From contig NZ_BSRQ01000011.1 of NCBI RefSeq assembly GCF_030268685.1, positions 217,318-281,317 on the forward strand: DNA of 64,000 nt. The letters are read 5' to 3'. The stretch comes from Microtetraspora sp. NBRC 13810 (GTDB taxonomy: Bacteria; Actinomycetota; Actinomycetes; Streptosporangiales; Streptosporangiaceae). Shown piece after piece: positions 1-64,000 of this stretch; positions within the stretch are counted from its first letter, which is position 1; every line of letters starts with the position of its first letter. A program made the position numbers and the translations under genes. Under the pieces are notes generated by a model, which searched no databases, was not told where the DNA came from, and worked only from the letters and a program-made list of their open reading frames with translations.

Positions 1-214
1 GCTGCTTGATGCGGGGCTGGTGGACGTGGGCGGGTATCTCCATGATCTCACGCCGACTGTGGGACATGCCCGTGCCGGGAGCGGCGTCTCCTATCGGGCC
101 GATCGCATCTACACCACCGATCCCGAGGCGGCTTCGGATCACCGGTTGATCGCTGGTGACGATAGTGACCATGCCCTCGTCATGGCGGGCTTCGGCCATG
201 TTCCCCGCTCGTAG
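1..214 (+). CDS. Endonuclease/exonuclease/phosphatase (EEP) family protein, C-terminal fragment
   Basis: The reading frame is open from the window edge and ends at TAG 212-214, so only the last 70 or so residues are present. The fragment carries the EEP C-terminal signature: an arginine-rich RADRIY strand followed about 20 residues later by SDHALV, where the Asp-His pair forms part of the metal-dependent active site in DNase I-like phosphodiesterases. The substrate (nucleic acid, sphingomyelin or inositol phosphate) cannot be told from this piece. A gene-free stretch of about 600 bases follows. Confidence 0.75.
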   Translation, partial: LLDAGLVDVGGYLHDLTPTVGHARAGSGVSYRADRIYTTDPEAASDHRLIAGDDSDHALVMAGFGHVPRS

Positions 215-287
215 TCCCTGGTAACGGGAGAGCGTCCAGCGGGCTGCTACGGCTGATCGGCGGCCCGCCCCAGGAAATGCGTGGACT

Positions 288-335
288 GCCAGCCTTGCGG
301 CCCGTTTTTGCGTGAGTCCGGGTCGCAAGGCTGGC
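288..335. repeat. 12-bp perfect inverted repeat, 24-base loop
   Basis: GCCAGCCTTGCG at 288-299 is matched exactly by its complement CGCAAGGCTGGC at 324-335. The loop contains a GTTTTTG run. It could act as a terminator for the upstream EEP gene, about 75 bases after its stop, or be the end of a small mobile element. No target-site duplication is obvious. Confidence 0.6.
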
Positions 336-420
336 CTTTGCATAGACGAACTTGGGCTCGTGAGCGTCGCTGTGTACAGAAACGCCGCGTGGAGTGCGGT
401 GGGAGTGGCGTGGCGTGGCC

Positions 421-470
421 GGCTGAATGTCCGCAGGACACCCGTAGGGCGACCGTAAAGGAGTTCAGTC
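421..470 (+). ncRNA. Candidate structured RNA, three-way-junction-like fold
   Basis: A 7-base outer helix can form between GGCTGAA (421-427) and TTCAGTC (464-470), with one G-U pair. It encloses a perfect hairpin TGTCC-GCA-GGACA (428-440) and a short hairpin CCC-GTA-GGG (441-449). The order of helices is what a small structured RNA or the scaffold of an RNA-guided element would show. No nuclease gene is present in the window, so this is inference from pairing alone. Confidence 0.3.
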
Positions 471-820
471 GGCGACGGCACGGCTGGTCGCATGTCTGGT
501 GTGGGCGGCAGTGCGGTTTCTGGTCGGCGGGTTGGTTGGTGCGGCGGGTCGGGTGGGCGGTGGGCGGCGTGGTCCGCGCGTGCGCGCCGGGCGGGCGCGG
601 GGCGGGACCGGCCTCCAGGCCGCATGCCCGGTCCCGATGTCCGGGCGGCGCGGGCGGGCGTGCCGCGCCGTGCGGCGGCGCGGAGCGCTGCCGCCTGGAC
701 CCAGTAAAGAAACCATGAACCGTAGCCTGGTGGGTCACAGCGCCAGCAGGATACGACCGGTGACCGATTCGAGGGGCGGGGTGTCGGCGTCGATGGAATC
801 CCAAAGGTCATCGGGGATGA

Positions 821-1153
821 GCTGAGGGTTTTCCATCGCGTGTGTGGTCTCAGACGGTGCTGGGCGCGCTGATGATGCCGATGATCTTTTTGTCCGGGGC
901 GATGTTCCCGGTGCGTGGCCTGCCCGGCTGGCTCGCCTGGCTCGTGTCGCTCAACCCGCTCACCTACGCGGTGGACGCCGTGCGCCGGACCGTCGCAGGT
1001 CACCTGCCGGGCACGCCGGCGGGACCGCTGCTCACCGGGCCCAGCTGGGCCGGATGGCAGCCGCCGGTCCTCGTGGGACTGGCGGCGGTCGCGCTGCTCG
1101 GCGTCACCCTGCTGTCCGTCGCCGCCCGCCGCTTCGCGGACGCCACCCGCTGA
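821..1153 (+). pseudogene. ABC-2 type transporter permease, C-terminal remnant
   Basis: About 104-110 residues survive and end at TGA 1151-1153. They match the last third of drug-exporter ABC-2 permeases: a helix with the FLSGAMFPV pattern, then a WLAWLVSLNPLTYAVDAVR segment, the family's typical loop before the final membrane helix (about LVGLAAVALLGVTLL). Normal family members are about 250 residues with six helices; here the frame is closed by TGA at 818-820 and no ribosome binding site precedes the first GTG at 842. No cognate ATPase gene is left upstream. I read it as a truncated non-functional remnant. Confidence 0.75.
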
Positions 1154-1170
1154 GGTAAAGCCTTCTCCGC

Positions 1171-1199
1171 TTGAACTCCAACTCTCCGTAAGTTACATA
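1171..1199 (+). promoter_or_regulatory. Sigma-A-like promoter for the prenyl synthase operon
   Basis: TTGAAC (1171-1176) and TACATA (1194-1199) are separated by exactly 17 bases. They lie 35 bases before the first gene of the 1234-3707 operon, whose strong AAGGAGG ribosome binding site is at 1216-1222. Confidence 0.6.
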
Positions 1200-1233
1200 T
1201 TACTGTGAGTCGTCGAAGGAGGCATGGTTCGCG

Positions 1234-1500
1234 ATGTCCGAGGAAGACAAGCCGGCCCGTCCCGCCGAGGAGATCCTGCTCACCCTGGCGGGTGCGGCCG
1301 ACCTCGTGCTCGACCGGGTGGAGGTGGCCACGCGCCGCCTGCGGGCCACGCTCGGCCGGTCCGACCTGACGGAGCTGTTGAGGGAGGGGCACGACGATCT
1401 GAAGGCCCGGGGGCGGCTGACGCTCGGCCGCCATGTCCCCGAGTCCCATCTGGAGGTGCTGGCCAGGCGTGCCGCCGAGCGCCGGTCCCGCGATGTATGA
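1234..1500 (+). CDS. Small charged protein, first gene of the prenyl synthase operon
   Basis: An 88-residue hydrophilic, mostly helical protein rich in Arg, Glu and Leu, with no signal peptide, membrane segment or catalytic motif that I recognise. The start is ATG 1234, placed 11 bases after the AAGGAGG site; the ATG at 1224 is too close to that site. Its stop overlaps the start of the prenyl diphosphate synthase (ATGTATGA at 1493-1500), which points to translational coupling and a shared role. It could be an accessory or regulatory subunit of the synthase, but that is inference from position only. Confidence 0.75.
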   Translation: MSEEDKPARPAEEILLTLAGAADLVLDRVEVATRRLRATLGRSDLTELLREGHDDLKARGRLTLGRHVPESHLEVLARRAAERRSRDV

Positions 1501-2530
1501 CGAGCGCGTCTTCCGCGCCCGGGTCGACGCCGCGCTCGACGCGTTCCTGACCGAGGAGACCGAGCAGGTGGTGGCGTTGCACGAGGCGCTGGCGCCGGTG
1601 GCCGACCAGCTCCGCAGGGCCGTCGCGGGCGGCAAGCGGCTGCGCGCGGCGTTCTGCTACTGGGGCTGGCGGGCCGCCTGGCAGCCGGACTCCGACGCCG
1701 TGATCAGGGCGGCCGCCGCCATGGAGCTGGTGCACGCGGCGGCGCTCGTGCACGACGACATCATCGACGACAGCCCCACCCGCAGGGGCGAGCCCGCCGC
1801 GCACGTCGCGCTCCGGGCGGCGGGCACCGGCCTGCCGCGCGACGACCACGGGACCGCCCTGGCGATCCTGGCCGGCGACATGCTCATGGCCTGGGCGTCG
1901 CATCTCTTCCTCACCTGCGGGCTGCCGCAGGCTTATCTGGGCCGGGCGAGAAACCTGTGGATCAAGCTGGCGAGGGAGCTGGTGGCCGGCGAGTGCCTGG
2001 AGATCCTCAACGGCGGGCGCCCGCAGGTCGGCCGCGCCGTGGAGATCATCCGGCTGAAGACCGCGAAGTACACCGTCGAGCGCCCCCTGCACCTCGGCGG
2101 TCTGCTGGGCGGCGCCCCGCGCGAGACCCTCGCCGCCTTCACCGCGTACGGCGTGCCGCTCGGCGAGGCGTTCCAGCTGCGCGACGACCTGCTCGGCGTG
2201 TTCGGCGACCCGGCGCGGACCGGCAAGTCCAACCTGGACGACCTGCGCGGCCGCAAGCCGACGGCACTGCTGGCCGCCGCGCTGGCCGGCGCGGGCGAGA
2301 CCGACCGCAAAGAGCTGGAGCGGCTGCTGGGCGACCCCGGCCTCGACGCCGGAGACCTGGACGCCATCCAGGGCATCATGCGCCGCGCCGGAGCCCGTGA
2401 CCACGTCGAGACCATGATCGAGGAGCGGGCGGCCTCCGCCCTCGGCGCCATCGAGCGGACCCGCATGCCGCCCGACGCCGCCCGCGCGCTGGCGGACCTC
2501 GTGGCGGCGACGACCACCCGTGACTCATGA
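1493..2530 (+). CDS. Polyprenyl (geranylgeranyl-type) diphosphate synthase
   Basis: Trans-isoprenyl diphosphate synthase of 345 residues that adds isopentenyl diphosphate to allylic diphosphates. The substrate lysine/arginine motif GKRLRA is at about residues 47-52, the first aspartate-rich motif DDIID at 88-92 followed by the RRG arginines, and the second aspartate-rich motif in QLRDDLLGVFGD near residue 235. Chain length cannot be fixed with certainty; the residues before DDIID are small (Ala, Leu, Val), compatible with C20 or longer products. The start ATG 1493 overlaps the stop of the preceding small gene, and the next gene, an Lcp/MpaB-like oxygenase, begins 22 bases after its stop. No terpene cyclase or phytoene synthase is beside it. 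Confidence 0.9.
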   Translation: MYDERVFRARVDAALDAFLTEETEQVVALHEALAPVADQLRRAVAGGKRLRAAFCYWGWRAAWQPDSDAVIRAAAAMELVHAAALVHDDIIDDSPTRRGEPAAHVALRAAGTGLPRDDHGTALAILAGDMLMAWASHLFLTCGLPQAYLGRARNLWIKLARELVAGECLEILNGGRPQVGRAVEIIRLKTAKYTVERPLHLGGLLGGAPRETLAAFTAYGVPLGEAFQLRDDLLGVFGDPARTGKSNLDDLRGRKPTALLAAALAGAGETDRKELERLLGDPGLDAGDLDAIQGIMRRAGARDHVETMIEERAASALGAIERTRMPPDAARALADLVAATTTRDS

Positions 2531-2552
2531 CCGACCGGAGGCGATCTCCCCG

Positions 2553-3707
2553 ATGACCTACACGATCGAGTCGATGGACGCGCTGCGCAGGCAGGGCGAC
2601 GAGCTGGCCGACGCCACCGTGCGCGAGCTCTTCGAGCACAGCGAGGTGGGCAGGTTCAACACCTTGATGCGCTGGTTCACCGTGTCCGGCCAGGTCCTGC
2701 CCGAAGGGCTGCCCGAGGTGGCCCGCGACTACCTGGAGGCGACCCGGCTGCCGCCCGACTGGGCCGACTGGGGGATCATGGAGCGGGCCCGCGAGTTCTT
2801 CCTGGACAACAACGCCCACATCTCCGCCGCGCTGGCCTTCGCCTCGATGCCGGCGGGCTACGCGGTGCCGCACATGGCCCGGCTGCTCAGCGCGACGCAC
2901 GCCCTGGAGTACCCCTCCCGGCGGATGGCGGAGACCGGCCAGTTCACCGTCTACCTGATGCGCCCGGAGGCGTTCCAGGCGGGCGGCAGGTTCATCCCCG
3001 CCGCGCAGAAGGTGCGGTTGCTGCACGCCGCCATCCGTTACCACCTGCGGCAGCAGGGCCGGTGGGACGAGGCCGCGCTCGGCCGGCCGATCTGCCAGGA
3101 GGACATGATCGCCTCGCAGATGGGGTTCTCCCTCTTCGTGCTGGACGCGTTGCACCGGCTGGGCGTGCGGATGTCCCCGGAGGGCGCCGAGGCTTACTAC
3201 TACGCCTGGCGGCTGGTGGGCGTCATGCTGGGCTGCGACCCGGCGGCGATCCCGCCGGACCTGTCGGCCGCGAGGGAGTTCAGCGACCTGTACTGGGTCC
3301 GGCACATGGGCCCCTCGGAGGAGGGCGCCCGGCTGACCGGGCAGCTCATCGCGATGTACCAGGAGGTCGTGCCGGGCACCCTCGTCGACCCGGTGGTGCC
3401 GGCGCTGATCCGGTTCCTGGTGGGCGACACGATGGCCGACTGGCTCAAGGTGCCGCGCTCGCCATGGGACTCCGTGGCCGCGCTGGTGCCCACCCTGCTC
3501 GGCGTCCTGGAGCGGATCGAGGACCGCGCGCCGTACGGCGGGCGGCTGCTCGACCTGGTGGGGCAGCTCGCCACGTCCGTGGAGCTGACCGCGCTCACCC
3601 GGGGGCGGGTGATGCACTACACGATCCCGGACGAGCTGAAGCGGGAGTACGGGGTGCGGACGGCCGGGCGGTGGGTCCCGCCGGCGCCGTCCCGGGCCGC
3701 GTTCTGA
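2553..3707 (+). CDS. DUF2236 oxygenase, MpaB / latex-clearing-protein-like
   Basis: A 384-residue, largely helical protein of the DUF2236 family, which includes rubber oxygenase Lcp (haem b, cleaves polyisoprene double bonds) and fungal MpaB (oxidative cleavage of a farnesyl side chain). Family landmarks visible are RRMAETGQF (residues 123-131, the Arg-x-x-x-Thr pair near the haem) and RLLHAAIRYH (155-164), where H158 or H164 is the likely haem ligand. ATG 2553 has GGAGG at 2537-2541; a GTG at 2520 overlapping the previous stop is possible. No signal peptide is seen, unlike secreted Lcp, so the substrate is probably an intracellular prenyl compound. Its operon partner makes prenyl diphosphates, supporting an isoprenoid substrate (inference). 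Confidence 0.85.
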   Translation: MTYTIESMDALRRQGDELADATVRELFEHSEVGRFNTLMRWFTVSGQVLPEGLPEVARDYLEATRLPPDWADWGIMERAREFFLDNNAHISAALAFASMPAGYAVPHMARLLSATHALEYPSRRMAETGQFTVYLMRPEAFQAGGRFIPAAQKVRLLHAAIRYHLRQQGRWDEAALGRPICQEDMIASQMGFSLFVLDALHRLGVRMSPEGAEAYYYAWRLVGVMLGCDPAAIPPDLSAAREFSDLYWVRHMGPSEEGARLTGQLIAMYQEVVPGTLVDPVVPALIRFLVGDTMADWLKVPRSPWDSVAALVPTLLGVLERIEDRAPYGGRLLDLVGQLATSVELTALTRGRVMHYTIPDELKREYGVRTAGRWVPPAPSRAAF

Positions 3708-3807
3708 GGGGAGATCGGGTGCCATCCGCCCTTTCGGGGGGTATGTGGTCAATTGGCACTTCGCCCGCAGATCGGCCGCGGCCGAATCCCGTTCTGGACG
3801 GAGCCAG

Positions 3808-4956
3808 ATGCGAGACACCGATCCCGACGAGCGCGACGGAGACGCCTCCGGCACCTCCCTGACCTTCGGCATCGAGGAGGAGTTCCTGATCGTGGACGCG
3901 CGGGACGGCCGTCCCGCGCCGGTCAACGCCCGGCTGACGGAGGCGCTCGGCGAGGGGGCGGGAGGCGCCGCCGAGTACACGGTGGAGCTGCTGGCCACCA
4001 TGATGGAGTCCGCGGCCGGGGTCTTCACCCGGCTGGAGGAGCTGCGCGCCTTCCTGGCCGGTGACCGGAAACGGCTGGCGCGCGCCGCGGCCGACCTCGG
4101 GGTCCGCCTGGTCGCGACCGGCACCCCGGTCATCGGCCCGCGCGCGCCGCGAGTCGTGTCCGACAAACGCCGCTACCAGGACATGCGCTCGCTCTACGGC
4201 TTCCTGGTCTCCCAGCAGGAGACGTGCGGCTGCCACGTGCACGTGGGGGTGCCCGACCGGGAGACCGCGGTCGGCGTGGTCAACTGGCTGCGCCCGTGGC
4301 TGCCGACCCTGCTCGCGCTGTCGGCCAACTCCCCCTTCTGCGACGGCGTCGACACCGGGTACGCGAGCTGGCGGACCGTCGCCCTGTCCCGCTGGCCGGC
4401 CACCGCCGTTCCGCCGTACTTCGCCTCCGCCGCGCACTACGACGAGGTGACCGAGACGCTGCACCGGGCCGGCGTGCTGATGCGGCCGTTGAACCCTTAC
4501 TGGCTGGCCAGGCCCTCGGGCCGGTTCCCCACCGTGGAGGTCCGGGCGGCCGACGTGGCGGCCACCGTGGACGAGGCCGTGCTCCAGGCGGCGGTCACCC
4601 GCGGCCTGGTCCGTACGGCGGGCGCCGAGCTGGCGGGCGGCGCCCGGGCCCCGGAGGTGGACGGCGGGCTGCTGGAGGCCGCCCTGTGGACCGCCGCGCG
4701 CTACGGGCTGGCCGGTCCCGGCGTGCATCCGATGACCGGCCGCCAGGTGCCGGCCGCCGAGCTGGCTCAGGAGATGCTGGACCGGATCCGGCCGGCGCTG
4801 CGCGAGCTGGGCGACGAGGAGGAGGTGGACCGGCTCGCCGCCGCGGTGTTCCGCACCGGCACCGGCGCCGACCGGCAGCGGGCGTCGCTGCGCGGAGCGG
4901 AGGTGACCGCCGCGGCCGGCGACCTGCTCGACGAGTTCGACATCGGCAGGACGTGA
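3808..4956 (+). CDS. Carboxylate-amine ligase, YbdK / GCS2 family
   Basis: A 382-residue member of the glutamate-cysteine ligase type 2 family, ATP-dependent enzymes joining an amino acid carboxylate to an amine. The hallmark GIEEEF is at residues 18-23 and the metal-binding C-G-C-H-V-H-V-G segment lies near residue 140. ATG 3808 is preceded by GGAG at 3800-3803; an upstream ATG at 3745 would add a basic leader not typical of the family. E. coli YbdK has weak glutamate-cysteine ligase activity; actinomycetes often carry several paralogues, one of which (EgtA) starts ergothioneine synthesis. No egtBCDE genes are near, so I keep the general name. Confidence 0.87.
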   Translation: MRDTDPDERDGDASGTSLTFGIEEEFLIVDARDGRPAPVNARLTEALGEGAGGAAEYTVELLATMMESAAGVFTRLEELRAFLAGDRKRLARAAADLGVRLVATGTPVIGPRAPRVVSDKRRYQDMRSLYGFLVSQQETCGCHVHVGVPDRETAVGVVNWLRPWLPTLLALSANSPFCDGVDTGYASWRTVALSRWPATAVPPYFASAAHYDEVTETLHRAGVLMRPLNPYWLARPSGRFPTVEVRAADVAATVDEAVLQAAVTRGLVRTAGAELAGGARAPEVDGGLLEAALWTAARYGLAGPGVHPMTGRQVPAAELAQEMLDRIRPALRELGDEEEVDRLAAAVFRTGTGADRQRASLRGAEVTAAAGDLLDEFDIGRT

Positions 4957-4966
4957 GCCGCCCGCC

Positions 4967-6028
4967 TCAGGGGTTCTCCTTGAGCGTGAGGGCGTAGTAG
5001 TCGACGTGGTAGCCGTCCACGCTCTGCGCGTGGTCGAACAGGGAGAGCCCGTACGGCGACTCGATGCCGAGCAGCCGGGCGGTGTCCACCAGCATGCGGG
5101 CCAGGTCGTGGCCCGGCACTTCGCCCGGCCCGTAGGAGGCCGAGTGGTAGCCGTCGCCCCCGTGGTCGTGGGTTGCCGGGACGTCCGACCCGCTGGTCCA
5201 GCCGAGCGGGCCGAGCCGGTCGTGCGGCAGCGCGAAGTCGCCCTCATCGAAGATCGCCAGCTCCAGCATGCCGTCACAGGCGATGCTGAACACCCCGGGG
5301 CCGTAGGTCCCCGGGATGCGGCCGTGCAGGCCGAGGGTCAGATCGATGCCCAGCGCCCTGGTCTCGGCGGGGAGCGTGGTCAGCATCGAGCCGAGGGAGG
5401 CGGCGAAGACGTCCCAGTCGTCGGTACGCCACATGCCGGGGATCCCCAGGCCGGCGTTGGCCGGGTCGCGCCGGGTGCCGAAGAAGCCGCCGAGCTCGTG
5501 CGGGTTGCCCTGCGCCTGCCGCCAGTGCCAGAACTCCACCGGGTCGTTGGGGTGCAGCACCAGCTCGGGGCCGTCCTCCGCGGCGTGCAGTTCGAGCGAG
5601 TCGTGCTCGCCCCGCCAGCGCCGGAACGGGCTCCCCCAACCGGCCGGCGAGTCGTAGAACGGGCCGGGGAAACCGGTGACGCCCATGATCGGCGAGGGGC
5701 CGAAGAGCCCGGTGAGCACGTCGGCCGCCCGGCGGAACGCGTCGGCCTTCGCCGCCGGGCCGCCCTCGGACACCTCGACCGGCACGTACAGGCCGACGTG
5801 GTCGCGGCCGTCCGCGTAGTCCTCCTCGTATTTCCCCACCCGGCGCACCCGGGCGTCGCCGGCGGCGAGGCCGGTGCGCAGCACGGGGCCGCTCCCGGTG
5901 TCGTGCCACTCCCAGCCCAGCCCGGCGGCCAGTTCGCGCAGCCCGCTCTCGCGCCACCCGCCGGGGTCGGCGGCCCGCAGCCGGGTGGCCAGTCCGGCGA
6001 GTTCGTCGTCGGTCAGCCTCGACGCCAT
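4967..6028 (-). CDS. DUF6301-like family protein
   Basis: A 353-residue cytoplasmic protein with no signal peptide or membrane helix. The N-terminal 70 residues (LTDDELAGLATRLRAADP..., then a glycine-tryptophan strand) resemble the DUF6301 fold found in actinomycetes, sometimes next to secretion-system effectors; the rest is unrecognised. It contains many Trp, Gly and His residues, including a THDHGGDGYH segment near residue 287. ATG 6028 is preceded by GAGGGAG. It converges on the YbdK-type ligase with 10 bases between the stops. No function can be assigned. Confidence 0.72.
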   Translation of the reverse strand: MASRLTDDELAGLATRLRAADPGGWRESGLRELAAGLGWEWHDTGSGPVLRTGLAAGDARVRRVGKYEEDYADGRDHVGLYVPVEVSEGGPAAKADAFRRAADVLTGLFGPSPIMGVTGFPGPFYDSPAGWGSPFRRWRGEHDSLELHAAEDGPELVLHPNDPVEFWHWRQAQGNPHELGGFFGTRRDPANAGLGIPGMWRTDDWDVFAASLGSMLTTLPAETRALGIDLTLGLHGRIPGTYGPGVFSIACDGMLELAIFDEGDFALPHDRLGPLGWTSGSDVPATHDHGGDGYHSASYGPGEVPGHDLARMLVDTARLLGIESPYGLSLFDHAQSVDGYHVDYYALTLKENP

Positions 6029-6112
6029 CCGGTCACTCCCTCGATCGTTTCGTGACGGAAGAGGACCATACCGCCGTCCGCGACCTCCGAGCAGCGACCT
6101 TCGACGCCGTTC

Positions 6113-6178
6113 CGCCGACCTGCGGCGCAGGCGTCCGGCGTGGATCGCCGACCTGCAGCGCAGGCGTCCGGTGTGGAT
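6113..6178. repeat. 33-bp tandem repeat, two copies
   Basis: Units 6113-6145 and 6146-6178 differ at only two positions. Each contains a small inverted repeat CTGC-NGC-GCAG. The array ends 9 bases before the GTG of the polysaccharide lyase remnant, so it sits where its promoter or leader would be. Confidence 0.8.
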
Positions 6179-6187
6179 AATCGTCGC

Positions 6188-6991
6188 GTGGATCACGGAC
6201 CCTCCAGGCGTCGGTTTCTCCAGCTCGGCGCGGTCGCCACGGCCGGGGCGCTGGGAGCGGTGACCCCGGCCACGGCCGCGCACACGCCGGACACCTCCTT
6301 CGAGCTGCTGCGGCGCCGGTGGCGGGACGTGAGCGCCGGGTCCGGGTTCGATCCGGCGGCGGAGCCGTACCGGGGGCGGCTGGCGCGGCTGGGGGTCCGG
6401 GCGGCCGGTTACCGGGACGCGATGGCGCCGGCGGCCGGGTCCCTGTGGCCGGACCAGCCGTTTCCCTCGTTCGTCGGCACGCCGACGCGGTTGCAGGCGA
6501 TGGCGCGCGCCTACGTGCTGCCGGGCACCGGCCTGACCGGGGACGCGGAGCTCGCGCGGAGCGTGGCGACCGGCGTCGACCACCACCATGAGCGCGCGGG
6601 CGGTGCACCGCAGGCCCGGCTGGTGCGCCGCGCTGAGCATGGCGTCCGACCGGGTCGGCCACTACGAGCACGGCAACGGTGAGAACCTGCGCGGCTGGCA
6701 CACCGGCTCGGGAATGCTCTACTGGTGGGCCCGGGACCACGGCGACCAGTACTCCGACGCCTTCTGGCCGACCGTGGACCCCTACCGGCTGCCCGGCACC
6801 ACCGTCTCCACCCGGCGGCTGCCCGACGGCGCCGGCGAGGCGTGGGGCGCCGCCCGGTGGCCGCCGTCGTCGAGGGCCACCCGCTGCTCACCGGGGCCGC
6901 GACCGGCGCCGCGCTCACCCTCGCCTTCGGCCGCCTCGCCGGCCAGGAGGGCGACTCGAAGACGGTCACCGTACGGCTGCCGCCTCGATAG
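6188..6991 (+). pseudogene. Tat-exported polysaccharide lyase family 8 (hyaluronate/chondroitin/xanthan lyase) remnant
   Basis: Three disjoint pieces of one PL8 lyase are visible. Frame one (6188 to about 6595) starts at GTG with a twin-arginine signal (PSRRRFLQLG, then an alanine-rich core) and the N-terminal helical toroid. Frame two (about 6588-6870) has the central PL8 block: SARAVHRRPGW, then YEHGNGENLRGWHTGSGM containing the catalytic Asn-Gly-Glu-Asn region, then FWPTVDPYRLPGTTV. Frame three (about 6870-6991) is the C-terminal beta tail. A complete enzyme has about 750-800 residues; about 270 remain and the frame changes twice, so large internal pieces are missing. The gene cannot make an intact lyase. 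Confidence 0.88.
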
Positions 6992-7008
6992 CGGGCGCCG
7001 CCGGTCGC

Positions 7009-7758
7009 TCAGGGCAGCGCGAGAGCCCGGTCGATGCCGTCGAGCATGAAGGCGCGGGCCAGACCGGCCCTGCGCAGCCGCCAGGCCGGCGACAGGGCGC
7101 GCGGCGTGCCGTACCTGCGGTCGTGGATGTCGCTGACCATCTCGGCCGGGGCGCCGAGCTTGAGCAGCACCGGGAACGCCTCCCGCTTGGAGATCATCCC
7201 GCCGCCCTGGAGGGTCACCGTGGCGCGGGCCAGGCTGAGCGGGCCGGCGTCCACCCACATGTCGCGCAGCCAGAGCCGCCGCCTGCCCGCGACCCTGCGC
7301 CAGTAGCCGTCCAGCTCGGTGCGGATGAAACGGGTGAGCTCCTGGTCGCTCACCGCCGGGACCAGGCCGGTGGGCGGCGGGCCGATCAGGGCCACCCCGT
7401 CGGTGAGCAGCTCGCGGCGGATGACCGGGGACACCGTGCGGTCGAACAGCTCCTCGAAGGCCCAGGTGGGGTGTTCGACGCCGACGTCGGCCAGGCGGTC
7501 GCGGTTCAGGTAGGAGCAGTGCAGCTTGGCGGCGACCGGGAAGTCGGCGGCCAGCGCCTCGTGGACGCGGCGGATCTCCCTGCGCCGCACGGCGTCCACC
7601 TCGCCCGCCACGACCGCCAGCAGGTCGAAGTCGCTGCGGCCGAGCTGGAAGTCGCCGGTCGCGAGTGAACCGTGCACCCAGACGGCGATCACCGGAACCG
7701 CCCTGGCGATGTCGATCACGAACCGTTCGACGAGCGCACCCGCCACATCATGCGACAT
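7009..7758 (-). CDS. Nucleotidyltransferase-domain protein
   Basis: A 249-residue protein of the DNA polymerase beta-like nucleotidyltransferase fold. The N-terminal domain has the GS-x10-DxD type motif: HGSLATG followed by SDFD, in which the two aspartates bind the catalytic metal. The C-terminal part is helical, as in aminoglycoside adenylyltransferases and related small-molecule nucleotidyltransferases, but the sequence is not close enough to the known resistance enzymes to name a drug. I chose ATG 7758 (SHDVAGAL...) since upstream codons overlap the divergent lipase promoter. It stands alone between a pseudogene and the lipase. Confidence 0.8.
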   Translation of the reverse strand: MSHDVAGALVERFVIDIARAVPVIAVWVHGSLATGDFQLGRSDFDLLAVVAGEVDAVRRREIRRVHEALAADFPVAAKLHCSYLNRDRLADVGVEHPTWAFEELFDRTVSPVIRRELLTDGVALIGPPPTGLVPAVSDQELTRFIRTELDGYWRRVAGRRRLWLRDMWVDAGPLSLARATVTLQGGGMISKREAFPVLLKLGAPAEMVSDIHDRRYGTPRALSPAWRLRRAGLARAFMLDGIDRALALP

Positions 7759-7813
7759 GGTGACGACTATCGCACGGTCCCAGACCAGGCGGCGATAGCG
7801 GCGCACTCCGCTC

Positions 7814-7841
7814 TTGACACCCGGTTACCCACGGGTAAACA
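7814..7841 (+). promoter_or_regulatory. Lipase promoter with embedded palindromic operator
   Basis: TTGACA (7814-7819) and TAAACA (7836-7841) are 16 bases apart, 52 bases before the lipase ATG. The spacer carries the palindrome TTACCC-AC-GGGTAA (7825-7838), reaching into the -10 box. A protein bound there would block RNA polymerase, so the lipase is probably repressed by a dimeric TetR-, GntR- or MarR-type regulator. The regulator is not identifiable in the window. Confidence 0.65.
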
Positions 7842-7893
7842 TCGGCTCACGGCGCCGTCCCTCTTCGACAACTTCCCCCGGAGGACGGGTCAC

Positions 7894-9057
7894 ATGGGCT
7901 TTCGTGTGCGCGTGAGCATGGCCTTCACCTCGATCGCGATCCTGGTCCTGTCCGCACTCGGGCTCGTCGCCCCGACGGCGGCGACCGCGGCGATGGCGGG
8001 CGACGTGCTCGCCGCCCAGCGGGTCACCGTCTACCTGGTGCCGGGGCAGTTGCTCAAGGTCCCGGTGAACGCGTGGAAGATCCTTTATCACTCCACGTCC
8101 GCGACCGGCACCGCCAACCAGGTCTCCGGGCTCCTGCTGGTGCCGAAGGCGGGCTACTCCGGGACCCGGCCGATCATCGGTTACGCGATCGGCACCCACG
8201 GTCTCGGCGACCAGTGCGCGCCGTCCAACCAGATGCAGGCGGGCACCGATCCCGAACTCGCGCTGGTGAGCCTGCTCCTCGCCCGCGGCTGGGCGGTGGC
8301 GGTCACCGACTACGAAGGGCTGGGCACACCGGGCGACCACACCTACATGGCCGGCGTCTCCCAGGGCCGGGCCGTGCTCGACTCGATCCGCGCCGCCGCC
8401 CGGGTGCCCGGTTCCGGGCTGTCCGCCGGGGCGCCGGTCGGCATCGTGGGCTACTCCCAGGGCGGTTCCTCGGCGGCGTGGGCGGCGCAGCTCCAGCCGG
8501 CGTACGCCCCCGACCTGAAGCTGCGCGGCGTGGCGGCCGGCGGGGTCCCGGCCGACCTGCGCCAGGTCGCCGAGAACGTGGACGGCACGGACAACTTCGG
8601 CCTCGCCGCGGCGGCCGGCATCGGGCTCGACGCCGCCTACCCCGAGCTCCGGCTGGACGACTACCTGACCCCGGAGGCCACCGAGCTCTTCGACGACGTC
8701 AGGGACGACTGCCTGAGCGCCATCAACGAGAAGACGGCCGGCCGCCGGCTCGCCGACCTGACCACCGCGAACGTGCTCGCGCTGCCCGCCTGGCAGGCCC
8801 GGCTGGCCGAGACCCGGATCGGCGGCATCGCGCCCAGGGCGCCGATCTACCTGTTCCACGCCAAGGGCGACGAGATCATCCCGGCCTCGGTCGGCGACAC
8901 GCTGCGCCGCGAGTGGTGCGCGCAGGGCGCCCGGGTCCTGTGGACGAAGCTGCCCGCTCCCAGCCACGTACTCGGCGCGGTCGGCGGCACCCCGCTGGCC
9001 GTCCAGTGGCTCGCCCACCGCTTCGCCGGTCTCCCGACGCTGAGCAACTGCCCCTGA
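7894..9057 (+). CDS. Secreted lipase, LIP / Candida antarctica lipase A-like alpha/beta hydrolase
   Basis: A 387-residue exported esterase or lipase. An N-terminal signal peptide (about residues 1-33, hydrophobic SIAILVLSALGLVA then TAATAAMA) is followed by the LIP family fold. The nucleophile elbow is GYSQG at about residue 190, the acid is in AKGDEIIPA near 330, and the histidine is in APSHVLGAVGG near 357, giving the expected Ser-Asp-His order. Two cysteine pairs suggest disulphides. ATG 7894 follows GGAGG (7880-7884). It is monocistronic, with its own operator-bearing promoter upstream and a GC-rich hairpin downstream. It probably hydrolyses extracellular acyl esters. Confidence 0.9.
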   Translation: MGFRVRVSMAFTSIAILVLSALGLVAPTAATAAMAGDVLAAQRVTVYLVPGQLLKVPVNAWKILYHSTSATGTANQVSGLLLVPKAGYSGTRPIIGYAIGTHGLGDQCAPSNQMQAGTDPELALVSLLLARGWAVAVTDYEGLGTPGDHTYMAGVSQGRAVLDSIRAAARVPGSGLSAGAPVGIVGYSQGGSSAAWAAQLQPAYAPDLKLRGVAAGGVPADLRQVAENVDGTDNFGLAAAAGIGLDAAYPELRLDDYLTPEATELFDDVRDDCLSAINEKTAGRRLADLTTANVLALPAWQARLAETRIGGIAPRAPIYLFHAKGDEIIPASVGDTLRREWCAQGARVLWTKLPAPSHVLGAVGGTPLAVQWLAHRFAGLPTLSNCP

Positions 9058-9067
9058 CCCGGCGCCC

Positions 9068-9094
9068 CCGGCCCCCGCGCTCGGCGGGGGCCGG
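9068..9094. terminator. GC-rich hairpin after the lipase gene
   Basis: CCGGCCCCCGC (9068-9078) and GCGGGGGCCGG (9084-9094) form an 11-bp stem with a 5-base loop, 10 bases after the lipase stop. There is no T-run, as is usual for actinomycete terminators. Confidence 0.6.
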
Positions 9095-9161
9095 AGCCAC
9101 AGGCCAGCACGTCACGCCACCTAAGACGCTAAATCCGCTTAAGTCGTGACAGGATCGGACA

Positions 9162-10196
9162 ATGCGCTACATCGTGATCGGGGCCGGGGCGATCGGCGGG
9201 ACCATCGGCGGGCGGCTGTTCGAGAGCGGGCACGAGGTCGTCCTCGTCGCGCGCGGCGCCCACCACGACGCCATGCGGGCGGACGGGCTACGGCTGACGA
9301 CACCCGAGGGGACGGTCACCCTCCCGGTCCCCGTGGCGCGCGGGCCGCAGGACGTGACCCTGCGCGGCGACGACGTGCTGGTGCTGGCCGTCAAGACGCA
9401 GGACTCGCTCGCCCTGCTCGACGAGTGGGCGCGGGCCCCGGTCGCGGACGGCGAGGGCGGCACCGCCGGCGAGCGCCTGCCGCTGGTCTGCGCGCAGAAC
9501 GCCGTCGAGAACGAACGCCTAGCCCTGCGCAGGTTCGCCCGGGTGTACGGCATGTGCCTCTGGCTTCCCGCCACCCACCTCGACCCCGGCCACGTGATCG
9601 CGTACGGCACGCCGAAGTCCGGCATGCTGCACCTCGGCCGCTACCCGGGCGGCGCGGACGAGGTCGCCGGGCAGTTCGCGGCCGACCTGGACAAGAGCTC
9701 CTTCGCCGCCTTCGCCGTGCCCGACGTGATGCGCTGGAAGTACGCCAAACTGCTGGGCAACCTGGGCAACGCGGTGGACGCGCTGTGCGGCCGGGTGCCC
9801 GGCATCGACAAGCTCGTCGAGCGGGTGGCCGCCGAGGGCAGGGCCGTGCTCGACGCGGCCGGCATCCCCTACGCCACCGCCGAGGAGGAACGCGCCAGGC
9901 GCGGCGACCTGGTGGGATACGGCCGGGTGGAGGGGGCGGCCCGGTCCGGCGGCTCCTCCTGGCAGAGCCTCGCCAAGGGCAGCGGCTCCATCGAGGCCGA
10001 CTACCTCAACGGCGAGATCGTCCTGCTCGGCCGCCTGCACGGGGTGCCCGCCCCGGCCAACGAGGTGCTGCGCCGCCTCGCCGGGCAGTACGCCAGGGAG
10101 CACCGGCCGCCCGGCTCGCTCACCCCCGACGAGCTCACCCGGCTCGTCGAGGACGACCTCAGCCGCACCCTTCGAACTGGGGGACTGTCAGGGTGA
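9162..10196 (+). CDS. Ketopantoate reductase family oxidoreductase (ApbA/PanE-like)
   Basis: A 344-residue NADPH-dependent 2-oxoacid reductase homologue. The N-terminal Rossmann motif GAGAIGGTIG is at residues 7-16, the VLAVKTQ strand with the catalytic-site lysine near 80, QNAVENE near 112, and the C-terminal helical half carries W-K-Y-A-K-L-L-G-N, the position of the second catalytic lysine. True PanE makes pantoate for coenzyme A; the unusual length and the absence of panB or panC nearby make another 2-oxoacid plausible. The last 38 bases overlap, on the opposite strand, the 3' end of the GlnH-like gene. Confidence 0.82.
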   Translation: MRYIVIGAGAIGGTIGGRLFESGHEVVLVARGAHHDAMRADGLRLTTPEGTVTLPVPVARGPQDVTLRGDDVLVLAVKTQDSLALLDEWARAPVADGEGGTAGERLPLVCAQNAVENERLALRRFARVYGMCLWLPATHLDPGHVIAYGTPKSGMLHLGRYPGGADEVAGQFAADLDKSSFAAFAVPDVMRWKYAKLLGNLGNAVDALCGRVPGIDKLVERVAAEGRAVLDAAGIPYATAEEERARRGDLVGYGRVEGAARSGGSSWQSLAKGSGSIEADYLNGEIVLLGRLHGVPAPANEVLRRLAGQYAREHRPPGSLTPDELTRLVEDDLSRTLRTGGLSG

Positions 10197-10980
10197 GGTT
10201 GAGCCCGGTCGGCCCGAACCACTTCTCCAGCAGCTTCTTCGCGGTGCCGTCCTGGTACATCTCGGTGATGGCCTTGTTGACCGCCTCGCAGCCGTCCACG
10301 TCGCCCTTGGCGATGCCGACGCCGTAACGCTCGTCGCTGAAGGGCGCATTGACGATCTTGATGGACCGGTCCTCGGTGCCCGCGAAGCCGGCCAGGATCA
10401 GATCGTCGGTGGAGACGGCGTCCACCGAGCCGTCCTTCAGCTTGTCCAGGCACTCGCTGTAGGAGGCGGTCTCCACCAGCCGGACCGCGACCTTGCGCTC
10501 CTCGCTCACCCGGCGCCAGGAGTTGGAGCCCGTCACCTGGCACAGGCTCCGGCCGCGCAGGTCGCGCACGTTGTCGATGCCCGTCTCGGCGGCCCGCACC
10601 AGGGTGTCCTGGTGCGCCACGTAGTAAGGCCCGGCGAAGTCGACCTTGGTCTTGCGCTCGGGGGTGATCGAGTAGGTGGCGAAGATCAGGTCCACCCTGT
10701 GCTGCCGCAACAGGTTCTCGCGCTGCGCGGAGGGCGCGGGGACGAACCTGAAGTCGGTGAAGCCCAGCTTGCGGGCGACGTACGCGGCGACGTCGATGTC
10801 GAAGCCCTCGTAGCCGCCGTTCGCGTTGCGCAGGCCCAGACCGGGCTGGTCGGGCTTGACGCCGATGGTCAGGGTCTCCTTGTCCAGGATGGACGCCTGC
10901 GCGCCGCCGCCCAGGCCGCAGCCCGTCGCCGCCAGGACGAGGGCGAGGGCCACGGCGACGCCGGTCAGCTTGTTCTTCAC
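10159..10980 (-). CDS. glnH: GlnH-like glutamate/aspartate-binding lipoprotein
   Basis: A 273-residue periplasmic-binding-protein type 2 (SBP_bac_3) lipoprotein. The signal VALALVLAATGC has a lipobox with the modified cysteine near residue 21. The fold's ligand motifs are visible: EGFDIDVAAY (about 58-67), the DLIFATYSITPER segment (about 98-110) and the lobe-closing VDAVSTDDLI (about 185). It starts at GTG 10980 with GAGAGG upstream. No glutamate permease or ATPase gene accompanies it; instead it is the last gene of the PknG operon, as GlnH is linked to PknG in mycobacteria, where it senses Asp/Glu outside the membrane and signals through GlnX. Function here is by analogy. Its 3' end overlaps the convergent PanE-like gene by 38 bases. 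Confidence 0.8.
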   Translation of the reverse strand: MKNKLTGVAVALALVLAATGCGLGGGAQASILDKETLTIGVKPDQPGLGLRNANGGYEGFDIDVAAYVARKLGFTDFRFVPAPSAQRENLLRQHRVDLIFATYSITPERKTKVDFAGPYYVAHQDTLVRAAETGIDNVRDLRGRSLCQVTGSNSWRRVSEERKVAVRLVETASYSECLDKLKDGSVDAVSTDDLILAGFAGTEDRSIKIVNAPFSDERYGVGIAKGDVDGCEAVNKAITEMYQDGTAKKLLEKWFGPTGLNLTLTVPQFEGCG

Positions 10981-10990
10981 GACATGCCTC

Positions 10991-12475
10991 TCAGCGGTAC
11001 TCGGACAGCCGGGGAGCGACACCGGCGAGGATGAGCAGGACGGCGAGCACGGCCGCGCCGGGCAGGATGAGATCCCAGCCGGAGAGCGCGTCGTCACCGT
11101 CCCGGATGGCCTGGTCGAACGCGTCCTTGTGCAGGTCGATCAGGCCGACCAGTTCCTTGTCGTAGTTCTCGAAGGCCCCGGCGAGCGGCCCCATCCGCAG
11201 CGCGATCGCCGACCGTACCTGGTCGCGCTGCACGTCGAGGCGCATCGCGCGGTCCTGGAACTGGAAGTCCCGGTAGTCGCCGAGCACCTCGCGGACCGCC
11301 GCGCGCTGGCCGGGCAGCGTGATGTTCGCCGCCTCCGCGCCGAGGAAGCCCAGGAAGTCCGGCCGGTCCCGGTAGCCCCCGACCGCCTTGTCCACCCCCG
11401 CGTAGTACTTCTCCAGGTTGCCGCCCGGGGTGTAGAGCACGGACTGCGACTTGTCGAGATAGACCTGTTCGTAGGTGTCCGCCCGCTCCGGGTCGAGCAG
11501 GTAGCGGCTCTGGTCCCCGTGCATCGTGTTGCCGATCGCCCGCGCCCTGGACAGCGCGAGCACGGAGGTGAACCCGTCGTCGTTCGCCATCCGCAGCTCC
11601 GCCGCCTCGGTCGTGAGCAGCGAGGCCGCCGAGACCGTCAGCACGGCGACGGCCACGGTCGCCGCCACCAGCGCCGGGTTGGTCACCCGGCGGAACCGGC
11701 GGGCGAGGTAGACCTGGAGCCCGACGAGCACCAGGATCGTGCCGAACCCGGCCACGATCACCAGCCCGCGCCCGGTGGTCACCGCCGAGCTCTCCTCCTC
11801 GTACGTCTTGCGCACGATGGTGCCGCTGTCCAGCGTGAGGTTGTACGCCTTGGGCAGCAGGTCGAGCCGCATCAGGTCGGTGGCCTGCCGGTAGAGGTCG
11901 ATCACCCGCTGCGGCGGCGGCCCCGCCGGGTGCCCGGCCTGCTCGTCCAGCAGGATCGCCTGCGCGGCCAGCCGCTCGTACCGGCCCAACCCGTCGAGCA
12001 CCGAGCGTACGGTCATCTGCTCGGTGCCGTCCCCGATGGCCAGTTCCGCGGCCTGGAGCACGGCCCGGCTCGCCTCGGCCCTGCGCTGGTCGTACCGGTT
12101 CAGCGCCTCCTGCCGGCCCTTGCCCAGCCCGACCTCCCTGCCGATCAGCAGCACGTTCGCCACCTGGGCGTCCATGTCGCTCAGCGCGAAGTACAGGTCG
12201 GCGGTGGCCACGACCTGCGGTCCGGCGTCGTGGCCGATGACCTGGAGGCCGTCCCTGGCGTTCCCGATGGTCAGCGCCGTCGCGGTGAAGAGCAGCGCGA
12301 CCGCGGCCACGCCCACCCCGGCGAGGAGCCGGATGCGGCTCGGCACCGTACGCCGCCGGCGCGGACGCCCGGCGGGCGGCGGCGCGGCGGGCGGCACGGC
12401 CGGGGTCGCGCCCGGCCCGGCCGGCGTGGGGGCGGGCGCTGCGCCGGCGGGAGGCGCGGTGACGGGGGTGCTCAC
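10991..12475 (-). CDS. glnX: GlnX-like four-helix membrane sensor protein
   Basis: A 494-residue integral membrane protein. A proline/alanine-rich cytoplasmic N-terminus ending in an Arg cluster is followed by a helix at about 49-70, an extracytoplasmic helical domain of about 165 residues, two helices at about 237-258 and 268-288, a second extracytoplasmic domain of about 180 residues and a last helix at about 468-488. That duplicated layout, with helical-bundle sensor domains like those of chemoreceptors, matches mycobacterial GlnX, which links GlnH to PknG. GTG 12475 lies 5 bases beyond the FHA stop; the GlnH-like gene starts 10 bases after its own stop. No enzymatic domain is present. Confidence 0.72.
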   Translation of the reverse strand: MSTPVTAPPAGAAPAPTPAGPGATPAVPPAAPPPAGRPRRRRTVPSRIRLLAGVGVAAVALLFTATALTIGNARDGLQVIGHDAGPQVVATADLYFALSDMDAQVANVLLIGREVGLGKGRQEALNRYDQRRAEASRAVLQAAELAIGDGTEQMTVRSVLDGLGRYERLAAQAILLDEQAGHPAGPPPQRVIDLYRQATDLMRLDLLPKAYNLTLDSGTIVRKTYEEESSAVTTGRGLVIVAGFGTILVLVGLQVYLARRFRRVTNPALVAATVAVAVLTVSAASLLTTEAAELRMANDDGFTSVLALSRARAIGNTMHGDQSRYLLDPERADTYEQVYLDKSQSVLYTPGGNLEKYYAGVDKAVGGYRDRPDFLGFLGAEAANITLPGQRAAVREVLGDYRDFQFQDRAMRLDVQRDQVRSAIALRMGPLAGAFENYDKELVGLIDLHKDAFDQAIRDGDDALSGWDLILPGAAVLAVLLILAGVAPRLSEYR

Positions 12476-12480
12476 GGCGG

Positions 12481-13437
12481 TCAGCCTTTCCTCAGCGTGA
12501 TGACGGTCCATGCGCCGAGCCGGATCCGGTCGCCGTCGCCGACCGGGACCGGGACGTTCTGCGCGAGCGGCACGGGAGAGTCGTTGACCGTGGTGCCGTT
12601 GGCGGAGCCCGGGTCCACCAGGGTCCAGGAGCCGTCCGGCTGGGCCAGCAGCACGGCGTGCAGATGCGAGACGCCGGGGTCCTCGGGCGGGCCGCTCAGG
12701 TCGATCTCCGGGGTGAGGTTCCGCGACCGGCTGTACCGGCCGATGCGCACCTGCCCGCCCCGTACCGGGAACCGGCGCTCGGGGCAGTAGGGCGGGAACG
12801 CCACCCGCGGCGCGTCGGGACCGCCCTGCGCGATCACGCTCTCGTAGTACGCGCGGTCGGCCACCACCACCGCCTCCCACCCGCCGGCCGGCCCCGACTC
12901 CGCCGCCGGCCGGGCGGCTGCCCCGGTCCAGGACGGCGTGTAGGCGCCGGTCGCGGCGTAGGAACCGGTCTCGGGCGGTGCCTGCGGACCTGAGGTGTGC
13001 GGCGGGTGGGCGCCGGTACCCGTCTGCGGCTGGGCTCCGGCGCCCTGGGGCGGTTGGGCGGTGGGGAGGGGGTAGCCGGAGGCGGGGATCTGGCGGGAGT
13101 GGCGGGAGTCGCCGCTGGTGCCCGGGATGGGGCGGGCCGGCGCCGCCCCGAGGCGCGGGGTCTGCGCCGACTGCTGCGCCATGCGGACCGCGCCGGACAC
13201 CTCGACGGCGAAGTCGTAGCCGCACTCCTCGCAGAACCGGCCGGTGCGCCCGGCCTGGCAGTCCGGGCAGCTCGTCCGGCCCTCCCCCGCGCCGGCGGCG
13301 GCCGGGGCGGGCGGCGCCGGGGACGGCGGCGCGGCGGGCGCGGCTGAGGCGGGGGTCGGCGCGGCGGCCATGCTCATGCCGCAGACGTCGCAGTAGTCCG
13401 TCGCGTCCGAGGCGTGGCCGTCGGGGCAGGTGGCCAT
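12481..13437 (-). CDS. FHA-domain protein with two N-terminal zinc ribbons
   Basis: A 318-residue cytoplasmic phosphothreonine reader. Two zinc ribbons open it: a first with Cys4, Cys16 and Cys19 and His8, then a second with Cys57, Cys60, Cys69 and Cys72. A Pro/Gly/Ala-rich linker (about 85-200) leads to the FHA domain (about 232-310), which has the conserved GRYS loop, SHLHA and SANGT motifs that bind phosphothreonine. ATG 13437 follows GGGAGGAAG. In mycobacteria PknG acts through the FHA protein GarA; this protein is much longer and lacks the N-terminal ETTS phosphosite of GarA, so it is more likely a scaffold or reader than a GarA orthologue. It lies between the VWA and GlnX-like genes. 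Confidence 0.85.
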   Translation of the reverse strand: MATCPDGHASDATDYCDVCGMSMAAAPTPASAAPAAPPSPAPPAPAAAGAGEGRTSCPDCQAGRTGRFCEECGYDFAVEVSGAVRMAQQSAQTPRLGAAPARPIPGTSGDSRHSRQIPASGYPLPTAQPPQGAGAQPQTGTGAHPPHTSGPQAPPETGSYAATGAYTPSWTGAAARPAAESGPAGGWEAVVVADRAYYESVIAQGGPDAPRVAFPPYCPERRFPVRGGQVRIGRYSRSRNLTPEIDLSGPPEDPGVSHLHAVLLAQPDGSWTLVDPGSANGTTVNDSPVPLAQNVPVPVGDGDRIRLGAWTVITLRKG

Positions 13438-13447
13438 CGCTTCCTCC

Positions 13448-14734
13448 CTAGCTCTCGGGATCCTTGCGCAGGCGTGTGGTACGGACCGACCGGGCGTCCA
13501 GCGCGATCTCCGCGGCCTTCTCGACGTTGCGCTTGAGCCTCGCCGTACCGGTGTCCGGGTCGAAGTCGATGACGTTGTCCAGCAGCCGGGCGGTCTCCTC
13601 GTTGCCGGCCTTCTCGGCCAGGCCGCGGGCCCGGCCGAGCCGTGCGGTGGCGAGCTCCAGGTCACCCTCCTTGCGGGCCTGGAGGCCGTCCTGGATGAGC
13701 TCGGCCAGCTCGGCCTGCCCGGTGTAGTGCGCGACCCGCTGGTTGATCCGGGTGGACTGCGCCAGGTCGTCGCTCCACAGTGCCAGCACGTTGCCCGCGG
13801 CGTACTGGAAACCGGTCTCCGGGGCGACCACCTTCACCCAGGCGGCGCGCATCTCCTGGCCCACCACTCCGGGCTGGACCTCGACGCAGACGTGGTACTC
13901 CCGGCTTTCCGCGCCCCACGAGCCGGTCGGGTAGTCCCCCGCCTGCGGCCCGGCCTCGGTACGGCGGGCGGTGAGGTCCTCCAGGGTGGGCGAGACCTGC
14001 TTGACGAACTTCAGCCTGGCGTTCTGCGGGGTCCACACCCGCAGGGCGACGTCGGCGACCGCCTTGCCCATGGCCGTCTGCGCCATCGCCCGGAAGTCGG
14101 CCTCCAGGTCCTTGGGGTCCGGGATGTCCATCACGGTGCCGAGCAGCGTGGAGGAGATCTTGCGCAGCTCGGCGACCACCCAGGCGTCGCCGACTCCCCG
14201 GCAGTCGCAGACGAACTTGCCCGTGCAGTAAGCCAGGTCGGCGTCGAACTCCCAGGACTTCTGGTGCTCGTTCTTGCCGTCGGTGAGCAGGATGGCGTGC
14301 TTGATCGCGTGCGGGAACGGCTGGAAGAGGTCGGCGGCCAGACGCAGCCAGCGGCCCATCGCGGTGCCGCCGTCCGCCTGCAACCGGCCGATGGCGTCCT
14401 TCGCGGCCTGCCTGGTGTGCGGGTCGGCCTGGATCAGCCGCTGCTCCGGCGGGAAGATCATGTGCGCGTGCGCGGTGCCGGCGACGATCGCGAAGAAGAC
14501 CCCGTCGCGCAGGGTGTCCACGGCCGCCTGGGCCGCCTTCCTCGCTTCGGCGATCTTGCCGTAGGCCATCGAGCCGGACGTGTCGACGATGACGACCTCG
14601 GCTGCCTGCGCCGCCGGGGCCGCCTGCGCCGCGCCGGTGGACTCGACGGTGAGGACGGCGTGCACTTCCTTGCCGCCCGCGGGGAGGTACTTGTTCTGGT
14701 CCACGCGGATCGTGAACCCGGGCTGCTCGGTCAC
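13448..14734 (-). CDS. VWA-domain protein of the PknG operon
   Basis: A 428-residue soluble protein with a von Willebrand factor A domain at about 45-225. The metal-ion-dependent adhesion site is complete: DTSGSM (51-56), the GGTAMG threonine near 133, and LLTDGKN near 165. A beta-rich region and a helical C-terminal part (LGRARGLAEKAGNEETARLLDNV) follow, resembling a repeat-type interaction domain. It starts at GTG 14734, whose GTGA overlaps the stop of the PP2C gene. VWA domains usually mediate metal-dependent protein binding, so it probably assembles partners of the kinase and phosphatase. No membrane segment is present. Confidence 0.85.
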   Translation of the reverse strand: MTEQPGFTIRVDQNKYLPAGGKEVHAVLTVESTGAAQAAPAAQAAEVVIVDTSGSMAYGKIAEARKAAQAAVDTLRDGVFFAIVAGTAHAHMIFPPEQRLIQADPHTRQAAKDAIGRLQADGGTAMGRWLRLAADLFQPFPHAIKHAILLTDGKNEHQKSWEFDADLAYCTGKFVCDCRGVGDAWVVAELRKISSTLLGTVMDIPDPKDLEADFRAMAQTAMGKAVADVALRVWTPQNARLKFVKQVSPTLEDLTARRTEAGPQAGDYPTGSWGAESREYHVCVEVQPGVVGQEMRAAWVKVVAPETGFQYAAGNVLALWSDDLAQSTRINQRVAHYTGQAELAELIQDGLQARKEGDLELATARLGRARGLAEKAGNEETARLLDNVIDFDPDTGTARLKRNVEKAAEIALDARSVRTTRLRKDPES

Positions 14735-15630
14735 TGGAGAGGGCTCCCCTTCTCGAACGGGATCACCAGCACGGTGATGTTGTCGCGTCCCCCCGCCTGC
14801 AGCGCGAGCCGTACCAGGGCCTGGGCCGTGGGCAGGGGGGAACCCGCGGCGTGCGGAGCGGCGGCGGCCATCTCAGCGGCGGACGGCAGGTAGTTCCACA
14901 GGCCGTCGCTGCACACGAGGACCGCGCCGGGGCCGTCCGGCTCGAACGTCTTCACCTGCGGGAGCACCTCGCCCGCGTCCGCGCCCAGCCAGGCGGTCAG
15001 CATGCCGCCGTCGGTGGCGTCGTCGGCGGTGAGGCGCACCGGGCCGGCGCCCAGCCAGTAGGCCCGGCTGTCCCCCGCCCAGCCGACCGTCACCCGGCCC
15101 GGGGTCACGATCGCCGAGACGTAGGTGCAGGCGGGCGCGTCCTCGAAGGTGCCGAGGGTGGCGACCGCCGCCGCGGCCCTGGCGACCGCGATCCTGGTCG
15201 CCCGCACGTGTCCCGCGCCCGTCCGCAGCTCCGAGACCAGGGCCGCCGCCCCGGTCTCCGCCGCCGTCTGCGAGGCCGCGTCCGGTCGCGGCGAGGACGA
15301 GACGCCGTCGCAGACCACGCCGGCGATCGTGACGTCGTCCACCGCGGCCAGCGCCATCGCGTCCTCGTTGCGGCTGTGCCGCAGCCCGCGGTCGCTGACG
15401 CCGGCGGCGGTGCCCGTCTGGGTGGCCACCTGGATCTCGGTGTGGTCCCTGCCGGTCGGCTGGCGCACCCCGCAGCGCCCGCAGTAGCCGTCCTGGCCGA
15501 GCGCCGCCGCACCGCACGCCGTGCACGCCCCGGGGGCGCCGGGCCGGATCGCCCGCCCGCAGTCCTCGCAGAACGCCTCCCCGGCGAGCACCGGGTAGGC
15601 GCAGTGCGGGCACATCGAAGTGATCGTCAT
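14731..15630 (-). CDS. PP2C-type Ser/Thr protein phosphatase with N-terminal zinc ribbons
   Basis: A 299-residue metal-dependent phosphatase. Two zinc ribbons (Cys7, 10, 21, 24 and Cys36, 39, 50, 53) precede a compact PP2C domain. All main motifs are there: SDRGLRHSRNED (79-90), VCDGV (106-110) with the first metal aspartate, GWAGDSRAYW near 185, VLVCSDGLWNY near 247 and GGRDNITVLVI near 284. It starts at ATG 15630 in an ATGA overlap with the pknG stop and ends in a GTGA overlap with the VWA gene. It is the natural counterpart of the PknG kinase encoded just before it. Confidence 0.92.
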   Translation of the reverse strand: MTITSMCPHCAYPVLAGEAFCEDCGRAIRPGAPGACTACGAAALGQDGYCGRCGVRQPTGRDHTEIQVATQTGTAAGVSDRGLRHSRNEDAMALAAVDDVTIAGVVCDGVSSSPRPDAASQTAAETGAAALVSELRTGAGHVRATRIAVARAAAAVATLGTFEDAPACTYVSAIVTPGRVTVGWAGDSRAYWLGAGPVRLTADDATDGGMLTAWLGADAGEVLPQVKTFEPDGPGAVLVCSDGLWNYLPSAAEMAAAAPHAAGSPLPTAQALVRLALQAGGRDNITVLVIPFEKGSPLQ

Positions 15631-18272
15631 ACCCACGTCCTCGGGCGCACCAGGTTGGCCTTGTCCACGAGGGCGTGCCGCTCCGGCCGGATGGTGGACG
15701 CGCGGGCCAGCGAGCGGTAGACGCGCTCCAGCTCGGCGCGCACGCCGCGCTCGGTGAGCGGCCGGCCGAGCAGCTTCGTGCGCTGCTGGGACCGCCCGCC
15801 GGCGGCGAGCCAGGCGAGCGCGGCCTCCAGCACCTCCGCGGCCAGCCTGCCGTGCCGGACCGCGTCCAGCCCGAGGTCGCTCAGCCGCTCCCCGGCGCCC
15901 ACCAGCTCGTCCACGTGCCCGCCGGCCGCGGCCTCCCCGCGTACGGCCGCGGCCACCGCCGCCATCTGGGCCGAGACGTGATGGCTGGACGTGGTCGGCA
16001 CCTCGTCGAGCACCCGGGTGGCCGCCTTCCTGTCGCCCTCCGCCAGCCTGGCCCTGGCCAGGCCGAACGCGGCGCTCACGTAGGACCGGTCGGTGCGCCA
16101 GATGACGGTGTAGTGCCGTGCGGCCTCCCGCGGGTCGCCCGCGCACTCGCGGCTGAACGCCAGGGCGAGCCTGGGCGCGAACTCGCCGGGCATCCGGTAG
16201 TAGAGGTCGTCGAAGACCCTGATGGCGTCCGCGAGGTTGCCCCAGGCCAGGTCGCGCAGCCCGTGGTACCACAGGACCCGCCAGTCCCACGGCGCCTGCC
16301 CGGCCACCTCCTGCAGCACCGCGTTCACCCTCGGGTTGCGCTGTTCGACCAGCGCCCTGACCAGGGCGAGCCGGGTCTCGACGGTGGGCGTGGGGGCGGC
16401 CTCGATCAACCGGACCAGGTCGTCCAGGGTGCGCGCGGTCATGCCGGCGAGGTATCCCGCGGCGGGGTCGGCCGGGTCCACCAGCGGGGTCGGCAGCGCG
16501 CCCACCGCGGCGGCGGGGTCCAGCGGGACGAGCACCAGGCCGTCCCGCGCCCCCGAGCCGTTCCGCGCCGCCCCGCCGTTCGGCGCCATCCCACCGTGCG
16601 GCGCCGTCCCGGCGTGCGGGGCCATCCCGACGTGCGGCGCCATCCCGGCGTGCGAGGCCATCCCACCGTGCGGCGCCGTCCCGACGTGCGGGGCCGTCCC
16701 ACCGTGCGGCGCCGTCCCGGCGTGCGGGGCGAGGGCGGTGCCGGTGGCCGCGGCGGGCGTGTCGCCCTCGGCCAGGGCGGTCCCCGCGGCCACCCGCTCC
16801 GGGCCGAACTGCGCCGAAGGCGCGGGGTAGGGGATGCCGTCCTCCGCCGCGCGGATCTCCCGCAGGATGCCGGTGAGCTGCTCGGCCATCTCGGCCGCGC
16901 TCGGGAACCGGCGGGCGGGCACCGGGTCGGTGGCCCGCTGGAGGAACCGGTACAGCGACTCGTAGTAGGCCAGCACCGGCACCTGGCCGGGCGGCGGCAG
17001 CGGCGTGGGCACGCCGCCGGTGACCGGGCTGAAGGGGAAGCTGAGCACGGCGAGCATCCGGCCGACCGTGTAGAGGTCGGAGACGACCGACGGCCCCTCG
17101 GCGGCGATCTCCGGGGCCTGGTAGCCGATGGTGCCGTAGATCGCGCTCTCCTGGTCGTCGACGTGCCGCACCGCGCCGAGGTCGATCAGCTTGAGCTGGT
17201 CCTCCACCTGGATCACGTTGGCCGGTTTGAGGTCGCAGTAGAGCAGGCCCCGGTCGTGCAGGTAGTCGAAGGCGCGCAGCACCTCCAGGATGTAGGCGAT
17301 CGCCTGGCCGATGGGCAGCGCCTCGCGGTTGGCGGTGGCGCGCAGCCGGGCGCGCAGCATCTCCTGGAGCGGCCGGCCGCCGACGTACTCCATGACGATG
17401 TACCCGACCATCGTCATCGTGGCCGGGTCGGGATGCTGCACGAAGTTGAAGATGCGGACGATGTTGGCGTGGTCGACGCCGGTGAGGAAGCGGCGTTCGG
17501 CCTCGGCGGCGAGGAGCGCCTCGACGTCACCGGTGTCGAGCAGGCCCTTCAGCACGACCCACCGGCCGTCCAGGTTGAGGTCCGCGGCCAGGTAGATCCA
17601 GCCGAGGCCGCCGTGCGCCAGGCAGCCCTTCACCTCGTACTGCCCGGCGACCAGGTCACCGGGACGCAGCTTGGGGGTGAAGGAGAACCGGGTGCCGCAG
17701 TGCGGGCAGAATCCCTCGGTCCGGCCGGGACGGTCGTTCTTGGACCGGCCGACGGGCTTGCCGCACGAGCCGTTGCTGCAGAACCGCTTGTCCTCGGGCA
17801 CCTCGGGGTTGTGCAGTACGACCTCGGACGGGTCGCGGTAGGGCACCGGCGGCACCGCGACCAGCCCGGCGCCGAGCAGGCCGCGCCGCGAACGCGTGCT
17901 TGAGGTGCTGCGGCCCGAGGCCGGGCCGCTGGTCGGCCCGGTGGCGGGAGCCGTGCCGGGCGCGGTGCCGGGGGACGTCCCCGGGTCGTAGGCCGCCCGC
18001 CCGCTCGACGTCGCCGGCCGCCAACCCGCGGGCTGGGCCCGCCACCCCGTGCCGGGCACGCCACCCTGGGTGCCGCCGGACGCGCCGGGGCCGCCGGGGA
18101 CGGGCGGCGCCGGTGCGAAGGCGTGGGCCGCCGAGACGGGGGCGGATGCCGGCGGGGGCGCCGGCGGGGGCGGCGCGGACACCGGCGCCGCGACGGGCGG
18201 GGCGAGGCCGCACGAGTCGCAGTAGCCGTCCTGCACGGTCCCCGTACAGCCGGGGTGCGCGCACTTCGTCAT
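15627..18272 (-). CDS. pknG: PknG-type serine/threonine protein kinase
   Basis: An 881-residue soluble kinase. An N-terminal zinc ribbon (Cys4, 9, 18, 21) and a Pro/Ala/Thr-rich linker precede the PknG rubredoxin-like module (Cys165, 170, 189, 192). The kinase domain runs from about 211 to 480 with Lys242, YCDLKP (345-350, replacing HRD) and DLG (364-366, replacing DFG), all typical of PknG. After it comes a low-complexity hexapeptide array (encoded by 16567-16728) and a C-terminal TPR-like domain (about 630-870). Mycobacterial PknG controls 2-oxoglutarate/glutamate metabolism through FHA substrates and is linked to GlnH/GlnX. Start ATG 18272 overlaps the stop of the preceding gene (ATGA); its own stop overlaps the PP2C start. 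Length exceeds the usual 750 residues, mainly through the linkers. Confidence 0.95.
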   Translation of the reverse strand: MTKCAHPGCTGTVQDGYCDSCGLAPPVAAPVSAPPPPAPPPASAPVSAAHAFAPAPPVPGGPGASGGTQGGVPGTGWRAQPAGWRPATSSGRAAYDPGTSPGTAPGTAPATGPTSGPASGRSTSSTRSRRGLLGAGLVAVPPVPYRDPSEVVLHNPEVPEDKRFCSNGSCGKPVGRSKNDRPGRTEGFCPHCGTRFSFTPKLRPGDLVAGQYEVKGCLAHGGLGWIYLAADLNLDGRWVVLKGLLDTGDVEALLAAEAERRFLTGVDHANIVRIFNFVQHPDPATMTMVGYIVMEYVGGRPLQEMLRARLRATANREALPIGQAIAYILEVLRAFDYLHDRGLLYCDLKPANVIQVEDQLKLIDLGAVRHVDDQESAIYGTIGYQAPEIAAEGPSVVSDLYTVGRMLAVLSFPFSPVTGGVPTPLPPPGQVPVLAYYESLYRFLQRATDPVPARRFPSAAEMAEQLTGILREIRAAEDGIPYPAPSAQFGPERVAAGTALAEGDTPAAATGTALAPHAGTAPHGGTAPHVGTAPHGGMASHAGMAPHVGMAPHAGTAPHGGMAPNGGAARNGSGARDGLVLVPLDPAAAVGALPTPLVDPADPAAGYLAGMTARTLDDLVRLIEAAPTPTVETRLALVRALVEQRNPRVNAVLQEVAGQAPWDWRVLWYHGLRDLAWGNLADAIRVFDDLYYRMPGEFAPRLALAFSRECAGDPREAARHYTVIWRTDRSYVSAAFGLARARLAEGDRKAATRVLDEVPTTSSHHVSAQMAAVAAAVRGEAAAGGHVDELVGAGERLSDLGLDAVRHGRLAAEVLEAALAWLAAGGRSQQRTKLLGRPLTERGVRAELERVYRSLARASTIRPERHALVDKANLVRPRTWV
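16567..16728. repeat. 18-bp tandem repeat, nine units, inside pknG
   Basis: Nine in-frame 18-bp units encode the hexapeptide pattern (T/M)A(P/S)(H/N)xG between the kinase and TPR domains. The units differ by a few bases, so the array can change length by whole repeats without breaking the frame. The histidines recur every six residues. Confidence 0.9.
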
Positions 18273-19486
18273 CCGCCCGCTCCGATCTCCTTGATCGCCC
18301 GCTGGTAACCGGCCATCGCGACCGTCGCCTGGCGCAGGTCGCAGGGGGCCGTCCACAGCAGGTCGTGGGCCTGCCGGTAGAGGTAACCGAGCTCGGCGTC
18401 CTCGCCCGCGCCCAGCCGTACCGCCTTGGCCCGGAACGCCTCCAGCCGGCCGCGCAGCTCGTCGCGCCGGTCGATGAGACCGGTGACGGTGCCGGTCGTC
18501 GCGTGCGCCTGGGCCAGCGCGTCCGCCACGGCCCGCTCCAGCTCACCGGTACGGCGGGCCAGCTCGGCCCAGTCGCCCGCGGCGTGCGATCCGCCGAGCG
18601 CCGCGAGCCGGTCGCGCAGCGTGCCCGCCTGGTCGGGCAGGCCGGGGAGCACCGGGGAGGCGATCTTCACGAGGACCAGGTCGCGGGCGGCGCGGGCCGC
18701 GTCCTCCGCGGCGGCCACCGCGGCGATCCGCCCGGCCAGCTCGCGCACCCGCTCGCCGAACCCGGTCCTGATGGCCAGGGCGTCTTCGAGCACGCGGTGC
18801 CTGGCGGCGACGGCGGCGGCGATCCGGTCCAGCTCGACCTGCTCGCCCGGGTCGCCGGCGGCGTGGGTCAGCGGGTCGGCGCGCGCGGCGTCGCGGACGC
18901 CGATCAGCTCGCGGCCCAGGGCCTTCAGCTCGTCGTCCCCGTCGCCGAGGCGGAGCGACACCTCCCAGGCCGCCTTCCAGCCCTCCTCCGCCCGGCTGAT
19001 CCTGGGCGCCAGGATGGTCCAGGCGGCGTCGGCCATGGCGACGAGCTGGGCGCAGTCGCGGTAGGTGGCGTCCATCCGGGTGAGCACCTGGTCGAGCGTG
19101 AGCCACTCACCGGCCGAACGGACCAGCGAGCGCCGCTCCACCGGCACGTCCTCGACCTTCATCTCCACCGAGGCGCCGGTGAGCAGCGCGGTCAGCTCGG
19201 CCAGCTCCGCCGTGCCCGGCCGGGACCTGCGGCTCCTGATCTCCTCGGCGCGCTCAAGGGTGCGCCGGTAGGCGTCGAACAGCCACCACAGCGTGACGAT
19301 GCCGGCCCGGGCCTCGTCCCACCGCCGCCTGGTCTGCCCGCGCAGCTCGGCGCCGTCGAGGAGCCGGTGTCCGGGGTGGGCCTCCAGGTCGAGGAGATCG
19401 GTGGAGAGTCGTTCGAGCTGCGCGCGGCGCCGCTGCAGGGCATGGTCGACTCCCTCCATGCTCATTGGCGGCCCGCTCGTGCTCAC
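18269..19486 (-). CDS. Coiled-coil protein heading the PknG operon
   Basis: A soluble, almost wholly helical protein of 405 residues (398 if ATG 19465 is used), with long Arg/Glu/Ala/Leu stretches that should form coiled coils throughout. No catalytic motif, signal peptide or membrane helix is visible. GTG 19486 lies just after GGGGGAG, although the spacing is short; ATG 19465 (SMEGVDHAL...) is the alternative. Its stop overlaps the pknG start (ATGA), so it is translated as part of the same operon. It probably serves as a structural partner of the kinase complex, inferred from position only. Confidence 0.75.
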   Translation of the reverse strand: MSTSGPPMSMEGVDHALQRRRAQLERLSTDLLDLEAHPGHRLLDGAELRGQTRRRWDEARAGIVTLWWLFDAYRRTLERAEEIRSRRSRPGTAELAELTALLTGASVEMKVEDVPVERRSLVRSAGEWLTLDQVLTRMDATYRDCAQLVAMADAAWTILAPRISRAEEGWKAAWEVSLRLGDGDDELKALGRELIGVRDAARADPLTHAAGDPGEQVELDRIAAAVAARHRVLEDALAIRTGFGERVRELAGRIAAVAAAEDAARAARDLVLVKIASPVLPGLPDQAGTLRDRLAALGGSHAAGDWAELARRTGELERAVADALAQAHATTGTVTGLIDRRDELRGRLEAFRAKAVRLGAGEDAELGYLYRQAHDLLWTAPCDLRQATVAMAGYQRAIKEIGAGG

Positions 19487-19708
19487 CACTCCCCCGCCAC
19501 CCTCGCGAAACAGCCCCCGGCTCTCTCGGCCCGACAAGTGTGCCCCTTTTACTTAATCTTTGTACATGCCGCACGCTCGTGCGCATTCTCTTTCGACGCC
19601 GATGCCGGCGATCTGGTTCGCGGCGGGCGGGACGTATTGGGGCGCATAGATCCCGGCAGGGCGGGCAAGGGCCGAATTTGGGAGAAAAACGTAGATCATG
19701 GGGGAACC

Positions 19709-20254
19709 ATGCTTCAAGGTAAAACCATCGCCTTCCTCGCCGCTCCCGAGGGCGTGGAACAGGTCGAACTCACCGAGCCGTGGCGGGCCGTGCAGCAGGC
19801 GGGCGGCACGCCGCGGCTGATCTCCACGAAGCACGGGAAGATCCAGGGGTTCAACCATCTGGACCGGGCGGACACCTTCGACGTGGACGCCACGGTGGAC
19901 GAGGTGTCGGCGAGCGACTTCGACGGCCTCGTGCTCCCCGGCGGGGTGGCCAACCCCGACTTCCTGCGCACCCAGCCCGCGGCCGTGCGGTTCGCCGGCG
20001 AATTCTTCCGGCTGGGCAAGCCGGTGGCGTCGATCTGCCACGCGCCCTGGACGCTGGTCGAGGCCGACGTGGTGCGGGGCCGTACCCTCACGTCGTGGCC
20101 GAGCCTGCGGACCGACCTGCGCAACGCCGGAGCCACCTGGGTGGACGAAGAGGTCATCACCTGTACGGACGGGCCGAACGCGCTGGTGTCCAGCCGCAAG
20201 CCCGACGACCTCAAGGCGTTCTGTCAGGCGTTCGTCGACGTGATGGGCTCCTGA
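19709..20254 (+). CDS. DJ-1/PfpI family protein (type 1 glutamine amidotransferase-like)
   Basis: A 181-residue single-domain protein of the PfpI/YhbO type. The nucleophile elbow has the catalytic cysteine in SICHAPW (about 110-116), preceded by VLPGGVANPD, and the glutamate expected to polarise the cysteine is in the N-terminal GVEQVELTEP. Relatives act as general stress proteins, with debated deglycase or glyoxalase activity. ATG 19709 follows GGGGAA. It is divergent from the PknG operon across about 220 bases and ends at a bidirectional hairpin before lipB. Confidence 0.9.
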   Translation: MLQGKTIAFLAAPEGVEQVELTEPWRAVQQAGGTPRLISTKHGKIQGFNHLDRADTFDVDATVDEVSASDFDGLVLPGGVANPDFLRTQPAAVRFAGEFFRLGKPVASICHAPWTLVEADVVRGRTLTSWPSLRTDLRNAGATWVDEEVITCTDGPNALVSSRKPDDLKAFCQAFVDVMGS

Positions 20255-20275
20255 GCCCGCCGATCCGGCGAGATT

Positions 20276-20309
20276 CGGCCCGGTACGCCCGCGCGGGCGT
20301 GCCGGGCCG
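20276..20309. terminator. Bidirectional terminator between PfpI and lipB
   Basis: A 16-bp stem with one G-T pair joins 20276-20291 and 20294-20309 with almost no loop. It lies 22 bases after the PfpI stop and 8 bases beyond the convergent lipB stop. Confidence 0.75.
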
Positions 20310-20317
20310 GTCTGTGC

Positions 20318-20953
20318 TCAGGCGGCGTCGAACGCCTTCGTCACGGCGGCGCGGACCTCGGCCATGGTGGCCGGCAGGCCCTCGCGGGACGAGGAGGTCA
20401 TGTCGACGTCGGGCATGCCGCAGGCGATCGCCCAGTCCCAGGGTTGAAGGTCGCCGTCGACGTTGAGCGCGAAGCCGTGGCTGGTGACGCCACGGCTCTG
20501 CCGCATGCCGATGGAGACGATCTTGCGACCGGTGGCGGCGGTCCACACGCCGGTCAGCAGCTCCGAGCCCGGCGGGGTGTCCCTGCGCTCGGCGGCGATG
20601 CCCAGCGTGTCCAGGGCCTTGACGAGGCGCAGCTCGACCTCGCGCACGTAGTCGACGATGCCCTCGTGCTCGCCCAGCTTGACGATCAGGTAGCCGACGA
20701 GCTGGCCGGGGCCGTGGTAGGTGAGCTGCCCGCCGCGGCCCGTCTCCACGACGGCGATGCCGTGGGACGGGTCGGGAAGGTGCTCGGCCGGCGTGCGCCG
20801 GCCGATCGTGTAGACGGAGGGATGGCTGAGCAGCCACAGCGTGTCCGGCCGCTCGTCACGCTGGCGCTCGGCCACCATCTCGGCCATGCGCTCCATGGCC
20901 TCTTCGTATTCGACCAGGTCATCCTGGATCACCGACAACGGCCGTTCCTTCAT
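20318..20953 (-). CDS. lipB: Octanoyl-[acyl-carrier-protein]:protein N-octanoyltransferase
   Basis: LipB of 211 residues moves octanoyl groups from ACP to lipoyl domains of 2-oxoacid dehydrogenases and GcvH, the first step of lipoate synthesis. The signature RGGQLTYHGPGQ is at about 73-84, the catalytic lysine in GRKIVSIG near 142, and the acyl-accepting cysteine in AIACGMP near 178. Length is normal. It starts at ATG 20953, 19 bases after the stop of the PspC-like gene, so the two may be cotranscribed. lipA is not in the window. Confidence 0.95.
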   Translation of the reverse strand: MKERPLSVIQDDLVEYEEAMERMAEMVAERQRDERPDTLWLLSHPSVYTIGRRTPAEHLPDPSHGIAVVETGRGGQLTYHGPGQLVGYLIVKLGEHEGIVDYVREVELRLVKALDTLGIAAERRDTPPGSELLTGVWTAATGRKIVSIGMRQSRGVTSHGFALNVDGDLQPWDWAIACGMPDVDMTSSSREGLPATMAEVRAAVTKAFDAA

Positions 20954-20972
20954 GGAAACAGCTTAGGTCGGG

Positions 20973-21191
20973 TCAGCGATAGAGCTGCTCCTTGGCCCTG
21001 CCCTTGCCCAGGTAGCCGCTGGGGGCCTTCGGAACGAAGATCCACATACCCAGGTAGATCAGGAACTGCGGGCCCGGCAGGATGCAGGAGATCAGGAACA
21101 GCAGCCGCACCGTGGTGGGCCGCCAGCCGAGCGCGTCGGCGATCCCGCCGCAGACGCCTGCGATCATTTTGTGCCTGGTTGAGCGGTACAC
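20973..21191 (-). CDS. PspC-domain membrane protein
   Basis: A 72-residue protein made almost only of the PspC domain: YRSTRHKMIAGVCGGIADAL, then one hydrophobic helix (about residues 29-52) ending in WIFVPKAP. It is probably an inner-membrane stress-response protein of the phage-shock type; actinomycete versions are often this small. GTG 21191 follows AGGAAAG. Confidence 0.88.
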   Translation of the reverse strand: MYRSTRHKMIAGVCGGIADALGWRPTTVRLLFLISCILPGPQFLIYLGMWIFVPKAPSGYLGKGRAKEQLYR

Positions 21192-21275
21192 TCTTTCCTC
21201 CCGGTGGACGTTCTCATCCGGTTCAACGAACCGCTGAACGGATCCCGTTCCACCGTGAGCCCTGAGAAAACCCTG

Positions 21276-21785
21276 TCAGGGTCGCCGGTCGAGCGCCTTG
21301 AGCCAGTCCCTGGCCTGCTCCAGGTCGGCATCGGTCAGGCCGAGCCGGGGTGAAACGTGCACCAGCAGGAAGTCGCCGACTCCGGGATGGTCCCTGAGAT
21401 ACTCCTCGTCGGGCTCCCAGGTGTGGTCGTCCAGCCAGACGAACGGCCGGCCCTTGACGTAGGCGGCGACGTGCGGGGTCTTGAACATCTCGCCGCCCCC
21501 GCCGGGCAGCGCGGGCCCGGGCACCTCGACGACGGGCAGCTCGGGCAGGCCGAGCGGCGGGCCGATCCACCAGTTGGCCTCGCGCTCCCAGGTGGTCGCC
21601 CAGACCAGCTCCGCCCCGGTGTCCGCGGCGAGCGCGAGCAGCGCGGCGCCGTGGCCCGGGTTGAGCTGCACCCGGTAGGTCTGGCCGTCCACCACGCATT
21701 CGTGGACCTCGAAACCGGGCAGCGCCCCGCCCAGCGGGTTGAGCACGCCGTCGACGTCGACCAGCAGCAGAGGGGACTCGGTCAC
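21276..21785 (-). CDS. HAD-like hydrolase-type protein
   Basis: A 169-residue protein whose N-terminus LLLVDVDGVLNPL matches the HAD motif I (DxDGV), found in actinomycete proteins annotated as HAD domain of Swiss-Army-knife RNA repair proteins. WATTWEREAN (about 63-72) supplies motif II-like residues and FVWLDDHTWEPDE the acidic motif IV. No cap domain is visible. I chose GTG 21785 since the upstream extension lacks a ribosome binding site, though none is strong here either. Substrate unknown; it is divergent from the M28 peptidase gene. Confidence 0.75.
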   Translation of the reverse strand: MTESPLLLVDVDGVLNPLGGALPGFEVHECVVDGQTYRVQLNPGHGAALLALAADTGAELVWATTWEREANWWIGPPLGLPELPVVEVPGPALPGGGGEMFKTPHVAAYVKGRPFVWLDDHTWEPDEEYLRDHPGVGDFLLVHVSPRLGLTDADLEQARDWLKALDRRP

Positions 21786-21907
21786 GTGCGCAATGGTCGC
21801 GGGCGGAAGACGGATTTGTCTAGCCAAACCTGGTCGAACCCCTTCAGGCACGCTACCTTTCCTCCTTGACTCGGGGATCAAGGTACGACCCTCCTGGAGG
21901 AAGCCCG

Positions 21908-23428
21908 ATGCGGCCACGCCCGCGAAGAAATCTGCTCCGCACCATCGCCCTCGCCACCGTCGTCGCGCTCCCGCTGACCCTCACCACACCGGCGCACGCC
22001 GGACCCGTCTCGGACGTGCTGTCCAAGCTCCTGGTCCAGAAGGTCAAGGGCACCAACGTCAAGAAGCACCTGGACGCCCTCCAGGCGATCGCCACCGCCA
22101 ACGGCGGCAACCGGGCCGCCGGCAGCCCCGGCTACGACGCCTCCGTGGACTACGTGGCGGGCAAGCTGCGCAAGGCGGGCTACAAGGTGAGCTTCACCGA
22201 CGTGGAGTTCCCCACCGGGTGGGAGGAGCTGTCCACGCCGGTCCTGGAGCAGGTCGCGCCGAACCCGACCGCCTACGCCACGCCGGCCGACTTCGTCACC
22301 GTGGTCTCCTCGGGCTCGGGTGACGTGACGGCACCGATCACGGTCGTCGACCCGATCCTGCCGCCCCCGCCGGTGCCGGGCTCCACCGCGGGCTGCGAGC
22401 CGGAGGACTTCGCCGGCTTCCCCGCCGGCAACATCGCGCTCATCCAGCGCGGCACCTGCCCGTTCGTGCAGAAGGCGGACAACGCCAAGGCCGCCGGCGC
22501 CTCCGCGGTCATCTTCTTCAACGAGGGCCAGCCGGGCCGTACGGACCCGTTCGTCTTCGACATCGCCGAGTGGCGTTACGGCTTCCCCGTGGTGATCACC
22601 AGCTTCGCCGTGGGCAACGCGCTGGCCGCGGCGCCGGGGGCCACGGTCCGGGTCAAGACCGACACCAGGATCGACATCGGCACGACCAGGAACGTCATCG
22701 CGGAGTCCCGCTTCGGCGACCGGGACGACGTGGTCATGGTCGGCGCCCACCTGGACAGCATGCCCGACGGGCCCGGCATGAACGACAACGGCTCCGGCAG
22801 CGCCGCGATCCTCGAGGTCGCCCTCCAGCTCAAGAACTACCCGGTGCGCAACAAGGTCCGCTTCGCCTTCTGGGGCGCTGAGGAGCTCGGCCTGGTCGGG
22901 TCCAACCAGTACGTCGCCGAACTCCCGGCGGCCGAGCGGGACCGGATCAAGCTCTACCTGAACTTCGACATGATCGCCTCGCCGAACTACGCCATCAAGC
23001 TCTACGACGGCGACGACTCCGACGCCACCGGCTCCCCGGCGGGCCCGCCCGGATCTGCGCAGATCGAGAAGCAGCTCGCGAAGTTCTTCGACAGCCGCCG
23101 CGTCGGCCACGTCGGCACCGACTTCGACGGCCGCTCCGACTACGGCGCGTTCATCGCGACGGGCATCCCGGCCGGCGGCATCTTCACCGGCGCCGAGACC
23201 TTGAAGACGCCGCAGGAGGCGGCGCTCTTCGGCGGCCAGGCCGGCGTGGCCTACGACGTCTGCTACCACCAGGCGTGCGACACCCTCGCCAACGTCAACC
23301 TGAAGGCGCTCGACCTCAACGCCGACGCCATCGCCTCCGCGACGGGCACCTACGCCTTCGACCTGTCCTCCATCCCGGACCGGAAGAAGTCCGCCGCCCG
23401 CGCCTCCGCGCTGCTCTCCACCTCCTGA
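21908..23428 (+). CDS. Secreted M28-family aminopeptidase with PA domain
   Basis: A 506-residue exported zinc peptidase. The signal peptide (about 1-31) ends PAHA. A PA insert (about 150-250, with CPFVQKADNAKAAGASAVIFFN) lies inside the M28 catalytic fold. The two-zinc ligands are visible: GAHLDS (His and bridging region), MNDNGSGSA (Asp), WGAEELGLVGS (catalytic Glu pair), FDMIASPNY (Asp) and the final CYHQACD (His). It resembles the Streptomyces griseus aminopeptidase/Lap family that trims N-terminal hydrophobic residues. ATG 21908 follows CTGGAGGAA. Two hairpins, one very strong, follow the stop. Confidence 0.94.
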   Translation: MRPRPRRNLLRTIALATVVALPLTLTTPAHAGPVSDVLSKLLVQKVKGTNVKKHLDALQAIATANGGNRAAGSPGYDASVDYVAGKLRKAGYKVSFTDVEFPTGWEELSTPVLEQVAPNPTAYATPADFVTVVSSGSGDVTAPITVVDPILPPPPVPGSTAGCEPEDFAGFPAGNIALIQRGTCPFVQKADNAKAAGASAVIFFNEGQPGRTDPFVFDIAEWRYGFPVVITSFAVGNALAAAPGATVRVKTDTRIDIGTTRNVIAESRFGDRDDVVMVGAHLDSMPDGPGMNDNGSGSAAILEVALQLKNYPVRNKVRFAFWGAEELGLVGSNQYVAELPAAERDRIKLYLNFDMIASPNYAIKLYDGDDSDATGSPAGPPGSAQIEKQLAKFFDSRRVGHVGTDFDGRSDYGAFIATGIPAGGIFTGAETLKTPQEAALFGGQAGVAYDVCYHQACDTLANVNLKALDLNADAIASATGTYAFDLSSIPDRKKSAARASALLSTS

Positions 23429-23436
23429 CCCGGCCC

Positions 23437-23506
23437 GGCGGCGTCCAGCCGGACGCCGCCGGCCTGCTGTACGGCGCCGCCCGGCCGGGCGGCGCCGTAC
23501 GCTTTT
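23437..23506 (+). terminator. Double terminator after the M28 peptidase
   Basis: A 10-bp hairpin (23437-23446 with 23451-23460) is followed by a 32-base perfect inverted repeat (23469-23484 with 23485-23500) and the tail GCTTTT. The second is a textbook intrinsic terminator. Confidence 0.9.
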
Positions 23507-23659
23507 CCGGCCCGTCCGTTTCCTCAACTTTCGTCAACTTCCACCAGGGTCGGGGACCATGGCCACGACCGCCCCGTGTCTCCGCTAGCCTCGCTAAGTC
23601 GTCACGAAAAGGCCGCCGGCACGTCCGCCGAAGCGGTCTCCCCTTGGAAGGTGTCACCC

Positions 23660-24490
23660 TTGATCGGCTGGTTCGAGGCAACGGTGCTGGGGGTGCTGCA
23701 GGGGCTCACGGAGTTCCTGCCGATCTCCTCCAGCGCGCACATCCGGGTCGTCTCCGCGTTCTTCGGATGGAAGGATCCCGGCGCCGCCTTCACAGCCGTC
23801 ATCCAGCTGGGCACCGAGACGGCGGTGCTGATCTACTTCCGCAAGCGCATCGCGGACATCGTCGTCACCTGGACCCGCTCCCTGTGGACGCCGCACCTGC
23901 GCAGCGACCAGGCGGCCAAGATGGGCTGGTACGTGATCGCCGGCAGCATCCCGATCGGCATCCTCGGCATCACCTTCAAGGACCAGATCGAGACGACGCT
24001 GCGTGACCTGCGGCTGGTGGGCGCCTGCCTGATCATCTTCGGTCTGCTGCTCGCCCTGGCCGACTACATGGCGCGCAACGAGCTCACCCTGGACAAGCAC
24101 CTCAACCTGCCGCACGCCCTCACCTACGGCGTGGCCCAGTCGCTCGCCCTGATCCCCGGCGTCTCCCGCTCCGGCGGCACCACCGGCGCCGGCCTGCTCC
24201 TCGGCTACCGGCGGGAGGAGGCCGCGGAGTACTCGTTCCTGCTGGCCATCCCGGCGGTGCTCATGTCGGGCGTGCTGGAGCTCTTCGAGATCGGCGACGG
24301 CCCGGCCCCCGACTGGGGCCCCACCATCCTCGCCACGATCGTGTCCTTCGTGGTCGGCTACGCCGCCATCGCTTGGTTCCTCCGCTACATCAGCAACCAC
24401 CGCTTCACCGGCTTCGTCATCTACCGGGTCCTGCTCGGCATCCTGGTCATCACCCTGGTCAGCTTCGGCGTCATCCCCGCCCTCGGCTGA
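23660..24490 (+). CDS. uppP: Undecaprenyl-diphosphatase
   Basis: UppP/BacA of 276 residues, a membrane enzyme that dephosphorylates undecaprenyl diphosphate so the lipid carrier of cell-wall synthesis can be reused; it also gives bacitracin tolerance. Signature motifs are GLTEFLPISSSAH (first catalytic region) and PGVSRSGGTT (second), with about eight membrane helices. TTG 23660 has GGAAGG 8 bases upstream and gives the family's usual N-terminus (IGWFEATVLG); GTG 23651 is the alternative. It is monocistronic. Confidence 0.95.
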   Translation: MIGWFEATVLGVLQGLTEFLPISSSAHIRVVSAFFGWKDPGAAFTAVIQLGTETAVLIYFRKRIADIVVTWTRSLWTPHLRSDQAAKMGWYVIAGSIPIGILGITFKDQIETTLRDLRLVGACLIIFGLLLALADYMARNELTLDKHLNLPHALTYGVAQSLALIPGVSRSGGTTGAGLLLGYRREEAAEYSFLLAIPAVLMSGVLELFEIGDGPAPDWGPTILATIVSFVVGYAAIAWFLRYISNHRFTGFVIYRVLLGILVITLVSFGVIPALG

Positions 24491-24510
24491 TCCCGCACGC
24501 CACACACCCC

Positions 24511-24545
24511 ACGGCCACCCCCCGGCTCCCCCGGGCGGTGGCCGT
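24511..24545. terminator. Bidirectional terminator after uppP
   Basis: ACGGCCACC (24511-24519) and GGTGGCCGT (24537-24545) pair, with an inner CCCCGG/CCGGG match. It lies 20 bases after the uppP stop and 6 bases beyond the stop of the convergent gene. Confidence 0.7.
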
Positions 24546-24551
24546 CATGCT

Positions 24552-24887
24552 TCAGTCCCCGGTGGCCGGGCGGCGGACGGTGACCTTGCGGTCGAGGGTG
24601 AAGAGCTTCCACTCCTCGCGGCGGGAGTGCACCGCGCGGCAGTGGTAGGAGACGGCCTCCACGTCGTAGGCCCGCCCGTCGTCGTCCACGCCGATGTGGG
24701 TGCCGAGGAGGGAGTCGGTCTGGAGCACCTCCCAGTCCCCCTGGTGGATCAGCGGCGCGCCGAGCGGGGCGAGGTAGTCCTTGACCAGGTAGGACACGAT
24801 GTCCCCGGCACGCATCTGCTGTGGATCGATCTCCAGCTCTTCCCACATGCCGTCCGTCACGCCACTGATCCTCCGCTTACCGTCCAT
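24552..24887 (-). CDS. Conserved-looking hypothetical protein
   Basis: A 111-residue soluble protein without a recognised domain. It is acidic in the first half (MWEELEIDPQQMRAGDIVSYLVKDYL) and contains a mixed alpha/beta pattern with one cysteine. ATG 24887 is chosen as the first start in frame; the internal ATG before WEELEID is also possible. It converges on uppP and its upstream side is a gene-free stretch. Confidence 0.6.
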   Translation of the reverse strand: MDGKRRISGVTDGMWEELEIDPQQMRAGDIVSYLVKDYLAPLGAPLIHQGDWEVLQTDSLLGTHIGVDDDGRAYDVEAVSYHCRAVHSRREEWKLFTLDRKVTVRRPATGD

Positions 24888-25271
24888 GCCCCATCAAGAA
24901 CGCCGTCCCCCGAACCGCGATCGGCTCCCCCTGACACGATTCCAGCCCGCCCACCCTCGCACCGGAAAATCGCCGAACCGTTTCTGCGTAGATCAAAATC
25001 GGGTTTCGACCTACCCCTAAGACCCGCCACCCCCCATCGGCGTTGTCACCCCCCGCCGAATGCGACCGAATCGGGATCATGCCCGCCGATCGATGACAGG
25101 AAGGGTCTCACGAACCCCACGCCCTCCGCACCAGGAGCACCCGTCAGGCTCCTCCCCCCTCTTCTTCCGCATGCCGGTACGCCCGCGGTCATGTCCACCG
25201 ATATCCCCTTTGGTGCACTACGTGGGCGACAATCTAGATCACATTGATATTTCACGCACCACCGAAAATGC
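24888..25271. other. Gene-free stretch of lower GC content
   Basis: I see no gene. The stretch is clearly poorer in G and C than its surroundings, especially 25230-25260 (AATCTAGATCACATTGATAT). It should hold the promoter of the gene at 24887 and ends in the terminator of the aldehyde dehydrogenase operon. Confidence 0.6.
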
Positions 25272-25299
25272 GGCGAGGCCCACGGTCGTGGGCCTCGCC
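25272..25299 (-). terminator. Intrinsic terminator of the deoC/aldehyde dehydrogenase operon
   Basis: GGCGAGGCCCAC (25272-25283) and GTGGGCCTCGCC (25288-25299) form a perfect 12-bp stem with a 4-base loop. On the minus strand it is followed by GCATTTTCGG, a short T-run. Confidence 0.85.
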
Positions 25300-25354
25300 T
25301 GGGGAAAAGGGGTCCCGCCTGGGGAAAAGGGGTCCCGCCTGGGGAAGAGGGGTC
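25296..25354. repeat. 20-bp tandem repeat, about 2.7 copies
   Basis: The unit GGGGAAAAGGGGTCCCGCCT is present at 25301-25320 and 25321-25340 and partly at 25341-25354, with one change. It lies between the stop of the short aldehyde dehydrogenase gene and its terminator, and touches both. Confidence 0.85.
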
Positions 25355-26219
25355 AGATCCCGATCGGGTGCCAGACGGTCTTGGTCTCCAGGAACGTCGT
25401 CATCCGGTCCAGCCGCGGCTCGGCGAGCCAGCTCTCCTCGGCCGGGCGGAGCACCCGCTTGAGGTTCTCCGCCGCCTCCCGCTCACAGGTCAGGGCCAGG
25501 TCGGGCGGGCAACCGGTGAGATCGATGCCGTTGACGTCCATGTGCGCGGCGAGCCAGGGGGCCAGCTCCGCCGTCGGGCCGGTGAGCACGTTCACCACAC
25601 CGGCCGGGAGGTCGGAGGTGGCCAGCACCTCGGCCAGGGTGATCGACGGCAGCGGCGCCCGCTCGCTCGCCACCACCACGCACGTGTTGCCGGTCACGAT
25701 CACCGGGGCGATCACCGAGACCAGCCCCAGCAGCGGGCCCATCGGCGGCGCGATCACCGCGATGACGCCCGACGGCTCGGCGGTGGACAGGTTGAAGTAC
25801 GGCCCGGCGACCGGGTTGGCCGCACCCCGCAGGGCGCCGATCTTGTCCGACCAGCCCGCGTACCAGACCAGCCGGTCCACGGCCGCGTCCACGAGTTCGC
25901 CGGCCTTGCGCGCCGAGACCCCGTCGGCCTCGGCCACCTCGCCGGCGAACTGCGCCCGCCTGCCCTCCAGCATCTCGGCGATCCGGTAGAGGATCTGCCC
26001 CCGGTTGTAGGCCGTCGCCGCCGACCAGCCGGGGAACGCCTTGCGCGCCGCGACCACCGCGTCCCGCGCGTCCTTGCGCGAGGCGCGGGACGCGTTGGCG
26101 AGGAAGTCGCCCTTCGAGGAGGTCACCGCGTAGGACCTTCCGCTCTCGGAGCGCGGGAACGCCCCGCCGATGAACAGCTTGTACGTCTTGCGTACGGCCA
26201 GCCGCCCGTTCTCACTCAT
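25353..26219 (-). CDS. Short aldehyde dehydrogenase-family protein lacking the catalytic cysteine
   Basis: Only 288 residues against about 480 for a full aldehyde dehydrogenase. The N-terminal cofactor-binding half is recognisable (LFIGGAFPRSESGR, then AFPGWSAATAYNRGQILYR, then PSGVIAVIAPPMGP). The chain then passes from DLPAGVVNVLTG to a short tail ending TKTVWHPIGI. The ELGGK glutamate motif and the catalytic-cysteine domain are absent, and the usual GSTEVG is replaced by LTGCPPDL. Similar short versions beside a full-length enzyme occur in other actinomycetes (from memory), so it is probably a conserved pseudoenzyme subunit. It is last in the deoC operon. Confidence 0.8.
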   Translation of the reverse strand: MSENGRLAVRKTYKLFIGGAFPRSESGRSYAVTSSKGDFLANASRASRKDARDAVVAARKAFPGWSAATAYNRGQILYRIAEMLEGRRAQFAGEVAEADGVSARKAGELVDAAVDRLVWYAGWSDKIGALRGAANPVAGPYFNLSTAEPSGVIAVIAPPMGPLLGLVSVIAPVIVTGNTCVVVASERAPLPSITLAEVLATSDLPAGVVNVLTGPTAELAPWLAAHMDVNGIDLTGCPPDLALTCEREAAENLKRVLRPAEESWLAEPRLDRMTTFLETKTVWHPIGI

Positions 26220-26346
26220 CGCCGCGTCCCTTCCACGTGCTCTCGTGCGCCAGTCGTTCGGGCACGAAGCCCTGTCCGCAGCGGCTGACCCCGCCGTGGT
26301 GCGCGAACCAGCCGCGCCGGCGAGCGGTACGGCCGGCGCGCGCCAT
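26212..26346 (-). CDS. Possible small basic protein between the two aldehyde dehydrogenase genes
   Basis: A 44-residue frame starting at ATG 26346 (or 50 residues from 26364) encodes an Arg-rich start followed by GWFAHHGGVSRCGQGFVPE. Its stop overlaps the start of the short aldehyde dehydrogenase by 8 bases, which would couple the two. There is no strong ribosome binding site and no family that I recognise. It fills an otherwise empty 180-base gap in a tight operon, which is the main reason to list it. Confidence 0.35.
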   Translation of the reverse strand: MARAGRTARRRGWFAHHGGVSRCGQGFVPERLAHESTWKGRGDE

Positions 26347-26401
26347 CGCGTGGCCCTTGGTCATCTGTGCCCGGCGGGACGACCGCCCCGGCCGGCGATG
26401 C

Positions 26402-27829
26402 TCACACATCGAGATACGCCTCCAGCCCGTGCCGTCCGCCTTCCCGGCCGTAGCCGGACTCCTTGTAACCGCCGAAGGGCGAGGCGGGATCGAAACGGTT
26501 GAAGGTGTTGGCCCAGACGACGCCGGCCCGCAGCTTGTCCGCCAGCCACAGGATGCGCGAGCCCTTCTCCGTCCACACGCCCGCGGACAGGCCGTAGGGA
26601 GTGTTGTTGGCCTTCTCCACGGCCTCGGCGGGGGTGCGGAAGGTGAGCACCGACAGCACCGGGCCGAAGATCTCCTCGCGGGCGATCCGGTGCGACTGGG
26701 CGACGCCGGTGAAGAGCGTCGGCGGGAACCAGAAGCCCTTGTCCGGCAGCGGGCAGGACGGCGACCACCGATCGGCGCCCTCCTGCTCGCCCGCGTCGGC
26801 CAGGGTGCGGATCCGCGCGAGCTGCTCGGCCGAGTTGATCGCGCCGATGTCGGTGTTCTTGTCCAGCGGGTCGCCGAGCCGCAGGGTGGCCAGCCGGCGC
26901 TTGAGCGCGCCGAGCAGCTCCTCCTGGATCGACTCCTGCACGAGCAGCCGGGAGCCCGCGCAGCAGACGTGCCCCTGGTTGAAGAAGATGCCGGTGACGA
27001 TGCCCTCGACCGCCTGGTCGATCGCGGCGTCCTCGAACACGATGTTGGCCGCCTTGCCGCCGAGCTCCAGGGTGAGCTTCTTCCCCGTGCCCGCGACCGA
27101 GCGGGCGATCAGCCGGCCGACCTCGGTGGACCCGGTGAAGGCCACCTTGTTCACGTCGGCGTGGCCGGCCACCGCGGCGCCGGTGGCGCCCGCGCCGGTC
27201 ACGATGTTCACCACGCCGGCCGGCAGCCCGGCCTGCACGCAGATCTCCGCGAAGGCCAGCGCGGTCAGCGGGGTCGTCTCCGCCGGCTTGAGCACCACGG
27301 TGTTGCCGCAGGCCAGCGCCGGGGCGATCTTCCATGCCAGCATCAGCAGCGGGAAGTTCCACGGGATGATCTGCCCGGCGACGCCGAGCGGCCGCGGGTC
27401 GGGACCGAAGCCGGCGTGCTTCAGCTTGTCCGCCCAGCCGGCGTAGTAGAAGAAGTGCGCGGCGACCAGCGGCAGGTCCACGTCGCGGGACTCTCGGATG
27501 GGCTTGCCGTTGTCCAGCGACTCCAGCACGGCCAGCTCACGGGCCCGCTCCTGGACGATCCTGGCGATCCTGAACAGGTACTTCGCGCGCTCGGAGCCGG
27601 GCAGCGCGCTCCAGGTCTCGAACGCCTTCCTGGCCGCCTGCACGGCCCGGTCGACGTCGGCCTCGTCGGCGCAGGCGATCTCGGCCAGCACCGTCTCGTC
27701 CGCCGGGTTGACGCTCTTGAAGGGGGTGCCGCCGCCCTCGGTGAACTCACCGTTGACGAACAGACCGTAGGAGGGCTTGATGTCGACGACGTCGCGCGAC
27801 TCGGGTGCGGGTGCGTACTCGAATCTCAT
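26402..27829 (-). CDS. Aldehyde dehydrogenase (NAD-dependent family)
   Basis: Full-length enzyme of 475 residues oxidising an aldehyde to its acid. Landmarks in order: PWNFPLLMLAWK (substrate channel and cofactor, about 150-161), KPAETTPL, FTGSTEVG, the general-base glutamate in LELGGKAAN near 252, the catalytic cysteine in GHVCCAGSR near 285, EEIFGPVLSV near 380 and the C-terminal NTFNRFDPASPFGGYKESG. ATG 27829 lies 5 bases beyond the deoC stop. Beside deoC it likely oxidises the acetaldehyde released from deoxyribose 5-phosphate (inference from context). Confidence 0.92.
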   Translation of the reverse strand: MRFEYAPAPESRDVVDIKPSYGLFVNGEFTEGGGTPFKSVNPADETVLAEIACADEADVDRAVQAARKAFETWSALPGSERAKYLFRIARIVQERARELAVLESLDNGKPIRESRDVDLPLVAAHFFYYAGWADKLKHAGFGPDPRPLGVAGQIIPWNFPLLMLAWKIAPALACGNTVVLKPAETTPLTALAFAEICVQAGLPAGVVNIVTGAGATGAAVAGHADVNKVAFTGSTEVGRLIARSVAGTGKKLTLELGGKAANIVFEDAAIDQAVEGIVTGIFFNQGHVCCAGSRLLVQESIQEELLGALKRRLATLRLGDPLDKNTDIGAINSAEQLARIRTLADAGEQEGADRWSPSCPLPDKGFWFPPTLFTGVAQSHRIAREEIFGPVLSVLTFRTPAEAVEKANNTPYGLSAGVWTEKGSRILWLADKLRAGVVWANTFNRFDPASPFGGYKESGYGREGGRHGLEAYLDV

Positions 27830-27834
27830 GGCGG

Positions 27835-28818
27835 TCAGTCCAGGGTGAAGTAGTCGGGGCCGGCGTAGCGACCGGTGGCCATCTTCTGCCGCTGCATGAG
27901 CAGGTCGTTCAGCACCGAGGAGGCGCCGAGCCGGAACCACGCGGGATCGAGCCAGTCCTCCCCGGCGGTCTCGTTGACCAGCACGAGGTACTTGATCGCG
28001 TCCTTCGTGGTGCGGATGCCGCCCGCGGGCTTGACGCCGACCATGCGGCCGGTGGTGGCGCGGAAGTCGCGCACGGCCTCCAGCATGACCAGGGTGACGG
28101 GAAGCGTCGCCGCAGGGGACACCTTGCCGGTCGAGGTCTTGATGAAGTCGGCGCCGGCCAGCATCGCCAGCCAGGAGGCCCGCCGTACGTTGTCGTAGGT
28201 CGCGAGCTCGCCGGTCTCAAGGATCACCTTGAGGTGCGCCTCGCCCGCCGCGGCCTTCACCGCGACGATCTGCTCGAAGACGGTGGTGTAGTCGCCCGCC
28301 AGGAACGCGCCGCGGTCGATCACCATGTCGATCTCGTCCGCGCCGGCCGCCACGGCCTGCGCGGTGTCGGTCACCTTGACGTCCAGCGAAGTCCTGCCGC
28401 TGGGGAACGCGGTCGCCACGCTGGCGACCTTCACCCCCGACCCGGCCAGCGCGCGTACGGCGTGCGGTACCAGGTCCGGGTAGACGCAGACCGCTGCGAC
28501 CCGTGGCACGGAGGGGTCTGATGGATCGGGATGGGCGGCCTTCGCGCACATCGCGCGGACCTTGCCCGGGGTGTCGGCACCCTCGAGCGTGGTCAGGTCC
28601 ACCATGGAGATGGCCAGATCGATGGCCTGGGACTTCGCGGTAGTCTTGATCGATCGTGTGCCTAGGGCTGCGGCTCGCTGGTCGGCGCCCACCCGGTCGA
28701 CTCCGGGCAGACCGTGCAGGAAGGCTCGCAATGTGGCGTCTGAGGACGCCACCTCCGCGAGCGGAGTAGTCAGTGTTGACACCACCACAGCATCGCCGAC
28801 CAGCGCGATTGATTCCAA
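27835..28818 (-). CDS. deoC: Deoxyribose-phosphate aldolase
   Basis: DeoC splits 2-deoxyribose 5-phosphate into acetaldehyde and glyceraldehyde 3-phosphate. The protein has 327 residues from TTG 28818; a run of three GTG codons at 28780-28788 gives shorter, equally plausible starts. Catalytic residues are visible: the Schiff-base lysine in DFIKTSTGK, the second lysine in GVKPAGGIRT, and DEIDMVIDRG for the aspartate region. Length is normal for the long actinomycete type. It is first in an operon with two aldehyde dehydrogenase genes, consistent with deoxynucleoside salvage or catabolism. Confidence 0.92.
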   Translation of the reverse strand: MESIALVGDAVVVSTLTTPLAEVASSDATLRAFLHGLPGVDRVGADQRAAALGTRSIKTTAKSQAIDLAISMVDLTTLEGADTPGKVRAMCAKAAHPDPSDPSVPRVAAVCVYPDLVPHAVRALAGSGVKVASVATAFPSGRTSLDVKVTDTAQAVAAGADEIDMVIDRGAFLAGDYTTVFEQIVAVKAAAGEAHLKVILETGELATYDNVRRASWLAMLAGADFIKTSTGKVSPAATLPVTLVMLEAVRDFRATTGRMVGVKPAGGIRTTKDAIKYLVLVNETAGEDWLDPAWFRLGASSVLNDLLMQRQKMATGRYAGPDYFTLD

Positions 28819-29010
28819 ACCGGACCGCCTGACATGCGAGGATTCCCGGCCGCCGGGAGCCTCTAAGGCGGGATGAGGCGGTCTTAGGCAGTCCTAGGAC
28901 GAAGGTAGGTCCCTCTGAGGGCCCCAGATAAGGCATCCGTCCGATGTGCGGGACGGCACCTTAGGACGAACCTTGAAGTGTCAGGAAAAGGACACACCAA
29001 GGAGAACCCC

Positions 29011-29175
29011 ATGGGTCCCGAGCTCCACTACCAGATGATCCACGACCGGGTATCCGAGCTGCACGAGCAGGCCTCGGCGCACCGGATCGCCCGGCAGGCC
29101 GCGAAGAGCCGCAAGGCACCGGAGGGGGCGGCCGACCGGCGCCACCGCTTCGCCTTCAAGCTCCGCGCGTCATGA
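29011..29175 (+). CDS. Small basic hypothetical protein
   Basis: A 54-residue, helix-forming basic protein (YQMIHDRVSELHEQASAHRI, then an Arg/Lys-rich half). ATG 29011 is preceded by a strong AAGGAG (28999-29004), and a clear hairpin terminator follows, so it is a real short transcription unit. Upstream, CTAGGACGAA and TTAGGACGAA occur about 65 bases apart and may be regulator sites. Function unknown. Confidence 0.8.
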   Translation: MGPELHYQMIHDRVSELHEQASAHRIARQAAKSRKAPEGAADRRHRFAFKLRAS

Positions 29176-29188
29176 CCGTCCACAGAGA

Positions 29189-29218
29189 GCCCGGCCGAAA
29201 CCTCCCTCTCGGCCGGGC
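29189..29218 (+). terminator. Hairpin terminator after the 54-residue protein gene
   Basis: GCCCGGCCGA (29189-29198) and TCGGCCGGGC (29209-29218) form a perfect 10-bp stem, 14 bases after the stop. Confidence 0.8.
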
Positions 29219-29269
29219 CTCACAGCCTCCCTGACCGGTCGTTCGGTCACCCGTCCCTTGACCACAGAC

Positions 29270-29300
29270 ACCTTCGCCGACAGAAAAAAGGGGCGAAGGT
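29270..29300. promoter_or_regulatory. 9-bp inverted repeat in the leader of the LuxR-type regulator
   Basis: ACCTTCGCC (29270-29278) pairs perfectly with GGCGAAGGT (29292-29300) across an A-rich loop, ending 17 bases before the regulator's ATG. It could be an operator for autoregulation or an mRNA hairpin masking the start. Confidence 0.45.
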
Positions 29301-29317
29301 CCAATTAAGGGCATGCC

Positions 29318-32200
29318 ATGCTGGACCACATGATGGGTCGGGCTGTGAGCCCCGTCTTCGTCGGGCGGGAAACGGAGTTGGAGGTCCTGGCCGAGGGCTT
29401 CAGGGAATCGCGTAAGAGGTCCGCCTCCGCCGTCCTCCTGGGCGGTGAGGCGGGAGTGGGCAAGTCCCGACTCGTCGGGAGGTTCACCGAGGAGGCGGCG
29501 GAGGAGGGCGCGCACATCCTCGCCGGGGGCTGTGTCGAGCTGTCCAGCGAAGGTCTCGCCTACGCGCCGTTCACCGCCGCGCTGCGCCAGCTCGTCCGCG
29601 AGATGGGCACCGCCGAGATCACCGCCCTGCTGCCCGACGGCGCGGGGCGGGACCTCGCCAGGCTGCTGCCCGAGTTCGGCGAGCCGAACAGCGACGAGGA
29701 GTCCGACACCGCCCGCGCCCGGCTCTTCGAGCTGATCCTCACCCTGCTGGAGCGCCTCGCCGAGCGGCGGGCCGTGATCCTGGTCATCGAGGACATCCAC
29801 TGGGCCGACCGGTCCAGCCGCGACCTGATCGCCTTCCTCAGCCGCAACCTGCACGCGGCCCCCGTCCTCATGATCCTCACCTTCCGCTCCGACGACCTGC
29901 ACCGCCAGCACCCGCTGCGGCCGGTGCTGGCCGAGCTGACCCGGCTGGACGGCGTGCTGCGGACCGAGCTGCCCCGCCTCACCCAGGAGGAGGTCGGCGC
30001 GCAGATCGCCGGCATCACCGGCAAGGTCCCCGAATACCGCCCGGTCAACACGATCTACGAGCGCAGCGAGGGCATCCCGCTGTTCGTCGAGGCGCTGCTC
30101 GACGCGGGCGCGGAGTGCTCCTTCCCCGAGTCGCTGCACGATCTGATCATCGGCTCGGTCGAGAAGCTGCCCGAGGAGACCCAGCGGGTGCTGCGGGTCG
30201 CCGCGGCGGGCGGCATCCGGGTCGGGCACGGCCTGCTGTCCGCGGTCTGCGGCCTGTCCGACATCGCGCTGGAGGACGCCATGCGCCCGGCGATCGCGCG
30301 CAACGTCATCCAGGTGGACGACCGCACCTACGTCTTCCGGCACGCGCTCATCCGCGAGGCCGTACACGACGAGATGCTGCCCGGCGAGCACACCCGGCTG
30401 CACGCGAGGTACGCCGAGGAGATCGAGCGGGACCGGGAGCTCGTGCCGCGCGGCCGGGCCGCCATCGAGGTCGCCCACCACTGGTACTCCGCGCGCAACG
30501 ACCTGTGGGCGCTCATCTCCGCCTGGGAGGCGGCCGACAAGGCGGCCAAGGCGTTCGCCTACACCGAGAAGCTGCAACTGCTCGAACGCGTCCTCACGCT
30601 CTGGGACAAGGTGCCCGACGCCGCCGAGCGGATCGGGGCCGACCACACCACCGTCCTGGAGATCGCCTCCGTCGCCGCCTCCAACAGCGGCGAGGTGGAC
30701 CGGGGCACGAAGTTCGTCAAGGCCGCGCTCGCCGAGCTGGACGAGCAGAAGGAACCGGAACGGGTCGCCGAGCTGGTCGTACGGCTGGCCGGGTTCCAGA
30801 TCGAGAAGCGCAGACCCGGCGCCCTGGAGAACCTCCGCTACGCCGAGTCCCTCGTCCCGAACGCCGGAGCGGCCCGCTCGCACGTGCTGGGCCGGCTCGG
30901 CCGCTTCCTCATCTTCAGCGGCGAGATCGTCGAGGGCGCCGCGCTCACCCAGGAGTCGCTGCGCATCGCCAGGAGCATGAACGACGAGGCCCAGGAGGCC
31001 GACCTGCTGCTCGACCTGGCCAACGGCCAGTCGATCTCCGGCCTCCTCGAAGCCACCATCGCCACCAACGAGCACGCCCGCTCGATCGGCACCCGGCTCG
31101 GCTCACACCGCCTCACCCTGCGCGCGGTCACCAACAACGTCGACGCCCTCAACAACCTCGGCCGCTCCGAGGAGGCCATCGAGCTCGCGATCGAGGGCGA
31201 GCGGCTGTCCAGGAAGTACGGCAGGTACCGGATCCAGGGCACCTTCATCGCCAACAACCGGGCCGAGGCGCTGGAGGCGCTCGGCCGGTGGGACGAGGCC
31301 GTGGAGGTGGTCGAGGCCGCCCTCGCCAAGGACCCCGGGCTGCGCACCCGCCACCACCTGCGCAGGGTGCGCGGCGACATCGCCGTGGGACGGGGCGAGA
31401 TGGAGGTGCTTGAGGCGGTCCTGCACGAGATGGAGGCGTTCACCCGGCCGACCGCCGACTTCACCCAGGAGACGACGGGCAACGTCCGGCTGCTGATGGG
31501 CTGGTACAAGCTCCGCGGTGAGCCCGAGGAGGCGCTGCGGGTGGCCGAGCAGTCGCTGAACGAGCTGGTCCACCCGAGCAAGGCGATGCTCGGCTGGCGG
31601 CTGCTGTCCCAGATCCACCTGGTCTGTGCCACGGCCGCGCCGGTCGATCTGCGCCGGGCCGCCGAGGTGCAGCAGCTTGCCGACCACGTGGCCGCCAGGC
31701 TGTCCGTGGACGGGCCGGTCGCCGAGGCTTACCGGTACATGTGCCAGGACCGGTTCGACGAGGCCGCCGCGATCTGGGACCGCCTCCGGCGTCCGCTCCC
31801 GCACGCGACGTCGCTGTGGCACGCCGCGCTGACCGCCGTCCAGACGGGCGACCGCGAGGGGGCCGCGGACCGGCTGCGCACCGCGCACCCGCTGGCCCAG
31901 GCCATCGGCGCCACGCCGCTCACCGAGGAGATCGAGGTCCTCTGCCGCCGCATCGGCGCCCACCTGGACGGCGACGCCGACGCCAGCACCCCCGCCGGCG
32001 CCGAACTCCTCACCCCGCGCGAACTGGAAGTCCTCCACCTCGTCGCCAAGGGCCGCTCCAACCGCGAGATCGCCGCCGAACTGTTCATCTCCGCCAAGAC
32101 AGTAAGCGTCCACGTCTCGAACATCCTCGCCAAACTCGGCGTCTCCAACCGCGGCGAAGCCACCGCCGCCGCCCACCGCCTCTCCCTCCTAACCCCCTAA
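29318..32200 (+). CDS. Large ATP-binding LuxR-family transcriptional regulator
   Basis: A 960-residue STAND-type regulator. The N-terminal AAA domain has Walker A GEAGVGKS (43-50) and Walker B VILVIEDIHWAD (about 150-161). A long helical TPR-like sensor region (about 350-860) follows, and a C-terminal LuxR-type helix-turn-helix (about 895-955, LTPRELEVLHLVAKGRSN...TVSVHVSNILAKLGV). Such proteins are ATP-dependent activators, often within biosynthetic or catabolic clusters. No target operon is obvious here: the gene stands alone and converges on the CAP protein gene. ATG 29318 is the first start; ATG 29330 or 29333 are possible. Confidence 0.93.
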   Translation: MLDHMMGRAVSPVFVGRETELEVLAEGFRESRKRSASAVLLGGEAGVGKSRLVGRFTEEAAEEGAHILAGGCVELSSEGLAYAPFTAALRQLVREMGTAEITALLPDGAGRDLARLLPEFGEPNSDEESDTARARLFELILTLLERLAERRAVILVIEDIHWADRSSRDLIAFLSRNLHAAPVLMILTFRSDDLHRQHPLRPVLAELTRLDGVLRTELPRLTQEEVGAQIAGITGKVPEYRPVNTIYERSEGIPLFVEALLDAGAECSFPESLHDLIIGSVEKLPEETQRVLRVAAAGGIRVGHGLLSAVCGLSDIALEDAMRPAIARNVIQVDDRTYVFRHALIREAVHDEMLPGEHTRLHARYAEEIERDRELVPRGRAAIEVAHHWYSARNDLWALISAWEAADKAAKAFAYTEKLQLLERVLTLWDKVPDAAERIGADHTTVLEIASVAASNSGEVDRGTKFVKAALAELDEQKEPERVAELVVRLAGFQIEKRRPGALENLRYAESLVPNAGAARSHVLGRLGRFLIFSGEIVEGAALTQESLRIARSMNDEAQEADLLLDLANGQSISGLLEATIATNEHARSIGTRLGSHRLTLRAVTNNVDALNNLGRSEEAIELAIEGERLSRKYGRYRIQGTFIANNRAEALEALGRWDEAVEVVEAALAKDPGLRTRHHLRRVRGDIAVGRGEMEVLEAVLHEMEAFTRPTADFTQETTGNVRLLMGWYKLRGEPEEALRVAEQSLNELVHPSKAMLGWRLLSQIHLVCATAAPVDLRRAAEVQQLADHVAARLSVDGPVAEAYRYMCQDRFDEAAAIWDRLRRPLPHATSLWHAALTAVQTGDREGAADRLRTAHPLAQAIGATPLTEEIEVLCRRIGAHLDGDADASTPAGAELLTPRELEVLHLVAKGRSNREIAAELFISAKTVSVHVSNILAKLGVSNRGEATAAAHRLSLLTP

Positions 32201-32235
32201 CCCTCTAACCCCCTAACCTCACACCCTGTAACCCC
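32188..32235. repeat. Telomere-like CTAACCC repeat after the LuxR-type gene
   Basis: Five near-copies of (C)TAACCC(CC) run across the stop codon and the first bases after it. On the minus strand this is GGTTAGGG-type DNA with five runs of three or more Gs, a G-quadruplex-forming pattern. Confidence 0.8.
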
Positions 32236-32392
32236 GCCCTCCCTCCAAGGCGCCGCGTCGGCGAGAAGAAAAGCGGCCGTACCCGGCGCCCCCGTACGGC
32301 GCGACACCACACACACCCGCCGACGCGGCCCACAAAAAAGGGGGCACAACGCCGGCGGAGAGTGCAGGGAGAGGGTCAGTGGAGGGAGAAGG

Positions 32393-33334
32393 TCAGTGAC
32401 GGCCGAAGTCCTGGGTCCAGTAAAGGCCCCTGGCGCCCTTGGCCTCACCCACGCCGATGTGCGTGTAGGTGCAGTTCATGATGTTGGCCCGGTGGCCGGG
32501 GCTGTCCAGCCACGCCTTGACGACGACGGCCGCGGTGGGCTGCCCCATCGCGATGTTCTCACCCCACGCGCGGATCGGGGAGAAGCCCGCGGCGGCGATG
32601 CGGTCACCGGGGTCCCGGCCGTCCTGGGAGTCGTGGGAGAAGTATCCCTTGGCCGCCATGTCCGAGGAGTGCCCCCGCGCGGCGGTGTGCAGCTTCGCGT
32701 CGTGCGTCAGCGGAGCGCACCCGCCGGTCCTGCGCGCCTCGTTGGTCAGGCGCACGACCTCTTCCTCCACCGTCGAACCGACGGTGCCGGTACCGGTGCC
32801 GCCGCTCGGACTGGTCGAGGGGGCGGGTGTGGAGGTCGGCACCGCCGTGGTCGAGGGGGCGGCTGTGGAGGTCGGGACGGCGGTGGGCGTGGGAGCGGGT
32901 GTGGTGGAGGTCGGGGCGGTGGTGGGCGTGGGGGCGGGGGTCGCGGCGGGCGCGCAGCCGAGCTGTACGCCCTTGGAGCGGGAGGTGTTCCCCGCGCCGT
33001 CGGTGACGACGACGTAGTACGTGCGCGGTGAGGTGGTGCACGGGGCCGCCGCGGCGAACCGGCCGTTGCGGACGATCGTCCTGGCCTGCTTGACGACCTG
33101 GTCGGCGCCGGAGCGGGCCCACTTGAGCTGGATACGCAGGGCTGCGGCCTGCGTGCACCCGGCGCGGGACGCCTCGGCGCGGATGGAGGTGGGCGTGGCC
33201 GCGGGCAGAGACGCGGCCACGCGGCACTCCGCGGCCGGGGTGGGAGTTCGGGTCGCGGCGTGCGCCGCGGTTACGGGTGTGATGATCGCTGCCAGACCGC
33301 CGAGGCACGCGAGTGCCTTGATGAGTCTGTGCAT
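32393..33334 (-). CDS. Secreted CAP-domain (SCP/PR-1-like) protein
   Basis: A 313-residue exported protein. The signal peptide (about 1-27) ends AAHA. A cysteine-containing N-terminal domain (about 30-125) is followed by a threonine/proline-rich linker (PTPTTAPTSTTPAPTP type, about 130-185) and the CAP domain (about 190-313). CAP motifs are present: LTNEARRTGGCAPL, SSDMAAKGYFSHDSQDGRDP, the GENIAMG strand, and SPGHRANIMN with its conserved histidine. Bacterial CAP proteins are wall-associated and of unsettled function. ATG 33334 follows CTGGAGGA. Confidence 0.92.
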   Translation of the reverse strand: MHRLIKALACLGGLAAIITPVTAAHAATRTPTPAAECRVAASLPAATPTSIRAEASRAGCTQAAALRIQLKWARSGADQVVKQARTIVRNGRFAAAAPCTTSPRTYYVVVTDGAGNTSRSKGVQLGCAPAATPAPTPTTAPTSTTPAPTPTAVPTSTAAPSTTAVPTSTPAPSTSPSGGTGTGTVGSTVEEEVVRLTNEARRTGGCAPLTHDAKLHTAARGHSSDMAAKGYFSHDSQDGRDPGDRIAAAGFSPIRAWGENIAMGQPTAAVVVKAWLDSPGHRANIMNCTYTHIGVGEAKGARGLYWTQDFGRH

Positions 33335-33529
33335 GTGGTCCTCCAGGAGAGTTTCGGACACCTGATGAACCACGCATTCTGGCCCGCCAAAACGGACATG
33401 TCAGGAGAATTCTGAGAATATTGGGGCTCCAGGTAAACCTGAGGACCCCTCCAGACGTGTCACATCTCCTGTGTCACAGCACTTCCGGCACTCTGGGACC
33501 GATCCAGGACCCGGCTCAGATTTCCCGGA

Positions 33530-34096
33530 TCAGACGAGGGCCTCGGCGATCAGGATCACCCCGAAGATCGCGAACGCGATGGCGGCGCCGTACCTGATCA
33601 CTCGCTCGGGCAGATGCTTGCCGAGCATGCGGCCGACCACGATGGCGAGGGCGTCGGCGGCGACCATGCCCACGGTCGAGCCGATCCAGGTGCCGAACCA
33701 GCCGTGCTGGGTGGCCAGGGTGATGGTGGCCAGCATGGTCTTGTCGCCGAGTTCGCTGAGGAAGAAGGCCACGGTGACGGCGATGAGGGCGGACCGGGTG
33801 GTGCGGGACGCCTTCTGCGACTCGGCCTCGGTCAGCTCGTCCCCGCGCAGCGTCCACAGTGCGAACCCGAGGAACGCGATGCCGGCGACGAGCGTGATCG
33901 CCGTGGTCGGCAGCAGGTCGCCGACGACGCCGCCCAGCGCGACGCTGAAGAGGTGCACCACGGCGGTGGCGATGGTGATCCCGGCCAGCACCGGCCCGGG
34001 TTTGAACCTGGTGGCGAAGGTCATCGCCATGAGCTGGCTCTTGTCGCCGAGCTCCGCGACGAAGATCACCGCAAGACTGATCCAGAACGCTTCCAA
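33530..34096 (-). CDS. UPF0016 / TMEM165-GDT1 family manganese (calcium) transporter
   Basis: A 188-residue membrane protein with about six helices and the two signature repeats of the family: AELGDKSQ in helix 1 (about 14-21) and SELGDKTM near 113, whose Glu and Asp side chains form the cation path. Relatives export manganese from bacteria (MneA) or load it into the Golgi and chloroplast. A yybP-ykoY manganese riboswitch lies about 100 bases upstream on the same strand, which fixes the most likely substrate as Mn(2+). The gene is monocistronic. Confidence 0.93.
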   Translation of the reverse strand: MEAFWISLAVIFVAELGDKSQLMAMTFATRFKPGPVLAGITIATAVVHLFSVALGGVVGDLLPTTAITLVAGIAFLGFALWTLRGDELTEAESQKASRTTRSALIAVTVAFFLSELGDKTMLATITLATQHGWFGTWIGSTVGMVAADALAIVVGRMLGKHLPERVIRYGAAIAFAIFGVILIAEALV

Positions 34097-34198
34097 GGGG
34101 TCGCCCTTCCATCATGCGCGACCGGGCGGAAGCGAACACCCGGGAGATCCTGCGGGCACGGCTTCGGCCCGGCAGCGCTCACAACGCATACTGCCAGG

Positions 34199-34289
34199 CC
34201 GAAGGTCTCGTCCGCCCGTTTCAGGCCCGCGCGACCGGGCGCCGTGGCGCCAGCGTGTCGATCACGCGATTGGGACTACTCCCCTTCGG
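34199..34289 (-). promoter_or_regulatory. yybP-ykoY manganese riboswitch
   Basis: On the minus strand the aptamer begins with the P1 strand CCGAAGG (34289-34283) running into the invariant loop GGGGAGTAG (34284-34276) and ends with GGACGAGACC followed by the paired CCTTCGG (34205-34199). Between them are the GATCGACACGC and CCGGTCGCGCG segments that form the second arm. These conserved parts occur in the right order and spacing for the Mn(2+)-sensing class, and the gene downstream is a UPF0016 transporter, one of its known targets. Confidence 0.92.
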
Positions 34290-34363
34290 TGTTCCAGAAG
34301 ACCCTAACATCCCCCCAAGCCCACCCGCCGCACCCCCAGCACGACACGTCGGCGGGCAAAGAC

Positions 34364-36028
34364 TCACCCGTCACCCCGTTCGTAGAGGCGTACGGCGTAG
34401 CCGAGGACGCGGGTGACGCGCACCTGGCGGTAGTCGTCGCGGAGCAGGTCCCGTTTGGCCCGGTCCCGGGAGGAGGACAGGTCGGCGTCGGCGGCGTGGG
34501 AGCGGCTGACCGTCCAGATCCGCGGCGCGTCGCCGATGGACGCGACGATGTCCTCGGGCGGCAGCTCGCGGCCGGCCAGGGTCCCGGAGGCCGGGCCGGA
34601 GAGCTTCAGCGCGGCGTCGCGGGCGTGCCGGAACTCCACCGGGTACGCCTCGGCGACCAGCCGCCGCACCGACGGCAGGAACAGCACGACATCCCCCGGC
34701 CGGGCGCCCTGCCCGACGAGACGGGCCGCCGCCGCCGGGTCGTCCGGGCGGCTGTCGATCCGGCGCACCTGCTCCTGGGCGGGCAGGCCGAGACCGGCGA
34801 CGAGCGCCACCGGCAGCACCCCGGCCACCGCGGGCAGCCGGGGCAGTCGTGCGCCCGCGGCGGCGCCCGCCCCGATCAGCCAGGACAGCCCCAGCATGGA
34901 GTAGAGAACGTACCTGTCCGCGTAGAACGGATGCGCCTGGGAGATCAGGAGCAGCGCCGCGGGCGGCAGCACGGCCAGCGGCAGCGCGAGGAGCGGCAGC
35001 CCGACCGGTCCGGCGCGGTCCGCCCGGTGGAGCACGGCGAGCCCGGCCAGGACCCCGGTGACCGCGAGCAGCACGCCGCCCCCGGCGAACCGCGTGACGA
35101 GCGCGCCCGCCGTCGCCCAGGTCGGCACGTCGAGATGGGAGACCTGGTCCTGCTGCCCGTAGGCGATCCAGCCGACCGGCGCGGCGCACAGCAGCCCGGC
35201 CAGGCAGGCCACGGCCCACCGCCACAGTACGGCGAAGCCCACCCGGCAGGCAGCCAGCGTGACCGCGTGGGCCAGCAGGAAGAACGCGGCGAAGAGGTTG
35301 AGCAGGCAGGCGAGCGCCACGGCGGCGGCGTACCCCGCCCACCAGCGGAGCCGGCGCGGCTGTTCGGCGGCCCGTACCAGCAGGTAGCAGGCGAGCACGA
35401 CGGCGGCGGCGACCAGCGCGAAGGAGCGGGCCTCCTGCGCGTGGTAGACGACCACCGGGGCCAGGGCGTAGGCCGTTCCGGCGAAGAGGCCGGCCGCCGG
35501 GGAGCCCAGGCGGCGGCCGACGACCGCGACGCCCAGCGCGGCCCCGGCGGTGGCCAGCAGCGACGGCACCCGCAACAGCACCTCGGGCGACGGGCCGGCC
35601 CCCGCGACGCCCAGCAGGACGTGCACGAGCAGGTAGTAGACGCCGTGCACGGCGTCGACGGTGCCCAGCGTGTCCCACAACTGCGGCAACGGCCGCCCGG
35701 CGAGGGCGAGCGTGGTGGCCTCGTCCTGCCACAGCGACCCCCGCCCGATCCCCCACACCCCGGCCACCAGCGCAACCCCCACCGGCACCACCACCGCCAG
35801 CCGCGCCGCCCACCCCACCCCGGGCTTCCCCACCCCCGAGGACGGCTCCCCCGACGCGCCGGCTCTGGTACCCGGGAACAACTTCCCTGACGCGCCCGGA
35901 GGCGACTCCTCGCGCTTCCCCTTCCCCGCCCCCGGGGACGGCTTCCCGCCGGCGCGGCCGGGGGACGGTACGTCCTTCTCCCCGCGGAGCGTGGCACCCG
36001 GGGCCGACCGCGCGATGTGTGAGTCCAT
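34364..36028 (-). CDS. GT-C-fold membrane glycosyltransferase (GT39/ArnT-like)
   Basis: A 554-residue polytopic protein. A disordered Pro/Gly/Ser-rich N-terminus (about 1-75) precedes ten or more membrane helices. The first extracytoplasmic loop has SLWQDEATT, the Asp-Glu pair typical of dolichyl/polyprenyl-phosphate-sugar-dependent GT-C enzymes, and YHAQEARSF follows near 190. A soluble tail of about 130 residues closes the protein. It probably moves a sugar from a polyprenyl-phosphate donor to a wall lipid or protein. ATG 36028 sits inside a 14-bp palindrome; an upstream start (about 36046) is possible. Acceptor unknown. Confidence 0.8.
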   Translation of the reverse strand: MDSHIARSAPGATLRGEKDVPSPGRAGGKPSPGAGKGKREESPPGASGKLFPGTRAGASGEPSSGVGKPGVGWAARLAVVVPVGVALVAGVWGIGRGSLWQDEATTLALAGRPLPQLWDTLGTVDAVHGVYYLLVHVLLGVAGAGPSPEVLLRVPSLLATAGAALGVAVVGRRLGSPAAGLFAGTAYALAPVVVYHAQEARSFALVAAAVVLACYLLVRAAEQPRRLRWWAGYAAAVALACLLNLFAAFFLLAHAVTLAACRVGFAVLWRWAVACLAGLLCAAPVGWIAYGQQDQVSHLDVPTWATAGALVTRFAGGGVLLAVTGVLAGLAVLHRADRAGPVGLPLLALPLAVLPPAALLLISQAHPFYADRYVLYSMLGLSWLIGAGAAAGARLPRLPAVAGVLPVALVAGLGLPAQEQVRRIDSRPDDPAAAARLVGQGARPGDVVLFLPSVRRLVAEAYPVEFRHARDAALKLSGPASGTLAGRELPPEDIVASIGDAPRIWTVSRSHAADADLSSSRDRAKRDLLRDDYRQVRVTRVLGYAVRLYERGDG

Positions 36029-36034
36029 GGACTC
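36021..36034. promoter_or_regulatory. 14-bp perfect palindrome over the glycosyltransferase start codon
   Basis: GAGTCCATGGACTC reads the same on both strands and is flanked by GTGT and, 8 bases further, ACAC. It contains the proposed ATG of the glycosyltransferase. It could be an operator or, if the true start is upstream, only coding sequence. Confidence 0.4.
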
Positions 36035-36169
36035 CCACTGACACACAGCCGCCCGATTATGCGCACCCCGTACGGAGTCCCGGAAAATTCACCTTCCCGC
36101 CGCCCGAGACCAGTCCGCGGGCGGTCGGGGGCAGCCCGCAGGCGGTCGTCTCAGAGGGCCAGGCTCACC

Positions 36170-37234
36170 TCAGAGAGCCAGGCCCACCATGATCGGCTCG
36201 TTGACCAGTGTGACGCCGAACTTCTCCGCGACGCCGTCCCGCACCTCGCGGGCCAGCAGCAGAAGGTCGTCCGCGCTGCCCGACATTCCGGGATTCGTCA
36301 GGGCGAGGGTGTGCTTGGTGGAAATGCGCACCGGGCCGCGGGCGTACCCCTTCGGGAAGCCGGCCTGCTCGATCAGCCAGGCGGCCGGGACCTTCACCGT
36401 GCCGTCCGGGTTCTCCCAGCGGGGGAAGCCGGAGGCGCGCAGTTCCAGTTCGGCGGCCTGGTCGGGGCGGAGGACCGGGTTGGTGAAGAAGGATCCGGCG
36501 CTGCGCGTGTCGGGGTCGGCGGCGTCCAGCACCATGCCCTTGGACCTGCGCAGCTCCAGCACGGCCTGGCGGGCGTCGGCCACCGGCACCCGCTCGCCGA
36601 GCGCGACGCCCAGCCTGGCCGCCAGTTCCTTGTAGGCGATCGGGCCGGACAGCGCCGGGCCGGAGCCGGTGCCGCGTTCCAGCGCGTAGGTGACGTCCAG
36701 CACGAGGTAACGGGCGAGGTCGGCCTTGAACGCGCTGTGCCGGTAGGCGAACCCGCACCCGGCGGCGTCGATCTCCCGCGTCTCGCCGGTGACCCGGTCC
36801 AGCACCCGGACCCGGATGATCGTCTGCGCGACCTCCTGGCCGTACGCGCCGACGTTCTGGATCGGGGTGGAGCCGACGAGGCCGGGGATGCCGGACAGGC
36901 ACTCGATGCCCGCCCATCCCTCGGCCACGCTCCGGACCACCAGCGCGTCCCAGTCCTCGCCGCTCTGCGCCGTCACCAGCACGCGGTCCCCGGCGTCCGC
37001 CACCTCGACACCGCGCGAGGCCACCCGCACGACGAGGCCGTCGAAGCCCGCGTCGGACACCACCAGGTTGCTGCCGCCGCCCAGCACGAGCACCGGCTCG
37101 CCGGCCCGGTCGGCCCGGAGCACCTCGGCGGCCAGCTCACCCGCCGTACCCGCCTCGACGAACGCCCCGGCCGGTCCGCCCAGCCCCAACGTGGTGTACG
37201 GCGCCAGCCGCACACCCGACAAACGCTCGGTCAT
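36170..37234 (-). CDS. murB: UDP-N-acetylenolpyruvoylglucosamine reductase
   Basis: MurB of 354 residues is an FAD enzyme making UDP-N-acetylmuramate for peptidoglycan. The FAD-binding signature LVLGGGSNLVVSD is at about 49-61, followed by GIPGLVGSTPIQNVGAYGQE (about 114-133), the catalytic-site region FAYRHSAFK, the serine in GSFFTNPV and the glutamate near the C-terminus in NEPIMVG. Length and order are those of type I MurB. ATG 37234 follows GAGGAAG. Its position next to the dehydratase/rpmG/tRNA block is common in actinomycetes. Confidence 0.96.
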   Translation of the reverse strand: MTERLSGVRLAPYTTLGLGGPAGAFVEAGTAGELAAEVLRADRAGEPVLVLGGGSNLVVSDAGFDGLVVRVASRGVEVADAGDRVLVTAQSGEDWDALVVRSVAEGWAGIECLSGIPGLVGSTPIQNVGAYGQEVAQTIIRVRVLDRVTGETREIDAAGCGFAYRHSAFKADLARYLVLDVTYALERGTGSGPALSGPIAYKELAARLGVALGERVPVADARQAVLELRRSKGMVLDAADPDTRSAGSFFTNPVLRPDQAAELELRASGFPRWENPDGTVKVPAAWLIEQAGFPKGYARGPVRISTKHTLALTNPGMSGSADDLLLLAREVRDGVAEKFGVTLVNEPIMVGLAL

Positions 37235-37269
37235 GAATCTTCCTCACACGCCGGTAGGGTCAGGCCAGC

Positions 37270-38349
37270 CTACGGCGTGCGGGAGGGTCCGCTCGTGCGC
37301 AGGAGGTTCAGCACGCGGTCATGAGTACGCCGGGACTCCCGGTCCTCGTACGCCTGGTCGACGTCGTCGCGGCCCCGTTCCTGGTGGACCGGCAGCCTCG
37401 CCTCCGGCACCACCAGCTCCCCCGGCAGGGTGAGGGAGAACTCCAGGTCGGCGTGCCGGTGGAAGAAGGCGCGGTCGGGGAAGCCGCCCGCCTCCAGCGC
37501 CGCGGAACGCCTCACCGCGAACAGGTTGCCGCGCAGCGCGCGCACCCGGCCGGGTCCGGCGTCGTGCCACTCCCCCTCCGCGCCGGGCTCCGCGCCGCGC
37601 CAGCCGGCCGCGGTCGCCCCGGCCCGCACCGCCTCGACCAGCGGCGTGACGGCGTCGCCGTCCAGGACGGTGCTGGTCTCCAGCACCACATGCACGTCCG
37701 CCGTGTCGATCCGCAACAGCTTCGTACGGCTCGCGCCCCAGCCCGCCGAGCCGTCCCGCCAGTGCGGGCGCTCGGCGACGTGCAGGTCCCGGATCCGGCC
37801 CGGGTGCGCGGCGGCCAGCTCGTGCAGCACGGTGCCCGCGCCCTCGACGTCGCCGAGGTCCAGCGCGAGGATCCCGGCGTCGGTGTGCGCGATCAGCGCG
37901 TCCACGCACTTGCGCAGCTCGGCCGGTCCGCCGTCCACGACCAGCCCGACCGTCACGTCGGGCGTGGGCCTCTTCGCATACTCCTGGGTGCCGCCGGCCA
38001 CGCCGACCGCCTCGTTGACGCGGGAGACGGCCAGGCTCGCGTCCCACAGCACCTGGGAGGCGACCATCGCCTCGGTGCCCGGGGACTCGCCGGTCTCCTC
38101 TTCCTCCTCCGCCGCCGGGGGCGGGTCCACGGCCGCGGAGACCGGGAGCGCGGCCACGGTGGGCCACACCTCGAACGGCGGTTTCGGCGTCAGCTCGAAC
38201 CCGCCGGCGGTGTCGTGGACCAGCCAGCCCGCTTCCTCGATCTCCGCCCGCAACACGTCCGCCGCCGCGAAATCGCGCTCCGCTCGTGCCTTGGCCCGCT
38301 GCTCGGCGAGCCCGGTGACATGCCTCGGTGGCTCAGTCGCTTCGCTCAC
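37270..38349 (-). CDS. Glycosyltransferase-2-like protein with a CysS-like N-terminal helix
   Basis: A 359-residue soluble protein. The first 50 residues (LAEQRAKARAERDFAAADVLRAEI...GWLVHDT) closely resemble the C-terminal end of cysteinyl-tRNA synthetase, a spacer rich in Glu follows, and from about 125 there is a GT-A-type domain with a VTVGLVVDGG start, a DLGDVEGAG acidic segment and RGNLFAVRRSAALEAGGF near 290, the acceptor-site pattern of family 2 enzymes. The DXD motif is not clear, so activity is uncertain. GTG 38349 has no strong ribosome binding site. It lies just beyond the murB start, on the same strand. Confidence 0.7.
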   Translation of the reverse strand: MSEATEPPRHVTGLAEQRAKARAERDFAAADVLRAEIEEAGWLVHDTAGGFELTPKPPFEVWPTVAALPVSAAVDPPPAAEEEEETGESPGTEAMVASQVLWDASLAVSRVNEAVGVAGGTQEYAKRPTPDVTVGLVVDGGPAELRKCVDALIAHTDAGILALDLGDVEGAGTVLHELAAAHPGRIRDLHVAERPHWRDGSAGWGASRTKLLRIDTADVHVVLETSTVLDGDAVTPLVEAVRAGATAAGWRGAEPGAEGEWHDAGPGRVRALRGNLFAVRRSAALEAGGFPDRAFFHRHADLEFSLTLPGELVVPEARLPVHQERGRDDVDQAYEDRESRRTHDRVLNLLRTSGPSRTP

Positions 38350-38395
38350 CCTGGTCACGCTACCCACGCGAACCGGCGTTAAAAGGACCGTCAGG

Positions 38396-38824
38396 CTAGG
38401 CGAGCTGGACCACGGCCCGCGCCCTGGACAGCACCCGGGAGTCACCCGACCGCGCGGTCAGGGCGACCACCACCCGCTTGTCCTCAAGCTTCTGCTCGAT
38501 CACACCGCTCACGGTGACGGTCGCGCCCTGGTCGTCGTCCGGGACGACCACCATGGAGGAGAACTTCACGCCGTAGTCCACCACGGCGCCGGGGTCGCCC
38601 GCCCAGTCGGTGACGAACCGGCCGCCCTGCGCCATGGTGAACATGCCGTGCGCGATCACGTCCGGCAGGCCGACCGTCTTGGCGAAGCGCTCGTTCCAGT
38701 GGATCGGGTTGAAGTCGCCGGACGCCCCCGCGTACATGACGAGGCTGACCCGGCGCACCGGGTAGTCGGCGGCGGGGATCTCCAGGCCGACCTCGACGTC
38801 GTCGTACCTGACCGTCGCGCTCAC
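38396..38824 (-). CDS. MaoC-like dehydratase, HadB-type subunit
   Basis: A 142-residue hot-dog-fold protein with the hydratase 2 motif: YAGASGDFNPIHWNERFA (about 30-47) containing the catalytic Asp and His, and LPDVIAHGMFTMA. It matches HadB-type (3R)-hydroxyacyl-ACP dehydratase subunits. GTG 38824 overlaps the stop of the preceding HadA-like gene (GTGA), as expected for a heterodimer. The order rpmG, HadA-like, HadB-like is that of mycobacteria, where the pair acts in fatty-acid elongation for mycolates; here the substrate is likely a different long acyl chain. Confidence 0.88.
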   Translation of the reverse strand: MSATVRYDDVEVGLEIPAADYPVRRVSLVMYAGASGDFNPIHWNERFAKTVGLPDVIAHGMFTMAQGGRFVTDWAGDPGAVVDYGVKFSSMVVVPDDDQGATVTVSGVIEQKLEDKRVVVALTARSGDSRVLSRARAVVQLA

Positions 38825-39270
38825 GCCGCGCCTCCCCGCTCCACGATGGTGTTGTAGGTCGTGCACACGTGCTCGCCGTCCAGCGTCGTGACGTCGCTCT
38901 TGACGGTCAGCACCTCGTTGCGGCCGATGCTGCGGATGTCCGTGATCGTCGAGGTGCAGAGCAGCTCGTCACCGGCCCGCACGGGCCTGGCGTACTCGAA
39001 CCGCTGCTCGCCGTGCACCACCATCGCGAAGTTGAGCCCCAGCTCGGGATCCGCCAGCGCCTCGCCCGCACCGGCGAGGGTGAACACGATGGGGAAGGTC
39101 GGCGGCGCGATGACGTCGGGATGGCCGGCCGCGTGGGCCGCCTCGCGGTCGCGGTAGATCGGGTTGTTGTCACCGATCGCCGCCGCGAACTCTCTGATCT
39201 TCACGCGGCTGACTTCGTAGGAGCTGGACGTCTGGTACGTCCGGCCGACGAAATCGCGGTTCAGGGCCAT
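38821..39270 (-). CDS. FAS1-like dehydratase-domain protein, HadA-type subunit
   Basis: A 149-residue hot-dog-fold protein with the N-terminal MaoC-like pattern (FAAAIGDNNPIYRDREAAHAAG) and APPTFPIVF. The catalytic His is replaced by Tyr in NPIYRD, as in HadA-type partners that stabilise the active subunit. It forms an operon with the HadB-like gene through a 4-base overlap. ATG 39270 has AAGGAG about 12 bases upstream. Confidence 0.88.
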   Translation of the reverse strand: MALNRDFVGRTYQTSSSYEVSRVKIREFAAAIGDNNPIYRDREAAHAAGHPDVIAPPTFPIVFTLAGAGEALADPELGLNFAMVVHGEQRFEYARPVRAGDELLCTSTITDIRSIGRNEVLTVKSDVTTLDGEHVCTTYNTIVERGGAA

Positions 39271-39619
39271 CGTCTCGGGGCTCCTTCGGGGATACGAGAG
39301 CTGCTGAGGCCGACGGCGACAGAGCGCAGGCGTCGACCCGCCCCTCACCAGGGATCTGCCCCGACCGGCCGCCCACAACCTATGGGCCCGCGTCGGCCCG
39401 GCCGCCGGAGTTTTGACTCTGCCGAGACGGCCTTGACACAGAAGTGATCTCCGGCCGGATGGCCGGGACGTCACAGCCAGCCGGACAGCCCGGCCGGACA
39501 CACCTCGGCCGGACACGGTGAAATAACGCTCGGCAGCTCGGAATCCCGGAGCGCCGACACCGGTCGCGCCCGCCTTGCCCCCCACATACGGCTTCGGCGG
39601 GCGACCGGAGGAGAAGCGC
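39271..39619. other. Gene-free stretch between the HadA-like gene and rpmG
   Basis: No gene is visible. It holds repeated GGCCGGAC(A) motifs around 39450-39520 and should contain the promoter of the dehydratase pair. No riboswitch pattern was found. Confidence 0.55.
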
Positions 39620-39784
39620 TTAGCGGGTCTCGCGGTGAGGCTGGTGCGTCTTGCAGTTGGGGCAGTACTTCTTCAGCTCAAGCCGGTCCGGGTCGTTGCG
39701 CCGGTTCTTCCGCGTGATGTAGTTGCGGTGCTTGCACTCCTGGCAGGCCAGCGTGATCTTCGGCCTTACGTCGGTGGCAGCCAC
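39620..39784 (-). CDS. rpmG: 50S ribosomal protein L33
   Basis: L33 of 54 residues, from GTG 39784 ([20 protein letters not shown]) to TAA 39620. It is the zinc-binding form: Cys-x-x-Cys pairs CQEC and CPNC are both present, so this copy is not the zinc-free paralogue induced under zinc starvation. The GTG start has AAAGG about 10 bases before it. The gene lies between tRNA-Met and the HadA-like gene, as in other actinobacteria. Confidence 0.96.
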
Positions 39785-39860
39785 GTGGGAGTGCCTTTCT
39801 ACGTTCGGGACTGATGGACAACCCAGGCCAGGCCACCCTCGTGGGGGCCCGGCAGGGTAG

Positions 39861-39934
39861 TAGCGGAGGCCGGACTTGAACCGGCGACACAGCGATTATG
39901 AGCCGCTTGCTCTGCCTGACTGAGCTACTCCGCC
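39861..39934 (-). tRNA. tRNA-Met (CAT), elongator type
   Basis: A 74-nt cloverleaf. The acceptor GGCGGAG (39934-39928) pairs with CTCCGCT (39868-39862) with a G-U first pair and discriminator A at 39861. The anticodon loop reads CTCATAA, giving CAT. The T-arm is GCCGG-TTCAAGT-CCGGC. CCA is not encoded. The G-T first pair is unlike the unpaired first position of an initiator tRNA. Confidence 0.97.
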
Positions 39935-40038
39935 TGGTAGATGCGTCGAAATCGACCAGCTACGCAAGGATACCCGACCCATGCGGGTATTGCGCACCTG
40001 GCCGAATCGCGTGACCGAGTGAGAATCACCCAAGCCAA

Positions 40039-40063
40039 AAGCCCCAACCACTGGTCAGGGCTT
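40039..40063 (-). terminator. Possible terminator after tRNA-Thr
   Basis: On the minus strand AAGCCC (40063-40058) and GGGCTT (40044-40039) form a short stem followed by TTGG, 12 bases beyond the 3' end of tRNA-Thr. It would partly separate tRNA-Thr from tRNA-Met. Confidence 0.5.
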
Positions 40064-40074
40064 AAGAGCGGTCG

Positions 40075-40147
40075 AGCCCCTTTACGGAATCGAACCGTAG
40101 ACCTTCTCCTTACCATGGAGACGCTCTGCCGACTGAGCTAAAGGGGC
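40075..40147 (-). tRNA. tRNA-Thr (GGT)
   Basis: A 73-nt cloverleaf. The acceptor GCCCCTT (40147-40141) pairs with AAGGGGC (40082-40076), discriminator T at 40075. The anticodon stem TCTCC/GGAGA encloses loop ATGGTAA, giving GGT. The T-arm is TACGG-TTCGATT-CCGTA. CCA is not encoded. Confidence 0.97.
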
Positions 40148-40230
40148 CTGTCTCGCTTCGCTCTGCTTTGCGCTTCGCGCTGCGGACAGGTGTAACCATA
40201 CACGGCCCTCTGGGCTGATGCGAATCGGAA

Positions 40231-40464
40231 TCACGGGGCGGAGGAGGCGCCGATCACGGCCTCTCGCCGGGTGTGGACGGCCTCCCGCCGGGCGAAAGGG
40301 ATCACCTCACACAGATCGGCCAGATCGACGTGCCGGGCCACCTCGGCGACGGACACGCACTCGGCGATCAGCCGGCCGTGCCTGTGCAGCCGGAGGACCT
40401 GATGACCTGCGAGGACGCCAGGAGTGATCTCTATCCCGTCGGGACCCACGAATCGGCTGTTCAC
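40231..40464 (-). CDS. Small hypothetical protein
   Basis: A 77-residue soluble protein (NSRFVGPDGIEITPGVLAG, then LHRHGRLIAECVSVAEVARH) with a compact alpha/beta look and no known motif. GTG 40464 is the only likely start. Its position just upstream of the tRNA pair and after the NlpC/P60 gene gives no hint of a role. Confidence 0.6.
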   Translation of the reverse strand: MNSRFVGPDGIEITPGVLAGHQVLRLHRHGRLIAECVSVAEVARHVDLADLCEVIPFARREAVHTRREAVIGASSAP

Positions 40465-40540
40465 GAGGGGACAGACTAGGACCGCGCCCCGACAGTTTCA
40501 CCAGGCGACACCCGTCCCGTACCGATCGGGCGCACCAGCG

Positions 40541-41131
40541 CTACCAGGCGGTCTTGAGGCGGTAGTACCCGATGAGGTCGCGCAGCACGGTGACGTCGTC
40601 CAGCCGGACCCGGGTCCCGGTGCGCAGGGCGTTGATCATCTTGCCGTCACCGACGTAGATGCCCACGTGGTGGGTGCGCAGCCCGTCGCCGGTGGGTTTG
40701 CCGTAGTAGACGAGGTCGCCGGGCAGCACGTCCGGCGACGCGACCTGACGCAGCCGGAGCAGGTGGTCGTCGGTGGTGCCCATGCCGAGCACGTCCTGCC
40801 CGAAGGCCAGGTCGTAGATCCAGCGCACGAGCCCCGAGCAGTCGAGCCCGACCGTTCTGGCCGCCGGGCAGGGCCGGATCGACCCGCTGTAGCCCAGGCA
40901 GGTCCCGCGCGAGGGGCCGGGCGACGCGGCGTGCCCGCCGCCCCACGAGTACGGGATCCGGCCGCCGTCCCACCCCGGCAGCCCCTGCCCGTCCCGCACC
41001 GCGTACGCCAGCGCCGCCGCCGACGTCAGCCGCCCCTCCCAGTCCGGCACCCTGCCCACCTGCGGCACCGCCGCCACGGCACACACCAGCAGGACCACTC
41101 CCACCAGCACCGCCCGGACGATTCTCCTCAC
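40541..41131 (-). CDS. NlpC/P60-family cell-wall hydrolase
   Basis: A 196-residue exported or membrane-anchored peptidase. A hydrophobic N-terminus (about 5-23, AVLVGVVLLVCAVAAVP) precedes a single NlpC/P60 domain. The catalytic cysteine is in LDCSGLVRWIYD near 99, the histidine in THHVGIYVGDGK near 155, and the third polar residue follows near 167. YSWGGGH near 62 is the family entry motif. It should cut D-glutamyl-diaminopimelate bonds in peptidoglycan. GTG 41131 has AAAGG immediately before it. Confidence 0.9.
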   Translation of the reverse strand: MRRIVRAVLVGVVLLVCAVAAVPQVGRVPDWEGRLTSAAALAYAVRDGQGLPGWDGGRIPYSWGGGHAASPGPSRGTCLGYSGSIRPCPAARTVGLDCSGLVRWIYDLAFGQDVLGMGTTDDHLLRLRQVASPDVLPGDLVYYGKPTGDGLRTHHVGIYVGDGKMINALRTGTRVRLDDVTVLRDLIGYYRLKTAW

Positions 41132-41472
41132 CTTTCGGATTCTGCGTCATGACAGGCGATACCGCTGCTTCCACAGCTTCCTTCCGGGGCCACTGGACAC
41201 CTGATGGATCACTGATGGCGGAAGAGCCGTCGAGCCTCGACGGCGGGGCCACGGGTCCCACCACGCTTTGAGAGGAGGGCCGAACCGCCGCGAGGGTGGG
41301 GGCGCGCCTTCACGTGGGTGGGGCGGGGGTGCGTCTGGACGAAGGTGGGGGCGGGGTGCCGCCGGTGTGGGGGTGGTTTCGCTAGAATCACGGCTACTGC
41401 TACGGGAGAAGAGCTTCGGCGCTCGCGGGAGTGTGGGCCCGCCGACCTCGCTGATCGCGTCCGTGGGGGAAG
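41132..41472. promoter_or_regulatory. Divergent intergenic region with a -10 box for the histidine kinase
   Basis: No gene is visible in these 341 bases. A good -10 hexamer TAGAAT lies at 41383-41388, 85 bases before the kinase GTG. The part from 41270 to 41380 is very G-rich on the plus strand. I searched the minus strand for a ydaO-type (c-di-AMP) riboswitch before the NlpC/P60 gene and did not see one. Confidence 0.5.
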
Positions 41473-43353
41473 GTGACCGAGCACACGCATCCGAGCACCC
41501 ACCGGCACGCCGGGCGCTCCGCCCGCCAGGTGCCGGGCGCGAGCCCGCCCACCGTGCGAGCCGAACGCGACACACCGCCCACCACGACGGCAACCGATCA
41601 CAACACCACGCTCACCACGTCGGCGACCGGTCACGACACCGAGCTCCCGGCGGCGACCGTGGCGGCGCGGGACAGCACTCTCACCACGACGATGACGAGG
41701 TACGACGCCGTGCCATCCGCGGCGGCGACGGGGCGGGACACCGCGCCCTCCATGGCGATGACCGCGCCCTCCATGGCGATGACCGCGCCCTCCATGGCGA
41801 TGACGAGGTACGACACCACGCCATCCACGGCGGCGACGGGGCGGGACTCCGGGCTCACTGCGGCGACGGCCGGGCTTGACGCGTTGCTCGCGGCGGTGAT
41901 CGGGCTGGTGGCCGCCTTCGGCTCGCTCGCCGCCGTCGAGGGGCTGTGGCCGGGCTGGGTGCCGGCATCCGTCGTGGCGGTCGGCGGGGTGGTCGCCTGG
42001 TGGCGTTCGGCGCCGCTCGCCGCCTTCGCGGGGGGCGCTTCGGCGATCTTGATGGTTCTGGGGCACACGTCGTGGCCCGCGCTGGTCTGCGGCGCCCTGG
42101 TGGGCTTCGCGGTGACCCGGTGGCGGGCGCCTGGTGGGACACGGTGGACCGCCACGATGCCCAGGCTCACCCGGGTGGGCGACGTGCCGGTCATCCTGGT
42201 CCTCGCGTGGTCCGGCTGGCTGGCCGTTCCCTGGTCCCTCGGCGGCCCGGCGCAGGTCCGCCCGCCGGCCGCCGAACCCGCCCACCGCGACACTCCCTCA
42301 GCCGCAGCCGGCCTCACCCCGCCCCGAGCCCCGTCCCCCCTCACTCCCGTACGCACACGGCAGGCGGAGGCCACGCCCCGGACGCAAACCCCGGCAGGGG
42401 TGGCGAACGTCCCGCAGAGCGCTACGGAGGTCGCGTCGCTGGCCGGGGTCTCCGCCGCAGCGACGCAGGCCGACAAGGAGGCGCGGGCGGACGAAGCGAC
42501 AGCGGGGACCGGAGTCTCCGTCGTAGCGGCGCGGGCGGGCGAAGTGGTGGTGCGGGGCGATGAGGAGGCGGTGCGGGCGGGTGAGGTGGCGGTGCGGGCG
42601 GTGCTGGAGGAGCGGCGGCGGATCGCGGGTGAGGTGCACGATGTGGCCGGGCACGGGCTGGCGGCCATCGCCATGCAGGCCGGGATCGCGCTGATGATGC
42701 TGGACGAGCAGCCGGAGCAGGCGCGCGAGTCGCTGGAGGCGATCCGCGCGACGAGCACCCGAGCCCTCGCCGAACTCCGAGCCGCCCTCGACACGATGCA
42801 CCCACTCCCCGCACGAACGACGAACACGACGCTCCCGTCCCCCTCCCCCTTCCCGTCCCCGTCCCCGTCCCCGGCAACGGCAACGGCAACGGCAACGGCA
42901 GGGGCAGGGGCAGCGGTGCCGGCAACAGCGGCAGCGGACGCCGTGCGGGGCGAGCCGGGGTTGCGCCATCTGCGGCAGGTGGTGGACGCCGTGCGGGCGG
43001 GCGGGCTTCCGGTGGAGCTGGAGGTGGGTGAGCTGGGCGGGGTGCCGCATGCGCACGTGGACGCCGCCGTGTACCGGGTGGTGCGCGAGTCGCTGACCAA
43101 CGTGCTGCGGCATGCCGGGCCGACCAGAGCCGTGGTCCGGGTGGCGCACGAGCCGCGGGCGGCCGGGTCGGGCGACCTCGTCGTGGAGATAGCCGACCGG
43201 GGGCGCGGGGTGCCGGGCGGCACGCTCGCCGAGGGGCGTGGCCTGACCGGTATGCGCGCCCGGGTCGAGGCGGCCGGCGGCGGGTTCACCGCGGGCCCGC
43301 GCGAGGACGGCGGCTTCCGGGTGGTCGCCCGCTTCCCCAAGGCGACGGCGTGA
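41473..43353 (+). CDS. Two-component sensor histidine kinase (NarL/DesK-type)
   Basis: A 626-residue kinase. The N-terminus (about 1-135) is a low-complexity Thr/Ala-rich tail made of repeats, followed by several membrane helices (about 137-260) and another disordered stretch. The HisKA_3 dimerisation domain has the phospho-acceptor histidine in RRRIAGEVHDVAGHG near 386, and the HATPase domain follows with its N-box (VVRESLTNVLRHAG), DRGRGVPGG and GRGLTGMRARVEAAGG. A simple Ser/Pro and Ala/Thr repeat splits the two catalytic domains (42835-42925). The response regulator gene is 285 bases downstream. GTG 41473 follows GGGGGAAG. Confidence 0.9.
   Translation: MTEHTHPSTHRHAGRSARQVPGASPPTVRAERDTPPTTTATDHNTTLTTSATGHDTELPAATVAARDSTLTTTMTRYDAVPSAAATGRDTAPSMAMTAPSMAMTAPSMAMTRYDTTPSTAATGRDSGLTAATAGLDALLAAVIGLVAAFGSLAAVEGLWPGWVPASVVAVGGVVAWWRSAPLAAFAGGASAILMVLGHTSWPALVCGALVGFAVTRWRAPGGTRWTATMPRLTRVGDVPVILVLAWSGWLAVPWSLGGPAQVRPPAAEPAHRDTPSAAAGLTPPRAPSPLTPVRTRQAEATPRTQTPAGVANVPQSATEVASLAGVSAAATQADKEARADEATAGTGVSVVAARAGEVVVRGDEEAVRAGEVAVRAVLEERRRIAGEVHDVAGHGLAAIAMQAGIALMMLDEQPEQARESLEAIRATSTRALAELRAALDTMHPLPARTTNTTLPSPSPFPSPSPSPATATATATAGAGAAVPATAAADAVRGEPGLRHLRQVVDAVRAGGLPVELEVGELGGVPHAHVDAAVYRVVRESLTNVLRHAGPTRAVVRVAHEPRAAGSGDLVVEIADRGRGVPGGTLAEGRGLTGMRARVEAAGGGFTAGPREDGGFRVVARFPKATA
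41740..41802. repeat. 21-bp tandem repeat, three identical copies, in the kinase N-terminus
   Basis: Three exact 21-bp units (41740-41760, 41761-41781, 41782-41802) encode TAPSMAM in frame. They are flanked by two 51-bp imperfect copies (about 41693-41743 and 41800-41850) of ATGACGAGGTACGAC-type sequence, so the whole leader grew by duplication. Confidence 0.9.
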
Positions 43354-43373
43354 CGACCCCCCAAGGCGATTCC

Positions 43374-43570
43374 ATGACCAGAGCCCCGCGGAAGAACCCC
43401 GTAACCAGAGCCCCGCAAACCAGCCCGCAACAGAGCCCCACAAACCAACCTCGCGACCAGAGCCCCACGGGAGAACCCCGTGACCAGAGCCTCACGGAAG
43501 AACCTTGTGATCAGCCCCGCAAACCAACCCCGTGATGAGAGTCCCCCGAAAGAGCCCGGTGATCAGAGCT
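43374..43570. repeat. Degenerate minisatellite between kinase and response regulator genes
   Basis: About seven imperfect copies of a 25-40-base unit containing CCAGAGCCCC(A/G)C and a following GAAGAACCCCGT. The repeats fill almost the whole intergenic gap. A 61-residue frame runs through them but is Pro/Gln/Thr-rich repeat without a ribosome binding site, so I do not call a gene. Confidence 0.75.
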
Positions 43571-43637
43571 CTTCGAAGAGCCGCCGTGCCCTCGGTCCCT
43601 GGGGCGCATCCGTGAGCCGTGACGTCGGGGTCGCCGC

Positions 43638-44339
43638 GTGATTGCGGACGCGCGGGGCGGTGGTGTGGGTGGGGAGCCGATCAGGGTGGCGGTGGTGGAC
43701 GATCAGGAGGTCGTCCGGATGGGGTTGCGGGTGCTCATCGAGCGGGAGGCCGACCTGGAGCTGGTCGGGGAGGCGGGGGACGGGGGCGGCGCGGTGGAGT
43801 TGGTGCGCGAGACCCGGCCGGATGTGCTGCTGCTGGACATCCGGATGCCCGGCATGGACGGCGTGCAGGCCCTGCGGGCCATCTCGGCCGAGCCCGAGCT
43901 GCGCGGCACCAAGGTCGTGGTGGTGACCACGTTCGAGCTCGACGAGTACGTCTTCGAGTCGCTTCAGGCGGGGGCCAGCGGGTTCATCCTCAAGGACAAC
44001 GCGCCGGCGGAGCTGGCCCAGGCCGTACGGGTGGTGGCGGCGGGTGAGGCGCTGCTGTCGCCTTCGGTGACCCGGCGGGTGATCGGCATGTTCGGTCGGC
44101 ACGTGGCCGACGGGATGGCTCCGGTGGCGGGGCTTGAGGAGCTGACGCCCCGGGAGCGGGAGATGGTGGCCTGGGTGGCGACCGGGCGTTCCAATGACGA
44201 GATCGCCCGGGAGCTGGTGCTCAGCCCGCAGACCGTGCGCACGCACGTCAGCCGGGCCATGGTCAAGCTGCATGCCCGCGACCGCGCCCAGCTGGTGGTC
44301 TTCGCCGTACGAGCCGGGCTGACGATCCCCGGGCGGTGA
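43638..44339 (+). CDS. Response regulator, NarL/LuxR family
   Basis: A 233-residue regulator. The receiver domain (about 15-130) has the acidic pair VVDDQE, the phospho-accepting aspartate in LLLDIRMPG near 73, and the conserved Lys in GFILKDNAP. The C-terminal LuxR-type helix-turn-helix (about 165-225) reads LTPREREMVAWVATGRSNDEIA. It should be phosphorylated by the kinase encoded upstream. GTG 43638 is used; GTG 43665 would remove the glycine-rich leader and is equally possible. Confidence 0.93.
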   Translation: MIADARGGGVGGEPIRVAVVDDQEVVRMGLRVLIEREADLELVGEAGDGGGAVELVRETRPDVLLLDIRMPGMDGVQALRAISAEPELRGTKVVVVTTFELDEYVFESLQAGASGFILKDNAPAELAQAVRVVAAGEALLSPSVTRRVIGMFGRHVADGMAPVAGLEELTPREREMVAWVATGRSNDEIARELVLSPQTVRTHVSRAMVKLHARDRAQLVVFAVRAGLTIPGR

Positions 44340-44449
44340 CCCGGCCACGACGGCCCGCCCGGGAAGCCCTGCGACCGCCCGGGTAGACCCGGCGGCCCGC
44401 CGGGGAGGGACCGGCGGAAAGCCGGGAGCGGTCCGGCGGGTAGGCGGGT

Positions 44450-45790
44450 TTATCTGAGGAAGCCTTCGTAGTGGCGTTGCTGGAGTTGGCTTTCGATCTG
44501 TTTCACGGTGTCCAGGCCCACGCCGACCATGATCAGGATGCTCGCGCCGCCGAACGGGAAGTTCTGCTGCGTCTGCGGGTCGCCGAGCAGCACGAAGGCG
44601 ATGATCGGGATGACGGACAGTACGCCGAGGTAGGCGGCGCCGGGCGCGGTCAGCCGGTTGAGCACGTAGCCGAGGTACTCGGCGGTCGGCCGGCCGGGCC
44701 GGATCCCCGGGACGAACCCCCCGAACCTCCGCATGTTGTCCGCGACCTCGACCGGGTCGAACGTGATGGACACGTAGAAGAACGTGAACGCCACGATGAG
44801 CGTGAGATACGTGAAAACATAAACGGGATGGTCACCGGAAACGAGGTAGGCCGATATCCAGCCGGTCACCGGATTCGGCTGCCCGCCGTCGAGGAATCCC
44901 ACGGCGAGTTGCGGCAGATAGAGCAGGGACGATGTGAAGATGACGGGGATGATCCCGGCCTGGTTGACCTTGAGCGGGATGTAGGTGCTGCTTCCGCCGT
45001 ACATTCTGCGGCCGACCATGCGTTTGGCATATTGCACGGGGACGCGGCGCTGCGCCTGTTCGACGAAGACGACGGCGGCGACCAGGAATCCGCCGACGAC
45101 CATCATCGTGACGAAGGCGACCACGTCCTGCCGGAGGATTCCGAGTAGATAGGCCGGGAAGAAGGCGACGACCTGGGTGAAGATCAGCAGGGACATGCCG
45201 TTGCCGACCCCGCGTTCGGTGATCAGCTCGCCGAGCCACATGACCGCGGCCGCCCCCGCCGTCAGGGTCACCACCAGCGTGACCACGGTCATGAGGTCCT
45301 GGCCGGTCAGCAGCGGGTGCGGGCAGTTGGGGAAGATGCCGCCGGTTCTGGCCAGTGCGACGAGTGTCGCCGCGTTCAGCACGGCGAGGCCGACCGCGAG
45401 ATAGCGGGTGTACTGCGTGATTTTCGCGGTGCCGGAACTCCCCTCTTTCTTCAGCGCCTCCAGCCGGGGGATCACCACCGCCAGCAACTGCATGACGATG
45501 CTCGCGGTGATGTACGGCATGATGCCGAGCGCGAACACCGAGAGTTTCAGCATTCCGCCGCCGCTGAAGAACTGCACCGTCTGGTAGAAACCGGCGTTGT
45601 CCCCCGTCTGCGCCTGGGTCAGGCAGCGCTGCACGTTAACGACGTGCGCACCGGGCGCGGGCAGGAACTGGCCGAGCCGGAACAACGCGATCACGGCGAG
45701 GGTGAACAGAATCTTCTTGCGCAGATCCGGTGTGCGGAAAGCGCGGGCGAACACGCTCAGCACGGTCGCCGCACGGGGCTGGTGGGTCAC
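44450..45790 (-). CDS. secY: SecY, preprotein translocase subunit (stand-alone copy)
   Basis: A 446-residue, ten-helix translocon channel. Family signatures are clear: KKILFTLAVIALFRLGQFLPAPG in the first helix region, GIMPYITASIVMQLL (helix 2), GNGMSLLIFTQVVA, and the C-terminal GVGLDTVKQIESQLQQRHYEGFLR that contacts SecA. It is not in a ribosomal-protein operon: the neighbours are a response regulator and a hypothetical gene, and no adk, map or secA2 is present. A second secY in the ribosomal cluster is expected, so this is probably a paralogue. GTG 45790 gives a slightly longer N-terminus than usual. Confidence 0.92.
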   Translation of the reverse strand: MTHQPRAATVLSVFARAFRTPDLRKKILFTLAVIALFRLGQFLPAPGAHVVNVQRCLTQAQTGDNAGFYQTVQFFSGGGMLKLSVFALGIMPYITASIVMQLLAVVIPRLEALKKEGSSGTAKITQYTRYLAVGLAVLNAATLVALARTGGIFPNCPHPLLTGQDLMTVVTLVVTLTAGAAAVMWLGELITERGVGNGMSLLIFTQVVAFFPAYLLGILRQDVVAFVTMMVVGGFLVAAVVFVEQAQRRVPVQYAKRMVGRRMYGGSSTYIPLKVNQAGIIPVIFTSSLLYLPQLAVGFLDGGQPNPVTGWISAYLVSGDHPVYVFTYLTLIVAFTFFYVSITFDPVEVADNMRRFGGFVPGIRPGRPTAEYLGYVLNRLTAPGAAYLGVLSVIPIIAFVLLGDPQTQQNFPFGGASILIMVGVGLDTVKQIESQLQQRHYEGFLR

Positions 45791-45910
45791 AGCCGTGATT
45801 GTTCCGGCGGTCCGGTGCCCGGATCATCCGCCCGGACGCGGCTTCCGGCCTACGCGGATTCGCGTACACGGCCGGCGGAGGACGAGTGATCTTCGATCTG
45901 GGCGAAGCCG

Positions 45911-45916
45911 TACAAT
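45911..45916 (+). promoter_or_regulatory. -10 box of a probable leaderless transcript
   Basis: TACAAT ends 6 bases before the ATG at 45923, the normal distance to a transcription start, and no ribosome binding site is present. The -35 is weak (TGATCT around 45887). Confidence 0.65.
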
Positions 45917-45922
45917 CCCGGG

Positions 45923-46537
45923 ATGACTCTGGCGATCTGCCCCCTCACCCCCGAGGTCGTTCACCAGGTGGCCCGGATGGCCACCGTGCCCAGCGACGAG
46001 CGGTCCTTCGACAATTTCCTGGCCGGCCTGGGCTGGCGGTATGCGGGCGGCTTCGACGACTCCTACCAGACGGCCGCCGGGCAGGTCGTGTGGTCCACCC
46101 ACTACGCCGCCTCGGGCCGGCCGGACCAGGTGGTGTGGGCCGCGTTCTGCGTGTACGACCCCGAGTACGACGACGAGCAGAACGCGGACTACCTCGCCGA
46201 GGTGTGGGGCGGGCCGGACGGCTGGACCCTGCGCCGTGAGGAGGGCAGGGCGGCCTTCGACCTGGCGTGGGACTCCGCGGCCGAGATGGTGGGCGGCATC
46301 CTCGGGCCGCCCGCGGTGACGGCGGTCGAGCGGGAGGCCGTCGGCGACGACCGGGAGGAGGAGTTCCGGATGGCCGTGTGGCGGAACGGCGACAGCGTGC
46401 TCGCCCTGGCCCAGGACGCCGACCCTGTGTGCTACTCGAACTTCGTCTCCGACTTCCTGGTGGCCGTCCGCTACCCGGCGGATCGCCCGCTGCCGCCCGC
46501 TGCCGACCTGACCGAGTGGTACCAGGGCCTCCAGTGA
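45923..46537 (+). CDS. Hypothetical protein, leaderless
   Basis: A 204-residue acidic soluble protein rich in Trp, Asp and Glu (DEQNADYLAEVWGGPDGW, AVWRNGDSVLALAQDAD). The sequence alternates strands and helices without a domain that I recognise; its overall look (small, acidic, Trp-rich) resembles immunity proteins of polymorphic toxins and SMI1/SUKH-type proteins, but the family motifs are not certain. It is probably translated from a leaderless mRNA starting at ATG 45923. Confidence 0.7.
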   Translation: MTLAICPLTPEVVHQVARMATVPSDERSFDNFLAGLGWRYAGGFDDSYQTAAGQVVWSTHYAASGRPDQVVWAAFCVYDPEYDDEQNADYLAEVWGGPDGWTLRREEGRAAFDLAWDSAAEMVGGILGPPAVTAVEREAVGDDREEEFRMAVWRNGDSVLALAQDADPVCYSNFVSDFLVAVRYPADRPLPPAADLTEWYQGLQ

Positions 46538-46606
46538 ACCGGGCGCCCAGGACCGGCCGGAAGGCCACGCCCCCCAACGCGGGACGCCCCCGCTCAACTC
46601 GCGGGT

Positions 46607-47008
46607 TCAGCTCACGTTGGTGACCGGTAGGAGGCCGCGCTCGGCGAACACCTTCTTGGCGATGAGGGTGGCGTTGATCGCGCGTGGCATGCCGCAGTAG
46701 ACGGCCGAGTGCAGCAGCGTCTCGGCGATCTCGGAGGCGGTCAGGCCCACGTTGAGCGCGGCGTTGATGTGCACGTCGAGCTCGATCTCACAGCCGCCCA
46801 GCGCGGTGAGCACGCCGAGGGTGACCAGTTGCCGGTCCCACGGCGGCAGCTCGGGGCGGGCGTACATGTCGCCGAACGCCCAGGCCACCACCTGGTGGCC
46901 CAGTTCGGGCGACACGTCGGCGAGCGAGCCGACGACCCGCTGTCCCGCTTCGCCGTCCACCTGTTCCAGAACCCGCATGCCGTGCTCGTAACGTTCCTGG
47001 CGGTTCAT
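46607..47008 (-). CDS. Carboxymuconolactone decarboxylase family protein
   Basis: A 133-residue AhpD-like all-helical protein. The family core is seen in ELPPWDRQLVTLGVLTALGG and HINAALNVGLTASEIAETLLHSAVYCGMP. Only one cysteine sits in the usual redox region, so the enzyme resembles the decarboxylase (PcaC-like) rather than the CxxC peroxidase type. ATG 47008 follows GAAGGAG. It is divergent from a LysR remnant, the common arrangement for a LysR-regulated gene. Confidence 0.88.
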   Translation of the reverse strand: MNRQERYEHGMRVLEQVDGEAGQRVVGSLADVSPELGHQVVAWAFGDMYARPELPPWDRQLVTLGVLTALGGCEIELDVHINAALNVGLTASEIAETLLHSAVYCGMPRAINATLIAKKVFAERGLLPVTNVS

Positions 47009-47084
47009 AGCGTCTCCTTCAGTGGGTGATGTCCCGATCCTGCCGCCGCCGGGATCCGAATCCGTCTGCCGGGAACCTCCTCCT

Positions 47085-47108
47085 ATACTTCCCATGCCCT
47101 GGAGGTAT
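47085..47108. promoter_or_regulatory. Probable LysR-type operator
   Basis: ATACTTCC (47085-47092) and GGAGGTAT (47101-47108) form an imperfect inverted repeat with the T-N11-A spacing of LysR boxes, 3 bases before the LysR start and 77 before the divergent decarboxylase start. Confidence 0.5.
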
Positions 47109-47110
47109 GG

Positions 47111-47530
47111 ATGGAACTACGGCTGTTGAGCTATGTGGTCGCGATCGCGGGGGAGGGCAGCGTCAGCGCCGCCGCGAGACGGCTGCACCTGAGCCAGCCG
47201 ACGTTGAGCCGCCAGCTCCGCGAGCTGGAGCGCTCGCTGGGCGCCGAGCTGTTCACCCGCGCGGGCCGCGGCATCGCGCCGACCCCCGCCGGCGAGGTCC
47301 TGGTCCGGCGGGCGCGCACGGTGCTCGCCGAGGCGGAGACGCTGCTGGCGCTGGTGGCGGCGGGCTTCGGGGCCGCCGTGCTCCCCGACTCGCGCCGGGC
47401 GTTGCGCCGGGTCGGCGTGACGCCCCGGCCGCTGGCCGGCACGTCGACCACCCTGCACCTGGTGTGGCGCTCCGGCGACGCGAACCCGCTGGTGGAACGG
47501 GTCCGCGGCGCCCTGACCGACCTGGGATGA
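47111..47530 (+). pseudogene. LysR-family regulator with an in-frame internal deletion
   Basis: Only 139 residues against about 300. The DNA-binding domain is intact (ELRLLSYVVAIAGEGSVSAAARRLHLSQPTLSRQL...LFTRAGRGIAPTPAG). Directly after LAEAETLLALV the chain jumps to AAGFGAAVLPDSRR...VWRSGDANPLVERVRGAL, the last 50 residues of the effector domain. About 150-160 residues of the ligand-binding fold are missing, yet the frame is kept. The product may still bind DNA but cannot sense a ligand normally. It might be a working mini-regulator, but a deletion derivative is more likely. Confidence 0.82.
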
Positions 47531-47617
47531 CGTACCGTGCCGTGCCGAGGGCCGCCCGTTTCCCGGGGCCTTACCGGCTTACGACGGCCTTACCGGCGGC
47601 CGGGCATCGTCCCGTCC

Positions 47618-48733
47618 ATGCCCGTCACCGCGCGCTCCGGCCACCCGGCCGGTTCCCGGGGAAAAGCCGTCGCCCTCGCACTCCCCGCGCAGGCGGCCCT
47701 CCTCGGCGCGGCCGTCTGCCTGCTGGATCTCACGGTCCTCCGGTCGGCCACGACCCGGTCGCGGCGGGACGTCGAAGGCATGGCGCTCCCTGCGGGCGCG
47801 CGCGCCGAACTGGCCGGGTACGAGACGCTGGCGGGCACCCGCCCGGCCCTGCTCTTCTTCACCGCCGCCACGGCCCTCCTCACCTGCGTCGCCGTCCCGC
47901 TGTGGCGCGGTTCGGCACCGGCCGCCTCCCCGGGGGGCGCGGCGGGCCGGGGGGTGGCGGCCGGGCTGTTGGGGGTGGGGTTCCTCACGCCGGTGTACCT
48001 GGCCGGCCTGCTCGCCGTGTCGTCGGTGGAGGCGTATCCCACGCTGTCCTGGGAGGTCGCGGAGGACCTGCTGGACGCGGCGATCCCCGGCTGGTACGGC
48101 CACGCCCGCGCGGCGCTGCTCGGCGTGGCGGCCGTGACGTACCCGGCGGCCGTGTGCCTGCTCGCCCGGCCCGCGGCCACCGGGTGGCGGGCGCGCCCCG
48201 CTCCCGGGACGGCGCTGCTGCTCCTGCGTCTCCTGCCGCTGTCCGGCGCTGTGGTCACGGTGCTCAACCTCGTCGCGATCGGCCAGGCGCGCCGGCAGGC
48301 CGAGGAGACGTTCCGGAGGGACCCGGACCACTACACGGGCGCGGGCGAGTTCTATCTGGACCAGGCGACCCGGACGACGTGGACGTACGCCCTGGCGCTC
48401 GCCGTCGCCGGGGCGGGCGCCCTGGCTCTGGCCGGTCTGGCGCGACGGCACGGGGTCACCGCTCCGCTGCTGGTCGCGCTGGGTGTCGCCGGGCCTCCCC
48501 TGCTGTTCCTGTGGCTGCTGCTCGCGGGCGGCACGCCGTTCGTGCTCGGCGGGGCGTCGGGTGAGCCCGTCCCGGTCGTCGCCGGCGACGGACCGCCCTG
48601 GTACCTCCCGGCGATCCTCACCCAGACCTCCCTGGCCGCCCTCGCCTACGTCGTGAGCGTCGCGCTGATCCTGCGGGCGGCCGGCAGGGTCTTCATGACG
48701 TCGCATCCCGGTGCTAACCTGACGTCAAAGTGA
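47618..48733 (+). CDS. Hypothetical polytopic membrane protein
   Basis: A 371-residue protein with about seven hydrophobic helices (for example LPAQAALLGAAVCLLDLTVL near 20, GVAAGLLGVGFLTPVYLAGLL near 115, ALLLLRLLPLSGAVVTVLNLVAIG near 205, YVVSVALILRAAG near the end) and no motif that I recognise. ATG 47618 has no strong ribosome binding site. The stop codon lies inside a 9-bp hairpin that separates it from the DUF1707 gene. Confidence 0.7.
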   Translation: MPVTARSGHPAGSRGKAVALALPAQAALLGAAVCLLDLTVLRSATTRSRRDVEGMALPAGARAELAGYETLAGTRPALLFFTAATALLTCVAVPLWRGSAPAASPGGAAGRGVAAGLLGVGFLTPVYLAGLLAVSSVEAYPTLSWEVAEDLLDAAIPGWYGHARAALLGVAAVTYPAAVCLLARPAATGWRARPAPGTALLLLRLLPLSGAVVTVLNLVAIGQARRQAEETFRRDPDHYTGAGEFYLDQATRTTWTYALALAVAGAGALALAGLARRHGVTAPLLVALGVAGPPLLFLWLLLAGGTPFVLGGASGEPVPVVAGDGPPWYLPAILTQTSLAALAYVVSVALILRAAGRVFMTSHPGANLTSK

Positions 48734-48751
48734 CGCCATCCTTGGCGTCAC
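48720..48751. promoter_or_regulatory. TGACGTCA palindrome and 9-bp hairpin
   Basis: The palindrome TGACGTCA (48720-48727) is followed by GTGACGCCA (48730-48738) and TGGCGTCAC (48743-48751), a perfect 9-bp stem. TGACG(T/C)CA-like half-sites thus occur three times in 32 bases, just before the DUF1707 gene. It may be a terminator or an operator array. Confidence 0.5.
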
Positions 48752-48795
48752 AGCGTGTTTCGCCCGCCCCAGCGCGAAGGACAGGCCACGACACC

Positions 48796-49353
48796 ATGCC
48801 GAATCATCTGCCGGAACCACTGGTACGCGTCTCCGACGAAGACCGGGACCGGACCGTCTCCCGGCTTCAGCAGGCTTTCGCCGAGGGATTCCTGACCTCC
48901 GCCGAGCTGGAGGACCGGATCGAGCGGGCCCTGACCGCCAGGTCCCGCGCCGACCTGACGCCGGCGGTCGCCGACCTGCCCGACGATCATCAGGTCGTGC
49001 GGCTGACCTCCACCGGCGGGCACCTGCGGCGGACGGGCGACTGGCAGGTCCCGCGGCTGCTGCGCGCCGAGTCCGAGTACGGCAACGTCCTGCTCGACCT
49101 GTCCGGCGCCCACATCGAGCACCCGGTGATCGACATCGACCTCCGCCTCGCGTACGGCTCCGCCACCATCGTCCTGCCGCCCGGCGCGACCGTGAACACC
49201 GACGAGGCGCTGACCACCTGGGGCAGCGTGAGCTGCAAACTCCCCGGCCGCCTGGGCCGCGGGCGACTGCACGTCCGGGTGACCGGCGAGGTCGCCTACG
49301 GCCACCTCAGGATCCGCCACCCGCGCCGATGGCTGAGGATCCGGCGCCGCTGA
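48796..49353 (+). CDS. DUF1707-domain protein
   Basis: A 185-residue protein. The N-terminal DUF1707 domain (about 8-60: RVSDEDRDRTVSRLQQAFAEGFLTSAELEDRIERALTARSRADL) is common in actinobacterial envelope or regulatory proteins. It is followed by a beta-rich cell-wall-active-antibiotics-response-like domain (SATIVLPPGATVNTDE...TWGSVS). No membrane helix is present. ATG 48796 is used. Its last 47 bases overlap the 3' end of the convergent methyltransferase gene. Confidence 0.86.
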   Translation: MPNHLPEPLVRVSDEDRDRTVSRLQQAFAEGFLTSAELEDRIERALTARSRADLTPAVADLPDDHQVVRLTSTGGHLRRTGDWQVPRLLRAESEYGNVLLDLSGAHIEHPVIDIDLRLAYGSATIVLPPGATVNTDEALTTWGSVSCKLPGRLGRGRLHVRVTGEVAYGHLRIRHPRRWLRIRRR

Positions 49354-50263
49354 CGCGTGCCACTCCGTCGGTGCGGTTGCCGGAGAGACGCGGCTTCCGG
49401 TCCACCGGGACCGTCCGGCACGGCGAGCGCGAGCACGTCATGCTCGTGATGCTCGTGCCGGCGGAGGACGCTCGGCCGGTGCGCTGGGCGAGACGCAGCT
49501 CCGTCAGATAGCGCTTGGTGACGCTTCCGCCGTACCGGCCGTCGATCAGGCCGCCGACGCAGGCGAGCAGGCCGTCGCGGGCCGCCGCCAGCAGGGCCAG
49601 GTGACCGGAGTAGGTGCGCAGCAGGTCGAGGTACTCCGCGGTCGCATACGTCAGCTCCCACTCGTAACGGTGGAAGGCCACCGGCCCGAACCGCCCCGAC
49701 CGGCGCACCTCCTCGCCGTCACGCGGGATGCCGGCCGCGGCCGTCAGGCGCAACCCCGGCGGCGTCGCCGGATCGAACCGCTCGTAACAGTCCTGCACCT
49801 CGGCGAAGAACTCCGCGCTCCCGCCGGCCACATGGTGGGTGGCCACCGTCGCCAGCAGGCCGCCGGGCCGCAGCGCGTCCGCCGCCTTCGTCACCCGCAC
49901 CGCCGGGTCGATCCAGTGGAACGCGGTCGCCGACACCACGACGTCGAACGGCTCCCGCGGCAACGGCCACTCCTCGAAGGCGGCGGTCACCACCTCCACC
50001 CCGGGGAACCGCGCCAGGTTGCGGCGTGCCACCGCCGCCATCTCGGCCCCCAGCTCCACCGCGACGACCCGGCATCCCGACTCCGCCAGCGGCGCCGTCG
50101 CCTGCCCCGTCCCGCACCCGATCTCCAGCACCCGGCACCCGGGCCCGGCCGACCCGAGAAGATCGTCGAACATCGCCTGCGGATATCCTGGCCGAACCCG
50201 GTCGTACAACTCCGCGACCCGCGTGAAACCTTTCCGCAACCGCTCCCGCTCCGCGTCAGCCAC
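49307..50263 (-). CDS. Class I SAM-dependent methyltransferase
   Basis: A 318-residue methyltransferase of the type 11/25 group. The SAM-binding glycine motif VLEIGCGTGQAT is at about 45-56, the acidic strand-2 end in VVAVELGAEM near 70, and FDVVVSATAFHWID near 118 is motif IV. The normal fold ends near residue 265 (TELRLAQR); the remaining about 50 Ser/Arg-rich residues are probably non-native, resulting from a lost stop, and cross into the convergent DUF1707 gene. GTG 50263 starts VADAERERLRKGF. Substrate unknown. Confidence 0.85.
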   Translation of the reverse strand: MADAERERLRKGFTRVAELYDRVRPGYPQAMFDDLLGSAGPGCRVLEIGCGTGQATAPLAESGCRVVAVELGAEMAAVARRNLARFPGVEVVTAAFEEWPLPREPFDVVVSATAFHWIDPAVRVTKAADALRPGGLLATVATHHVAGGSAEFFAEVQDCYERFDPATPPGLRLTAAAGIPRDGEEVRRSGRFGPVAFHRYEWELTYATAEYLDLLRTYSGHLALLAAARDGLLACVGGLIDGRYGGSVTKRYLTELRLAQRTGRASSAGTSITSMTCSRSPCRTVPVDRKPRLSGNRTDGVARVSGAGSSAIGAGGGS

Positions 50264-50371
50264 CCGAGAACAATACGGCCAAGCGCTCACGAGACGGGAC
50301 CGGTTATCACGGCCCGGGACGGGCGAGTATCGTCCCTGGAAAAGTGGGCGGGACCAGGGGGAGCCGGGACG

Positions 50372-50668
50372 ATGGCGAGCGACGACGTGGTGATCGACGC
50401 CGAGGGCAGGTACACCTCGGGGCGCGGCTTCGGGCAACTGGCGGATGAGCACGCTTCGTACCTCACCCGGCTGCGCGGCCATCTGGGCGAGGAGTCGCCG
50501 GTGCCGTACGAGGAGGTCTCCGGTCCCTACGCCGAGCTGATGGCCGCCTGGCTGGAGACGAGCGGGCAGGCGGCGGAGCGGCTGGGCTTCACCGGTGCGG
50601 CGCAGGTCATGATGGCCGACGGCAATGTCGCGACCGAGCGGGCCAACGAGCAGGTGAGCGCCTGGTGA
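50372..50668 (+). CDS. WXG100/ESX-like small secreted-partner protein
   Basis: A 98-residue helical protein of the size and helix-turn-helix layout of ESX substrates, although the central motif is degenerate (MAAWLETSGQAAERLGF in place of a clean WxG). ATG 50372 follows GGGGGAG. The GTGA at its end overlaps the start of the next gene, so both are made together, as is usual for ESX-type substrate and effector pairs. No ESX secretion genes are in the window. Confidence 0.65.
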   Translation: MASDDVVIDAEGRYTSGRGFGQLADEHASYLTRLRGHLGEESPVPYEEVSGPYAELMAAWLETSGQAAERLGFTGAAQVMMADGNVATERANEQVSAW

Positions 50669-51576
50669 GCGATCAGCTGGTCGGCGCCGGTTACGGGTTC
50701 TTCGGATCAGCCCGGCTGCCCGATCTGCCCGGTGTCGGCGTGCACGCGGACACCTGGGACGGGTCCGCCGGGCAGTCCAGGCAGATGGCCGACGACGGCG
50801 TGTCCGCCCTCCGGCTCGCCACCGCCAACCGCGGCCCGAGCGCCGGCGCCGCGCAGGAGCACGGAACCGGCACGGTGGGCGCCCTGCTCCAGGCGGGAAA
50901 CCTCGGCTCCGTCACCGCGGGCGTCCTGCGCAGCCTTGAGGGCGTGAGCAACGCGATCAGATCCCATCTGGACGTGCTCGCCGGGATGGCGGGGATCGCG
51001 CTCGCCGCCGGTGCCGCCACGCCCGCGGGCCGCCTGCTGCTGACCCGGCTGCGCGCCGTGTTCACCCGCACCGCCGGCGCGCTCCGCCCGCTGATGCGGA
51101 AGTTCGGCGACATCATGCGCAGCCTGGCGGAGGCGGTGCGGCGCCGCGTCGGGACGAAGGGCGCCCAGAGCCCGCAGGCGGCGAGCCGGCCCATGTTCCC
51201 GCAGGCCGCCGAGTACGTGAACAACACCGTCCAGGGCGCCAAGGTCTCGCTGGGCAACGCGGAAAGGGTGATCCAGGAGAGGCAGCGGTTGATGACCCGG
51301 CTGAACTCGTCCTTCGACGACGGCACGCTCACCGCGGACGACCTCGCGCAGGTGCCCTACCTCCGGCAGAGCCCGACGTCGCACCCCCTGTACCAGGCCG
51401 AACGGCAGCTCGACAGCGCCCAGTTGACGGCCAACAACTACAACTCCGACATGAACCTGGCTGCCTTCAACTCGGCGAAGGATCTGCACCGCGACCTGGA
51501 CGAGCTCATGGGCATCGAGGACGACCTGCTCCAGTGGCTACGCCGGAACAACGGCCTTGAGCCGTGGCCGGCCTGA
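50665..51576 (+). CDS. Putative ESX-type effector or structural partner
   Basis: A 303-residue protein. The N-terminal third is Gly/Ala-rich and may pair with the upstream small protein; a hydrophobic segment lies near 103-125 (LAGMAGIALAAGAATPAG); a basic helical region (TRLRAVFTRTAGALRPLMRKFGD) and a long helical C-terminus follow, ending GIEDDLLQWLRRNNGLEPW. No catalytic toxin domain is recognised. GTG 50665 overlaps the preceding stop. Together with the WXG-like gene it forms a two-gene unit that may belong to a type VII secretion or polymorphic toxin family. Confidence 0.6.
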   Translation: MSDQLVGAGYGFFGSARLPDLPGVGVHADTWDGSAGQSRQMADDGVSALRLATANRGPSAGAAQEHGTGTVGALLQAGNLGSVTAGVLRSLEGVSNAIRSHLDVLAGMAGIALAAGAATPAGRLLLTRLRAVFTRTAGALRPLMRKFGDIMRSLAEAVRRRVGTKGAQSPQAASRPMFPQAAEYVNNTVQGAKVSLGNAERVIQERQRLMTRLNSSFDDGTLTADDLAQVPYLRQSPTSHPLYQAERQLDSAQLTANNYNSDMNLAAFNSAKDLHRDLDELMGIEDDLLQWLRRNNGLEPWPA

Positions 51577-51626
51577 TCGGGGAAACTCTCCGCTGATCGC
51601 TCAGGAGACACGTGTGGGCACCTGCT

Positions 51627-52615
51627 CTATGACCTGCCGGAAGGCCGCCTGGATGCACCCCACCAGCCGATGGCCGCCCGCTGGAGCCGCAGGGCGAGCG
51701 CGAACGGCGAGCGCAGCCAGCCGGGCGCCGAGGCGCGGCCGGGACGCGGGGCCACCAGGGCGGCGCCGAGATCCCTGCGGCCCGCCAGCGTGTAGGCGCC
51801 CGCGACCAGGAGCCCGGCGAGGAGAGCCGAGAGGCCGAGCGGCCACCAGCGTTCGTCGGCCAGGACCCGGGTCTGCTGCGACCAGCCGATCGGGGACAGC
51901 CAGAACAGCGGACCGCCCTCCTGGCTCTGCATCGCCCCCGCGCCGCGCAGGGTCCACGCCGCGGCGAGCACCACGGCCGCGATCCCGTTGGCGCCCCTGG
52001 GGTGTTCGGTGATCTGGGCGGTGACCGCGGCGACCGCGGCGAACACCAGCCCGGCCGCGGCGAGGGAGGCGCCGAACAGCAGGGCGCTGCCGGTGGGAAA
52101 CCCGATGCCGACCGCCGCGACGGCGGTGAGGACCGCGAGCACGGCGTCGCCGATCAGGGCCACGATCAGCGCGGCGGTGAGCTGGGCGTGCCGGCCCACG
52201 ACGGCCGACCGGATGAGCTCGGCCCGGCCCGTCTGCTCCTCGGCCCGGGTGTGCCGGGTGACGAGCAGCATGTTCATCAGCGCGGCGGCCAGCAGGAACT
52301 CGACCCAGTAGGCGGCGAGGAAGTAGCTCTGCGAGGTGACGGCCCCGCCGCCGAAGACGGGCCCGGCGAGCGCCCGCATGAACGAGGCGCGGATCAGCTG
52401 CGTGGCCTCGGCCAGCGCCTCCGGCGTCGGGACGACGACGGTCGCGGCCGCATGGTGGAAGCGCAGGACGAGGGCCGCGACGGCGAGCACCCAGATCGGC
52501 AGCCTGACCCGGTCACGGCGCAGCGCCAGCCGTACCATGGCGCCGGTCCGGCCAGGTGGCCGCCCGCCGGTCCCGGTTCCGTACGGCTGCGCGCCGGGGT
52601 CACGGTGGCGGTCAT
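51627..52615 (-). pseudogene. ABC-2-type exporter permease, frameshifted and C-terminally truncated
   Basis: The gene starts at ATG 52615 in an ATGA overlap with the ATPase stop, but after about 20 residues the frame shifts; the permease body continues from 52538 in another frame. The body (about 300 residues) keeps six or so helices and blocks such as LMNMLLVTRHTRAEEQTGRAELI, LSPIGWSQQTRVLADERWWPLGL typical of large actinomycete drug-exporter permeases of about 530 residues. It ends after LALRLQRAAIGWWG, where the second half is lost. It is not functional. Confidence 0.8.
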
Positions 52616-53154
52616 GCCGCGTCCCCGGTGCCGTGGCGCTTCCCGTAGTGGCGGAGCATGAGCTCCTCCAGCGTCGGCGGATGGCTGACCAGCGACCGGA
52701 TGCCGAATCCGCCGAGGTGCCGGACGGCGGCGTCGAGGTGTTCGCCGTCCACGCTGAACCGCACGCCGCCGTCCTCGATCCTCGCGTCGTGGACGCCGGG
52801 CAGATCCTGGAGGCCGGTCACCGGGGTCGTCGTACCGGCCTGGATCGTCGTCCGGCCCAGGTGGCGGATGTCCGCCAGCGCGCCCGTCTCGACGATCTTC
52901 CCGTCCCGGACGATGCTGATCCGGTCGGCGAGGTTCTCGACCTGGGCGAGGATGTGGCTGGACAGCAGGATGGTGCGGCCGGAGGTGGCCCGCATCAGGC
53001 CCAGCAGGATGCGGATGGTGGTGGACTTCCCCGCCCCGTTGGGGCCGAGGAAACCGTGCACCTCGCCGGTGTCGACGGTGAGGTCGAGCCCGTCCAGGGC
53101 GCGCGTCGGCCCGAACGTCTTGACGAGTCCGGATGTCTCGATGGCGGCGGTCAT
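52612..53154 (-). pseudogene. ABC transporter ATPase with in-frame internal deletion
   Basis: The 180-residue product starts normally with [26 protein letters not shown], including a perfect Walker A, then jumps directly to [26 protein letters not shown], the region after Walker B. The Q-loop, the LSGGQ signature and the Walker B aspartate and glutamate are missing, about 110 residues, yet the frame is kept. It cannot hydrolyse ATP. It pairs with the decayed permease downstream. Confidence 0.87.
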
Positions 53155-53227
53155 GGGTTTCTCCGATGAAGGGTCTCGTGGGGAGCGTCGTCCCGGTACG
53201 GCGGCGGGAGGCGGCGCGCGGGGGAGG

Positions 53228-54058
53228 TCAGGCGAGCGCCCCGGTCACCCGTGCGTCGAACTCGCGGTCGCTCAAGGACCTGTTGAGGTGCAGCAGGGCT
53301 TCGGCCTGCCAGCCGACGGCGTACCGGGTGTCCGGCCGGGCCGACTCGACGGCCTGCCGGATCGTCGTCGCGACGACGCCGGGGTCCGAGCCCGGCCCGT
53401 CCTGGCCCAGCCGCGCCTGCGTCTCCGCCACGCGTGCCATGGCCTCGGCGATCTGCCGGTAGGCCCCGTTTCCCGAGATCTCCCGCAGTTGCCGCGCCGT
53501 CCCGGCTTCGAACTCGGTCCTGATGATGCCGGGCTGGATGATGACGACGTCGATGCCGAACGGGCCGACCTCCATGCGGAGCGTGTCGGAGAACGCCTCC
53601 AGCGCGTGTTTGGACGCGTGGTACCAGGCGCCGAGCGGCAGGGCGATCTCGCCGCCGATCGAGGACACGTTGACGATCGTGCCCGACCGCCGTTCCCGCA
53701 TCCCCGGCAGGACCAGTTGGACCAGCCGGGCCGGGGCGAGCACGTTGACCTCGAAGTGGTCCCGCGCCACCGTCGTCGGCGTGTCCTCGACCGCGCCGTG
53801 CACGACGGTCCCCGCGTTGTTCACCAGGACGTCGATCCGCCGGTGTTCGTCCAGGATGGTGCGGACGGCCCGCTGGAGGTCTTCTTCCTCGGTCACGTCC
53901 ATCGGCAGGGGGTGACCTCCCGCCTCGCGGATCGCGGCCATCTTCCACTCCCGCCGCGCCCCGCCGTACACGATGTGGCCGCCGCGCAGGAGTTCGAGCG
54001 CGGTGGCGTGGCCGATGCCGGATGAGGCGCCGGTGACGAGGCATATCTTGGCAGCCAT
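53228..54058 (-). CDS. Short-chain dehydrogenase/reductase
   Basis: A 276-residue classical SDR. Cofactor motif TGASSGIG (9-16), NNAG (about 79-82), catalytic Ser in NVSSIGG near 130, and the Tyr-x-x-x-Lys in YHASKHA near 146-150. Arg residues after the first strand (GARREWK) favour NADP(H). ATG 54058 follows AAGGAGA. It is divergent from a MarR/GbsR-like regulator, which likely controls it. Substrate unknown. Confidence 0.9.
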
Positions 54059-54274
54059 GCCAGGGGTCTCCTTGGGATTCACCGAGGGGGTTGGCGTCCC
54101 GGCGGCGTCGCCCGCGCCTCGGGGAGCCGGTGCGCGACGCCGCGTTCGGACACCTGGGAAGGCTACGGACGCGTTTTCGGATCCGGCAAGCTGGAAATGC
54201 CGTCGTCCCAGGTCAGAGCCGCATCGTTGGCGCAACGACGTTGTCGGCAAACGCAACACGCTGTCGCCGGCGGA

Positions 54275-54280
54275 CATACT
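54275..54280 (+). promoter_or_regulatory. -10-like box just before the regulator gene
   Basis: CATACT ends 7 bases before GTG 54288, which would make a leaderless mRNA. No good -35 is seen and there is no ribosome binding site. Confidence 0.4.
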
Positions 54281-54287
54281 TGTGCGT

Positions 54288-55004
54288 GTGGGAGGCCATC
54301 TGACGTACGACGACCGCCGCAAGATCGCCGAAGGGCTGGCCGAAGGTCTCAGCTACGCGGAGATCGCCCGTCGCCTGGGCCGGCCGAGGTCCACCGTCGG
54401 CCGCGAGATCGCACGCAACGGCGGTCCGTACGGCTACCGCGCGGCCCGGGCGCAGCAGGCGACCGGATGGCGCGCCCGCCGCCGGCCGAGCCCGCCGCTG
54501 AGCGCGCCGGCCGCCGCGGACACCGGCGGGCGTGACCCCCGGGCGGTGCGGGAGTACGAGGACAGGCTCACCGCGGTGATGTCGGGGATGCCGCCGATGG
54601 CCGCCAGGGTGCTGGTCTGCCTGTTCACCAGCGACGCCGGCGACATGACCGTCGCCGACCTGGTCGAACGGCTGCGGGTCAGCCCCGCGTCGATCTCCAA
54701 GGGGGTCGGCTGGCTGGAGCAGGTCGGGCTGGTCAAACGCGAGCGTGACAGCCGGCGTGAGCGGTACCTGATCGACGAGGAGGTCTGGTACCGGGCGTGG
54801 CTGGTGGGCACCCGGTCGATGGCGCTGTGGGCCGACGCCGTCCGGGAAGGCGTGGACGTCCTCGGCGTCCAGACCCCGGCCGGCCACCGGCTGCACACCG
54901 CGAGCCGGTTCTTCCGGCTCCTCAGCGACGACATGGCCGCGGCGGCCGAGCATTACCGGCAGACCGTCTCCCCCGCCACCAGGAACGCCGACCGCGCGCC
55001 GTAG
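54288..55004 (+). CDS. Transcriptional regulator with IS30-like helix-turn-helix and MarR/GbsR-like domain
   Basis: A 238-residue protein joining two DNA-binding folds. Residues 1-48 (LTYDDRRKIAEGLAEGLSYAEIARRLGRPRSTVGREIARNGG) are the HTH_38 domain usually seen at the N-terminus of IS30 transposases and in some regulators. From about 85 a MarR/GbsR-type winged helix follows (RVLVCLFTSDAGDMTVADLVERLRVSPASISKGVGWLEQVGLV), with a helical tail. GTG 54282 and 54288 are both possible. It is divergent from the SDR gene it probably represses. Confidence 0.8.
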   Translation: MGGHLTYDDRRKIAEGLAEGLSYAEIARRLGRPRSTVGREIARNGGPYGYRAARAQQATGWRARRRPSPPLSAPAAADTGGRDPRAVREYEDRLTAVMSGMPPMAARVLVCLFTSDAGDMTVADLVERLRVSPASISKGVGWLEQVGLVKRERDSRRERYLIDEEVWYRAWLVGTRSMALWADAVREGVDVLGVQTPAGHRLHTASRFFRLLSDDMAAAAEHYRQTVSPATRNADRAP

Positions 55005-55086
55005 CGGGCGCCCCTGCCGGCTTCGGAAGGCACGCCGGCCCGAGGGGCTCGTTCCCGCGACTGCCGGGCAGGCCGGTGACAGGCGG

Positions 55087-55402
55087 CTAGAGGTGTGTCC
55101 CCTGGCCGGCCCAGGCGATGTCGTCCACCGCGAGGAACGGCTCGCCGGCCACGGTCGCGGGGGTCACGCCGGTGAACGCCACGACGTCCCGATGCAGATG
55201 GGACTGGTCGGCGTAGCCGCCGTCGGGCGCCGAACACCAGGGCCAGCGTGACAGCCGGGTGCGGGATCAGCCGGAGGCCGGCCGGGGTCCTGCCAAGGTC
55301 GCGAAACCCGGCCATGGTGACACCGGGCACCCGGCTGGGCCGCGCCGGTCGTGCGACGTCCCACACAGCCGCATCGTCACGATCGTGCACGGTCGGCCGC
55401 AT
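55087..55402 (-). pseudogene. AraC-family regulator remnant
   Basis: The first part (55402 to about 55230) has the N-terminal AraC sensor start (GVTMAGFRDLGRTPAGLRLIPHPAVTLALVFG). The last part (about 55230-55087), in another frame, is the end of the DNA-binding domain: GGYADQSHLHRDVVAFTGVTP. Between them about 150 residues, including the first helix-turn-helix, are missing and the frame changes. Normal members have about 270 residues. Confidence 0.8.
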
Positions 55403-55489
55403 CGTCCCATGCTACGTGCCCGTCTCCTCCTCATCCACGGGTCCGCCTCGCCGCCAGGTGACGGGGGAAGTGCCGATCGGTGGAGGCCG

Positions 55490-55726
55490 TCAGAGTGTGA
55501 GGCAGCCCGCGAGCGGGACTTCGGGCGGGATGGCGACGGCGCCGACGGGGTTGGCGACCGTGCCGGTCGTGCAGTTGGCCATCAGGACGGGGTCGATCTT
55601 CTGGATGGACTCCAGGACTGCGATCTTCGAGGGATCGGGGATGGCATGGGCGGGCGCGGCCGACAGGGCCATGCCGCCGCCGACGGTGATCACTACGGCG
55701 GCGACGTTACGGAAGGACGTGCGCAC
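55490..55726 (-). CDS. Small secreted protein
   Basis: A 78-residue exported protein. The signal peptide (about 1-28, VVITVGGGMALSAAPAHA) leaves a mature chain of about 50 residues with two cysteines (NCTTG and AGCLTL) that could form one disulphide. The size and layout are common for actinomycete surface or secreted peptides of unknown role. GTG 55726 follows a perfect AGGAGG. Confidence 0.75.
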   Translation of the reverse strand: MRTSFRNVAAVVITVGGGMALSAAPAHAIPDPSKIAVLESIQKIDPVLMANCTTGTVANPVGAVAIPPEVPLAGCLTL

Positions 55727-55858
55727 GGAACCTCCTCGCTGTGCGGGCGGGCAACCACGGGTCAGCACAGAGAGTAGTGTTTTGATCACGATTTGTAAAC
55801 GGGATGAGAAACCGCCGTGCGGACGCCGATCCGGCGGCTCGCCAGAGGTAGGCGCCGC

Positions 55859-55887
55859 TTGACCGGAACGGCGTACTCAAGTTCAAT
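55859..55887 (+). promoter_or_regulatory. Possible promoter of the 28-residue membrane peptide
   Basis: TTGACC (55859-55864) and TTCAAT (55882-55887) are 17 bases apart. They point toward the small membrane peptide at 55981. Confidence 0.4.
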
Positions 55888-55946
55888 ACGAACTTACGTC
55901 CAGAGGTGGCCGCAGCAGACATCCCGTCGCCCTGCGGCTGCGCAAT

Positions 55947-55965
55947 GTTGGGCGAAACGCCCAAC
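55947..55965 (+). promoter_or_regulatory. 8-bp hairpin just before the ribosome binding site
   Basis: GTTGGGCG (55947-55954) and CGCCCAAC (55958-55965) form a perfect stem with loop AAA. The hairpin ends 2 bases before the GAGGGAG that serves ATG 55981, so it could control translation or stabilise the mRNA. Confidence 0.55.
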
Positions 55966-55980
55966 CGAGGGAGTCACGGG

Positions 55981-56067
55981 ATGTACAAGGAATTCGCCGC
56001 CGAGGCCGTGGTGTGGCTCGTGCCCATCGTGGTGCTGATCGGCCTCGCCCTCCTCATCACCTCCTGA
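55981..56067 (+). CDS. 28-residue single-helix membrane peptide
   Basis: ATG 55981 to TGA 56067 encodes a short charged start (MYKEFAAEA) and one membrane helix (VVWLVPIVVLIGLALLITS). A clear GGGAG lies 10 bases upstream and a stable hairpin precedes it. Its layout resembles type I toxin peptides (TisB, Ldr) and small membrane regulators, but no antisense RNA could be identified. It lies between a secreted-peptide gene and an ABC exporter operon. Confidence 0.6.
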   Translation: MYKEFAAEAVVWLVPIVVLIGLALLITS

Positions 56068-56145
56068 GCGGCTGACGGCCGAGCCCCACCACTCAGGACT
56101 TCTCGCCGCGCCGGCGTGCCTCGGCTCAGGGCGGCCTCCCAGGTA

Positions 56146-56190
56146 CGACCGTGGACATACGCGGAAGTTCCGACCGTGGACAGACGCGCC
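56146..56190. repeat. Direct repeat with 25-bp period upstream of the ABC exporter
   Basis: CGACCGTGGACA(T/G)ACGCG occurs at 56146 and 56171. The copies sit 30-75 bases before the ATPase GTG, on one face of the DNA about every 2.4 turns, as for an activator with two sites. Confidence 0.6.
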
Positions 56191-56219
56191 GGCGGGGATG
56201 GCTTTGACACCGTGTTCAC

Positions 56220-57134
56220 GTGATCGAAGTCAGAGAGTTGACGAAGCGTTACGGCTCGACGCTCGCCCTGGACCGGCTGTCCTTTCACGTTCCCCCCGGG
56301 CGGGTGACCGGCTTCCTGGGGCCCAACGGCGCGGGGAAATCCACGACCTTACGCGTCATCGTCGGCCTGCACAGCCCGACGTCCGGCGTGGCCCTGGTCA
56401 ACGGACGCCGATACGCGGAGATCAGCCGGCCGCTGCACGAGGTGGGCGCGCTGCTCGACGCCGGTGCCGTGCACCCGGGCCGCACCGCGTTCAAACAGCT
56501 CGCCTGCCTGGCCCGTAGTCACCGCATCGGCTCCGCAAGGATCATGGCGCTGCTGGAGCAGGTGGGGCTGCAGGACGTGGCGCACCGGCGCATCGGGGGT
56601 TTCTCGCTCGGCATGCGGCAGCGGCTGGGCATCGCGGCGGCGCTGCTGGGCGACCCCGGCGTCGTCCTGCTGGACGAACCGGTGAACGGCCTGGACGCCG
56701 AGGGCATCCGCTGGGTGCGCGGCCTGATGCGCACGCTCGCCGCGGAAGGCCGGACGGTGCTGCTGTCCAGCCACCTGATGAGCGAGATGGCCCTGACCGT
56801 CGACCACGTGCTCGTCATCGGCCGGGGCAGGTTGATCGCCGAGTCCTCGATGGAGGACCTCGCCAGGCGCTTCCGCCGCGACATCCTGGTCCGATCCCCG
56901 AAACACCTGGAACTGGGCGGAGTCCTGCGGGCCGCCGGCATGTCGGTGTCGTTCGGGCCGCGGGACGCCCTCACGGTGACGGGCGCCGACACCGCCACGA
57001 TCGGCGATCTCGCCGCCGAGCGCCGCATCCCGATCCACGAGCTGACGCCGCGCGACGCCACGCTTGAGGACGTCTACCTGGAGATGACCGAAGAGGCCGC
57101 CGACTACCGCGCCGGCGGCGGAGAGAGCCGATGA
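56220..57134 (+). CDS. ABC transporter ATP-binding protein (DrrA-like exporter)
   Basis: An intact 304-residue ATPase. Walker [10 protein letters not shown] (about 34-42), the signature FSLGMRQRLG (about 133-142), Walker B VVLLDEPVNGLD (about 153-164) and the H-loop SSHLMSEM near 190 are all present. It drives the permease encoded next, whose ATG overlaps its stop (ATGA). GTG 56220 has no ribosome binding site, and TTGACA lies only 10 bases upstream, so the start or promoter remains unclear. Substrate unknown, typical of drug or lipid efflux. Confidence 0.92.
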   Translation: MIEVRELTKRYGSTLALDRLSFHVPPGRVTGFLGPNGAGKSTTLRVIVGLHSPTSGVALVNGRRYAEISRPLHEVGALLDAGAVHPGRTAFKQLACLARSHRIGSARIMALLEQVGLQDVAHRRIGGFSLGMRQRLGIAAALLGDPGVVLLDEPVNGLDAEGIRWVRGLMRTLAAEGRTVLLSSHLMSEMALTVDHVLVIGRGRLIAESSMEDLARRFRRDILVRSPKHLELGGVLRAAGMSVSFGPRDALTVTGADTATIGDLAAERRIPIHELTPRDATLEDVYLEMTEEAADYRAGGGESR

Positions 57135-57967
57135 TCCCCACGACTCCGCGGACCGCACCGCCGAGGAACGTCGCGGCCGAAGTGTCCGCGCTCGCGTCCG
57201 TGCTGGACGCCGTCGCGGCGGAATGGCTCAAGCTCCGGACCATGCGCTCCGCATGGGCGCTCTCGGGCGGAGCGGCCGTGTCCACCCTGATCGGCCTGGT
57301 CGTCATCATGAGCCATGTGGGCTCCTACGACCAGGCCACACCGCAGGAGCAGGCGTCCTTCGAGAGCGCCGATCCAGCCGTCGCCGTCATGCCGTTGGTG
57401 GCGTTCTTCATCGGTTCGCTCAGTGCGCTTGCCATCACGACCGAGTACTCGACCGGTTCCATCGCCCCCAGCCTGGTCGCGGTCCCCCGGCGACGGATGC
57501 TGCTGGCCGCCAAGACCGTGGTGGTCACCTGTGTCGCGCTCGCCTGCGGCGTACTGTTCGCGAGCCTGTCGCAGATCGGCGCCGTTCTCATCCTGGGCGA
57601 CCGGCCCGCGCCGCTCAATCCCTGGGCGCACTGGTGGGAGGCGGTCCCGCCCGCGACCGGCACAGCCGTCACCACCCTGGCCACCGGCCTCGTGGCGCTG
57701 GGACTCGGAACGATCCTGCGGTCGACGGCCGCGACGGTGGCGCTGATCGGGGCGCTCACCCTGGTGGTGCCGATGTTCGCGCACATGCTGCCGGAGCCCG
57801 TCCATCTGTGGGTGGCCTCGGTGCTGATTCCCAACCTCGCCCCCCAGATCGCGGGCGCGGACTCGGCGTATCTGCTGTCACCTCCCGCGGCGACGGCGGT
57901 CCTGGCGTTCTATGTGGTCGTGACACTGGCGGCGGCCGGTCTCAGCTTCTCGCGCCGCGACTCCTGA
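57131..57967 (+). CDS. ABC-2-type permease
   Basis: A 278-residue membrane protein with six helices (for example GGAAVSTLIGLVVIM, MPLVAFFIGSLSALAIT, VVVTCVALACGVLFASL, VALIGALTLVVPMFAHML, and the last AFYVVVTLAAAGLSF). The EYSTGSI segment after the second helix is a family feature of DrrB-like exporter permeases. It starts in an ATGA overlap with the ATPase and is the second and last gene of that unit. Confidence 0.88.
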   Translation: MIPTTPRTAPPRNVAAEVSALASVLDAVAAEWLKLRTMRSAWALSGGAAVSTLIGLVVIMSHVGSYDQATPQEQASFESADPAVAVMPLVAFFIGSLSALAITTEYSTGSIAPSLVAVPRRRMLLAAKTVVVTCVALACGVLFASLSQIGAVLILGDRPAPLNPWAHWWEAVPPATGTAVTTLATGLVALGLGTILRSTAATVALIGALTLVVPMFAHMLPEPVHLWVASVLIPNLAPQIAGADSAYLLSPPAATAVLAFYVVVTLAAAGLSFSRRDS

Positions 57968-58139
57968 TCTATCCCCGATGACCGGGCTTCCTGCCTCTGG
58001 TTTCGTCGCCGCTGTCACATCCGGCAGGTCTGCGGGGTTCTACCTCTGTGAACCCTGGCGAGACCGCGGAATCGCTGACGATCACCGGCTCGTACAGGCT
58101 CTTCTGAGCACCACGGACAGGCGCGAACCCGCGTCAGCA

Positions 58140-58180
58140 GGAGGGCCCCGGCCGGTGTCAGCGCCGGTCGGGGCCCTCCT
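58140..58180. terminator. Strong hairpin between convergent genes
   Basis: A 16-bp stem with one G-T pair (58140-58155 with 58164-58179), loop 8, then CTTTG on the plus strand. It lies 17 bases beyond the stop of the phosphoesterase gene, so it probably terminates that operon and may serve both. Confidence 0.8.
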
Positions 58181-58196
58181 TTGTGATCAAGCTGTG

Positions 58197-60941
58197 TCAG
58201 CCGTCGTGCTCCGGCGACGGGAGGTAGGCGCCCGGGACCTGGTCCGGCGTGTAGATCTCGTGCTCACCCGGGTAGGGCTTCTTCCAGTCGTGCGCCTCGT
58301 ACCACGAGAAGTGGTCCATCTGCGCGGGGCTGGCGGAGTCGGCCCTGGCGTCGGGTCCGGTGAGCCGCTGCTGCGGCTTCCAGGCTTCCCACTTCGCCGC
58401 GATCTCCTTCTTGTCCGCGGGCACCTTCGCCGACGGCGGGGCCGCGGCGTTCGGGTTCTGCGGCGCCGGGGTGTCCGCGCCGCAGGCCGGCGGGGTCGGC
58501 AGACCCAGGGTCAGCGAGGTGCGGTTCGGCAGGAAGGTGAACGGCGTGTAGTCGGGCTTCTTGGCGAAGGCCCGGGTCATCGGGGTGGCGGCGCTGTCCT
58601 TCTGGTTCATCGGCTTGATCCCGAGGATCTGCTCGATGGTGCGGATCATGGAGATCTGCGTGTAGTACTGGCTGTCCACCTGGCCGTGCTGGGCCCAGGG
58701 GCTGATGATCTGGATCGGGGCACGGTGGCCGTCGACGTGGTCGAGGCCGGCCTGGGAGTCGTCCTCGACCACGAAGATCGCGGAGTCCTTCCAGTACTTG
58801 CTGTGCGAGATGGTGTCGACGATCTTGCCGACGGCCAGGTCGTTGTCGGCGACCTGAGCGGCCCCGTTCACCGGACCGCCGGTGTGGTCGCTGGAGAGCC
58901 AGAACATGTTCAGGTTCGCCGGCCCGTTGGCCTCGAAGTCACGCTTCCAGATCTCGGACCGGTAGATGTCCGGGACGCTGGTGTCGAACTTCGGGAAGCC
59001 GTGCACCGACACGTCGTTGAGCGACGGGATCGGCGAGGAGGAGTCCAGGGTGTAGGCGGTGTCCTGCCCCGTCGCCTCCATGTTCTTGGTGTCGCAGTAC
59101 AGGTTCTGCCAGGTCGCGTCGGACGGCTTGGTCAGGAACTGGTGGAACTCACCGAAGTCCCGCACGGTCTGGCCCGCCGCCTGCGCACCGGTCCAGATGA
59201 AGCCGGTCCGCTGGTGGCCGAGAGCGTCGTCCTCGGTGTCGTAGCTGCGCAGGTACTCACCGGCCGAGGACTCGGTGTACTCCGGGTTGTCGGCCTGCAT
59301 CAGCCAGTTGTGGCCCTCTGCCGAGTTGGTGCCGATGTCGTACGTGTTGTCGTACAGCCCGAACTGACGGGCCAACGCGTGCTGGTTCGGCGTCACGTTC
59401 TCGCCGTACTGGGCCAGCGACGGGTCGCCGTTGCCACGCGGGTCGTCACCGAGGACCTGGTCGTAGGTCCGGTTCTCCTTGACGATCAGGAAGACGTGCT
59501 TGATCGTCGAGGGGTCGCCGAGACGCTTCGGGACCGGCTCGGCCTTCTGCTTGTTGCCGTTGGCCACCTTGACGTCGTTCTTGCCCCAGCCGTTCTGCGC
59601 GAAGACCGTGGCCGTGGACCTGGCGATCTGCCTGTCGTCCGGCAGTGTGAACCGCTGCAGGCTCGACGTCGTGTCGTGGGTGCCGTGCCCGGCGCTGGTA
59701 GTGGGACGGCGGGCGTCGATGCCACGGGTGTTGGAGACCAGCACCTGGTCGCCGACGGTGGTGATCTCGGCGGGGAAGTAGTCCGTCGGGAGCAGGCCGA
59801 CGTAGCTGACCGGCTCCTGCGGCGTCGTGTAGCGGTAGACGGCCACCGCGTTGGCGCGGCCGAGCGTCACCAGCAGGTGACCGTCGTCGGTGAGCGTCAC
59901 CGCGTCGGGCTCGTAGCCCACCGCGGCCTCCGGCCACGGCTGGGTGGCGATGGTCTGGACGACCTCGTCCTTCGACGTGTCGATGACCGACACGTCGTTG
60001 GTGGCGGTGTTGGTGACGAACACCGTTCCGTTCTTGGCGTACATGGCGGTCGGGTGCAGGCCGACGTCGATGCTGGCGACGGCGGCCGGGTCGGCCAGGT
60101 CGATGACGCTGACCGTGCCGGTGGTGGTGGCACCGGTGTTCGGGTCGGCCGGCACCTGGGTGTTGTAGGAGTTGATCGTGGTGTCGCCGGGCTGGGCCGG
60201 ACGGCCGCCCTCGTTGCTGACGTAGAGCTTGTCGCCGACCATGACGATGCCGCGCGGGGCGTTCCCCACAGCCCAGCTCTGCCTGATGGCCCCGGTCGCC
60301 GCGTCGATGGCGACCACCCGGTTCTGGCCGTTGACGGCGACGTACGCGGTGGAGCCGTCTGCCGAGAACACCGGCTGAGCCACCAGCGCGTGCCTGGGGC
60401 CGTCCGCCGGGATCGTGATGGACGTCGGGTTGGCGAGGGAGCCGTCCGGGTTCACGGTGAACCTGGTGAAGCCGTCGGTCTGGCCCAGCCACAGCTGCGA
60501 GCCGTCCGGCGAGTACGTGGGGCCTTCCTGGCCGACGGAGTTGCTGCCGATGCGCAGGTTCGCGGCCGCGTTGCTGCCGACGAGCTGCTGCACCTTCCAG
60601 TTCTTCAGGTCGACGACGGCGAGTGCCATCCCACCGTCGGTGATCGAGGCCGCGAGGTGGGTGCCGTCCGGGCTGACTGAGGACGACATGATCTTGCCTT
60701 CGTTGATGACGAGGCGCTCGCCGATCGGGTCGATGTACTGGTCGCCGGACACGACCAGGCCCTTGGCGGTGGTCTGGCCGACCTGCTCGGTGCCGAACAC
60801 ATCGGTGGAGGCGTAGGCCATACCCCCGCCGGCGACGACGAGGGCGGCGGTGGCGGCCGCGAGGAGGCGGACCCGGCGGCCGGTGGTTCGGTCGAAGAGC
60901 CCGGAACGGCTCTTCGTGACGCGTTGGCGCGTGACGTGCAC
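58197..60941 (-). CDS. Secreted YncE-like beta-propeller fused to an acid phosphatase/phosphoesterase
   Basis: A 914-residue exported two-domain enzyme. After a signal sequence (about 25-45, LLAAATAALVVAGGGMAYA) comes a seven-bladed lactonase/YVTN-type propeller (about 60-465; repeats such as VSVIDLADPAAVASIDVG and NDVSVIDTSKDEVVQTI). From about 480 a phosphoesterase of the AcpA/phospholipase C type (PF04185-like) begins with HVFLIVKENRTYDQVLGD, whose acidic and Asn residues bind metal, and continues with GTNSAEGHNWL and VVEDDSQAGLDHVDGHR, the second metal site. Such fusions are known in actinomycetes and Bacteroidetes. It is cotranscribed with an ABC exporter. GTG 60941 follows GAAGGAAT. Confidence 0.9.
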   Translation of the reverse strand: MHVTRQRVTKSRSGLFDRTTGRRVRLLAAATAALVVAGGGMAYASTDVFGTEQVGQTTAKGLVVSGDQYIDPIGERLVINEGKIMSSSVSPDGTHLAASITDGGMALAVVDLKNWKVQQLVGSNAAANLRIGSNSVGQEGPTYSPDGSQLWLGQTDGFTRFTVNPDGSLANPTSITIPADGPRHALVAQPVFSADGSTAYVAVNGQNRVVAIDAATGAIRQSWAVGNAPRGIVMVGDKLYVSNEGGRPAQPGDTTINSYNTQVPADPNTGATTTGTVSVIDLADPAAVASIDVGLHPTAMYAKNGTVFVTNTATNDVSVIDTSKDEVVQTIATQPWPEAAVGYEPDAVTLTDDGHLLVTLGRANAVAVYRYTTPQEPVSYVGLLPTDYFPAEITTVGDQVLVSNTRGIDARRPTTSAGHGTHDTTSSLQRFTLPDDRQIARSTATVFAQNGWGKNDVKVANGNKQKAEPVPKRLGDPSTIKHVFLIVKENRTYDQVLGDDPRGNGDPSLAQYGENVTPNQHALARQFGLYDNTYDIGTNSAEGHNWLMQADNPEYTESSAGEYLRSYDTEDDALGHQRTGFIWTGAQAAGQTVRDFGEFHQFLTKPSDATWQNLYCDTKNMEATGQDTAYTLDSSSPIPSLNDVSVHGFPKFDTSVPDIYRSEIWKRDFEANGPANLNMFWLSSDHTGGPVNGAAQVADNDLAVGKIVDTISHSKYWKDSAIFVVEDDSQAGLDHVDGHRAPIQIISPWAQHGQVDSQYYTQISMIRTIEQILGIKPMNQKDSAATPMTRAFAKKPDYTPFTFLPNRTSLTLGLPTPPACGADTPAPQNPNAAAPPSAKVPADKKEIAAKWEAWKPQQRLTGPDARADSASPAQMDHFSWYEAHDWKKPYPGEHEIYTPDQVPGAYLPSPEHDG

Positions 60942-60944
60942 TGT

Positions 60945-62300
60945 CTATTCCTTCGGGGTGCCTGCGAGCAGGTCGACGTTCCCGTCGAACTGCCACAAGG
61001 GGTTGGGCGCGTCCCCTGTCGGGGTGCGCACCTGGAAGTAGCCGTTGACCTCCTTTGGTCCGTCTCCGTCGGCGACGTACCGCCCGTCCGCGGTGACGTC
61101 GAGCTGGTAGATGGCGGTTCCCACGGCGGTCGCGCCGGGGAGGCGCCAGGAGACGACACACCGCCAGTCGTTGCCCGGTCCCTCGTCGAGGACTCGGGAG
61201 CCGCCCTTGTCGCAGGACGCGGTGGCCCGCAGCTGGGCCTCGGTGACGTCGGGGCGATGCAGCTCACGCGTCTGCAACCGGTAGAGGTGGGAGTACGCCG
61301 TGGCGAGCGAGTTCTGCAGCTTCCCCTGCTCGACCCCCGAGCCCGTGGCCGGGGTCAGGCCGGCGATCACGCCGAAGGCGACGACGACCAGTGCGGCCAG
61401 CGGCAGGACCGCCCCCACGAGGATCTGCCGGCCCGACCCGTCGTAGCTCAGGTCGGTGAAGTCGCGGCGCAGGAACATGCGGTAGGCCAGCGCGGTGGCG
61501 ACGACAGCCCACGCGAGGCAGACGACGAGGCCGGCGAGGATGGGGCCCGCCTGCGCCGGGCTGGTGAACAGCCCGCGCCAGGCGAGGAAGGCATGGCTCG
61601 GCAGGGCCAGTTGCACGGCCACCGGCAGCGGGAGCAACTGCGCGAGCTGCAGCACGAAGGCGAGCAGCGCGGGCATCAGCAGCCCCATCGGAGAGCGGCC
61701 CAGGGCGACCGAGCCGAGCAGGCCGACCGCGGCGAACGCCAGCGTCGGCGCCAACGCGCAGGCCCACGCGAGCAGGACCGTGCCGGCCGCGTCCCCCGGG
61801 GCGAGGAGATGACCGTCCAGACCGGCGAGCTGCCCGTCGCCGACCGCGGCCAGGCCGCCGACGATGCCCGACGCGGCCAGCCCGGCCACGAGCAACAGGA
61901 TCAGGGTGAGGCTGGCGAGGGTCTTCGCCACGAAGATCCGCTTCGGCGAGCGCACCGCCACGAGGAGGTGGCGCCAGGTGCCCAGCCGGTCCTCGACGGC
62001 GAAGACGTCGCCGGCGACCAGCGCCGTCAGCAGCGGGAGCGCCCAACTGCACGAGAAGTCCAGCACGACCAGCGACCCCGCCCAGCCCGTCGAGTTCATC
62101 CAACGGCCGAAGACCGTGTCGGAGGGCAGCGAGCTCTGCAGGCTCACCGCGGCCACGAAGGCCGCGGGGGCGATCCAGCAGGCGAGCAGCAGCAGGCGGA
62201 TCCGCCACTGGGAGAGCAGCTTGACCAGCTCGAACCGGTAGCCGTGCAGCACGGGTGCCGGCCGGACGCCGCCCCGGGGTCCGGTGACGATCGCGGTCAT
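60945..62300 (-). CDS. Large ABC-2-type permease
   Basis: A 451-residue membrane protein: a short basic N-terminus, a first helix (LLLLACWIAPAAFVAAV) and a cluster of five to six more up to about 335, then a soluble C-terminal domain of about 115 residues on the outside, with two cysteines. It resembles BcrB/NatB-type permeases but has this unusual extracytoplasmic tail. It starts in an ATGA overlap with the ATPase gene and its stop is 3 bases before the start of the propeller/phosphoesterase gene, so the three are one operon. Confidence 0.82.
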   Translation of the reverse strand: MTAIVTGPRGGVRPAPVLHGYRFELVKLLSQWRIRLLLLACWIAPAAFVAAVSLQSSLPSDTVFGRWMNSTGWAGSLVVLDFSCSWALPLLTALVAGDVFAVEDRLGTWRHLLVAVRSPKRIFVAKTLASLTLILLLVAGLAASGIVGGLAAVGDGQLAGLDGHLLAPGDAAGTVLLAWACALAPTLAFAAVGLLGSVALGRSPMGLLMPALLAFVLQLAQLLPLPVAVQLALPSHAFLAWRGLFTSPAQAGPILAGLVVCLAWAVVATALAYRMFLRRDFTDLSYDGSGRQILVGAVLPLAALVVVAFGVIAGLTPATGSGVEQGKLQNSLATAYSHLYRLQTRELHRPDVTEAQLRATASCDKGGSRVLDEGPGNDWRCVVSWRLPGATAVGTAIYQLDVTADGRYVADGDGPKEVNGYFQVRTPTGDAPNPLWQFDGNVDLLAGTPKE

Positions 62301-63343
62301 CGCGCTTCCTCCTTCGCAGCCAGCGCGGGCTCGGCTTGCGCCGGTTCGGCCTGCACGGGGTCGGCCTGCGCCGGTTCGGGCTGCGCCGGTTCGGCCTGCG
62401 TGGGTTCGGGGCCGGTGCCGGTCAGGGCCAGGAACGCGGCCTCCAGCGGCGGCACCACGGGCCCCAGCTCTCGCAGCGCCACGCCCGCCTGCACGAGCCG
62501 CACGACCAGCTCGTCGAGGGCGGGCACCGGCCCGCGGACGACGACGTCGGCGTCCTGCCGTTGACCGGCGTCGTGACCGGGCACGACGCGGAGCCCGGGC
62601 GTCCGTGCCGCCAGCCGCTGGGCGGCCTCCGGGTCGGAGGTGACCAGCCGGTAGTCGAGCTCGCCGCTCTCCGCCGCGAGCTTGCCCACCGGCCCGGAGA
62701 AGACGATCCGCCCGGTGGCGAGAAGGGTGACCTCGGAGCACAGCGCGGCGAGGTCGTCCATCCGGTGGCTGGACAGGACCACCGCGGCCCCGTCCGCGGC
62801 GAGCCCGGTGATGACGCGGTGCACGTGGTACTTGCCGGCCGGGTCCAGGCCGTTGGCCGGTTCGTCGAGGACGAGCAGCCGCGGCCTGGTGAGCAGCGCG
62901 GCGGCCAGCCCGAGCCGCTGGCGCATCCCCAGTGAGAAGCCCCGGACCCGGTCGTCGGCGACGTCGGTGAGCCCGACCTGCTCCAGCGCGTCGCCGACGT
63001 CGGCGGTGTGCCCGGCGTCGTACCGGCGCAGCGAGGCCAGGGCGGCGAGGTTCTGCCGCGCGGTGAGCGAGGGGTAGAGCCCCGGTCCGTCCACGAAGCC
63101 CGCGACGCCGCCGGGGACGGAGAGCGTACGCCCGACCGGCGTGCCCAGGATTTCCAGGCTGCCCCTGTCCGCGACCGCCAGGCCCAGGAGCAGGCCGAGG
63201 AGCGTCGTCTTGCCCGCGCCGTTCGGGCCGACCAGGCCATGGACCTGCCCGCTCGGCACGTCGAGATCGACGCCGTCCAGTGCGATCACATCACCGAAGG
63301 ACTTCGTGATCCCGCGAGCCTGGACTGCGGAGGTCCTGTGCAT
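62297..63343 (-). CDS. ABC transporter ATP-binding protein with pentapeptide-repeat tail
   Basis: A 348-residue intact ATPase. Walker A GPNGAGKTT (about 39-47), signature FSLGMRQRLG (about 139-148), Walker B LLVLDEPANGLDP (about 158-170) and the H-loop SSHRMDDL near 195. The C-terminus carries six pentapeptides of the (E/D)P(A/V/T)Q(A/P) type (encoded by 62325-62412), an acidic flexible tail. ATG 63343 follows AAGGGAG. First gene of the exporter/phosphoesterase operon, with two LacI-like operators upstream. Confidence 0.92.
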   Translation of the reverse strand: MHRTSAVQARGITKSFGDVIALDGVDLDVPSGQVHGLVGPNGAGKTTLLGLLLGLAVADRGSLEILGTPVGRTLSVPGGVAGFVDGPGLYPSLTARQNLAALASLRRYDAGHTADVGDALEQVGLTDVADDRVRGFSLGMRQRLGLAAALLTRPRLLVLDEPANGLDPAGKYHVHRVITGLAADGAAVVLSSHRMDDLAALCSEVTLLATGRIVFSGPVGKLAAESGELDYRLVTSDPEAAQRLAARTPGLRVVPGHDAGQRQDADVVVRGPVPALDELVVRLVQAGVALRELGPVVPPLEAAFLALTGTGPEPTQAEPAQPEPAQADPVQAEPAQAEPALAAKEEAR

Positions 63344-63418
63344 GCCGGTCTCCCTTGGCTTGATCTGCAAGCAAGAGAGAAAGGTAGATCTTTCAGATGG
63401 CCTTACGGCGGCTTGTCT

Positions 63419-63430
63419 TGGAACGTTCCA
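63419..63430. promoter_or_regulatory. LacI-like operator 1
   Basis: The 12-bp palindrome TGGAACGTTCCA has the central CG and symmetrical arms of LacI-family operators. It lies 76 bases before the ATPase start on the minus strand. Confidence 0.75.
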
Positions 63431-63472
63431 CAAATCCCGTTCGACCCTGCGATAGCGTGATTGTCCCGAATC

Positions 63473-63484
63473 TGGAACGTTCCA
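63473..63484. promoter_or_regulatory. LacI-like operator 2
   Basis: A second exact copy of TGGAACGTTCCA, 54 bases centre to centre from operator 1, about five helical turns. A repressor tetramer or two dimers could bind both sites and loop or block the exporter operon promoter. Confidence 0.75.
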
Positions 63485-63567
63485 AGCCCGCCGGACCCGG
63501 CGGTTCGCACGATCGCGCTGGTCAACGCACTCACGCCCGGGAACAAGGGGGCGGTCCTAGGTGCCCG

Positions 63568-64000
63568 TCACGACGGCCGCCCTCCGTTCGAAGACTTGAG
63601 GGCCATCGTGGCGAGGTGCCGGGCGATGCCGTTCGTGTCGGTGTCCTGCACGTTGCTGAGCACGACAACCGCGATGTCGTCATCGGGCAGGTACATGTTG
63701 CTCGCCGCGTAGCCCTGGAGAAGACCTGGGTGGTAGCGGAGCCGGTGCCCGTGGAGCCGGTCGACGAGCCAGCCGAAGGCGTACGCGGTTGACGGCAGGT
63801 TGAGGCAGCCGTTGGCGGGGCATGGCGCCTGGGGCGTGAACGCCTGCTTGACGGTGGCGGGTGGCGCGACCCGGTATGCGCCGAAGGACCGGTCCCAGCG
63901 GGCGATGTCGTCCACGGTGGAGTAGATTCCGGTCGCGGAGAACGCCTGGGAGCCGTTGATGGGCGCGGCCGGTGACCCGGGCGTGTAGTAGCCCTTCGCG
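63568..64000 (-). CDS. Serine hydrolase (beta-lactamase/penicillin-binding-protein-like), C-terminal part
   Basis: The frame is open from the window edge and ends at TGA 63568; about 143 residues are visible. The fragment has GSQAFSATGIYSTVDDIARWD, the region before the C-terminal strand in class C-like serine hydrolases, and HPGLLQGYAASNMYLPDDDIAVVVLSN, which holds the third motif (His-x-Gly-type) and the last strand. The catalytic Ser-x-x-Lys and Tyr motifs lie outside the window. It is transcribed toward the exporter operon but ends 84 bases before the operators. Confidence 0.82.
   Translation of the reverse strand, partial: AKGYYTPGSPAAPINGSQAFSATGIYSTVDDIARWDRSFGAYRVAPPATVKQAFTPQAPCPANGCLNLPSTAYAFGWLVDRLHGHRLRYHPGLLQGYAASNMYLPDDDIAVVVLSNVQDTDTNGIARHLATMALKSSNGGRPS

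What the first reader, a model, noticed from the sequence alone, without database searches (positions are those of the whole stretch)
10159..19486. A PknG/GlnX/GlnH-like sensor operon that also encodes a phosphatase, an FHA reader, a VWA protein and a coiled-coil protein
Seen: seven minus-strand genes with stop/start overlaps or gaps of 10 bases or less. Known: in mycobacteria GlnH and GlnX pass extracellular Asp/Glu levels to PknG, which controls central metabolism through FHA proteins. Inference: this operon packs the whole circuit, with its own PP2C eraser, FHA reader and VWA scaffold, into one unit. The FHA protein lacks the GarA phosphosite, so the downstream target is probably different.
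Basis: partly seen in the sequence, partly recalled or inferred. Interest (0 to 1): 0.75.

Follow-up and report, generated by a model that had tools for sequence, protein, structure and literature searches.

The report
PknG nutrient kinase with Arn-like switch
Seven neighbouring genes, found together in many actinobacteria, encode a predicted amino-acid sensor, the protein kinase PknG, a phosphatase and a protein pair of which one is predicted to fold like archaeal ArnB, so food supply likely decides, through phosphate marks, when the pair locks together.

The parts
18269..19486 (-). CC: all-helical protein, 405 aa, first gene
   Evidence: AlphaFold2 mean pLDDT 92.2, almost all helix; no Pfam/NCBIfam family
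15627..18272 (-). PknG: zinc-ribbon motif, Ser/Thr-rich segment, rubredoxin, kinase, TPR (881 aa)
18210..18263 (-). N-terminal four-Cys (zinc-ribbon-like) motif of PknG; no such motif in the f6 (mycobacterial-type) rows
   Evidence: by motif only (0 Cys upstream of the rubredoxin domain in 9 of 9 f6 rows, three of which were read over 20 residues only)
14731..15630 (-). PP2C phosphatase with double zinc ribbon (299 aa)
   Evidence: metal Asp kept in 39 of 39 rows
15472..15612 (-). two zinc ribbons of the PP2C protein
   Evidence: Pfam DZR
13448..14734 (-). VWA: ArnB-type protein, vWA + beta-sandwich + helical C-terminus (428 aa)
13463..13501 (-). Ser/Thr-Arg C-terminal tail of VWA (LDARSVRTTRLRK), candidate phosphosite for the FHA reader
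   Evidence: 98 of 98 main-type rows keep the motif, 0 of 7 paralogue rows; function inferred
12481..13437 (-). FHA protein with two N-terminal zinc-ribbon-like motifs, ArnA-like layout (318 aa)
   Evidence: Arg, Ser, Asn of the phosphothreonine pocket in 38 of 40 rows
13381..13428 (-). first zinc-ribbon-like motif of the FHA protein
   Evidence: sequence; motif counts; no Pfam ribbon hit in this protein
13222..13269 (-). second zinc-ribbon-like motif of the FHA protein
   Evidence: by motif
10991..12475 (-). GlnX: four membrane helices by hydropathy, two periplasmic domains (494 aa)
10994..11011 (-). C-terminal motif RLSEYR of GlnX, candidate PknG contact
   Evidence: 108 of 108 GlnX rows; 0 of 671 C-termini of the six other genes; pattern set after seeing the tails; rank 2 of 442 windows
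10159..10980 (-). GlnH: lipoprotein-like solute-binding protein (273 aa)
   Evidence: lipobox-like signal read by eye

Best explanation
The seven genes encode a predicted acidic-amino-acid sensor (GlnH, GlnX) and the kinase PknG together with a VWA protein predicted to fold like ArnB, an FHA protein that is its likely reader and a PP2C phosphatase, which together likely work as an Arn-type phosphorylation switch set by nutrient supply. Proposed steps, all inferred unless marked: (1) GlnH binds Glu/Asp outside the cell and changes GlnX. (2) The conserved C-terminal tail of GlnX (shown: 108 of 108 rows) and its TM2-TM3 loop contact PknG, probably at its TPR domain. (3) PknG phosphorylates itself and the VWA protein, the candidate site being the conserved Ser/Thr tail (shown: 98 of 98 main-type rows). 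(4) The FHA protein is pre-docked on the VWA protein by a zinc ribbon, as ArnA is on ArnB, and its FHA domain then grips the phosphorylated tail, giving a tight complex. (5) PP2C removes the phosphates and the complex loosens when food is short. (6) PknG may phosphorylate GarA in parallel. The final output of the VWA-FHA complex is not known; control of central nitrogen and carbon metabolism is the likeliest.
Against: No phosphorylation or binding was tested. VWA-ArnB identity is about 14%, so shared fold is not shared function; the 2026 Arn paper says proteins of this architecture are mostly not involved in multi-phosphorylation-dependent processes. Even in Sulfolobus no ArnB phosphopeptide was found to fall with the loss of the complex, and single-site changes left motility normal. 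The VWA tail is not ArnB's helix-pair site, and the Thr next to the acidic residue is Ala in this window. Whether the tail disappears with the FHA gene held only for a strict motif (106 of 106 against 1 of 8) and failed on a looser reading. The conserved VWA stretch overlaps a pattern used to find the named loci (VAHYTGQ), which favours it. The beta1-beta2 loop of VWA is not specially conserved. Pfam finds no zinc-finger family in the FHA protein; the motifs are read from sequence. Archaeal PP2A is not PP2C. Fifteen of 45 PknG genomes lack a VWA match (11 of them f6), L044 and L045 have VWA genes without the vWA part, and L036 and L048 lack VWA and FHA. In other members of the GlnH clade Arg169 is changed in 6 of 24 rows and Asp250 in 3 of 24.
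Confidence: 0.5

Rival explanations
1. It is the ordinary GlnH-GlnX-PknG-GarA relay of mycobacteria and Corynebacterium; PP2C, VWA, FHA and CC only help localise PknG or reset GarA, and the output is GarA control of 2-oxoglutarate dehydrogenase.
For: A GarA relative with a DTTST site is in this genome and GarA relatives in 144 of 148 genomes. GlnX family membership. Mycobacterial-type clusters do without the extra genes (7 of 9 f6 loci are GlnX-GlnH-PknG).
Against: GarA is in three times as many genomes as PknG (144 against 45 of 148), so it does not depend on PknG. The VWA-FHA pair would be left without a role although its working residues are kept and FHA accompanies VWA in 57 of 57 named loci (chosen by VWA) and 40 of 46 rows of the PknG-chosen set.
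Confidence: 0.3
2. It is a TerY-P-like kinase/PP2C/VWA triad, the module associated with tellurite resistance and phage defence, that has captured an amino-acid sensor.
For: Kinase, PP2C and VWA genes side by side with zinc ribbons, as in the TerY-P triad (passages of PMC11090510) and in actinobacterial kinase-ribbon/PP2C/vWA neighbourhoods of another conflict system (passage of PMC7159879).
Against: In TerY-P the kinase carries a C-terminal zinc ribbon; here the motifs are N-terminal and the C-terminus is the PknG TPR domain. PADLOC finds generic kinase matches and one weak PP2C match, none for VWA, FHA, GlnX, GlnH or CC. Gene content and order are much the same across several families.
Confidence: 0.08
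3. GlnH is still a transporter-type glutamate-binding protein that serves ABC permeases elsewhere, and GlnX-PknG respond to something else.
For: GlnH of this family nests with ABC-type glutamate-binding proteins (L100 lies next to permease genes).
Against: No ABC permease match lies near it in this genome; it follows glnX by 10 bases here, and GlnX and GlnH are neighbours in 23 of 27 f1 loci.
Confidence: 0.12

Closest known systems
GlnX-GlnH-PknG operon of mycobacteria and Corynebacterium
   Same: PknG with kinase and TPR (and rubredoxin in mycobacteria), GlnX-family membrane protein, solute-binding lipoprotein, tight operon
   Different: Four extra genes (CC, PP2C, VWA, FHA); N-terminal zinc-ribbon motif on PknG; GlnX-GlnH at the 3' end; GlnH from another lineage
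ArnA-ArnB module of Sulfolobus (kinases ArnC/ArnD, phosphatase PP2A)
   Same: Zinc-finger-like FHA protein and tripartite VWA protein; kinase and phosphatase; nutrient link
   Different: Bacterial; kinase, PP2C and a membrane sensor in the same operon; Ser/Thr tail instead of the extended helix pair; about 14% identity to ArnB; RanBP2-type finger not shown here
4FX5, VWA protein of Catenulispora acidiphila (caci_2163)
   Same: About 50% identity over the full length, same fold, tail included; a true relative of the VWA protein here
   Different: No function given in the listings and passages seen; its gene neighbourhood was not examined here
TerY-P triad and similar kinase/PP2C/vWA neighbourhoods
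   Same: VWA + PP2C + Ser/Thr kinase genes together, zinc ribbons
   Different: Ribbon at the kinase C-terminus in TerY-P; no GlnX or GlnH described; linked to defence or metal stress
GarA/OdhI
   Same: FHA protein; the relative in this genome also has an N-terminal zinc ribbon
   Different: The operon FHA protein lacks the [ED]TTS site; GarA is encoded elsewhere

Membership tests
PknG | rubredoxin + kinase + PknG-type TPR domains, active-site residues | tested here: met
GlnX family (NF058618) | score over the curated cut-off | tested here: met
   300.8 bits against 250; four membrane helices by hydropathy
Mycobacterial GlnX equivalog (NF041460) | score over the curated cut-off | tested here: not met
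   56.1 bits against 780; an f6 GlnX scores 859.6
PknG-linked GlnH of other families | one clade with them | tested here: not met
   AU p 0.037 after pruning, so rejection is modest
Asp/Glu-type binding pocket | ligand side-chain contacts Arg147, Thr162, Trp232, Lys161 and ligand amine/carboxyl contacts Ser164, Arg169, Asp250 (Mtb numbering, PMC6069109 passages) | tested here: inconclusive
   Window: R, T, Y, A and S, R, D; same letters as 5EYF except Ser for Thr at 164
ArnB | tripartite vWA + beta-sandwich + C-terminal helical domain | tested here: met
   (predicted model)
ArnB | C-terminal region phosphorylated by a Ser/Thr kinase and bound by an FHA protein | not testable with these tools
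   tail motif conserved, no biochemistry
ArnA | C-terminal FHA domain with intact phosphothreonine pocket | tested here: met
ArnA | N-terminal RanBP2-type zinc finger | tested here: inconclusive
   Cys motifs present, but Pfam reports no zinc-finger family in this protein
TerY-P triad | kinase with C-terminal zinc ribbon | tested here: not met
   definition from PMC11090510 passages
GarA/OdhI (for the operon FHA protein) | N-terminal [ED]TTS phosphosite | tested here: not met
   sequence; such a site is in L092 instead

The most novel reading that the evidence does not exclude
This is a bacterial Arn system: PknG's most widespread partner outside mycobacteria is not GarA alone but an ArnB-like VWA hub on which zinc-ribbon proteins (the FHA reader, PknG as writer, PP2C as eraser) compete for one docking site, with amino-acid supply deciding which is bound; the textbook three-gene PknG operon is a stripped-down form.
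Probability: 0.35. Interest if true: 0.85.

Novelty: new variant of a known kind. Interest (0 to 1): 0.68.

Why it matters
PknG is a much-studied nutrient kinase, but how GlnX acts on it is called elusive (PMC9769921, passages), and the papers found here describe its setting mainly in mycobacteria and corynebacteria. If the reading is right, many actinobacteria use PknG to drive an Arn-type scaffold-reader switch that the papers seen here describe only in archaea. It offers direct tests: a C-terminal GlnX motif that may dock PknG, a Ser/Thr tail on the VWA protein that may be an unrecognised substrate, and zinc ribbons as plug-in tags. It also suggests a role for the solved protein 4FX5.

Tried and rejected
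Tail/FHA co-variation: the strict motif gave 106 of 106 VWA rows with intact FHA against 1 of 8 without (Fisher 1.9e-10). One search showed that L071 and L073 keep STKT/STRT upstream of an added zinc-ribbon motif, L056/L057 have TDRT and L089 SRWT, so I dropped this as evidence. Rows left out of that count: L034, L044, L045, L088 (short frames) and named loci under 20 kb in which no FHA gene was found.

Zinc ribbon on GarA as a PknG mark: rejected. GarA matches reaching the ribbon (alignments starting at residues 1-5) also occur in genomes without PknG, such as G003 and G065, and G082 has PknG but a GarA match starting at residue 32.

One-clade test of PknG-linked GlnH: the first run gave p 1.8e-59, but it included an outgroup and one GlnH-like row not at PknG. 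The run without three outgroup rows, L167 and L105 gave p 0.037, which is the value I rely on.

'VWA-FHA more tightly held than GlnX-GlnH': dropped. The named loci were found by VWA; in the PknG-chosen set FHA accompanies VWA in 40 of 46 rows, while GlnX is in 51 and forward-strand GlnH in 46 of 60 loci.

LipB neighbour as a metabolic link: no LipB hit at E 1e-15 in loci L031-L090 and L169-L248. CC fold: Foldseek found nothing at E 0.001 or better among PDB chains, the best being EzrA at E 0.24; its function stays open. Mycobacterial form as a loss: the PknG tree (quick method) does not settle it. beta1-beta2 loop conservation as docking evidence: unremarkable, rank 145 of 420.
Full report
What is there. 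The window holds seven minus-strand genes between 19486 and 10159, in transcription order CC, PknG, PP2C, VWA, FHA, GlnX, GlnH. Junctions are three 4-base overlaps and gaps of 10, 5 and 10 bases. The genome has one PknG among 69 kinase-domain matches. Nearest named relatives of its PknG are from Streptosporangium, Thermocatellispora and Spongiactinospora, so this is a Streptosporangium-like actinomycete.

How widespread. In a class-level sample PknG_TPR was found in 45 of 148 genomes (E 1e-20), GarA relatives in 144 of 148 (E 1e-20) and this type of VWA protein in 31 of 148 (E 1e-40, at most 12 first-look candidates scored per genome). Of the 31 VWA genomes 30 also have PknG; the other (G183) has a partial VWA match. 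Of the 45 PknG genomes 15 have no VWA match: 11 of family f6, and G005, G008, G012, G082. I fetched 60 loci around PknG, picked by hand from the tables. Counting PknG, PP2C, VWA, FHA, GlnX and GlnH, 34 of 60 have all six, and 26 of 60 all seven by the CC profile. By family the six-gene counts are f1 20 of 27, f18 7 of 10, f17 3 of 9, f24 3 of 3, f13 1 of 1, f25 0 of 1 and f6 0 of 9. The f6 loci are GlnX-GlnH-PknG in 7 of 9. An f6 GlnX scores 859.6 bits with the mycobacterial GlnX model (cut-off 780), so f6 includes the mycobacterial type.

Named loci. A scan with the VWA alignment kept the best 80 of at least 593 matching stretches, from Nocardioides, Kribbella, Cellulomonas, Oerskovia, Promicromonospora, Agreia, Rathayibacter, Kineosporia, Janibacter, Microlunatus and others. 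Of the 57 longer than 20 kb, 47 carry all seven genes. Gene by gene the counts are VWA 57 (by construction), FHA 57, PP2C 56, PknG 53, CC 52, GlnX 51, GlnH 49. The usual order there and in f18, f17, f13 and f24 is GlnX-GlnH-CC-PknG-PP2C-VWA-FHA. In the window's own family the GlnX-GlnH pair sits at the other end, after FHA.

Intact parts. Catalytic Lys, Asp, Asn and DLG Asp are kept in 61 of 61 PknG rows; metal Asp in 39 of 39 PP2C rows; the MIDAS residues in 42 of 46 VWA rows (the other four are short frames); and Arg, Ser and Asn of the phosphothreonine pocket in 38 of 40 FHA rows. So kinase, phosphatase, metal site and reader look functional.

Possible docking features. All 98 main-type VWA rows of 400-520 residues end with the motif L[DEG][TA]xSxxT; none of the seven paralogue rows, left out of that set, does. 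The window has LDARSVRTTRLRK. The most conserved nine residues of VWA are AHYTGQAEL at the linker/bundle start, near the ArnA zinc-finger site by eye; a pattern within this stretch was used to find the named loci, which favours it, though it was chosen as the most conserved stretch of 14 earlier rows. Zinc ribbons are found by Pfam in PP2C and in the GarA relative, and by motif in PknG and FHA. The f6 PknG rows have no cysteine upstream of the rubredoxin domain (three of the nine were read over only 20 residues). Two paralogous VWA proteins in FHA-less clusters carry a zinc-ribbon motif in cis (L071, L073), and in two others a motif of the FHA type is fused to GlnX (L056, L057). These fusions support physical association.

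The sensor. GlnX has four membrane helices by hydropathy. All 108 GlnX proteins collected have R[RLIV]x[ED][YF] within a few residues of the C-terminus, against 0 of 671 C-termini of the other six genes (pattern set after seeing the tails). This tail ranks 2 of 442 windows for conservation, and the TM2-TM3 loop 25 of 436. Since these are the short cytoplasmic parts (topology as in PMC9769921, passages), they are candidate PknG contacts; that paper calls the mode of interaction elusive, and PMC6069109 suggested the TPR groove as a GlnX site (passages). GlnH of the window's family forms a clade (9 rows used) inside ABC-type glutamate-binding proteins; its nearest neighbour L100 lies next to two permease matches. 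Fourteen PknG-linked GlnH from other families form a separate group (100/100). Window pocket residues are Arg147, Ala161, Thr162, Ser164, Arg169, Tyr232 and Asp250 in mycobacterial numbering, as in the glutamate-binding 5EYF apart from Ser for Thr at 164. In other f1 rows Arg169 is changed in 6 of 24 and Asp250 in 3 of 24, so the ligand may vary. The sensor seems to have been exchanged while acidic-amino-acid specificity was kept; this is inference.

What is known. Literature searches brought up the three-gene operon and its conservation. In the listings and passages seen, no paper describes PP2C, VWA and FHA genes in a PknG operon, and none joins archaeal ArnB with PknG (the four papers look, by title, to be about other Arn or PknG uses). 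Kinase/PP2C/vWA gene trios as such are known: TerY-P (PMC11090510) and an actinobacterial neighbourhood type in PMC7159879. The figures of PMC6069109, including its operon figure, were not held, so a depiction there cannot be excluded; papers outside the library were not seen.

Verdict. A widespread, well-conserved variant of the PknG operon whose added genes look like an Arn-type switch. The gene set, residues and predicted-fold match are shown; the signalling order, phosphosites, docking and output are inferred.

Noticed in passing
L044, L045: VWA genes that lack the vWA/MIDAS part but keep the beta-sandwich, helical C-terminus and (L044) the tail.
   Followed up: partly
L226, L237 (Rathayibacter): VWA-FHA gene pair without PP2C or a forward-strand PknG within about 10 kb (L226) or 5 kb (L237) upstream; only a weak kinase match on the other strand.
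   Followed up: partly
L071, L073: Two-gene PknG-VWA paralogue cluster with a zinc-ribbon motif on the VWA C-terminus.
   Followed up: partly
L107 (G000:C1:676437-677093): 723-aa frame with a solute-binding domain beside a kinase-domain match, probably a kinase/SBP fusion of the StpK7 type.
   Followed up: no
window 16540-16760: Imperfect repeats rich in Gly, His and Thr in the linker between kinase and TPR domains of PknG (sequence).
   Followed up: no
window 20318-20953: LipB-type gene upstream; no LipB hit near the cluster in the fetched relatives.
   Followed up: yes
L183, L197, L241: Additional weak PknG-like kinase matches downstream of the cluster in Nocardioides.
   Followed up: no
order-level sample, genus g2: One genus of the same family has no PknG match in 5 of 5 sampled genomes (G003, G009, G014, G016, G032), although GarA was found in the four of them that were searched.
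   Followed up: no
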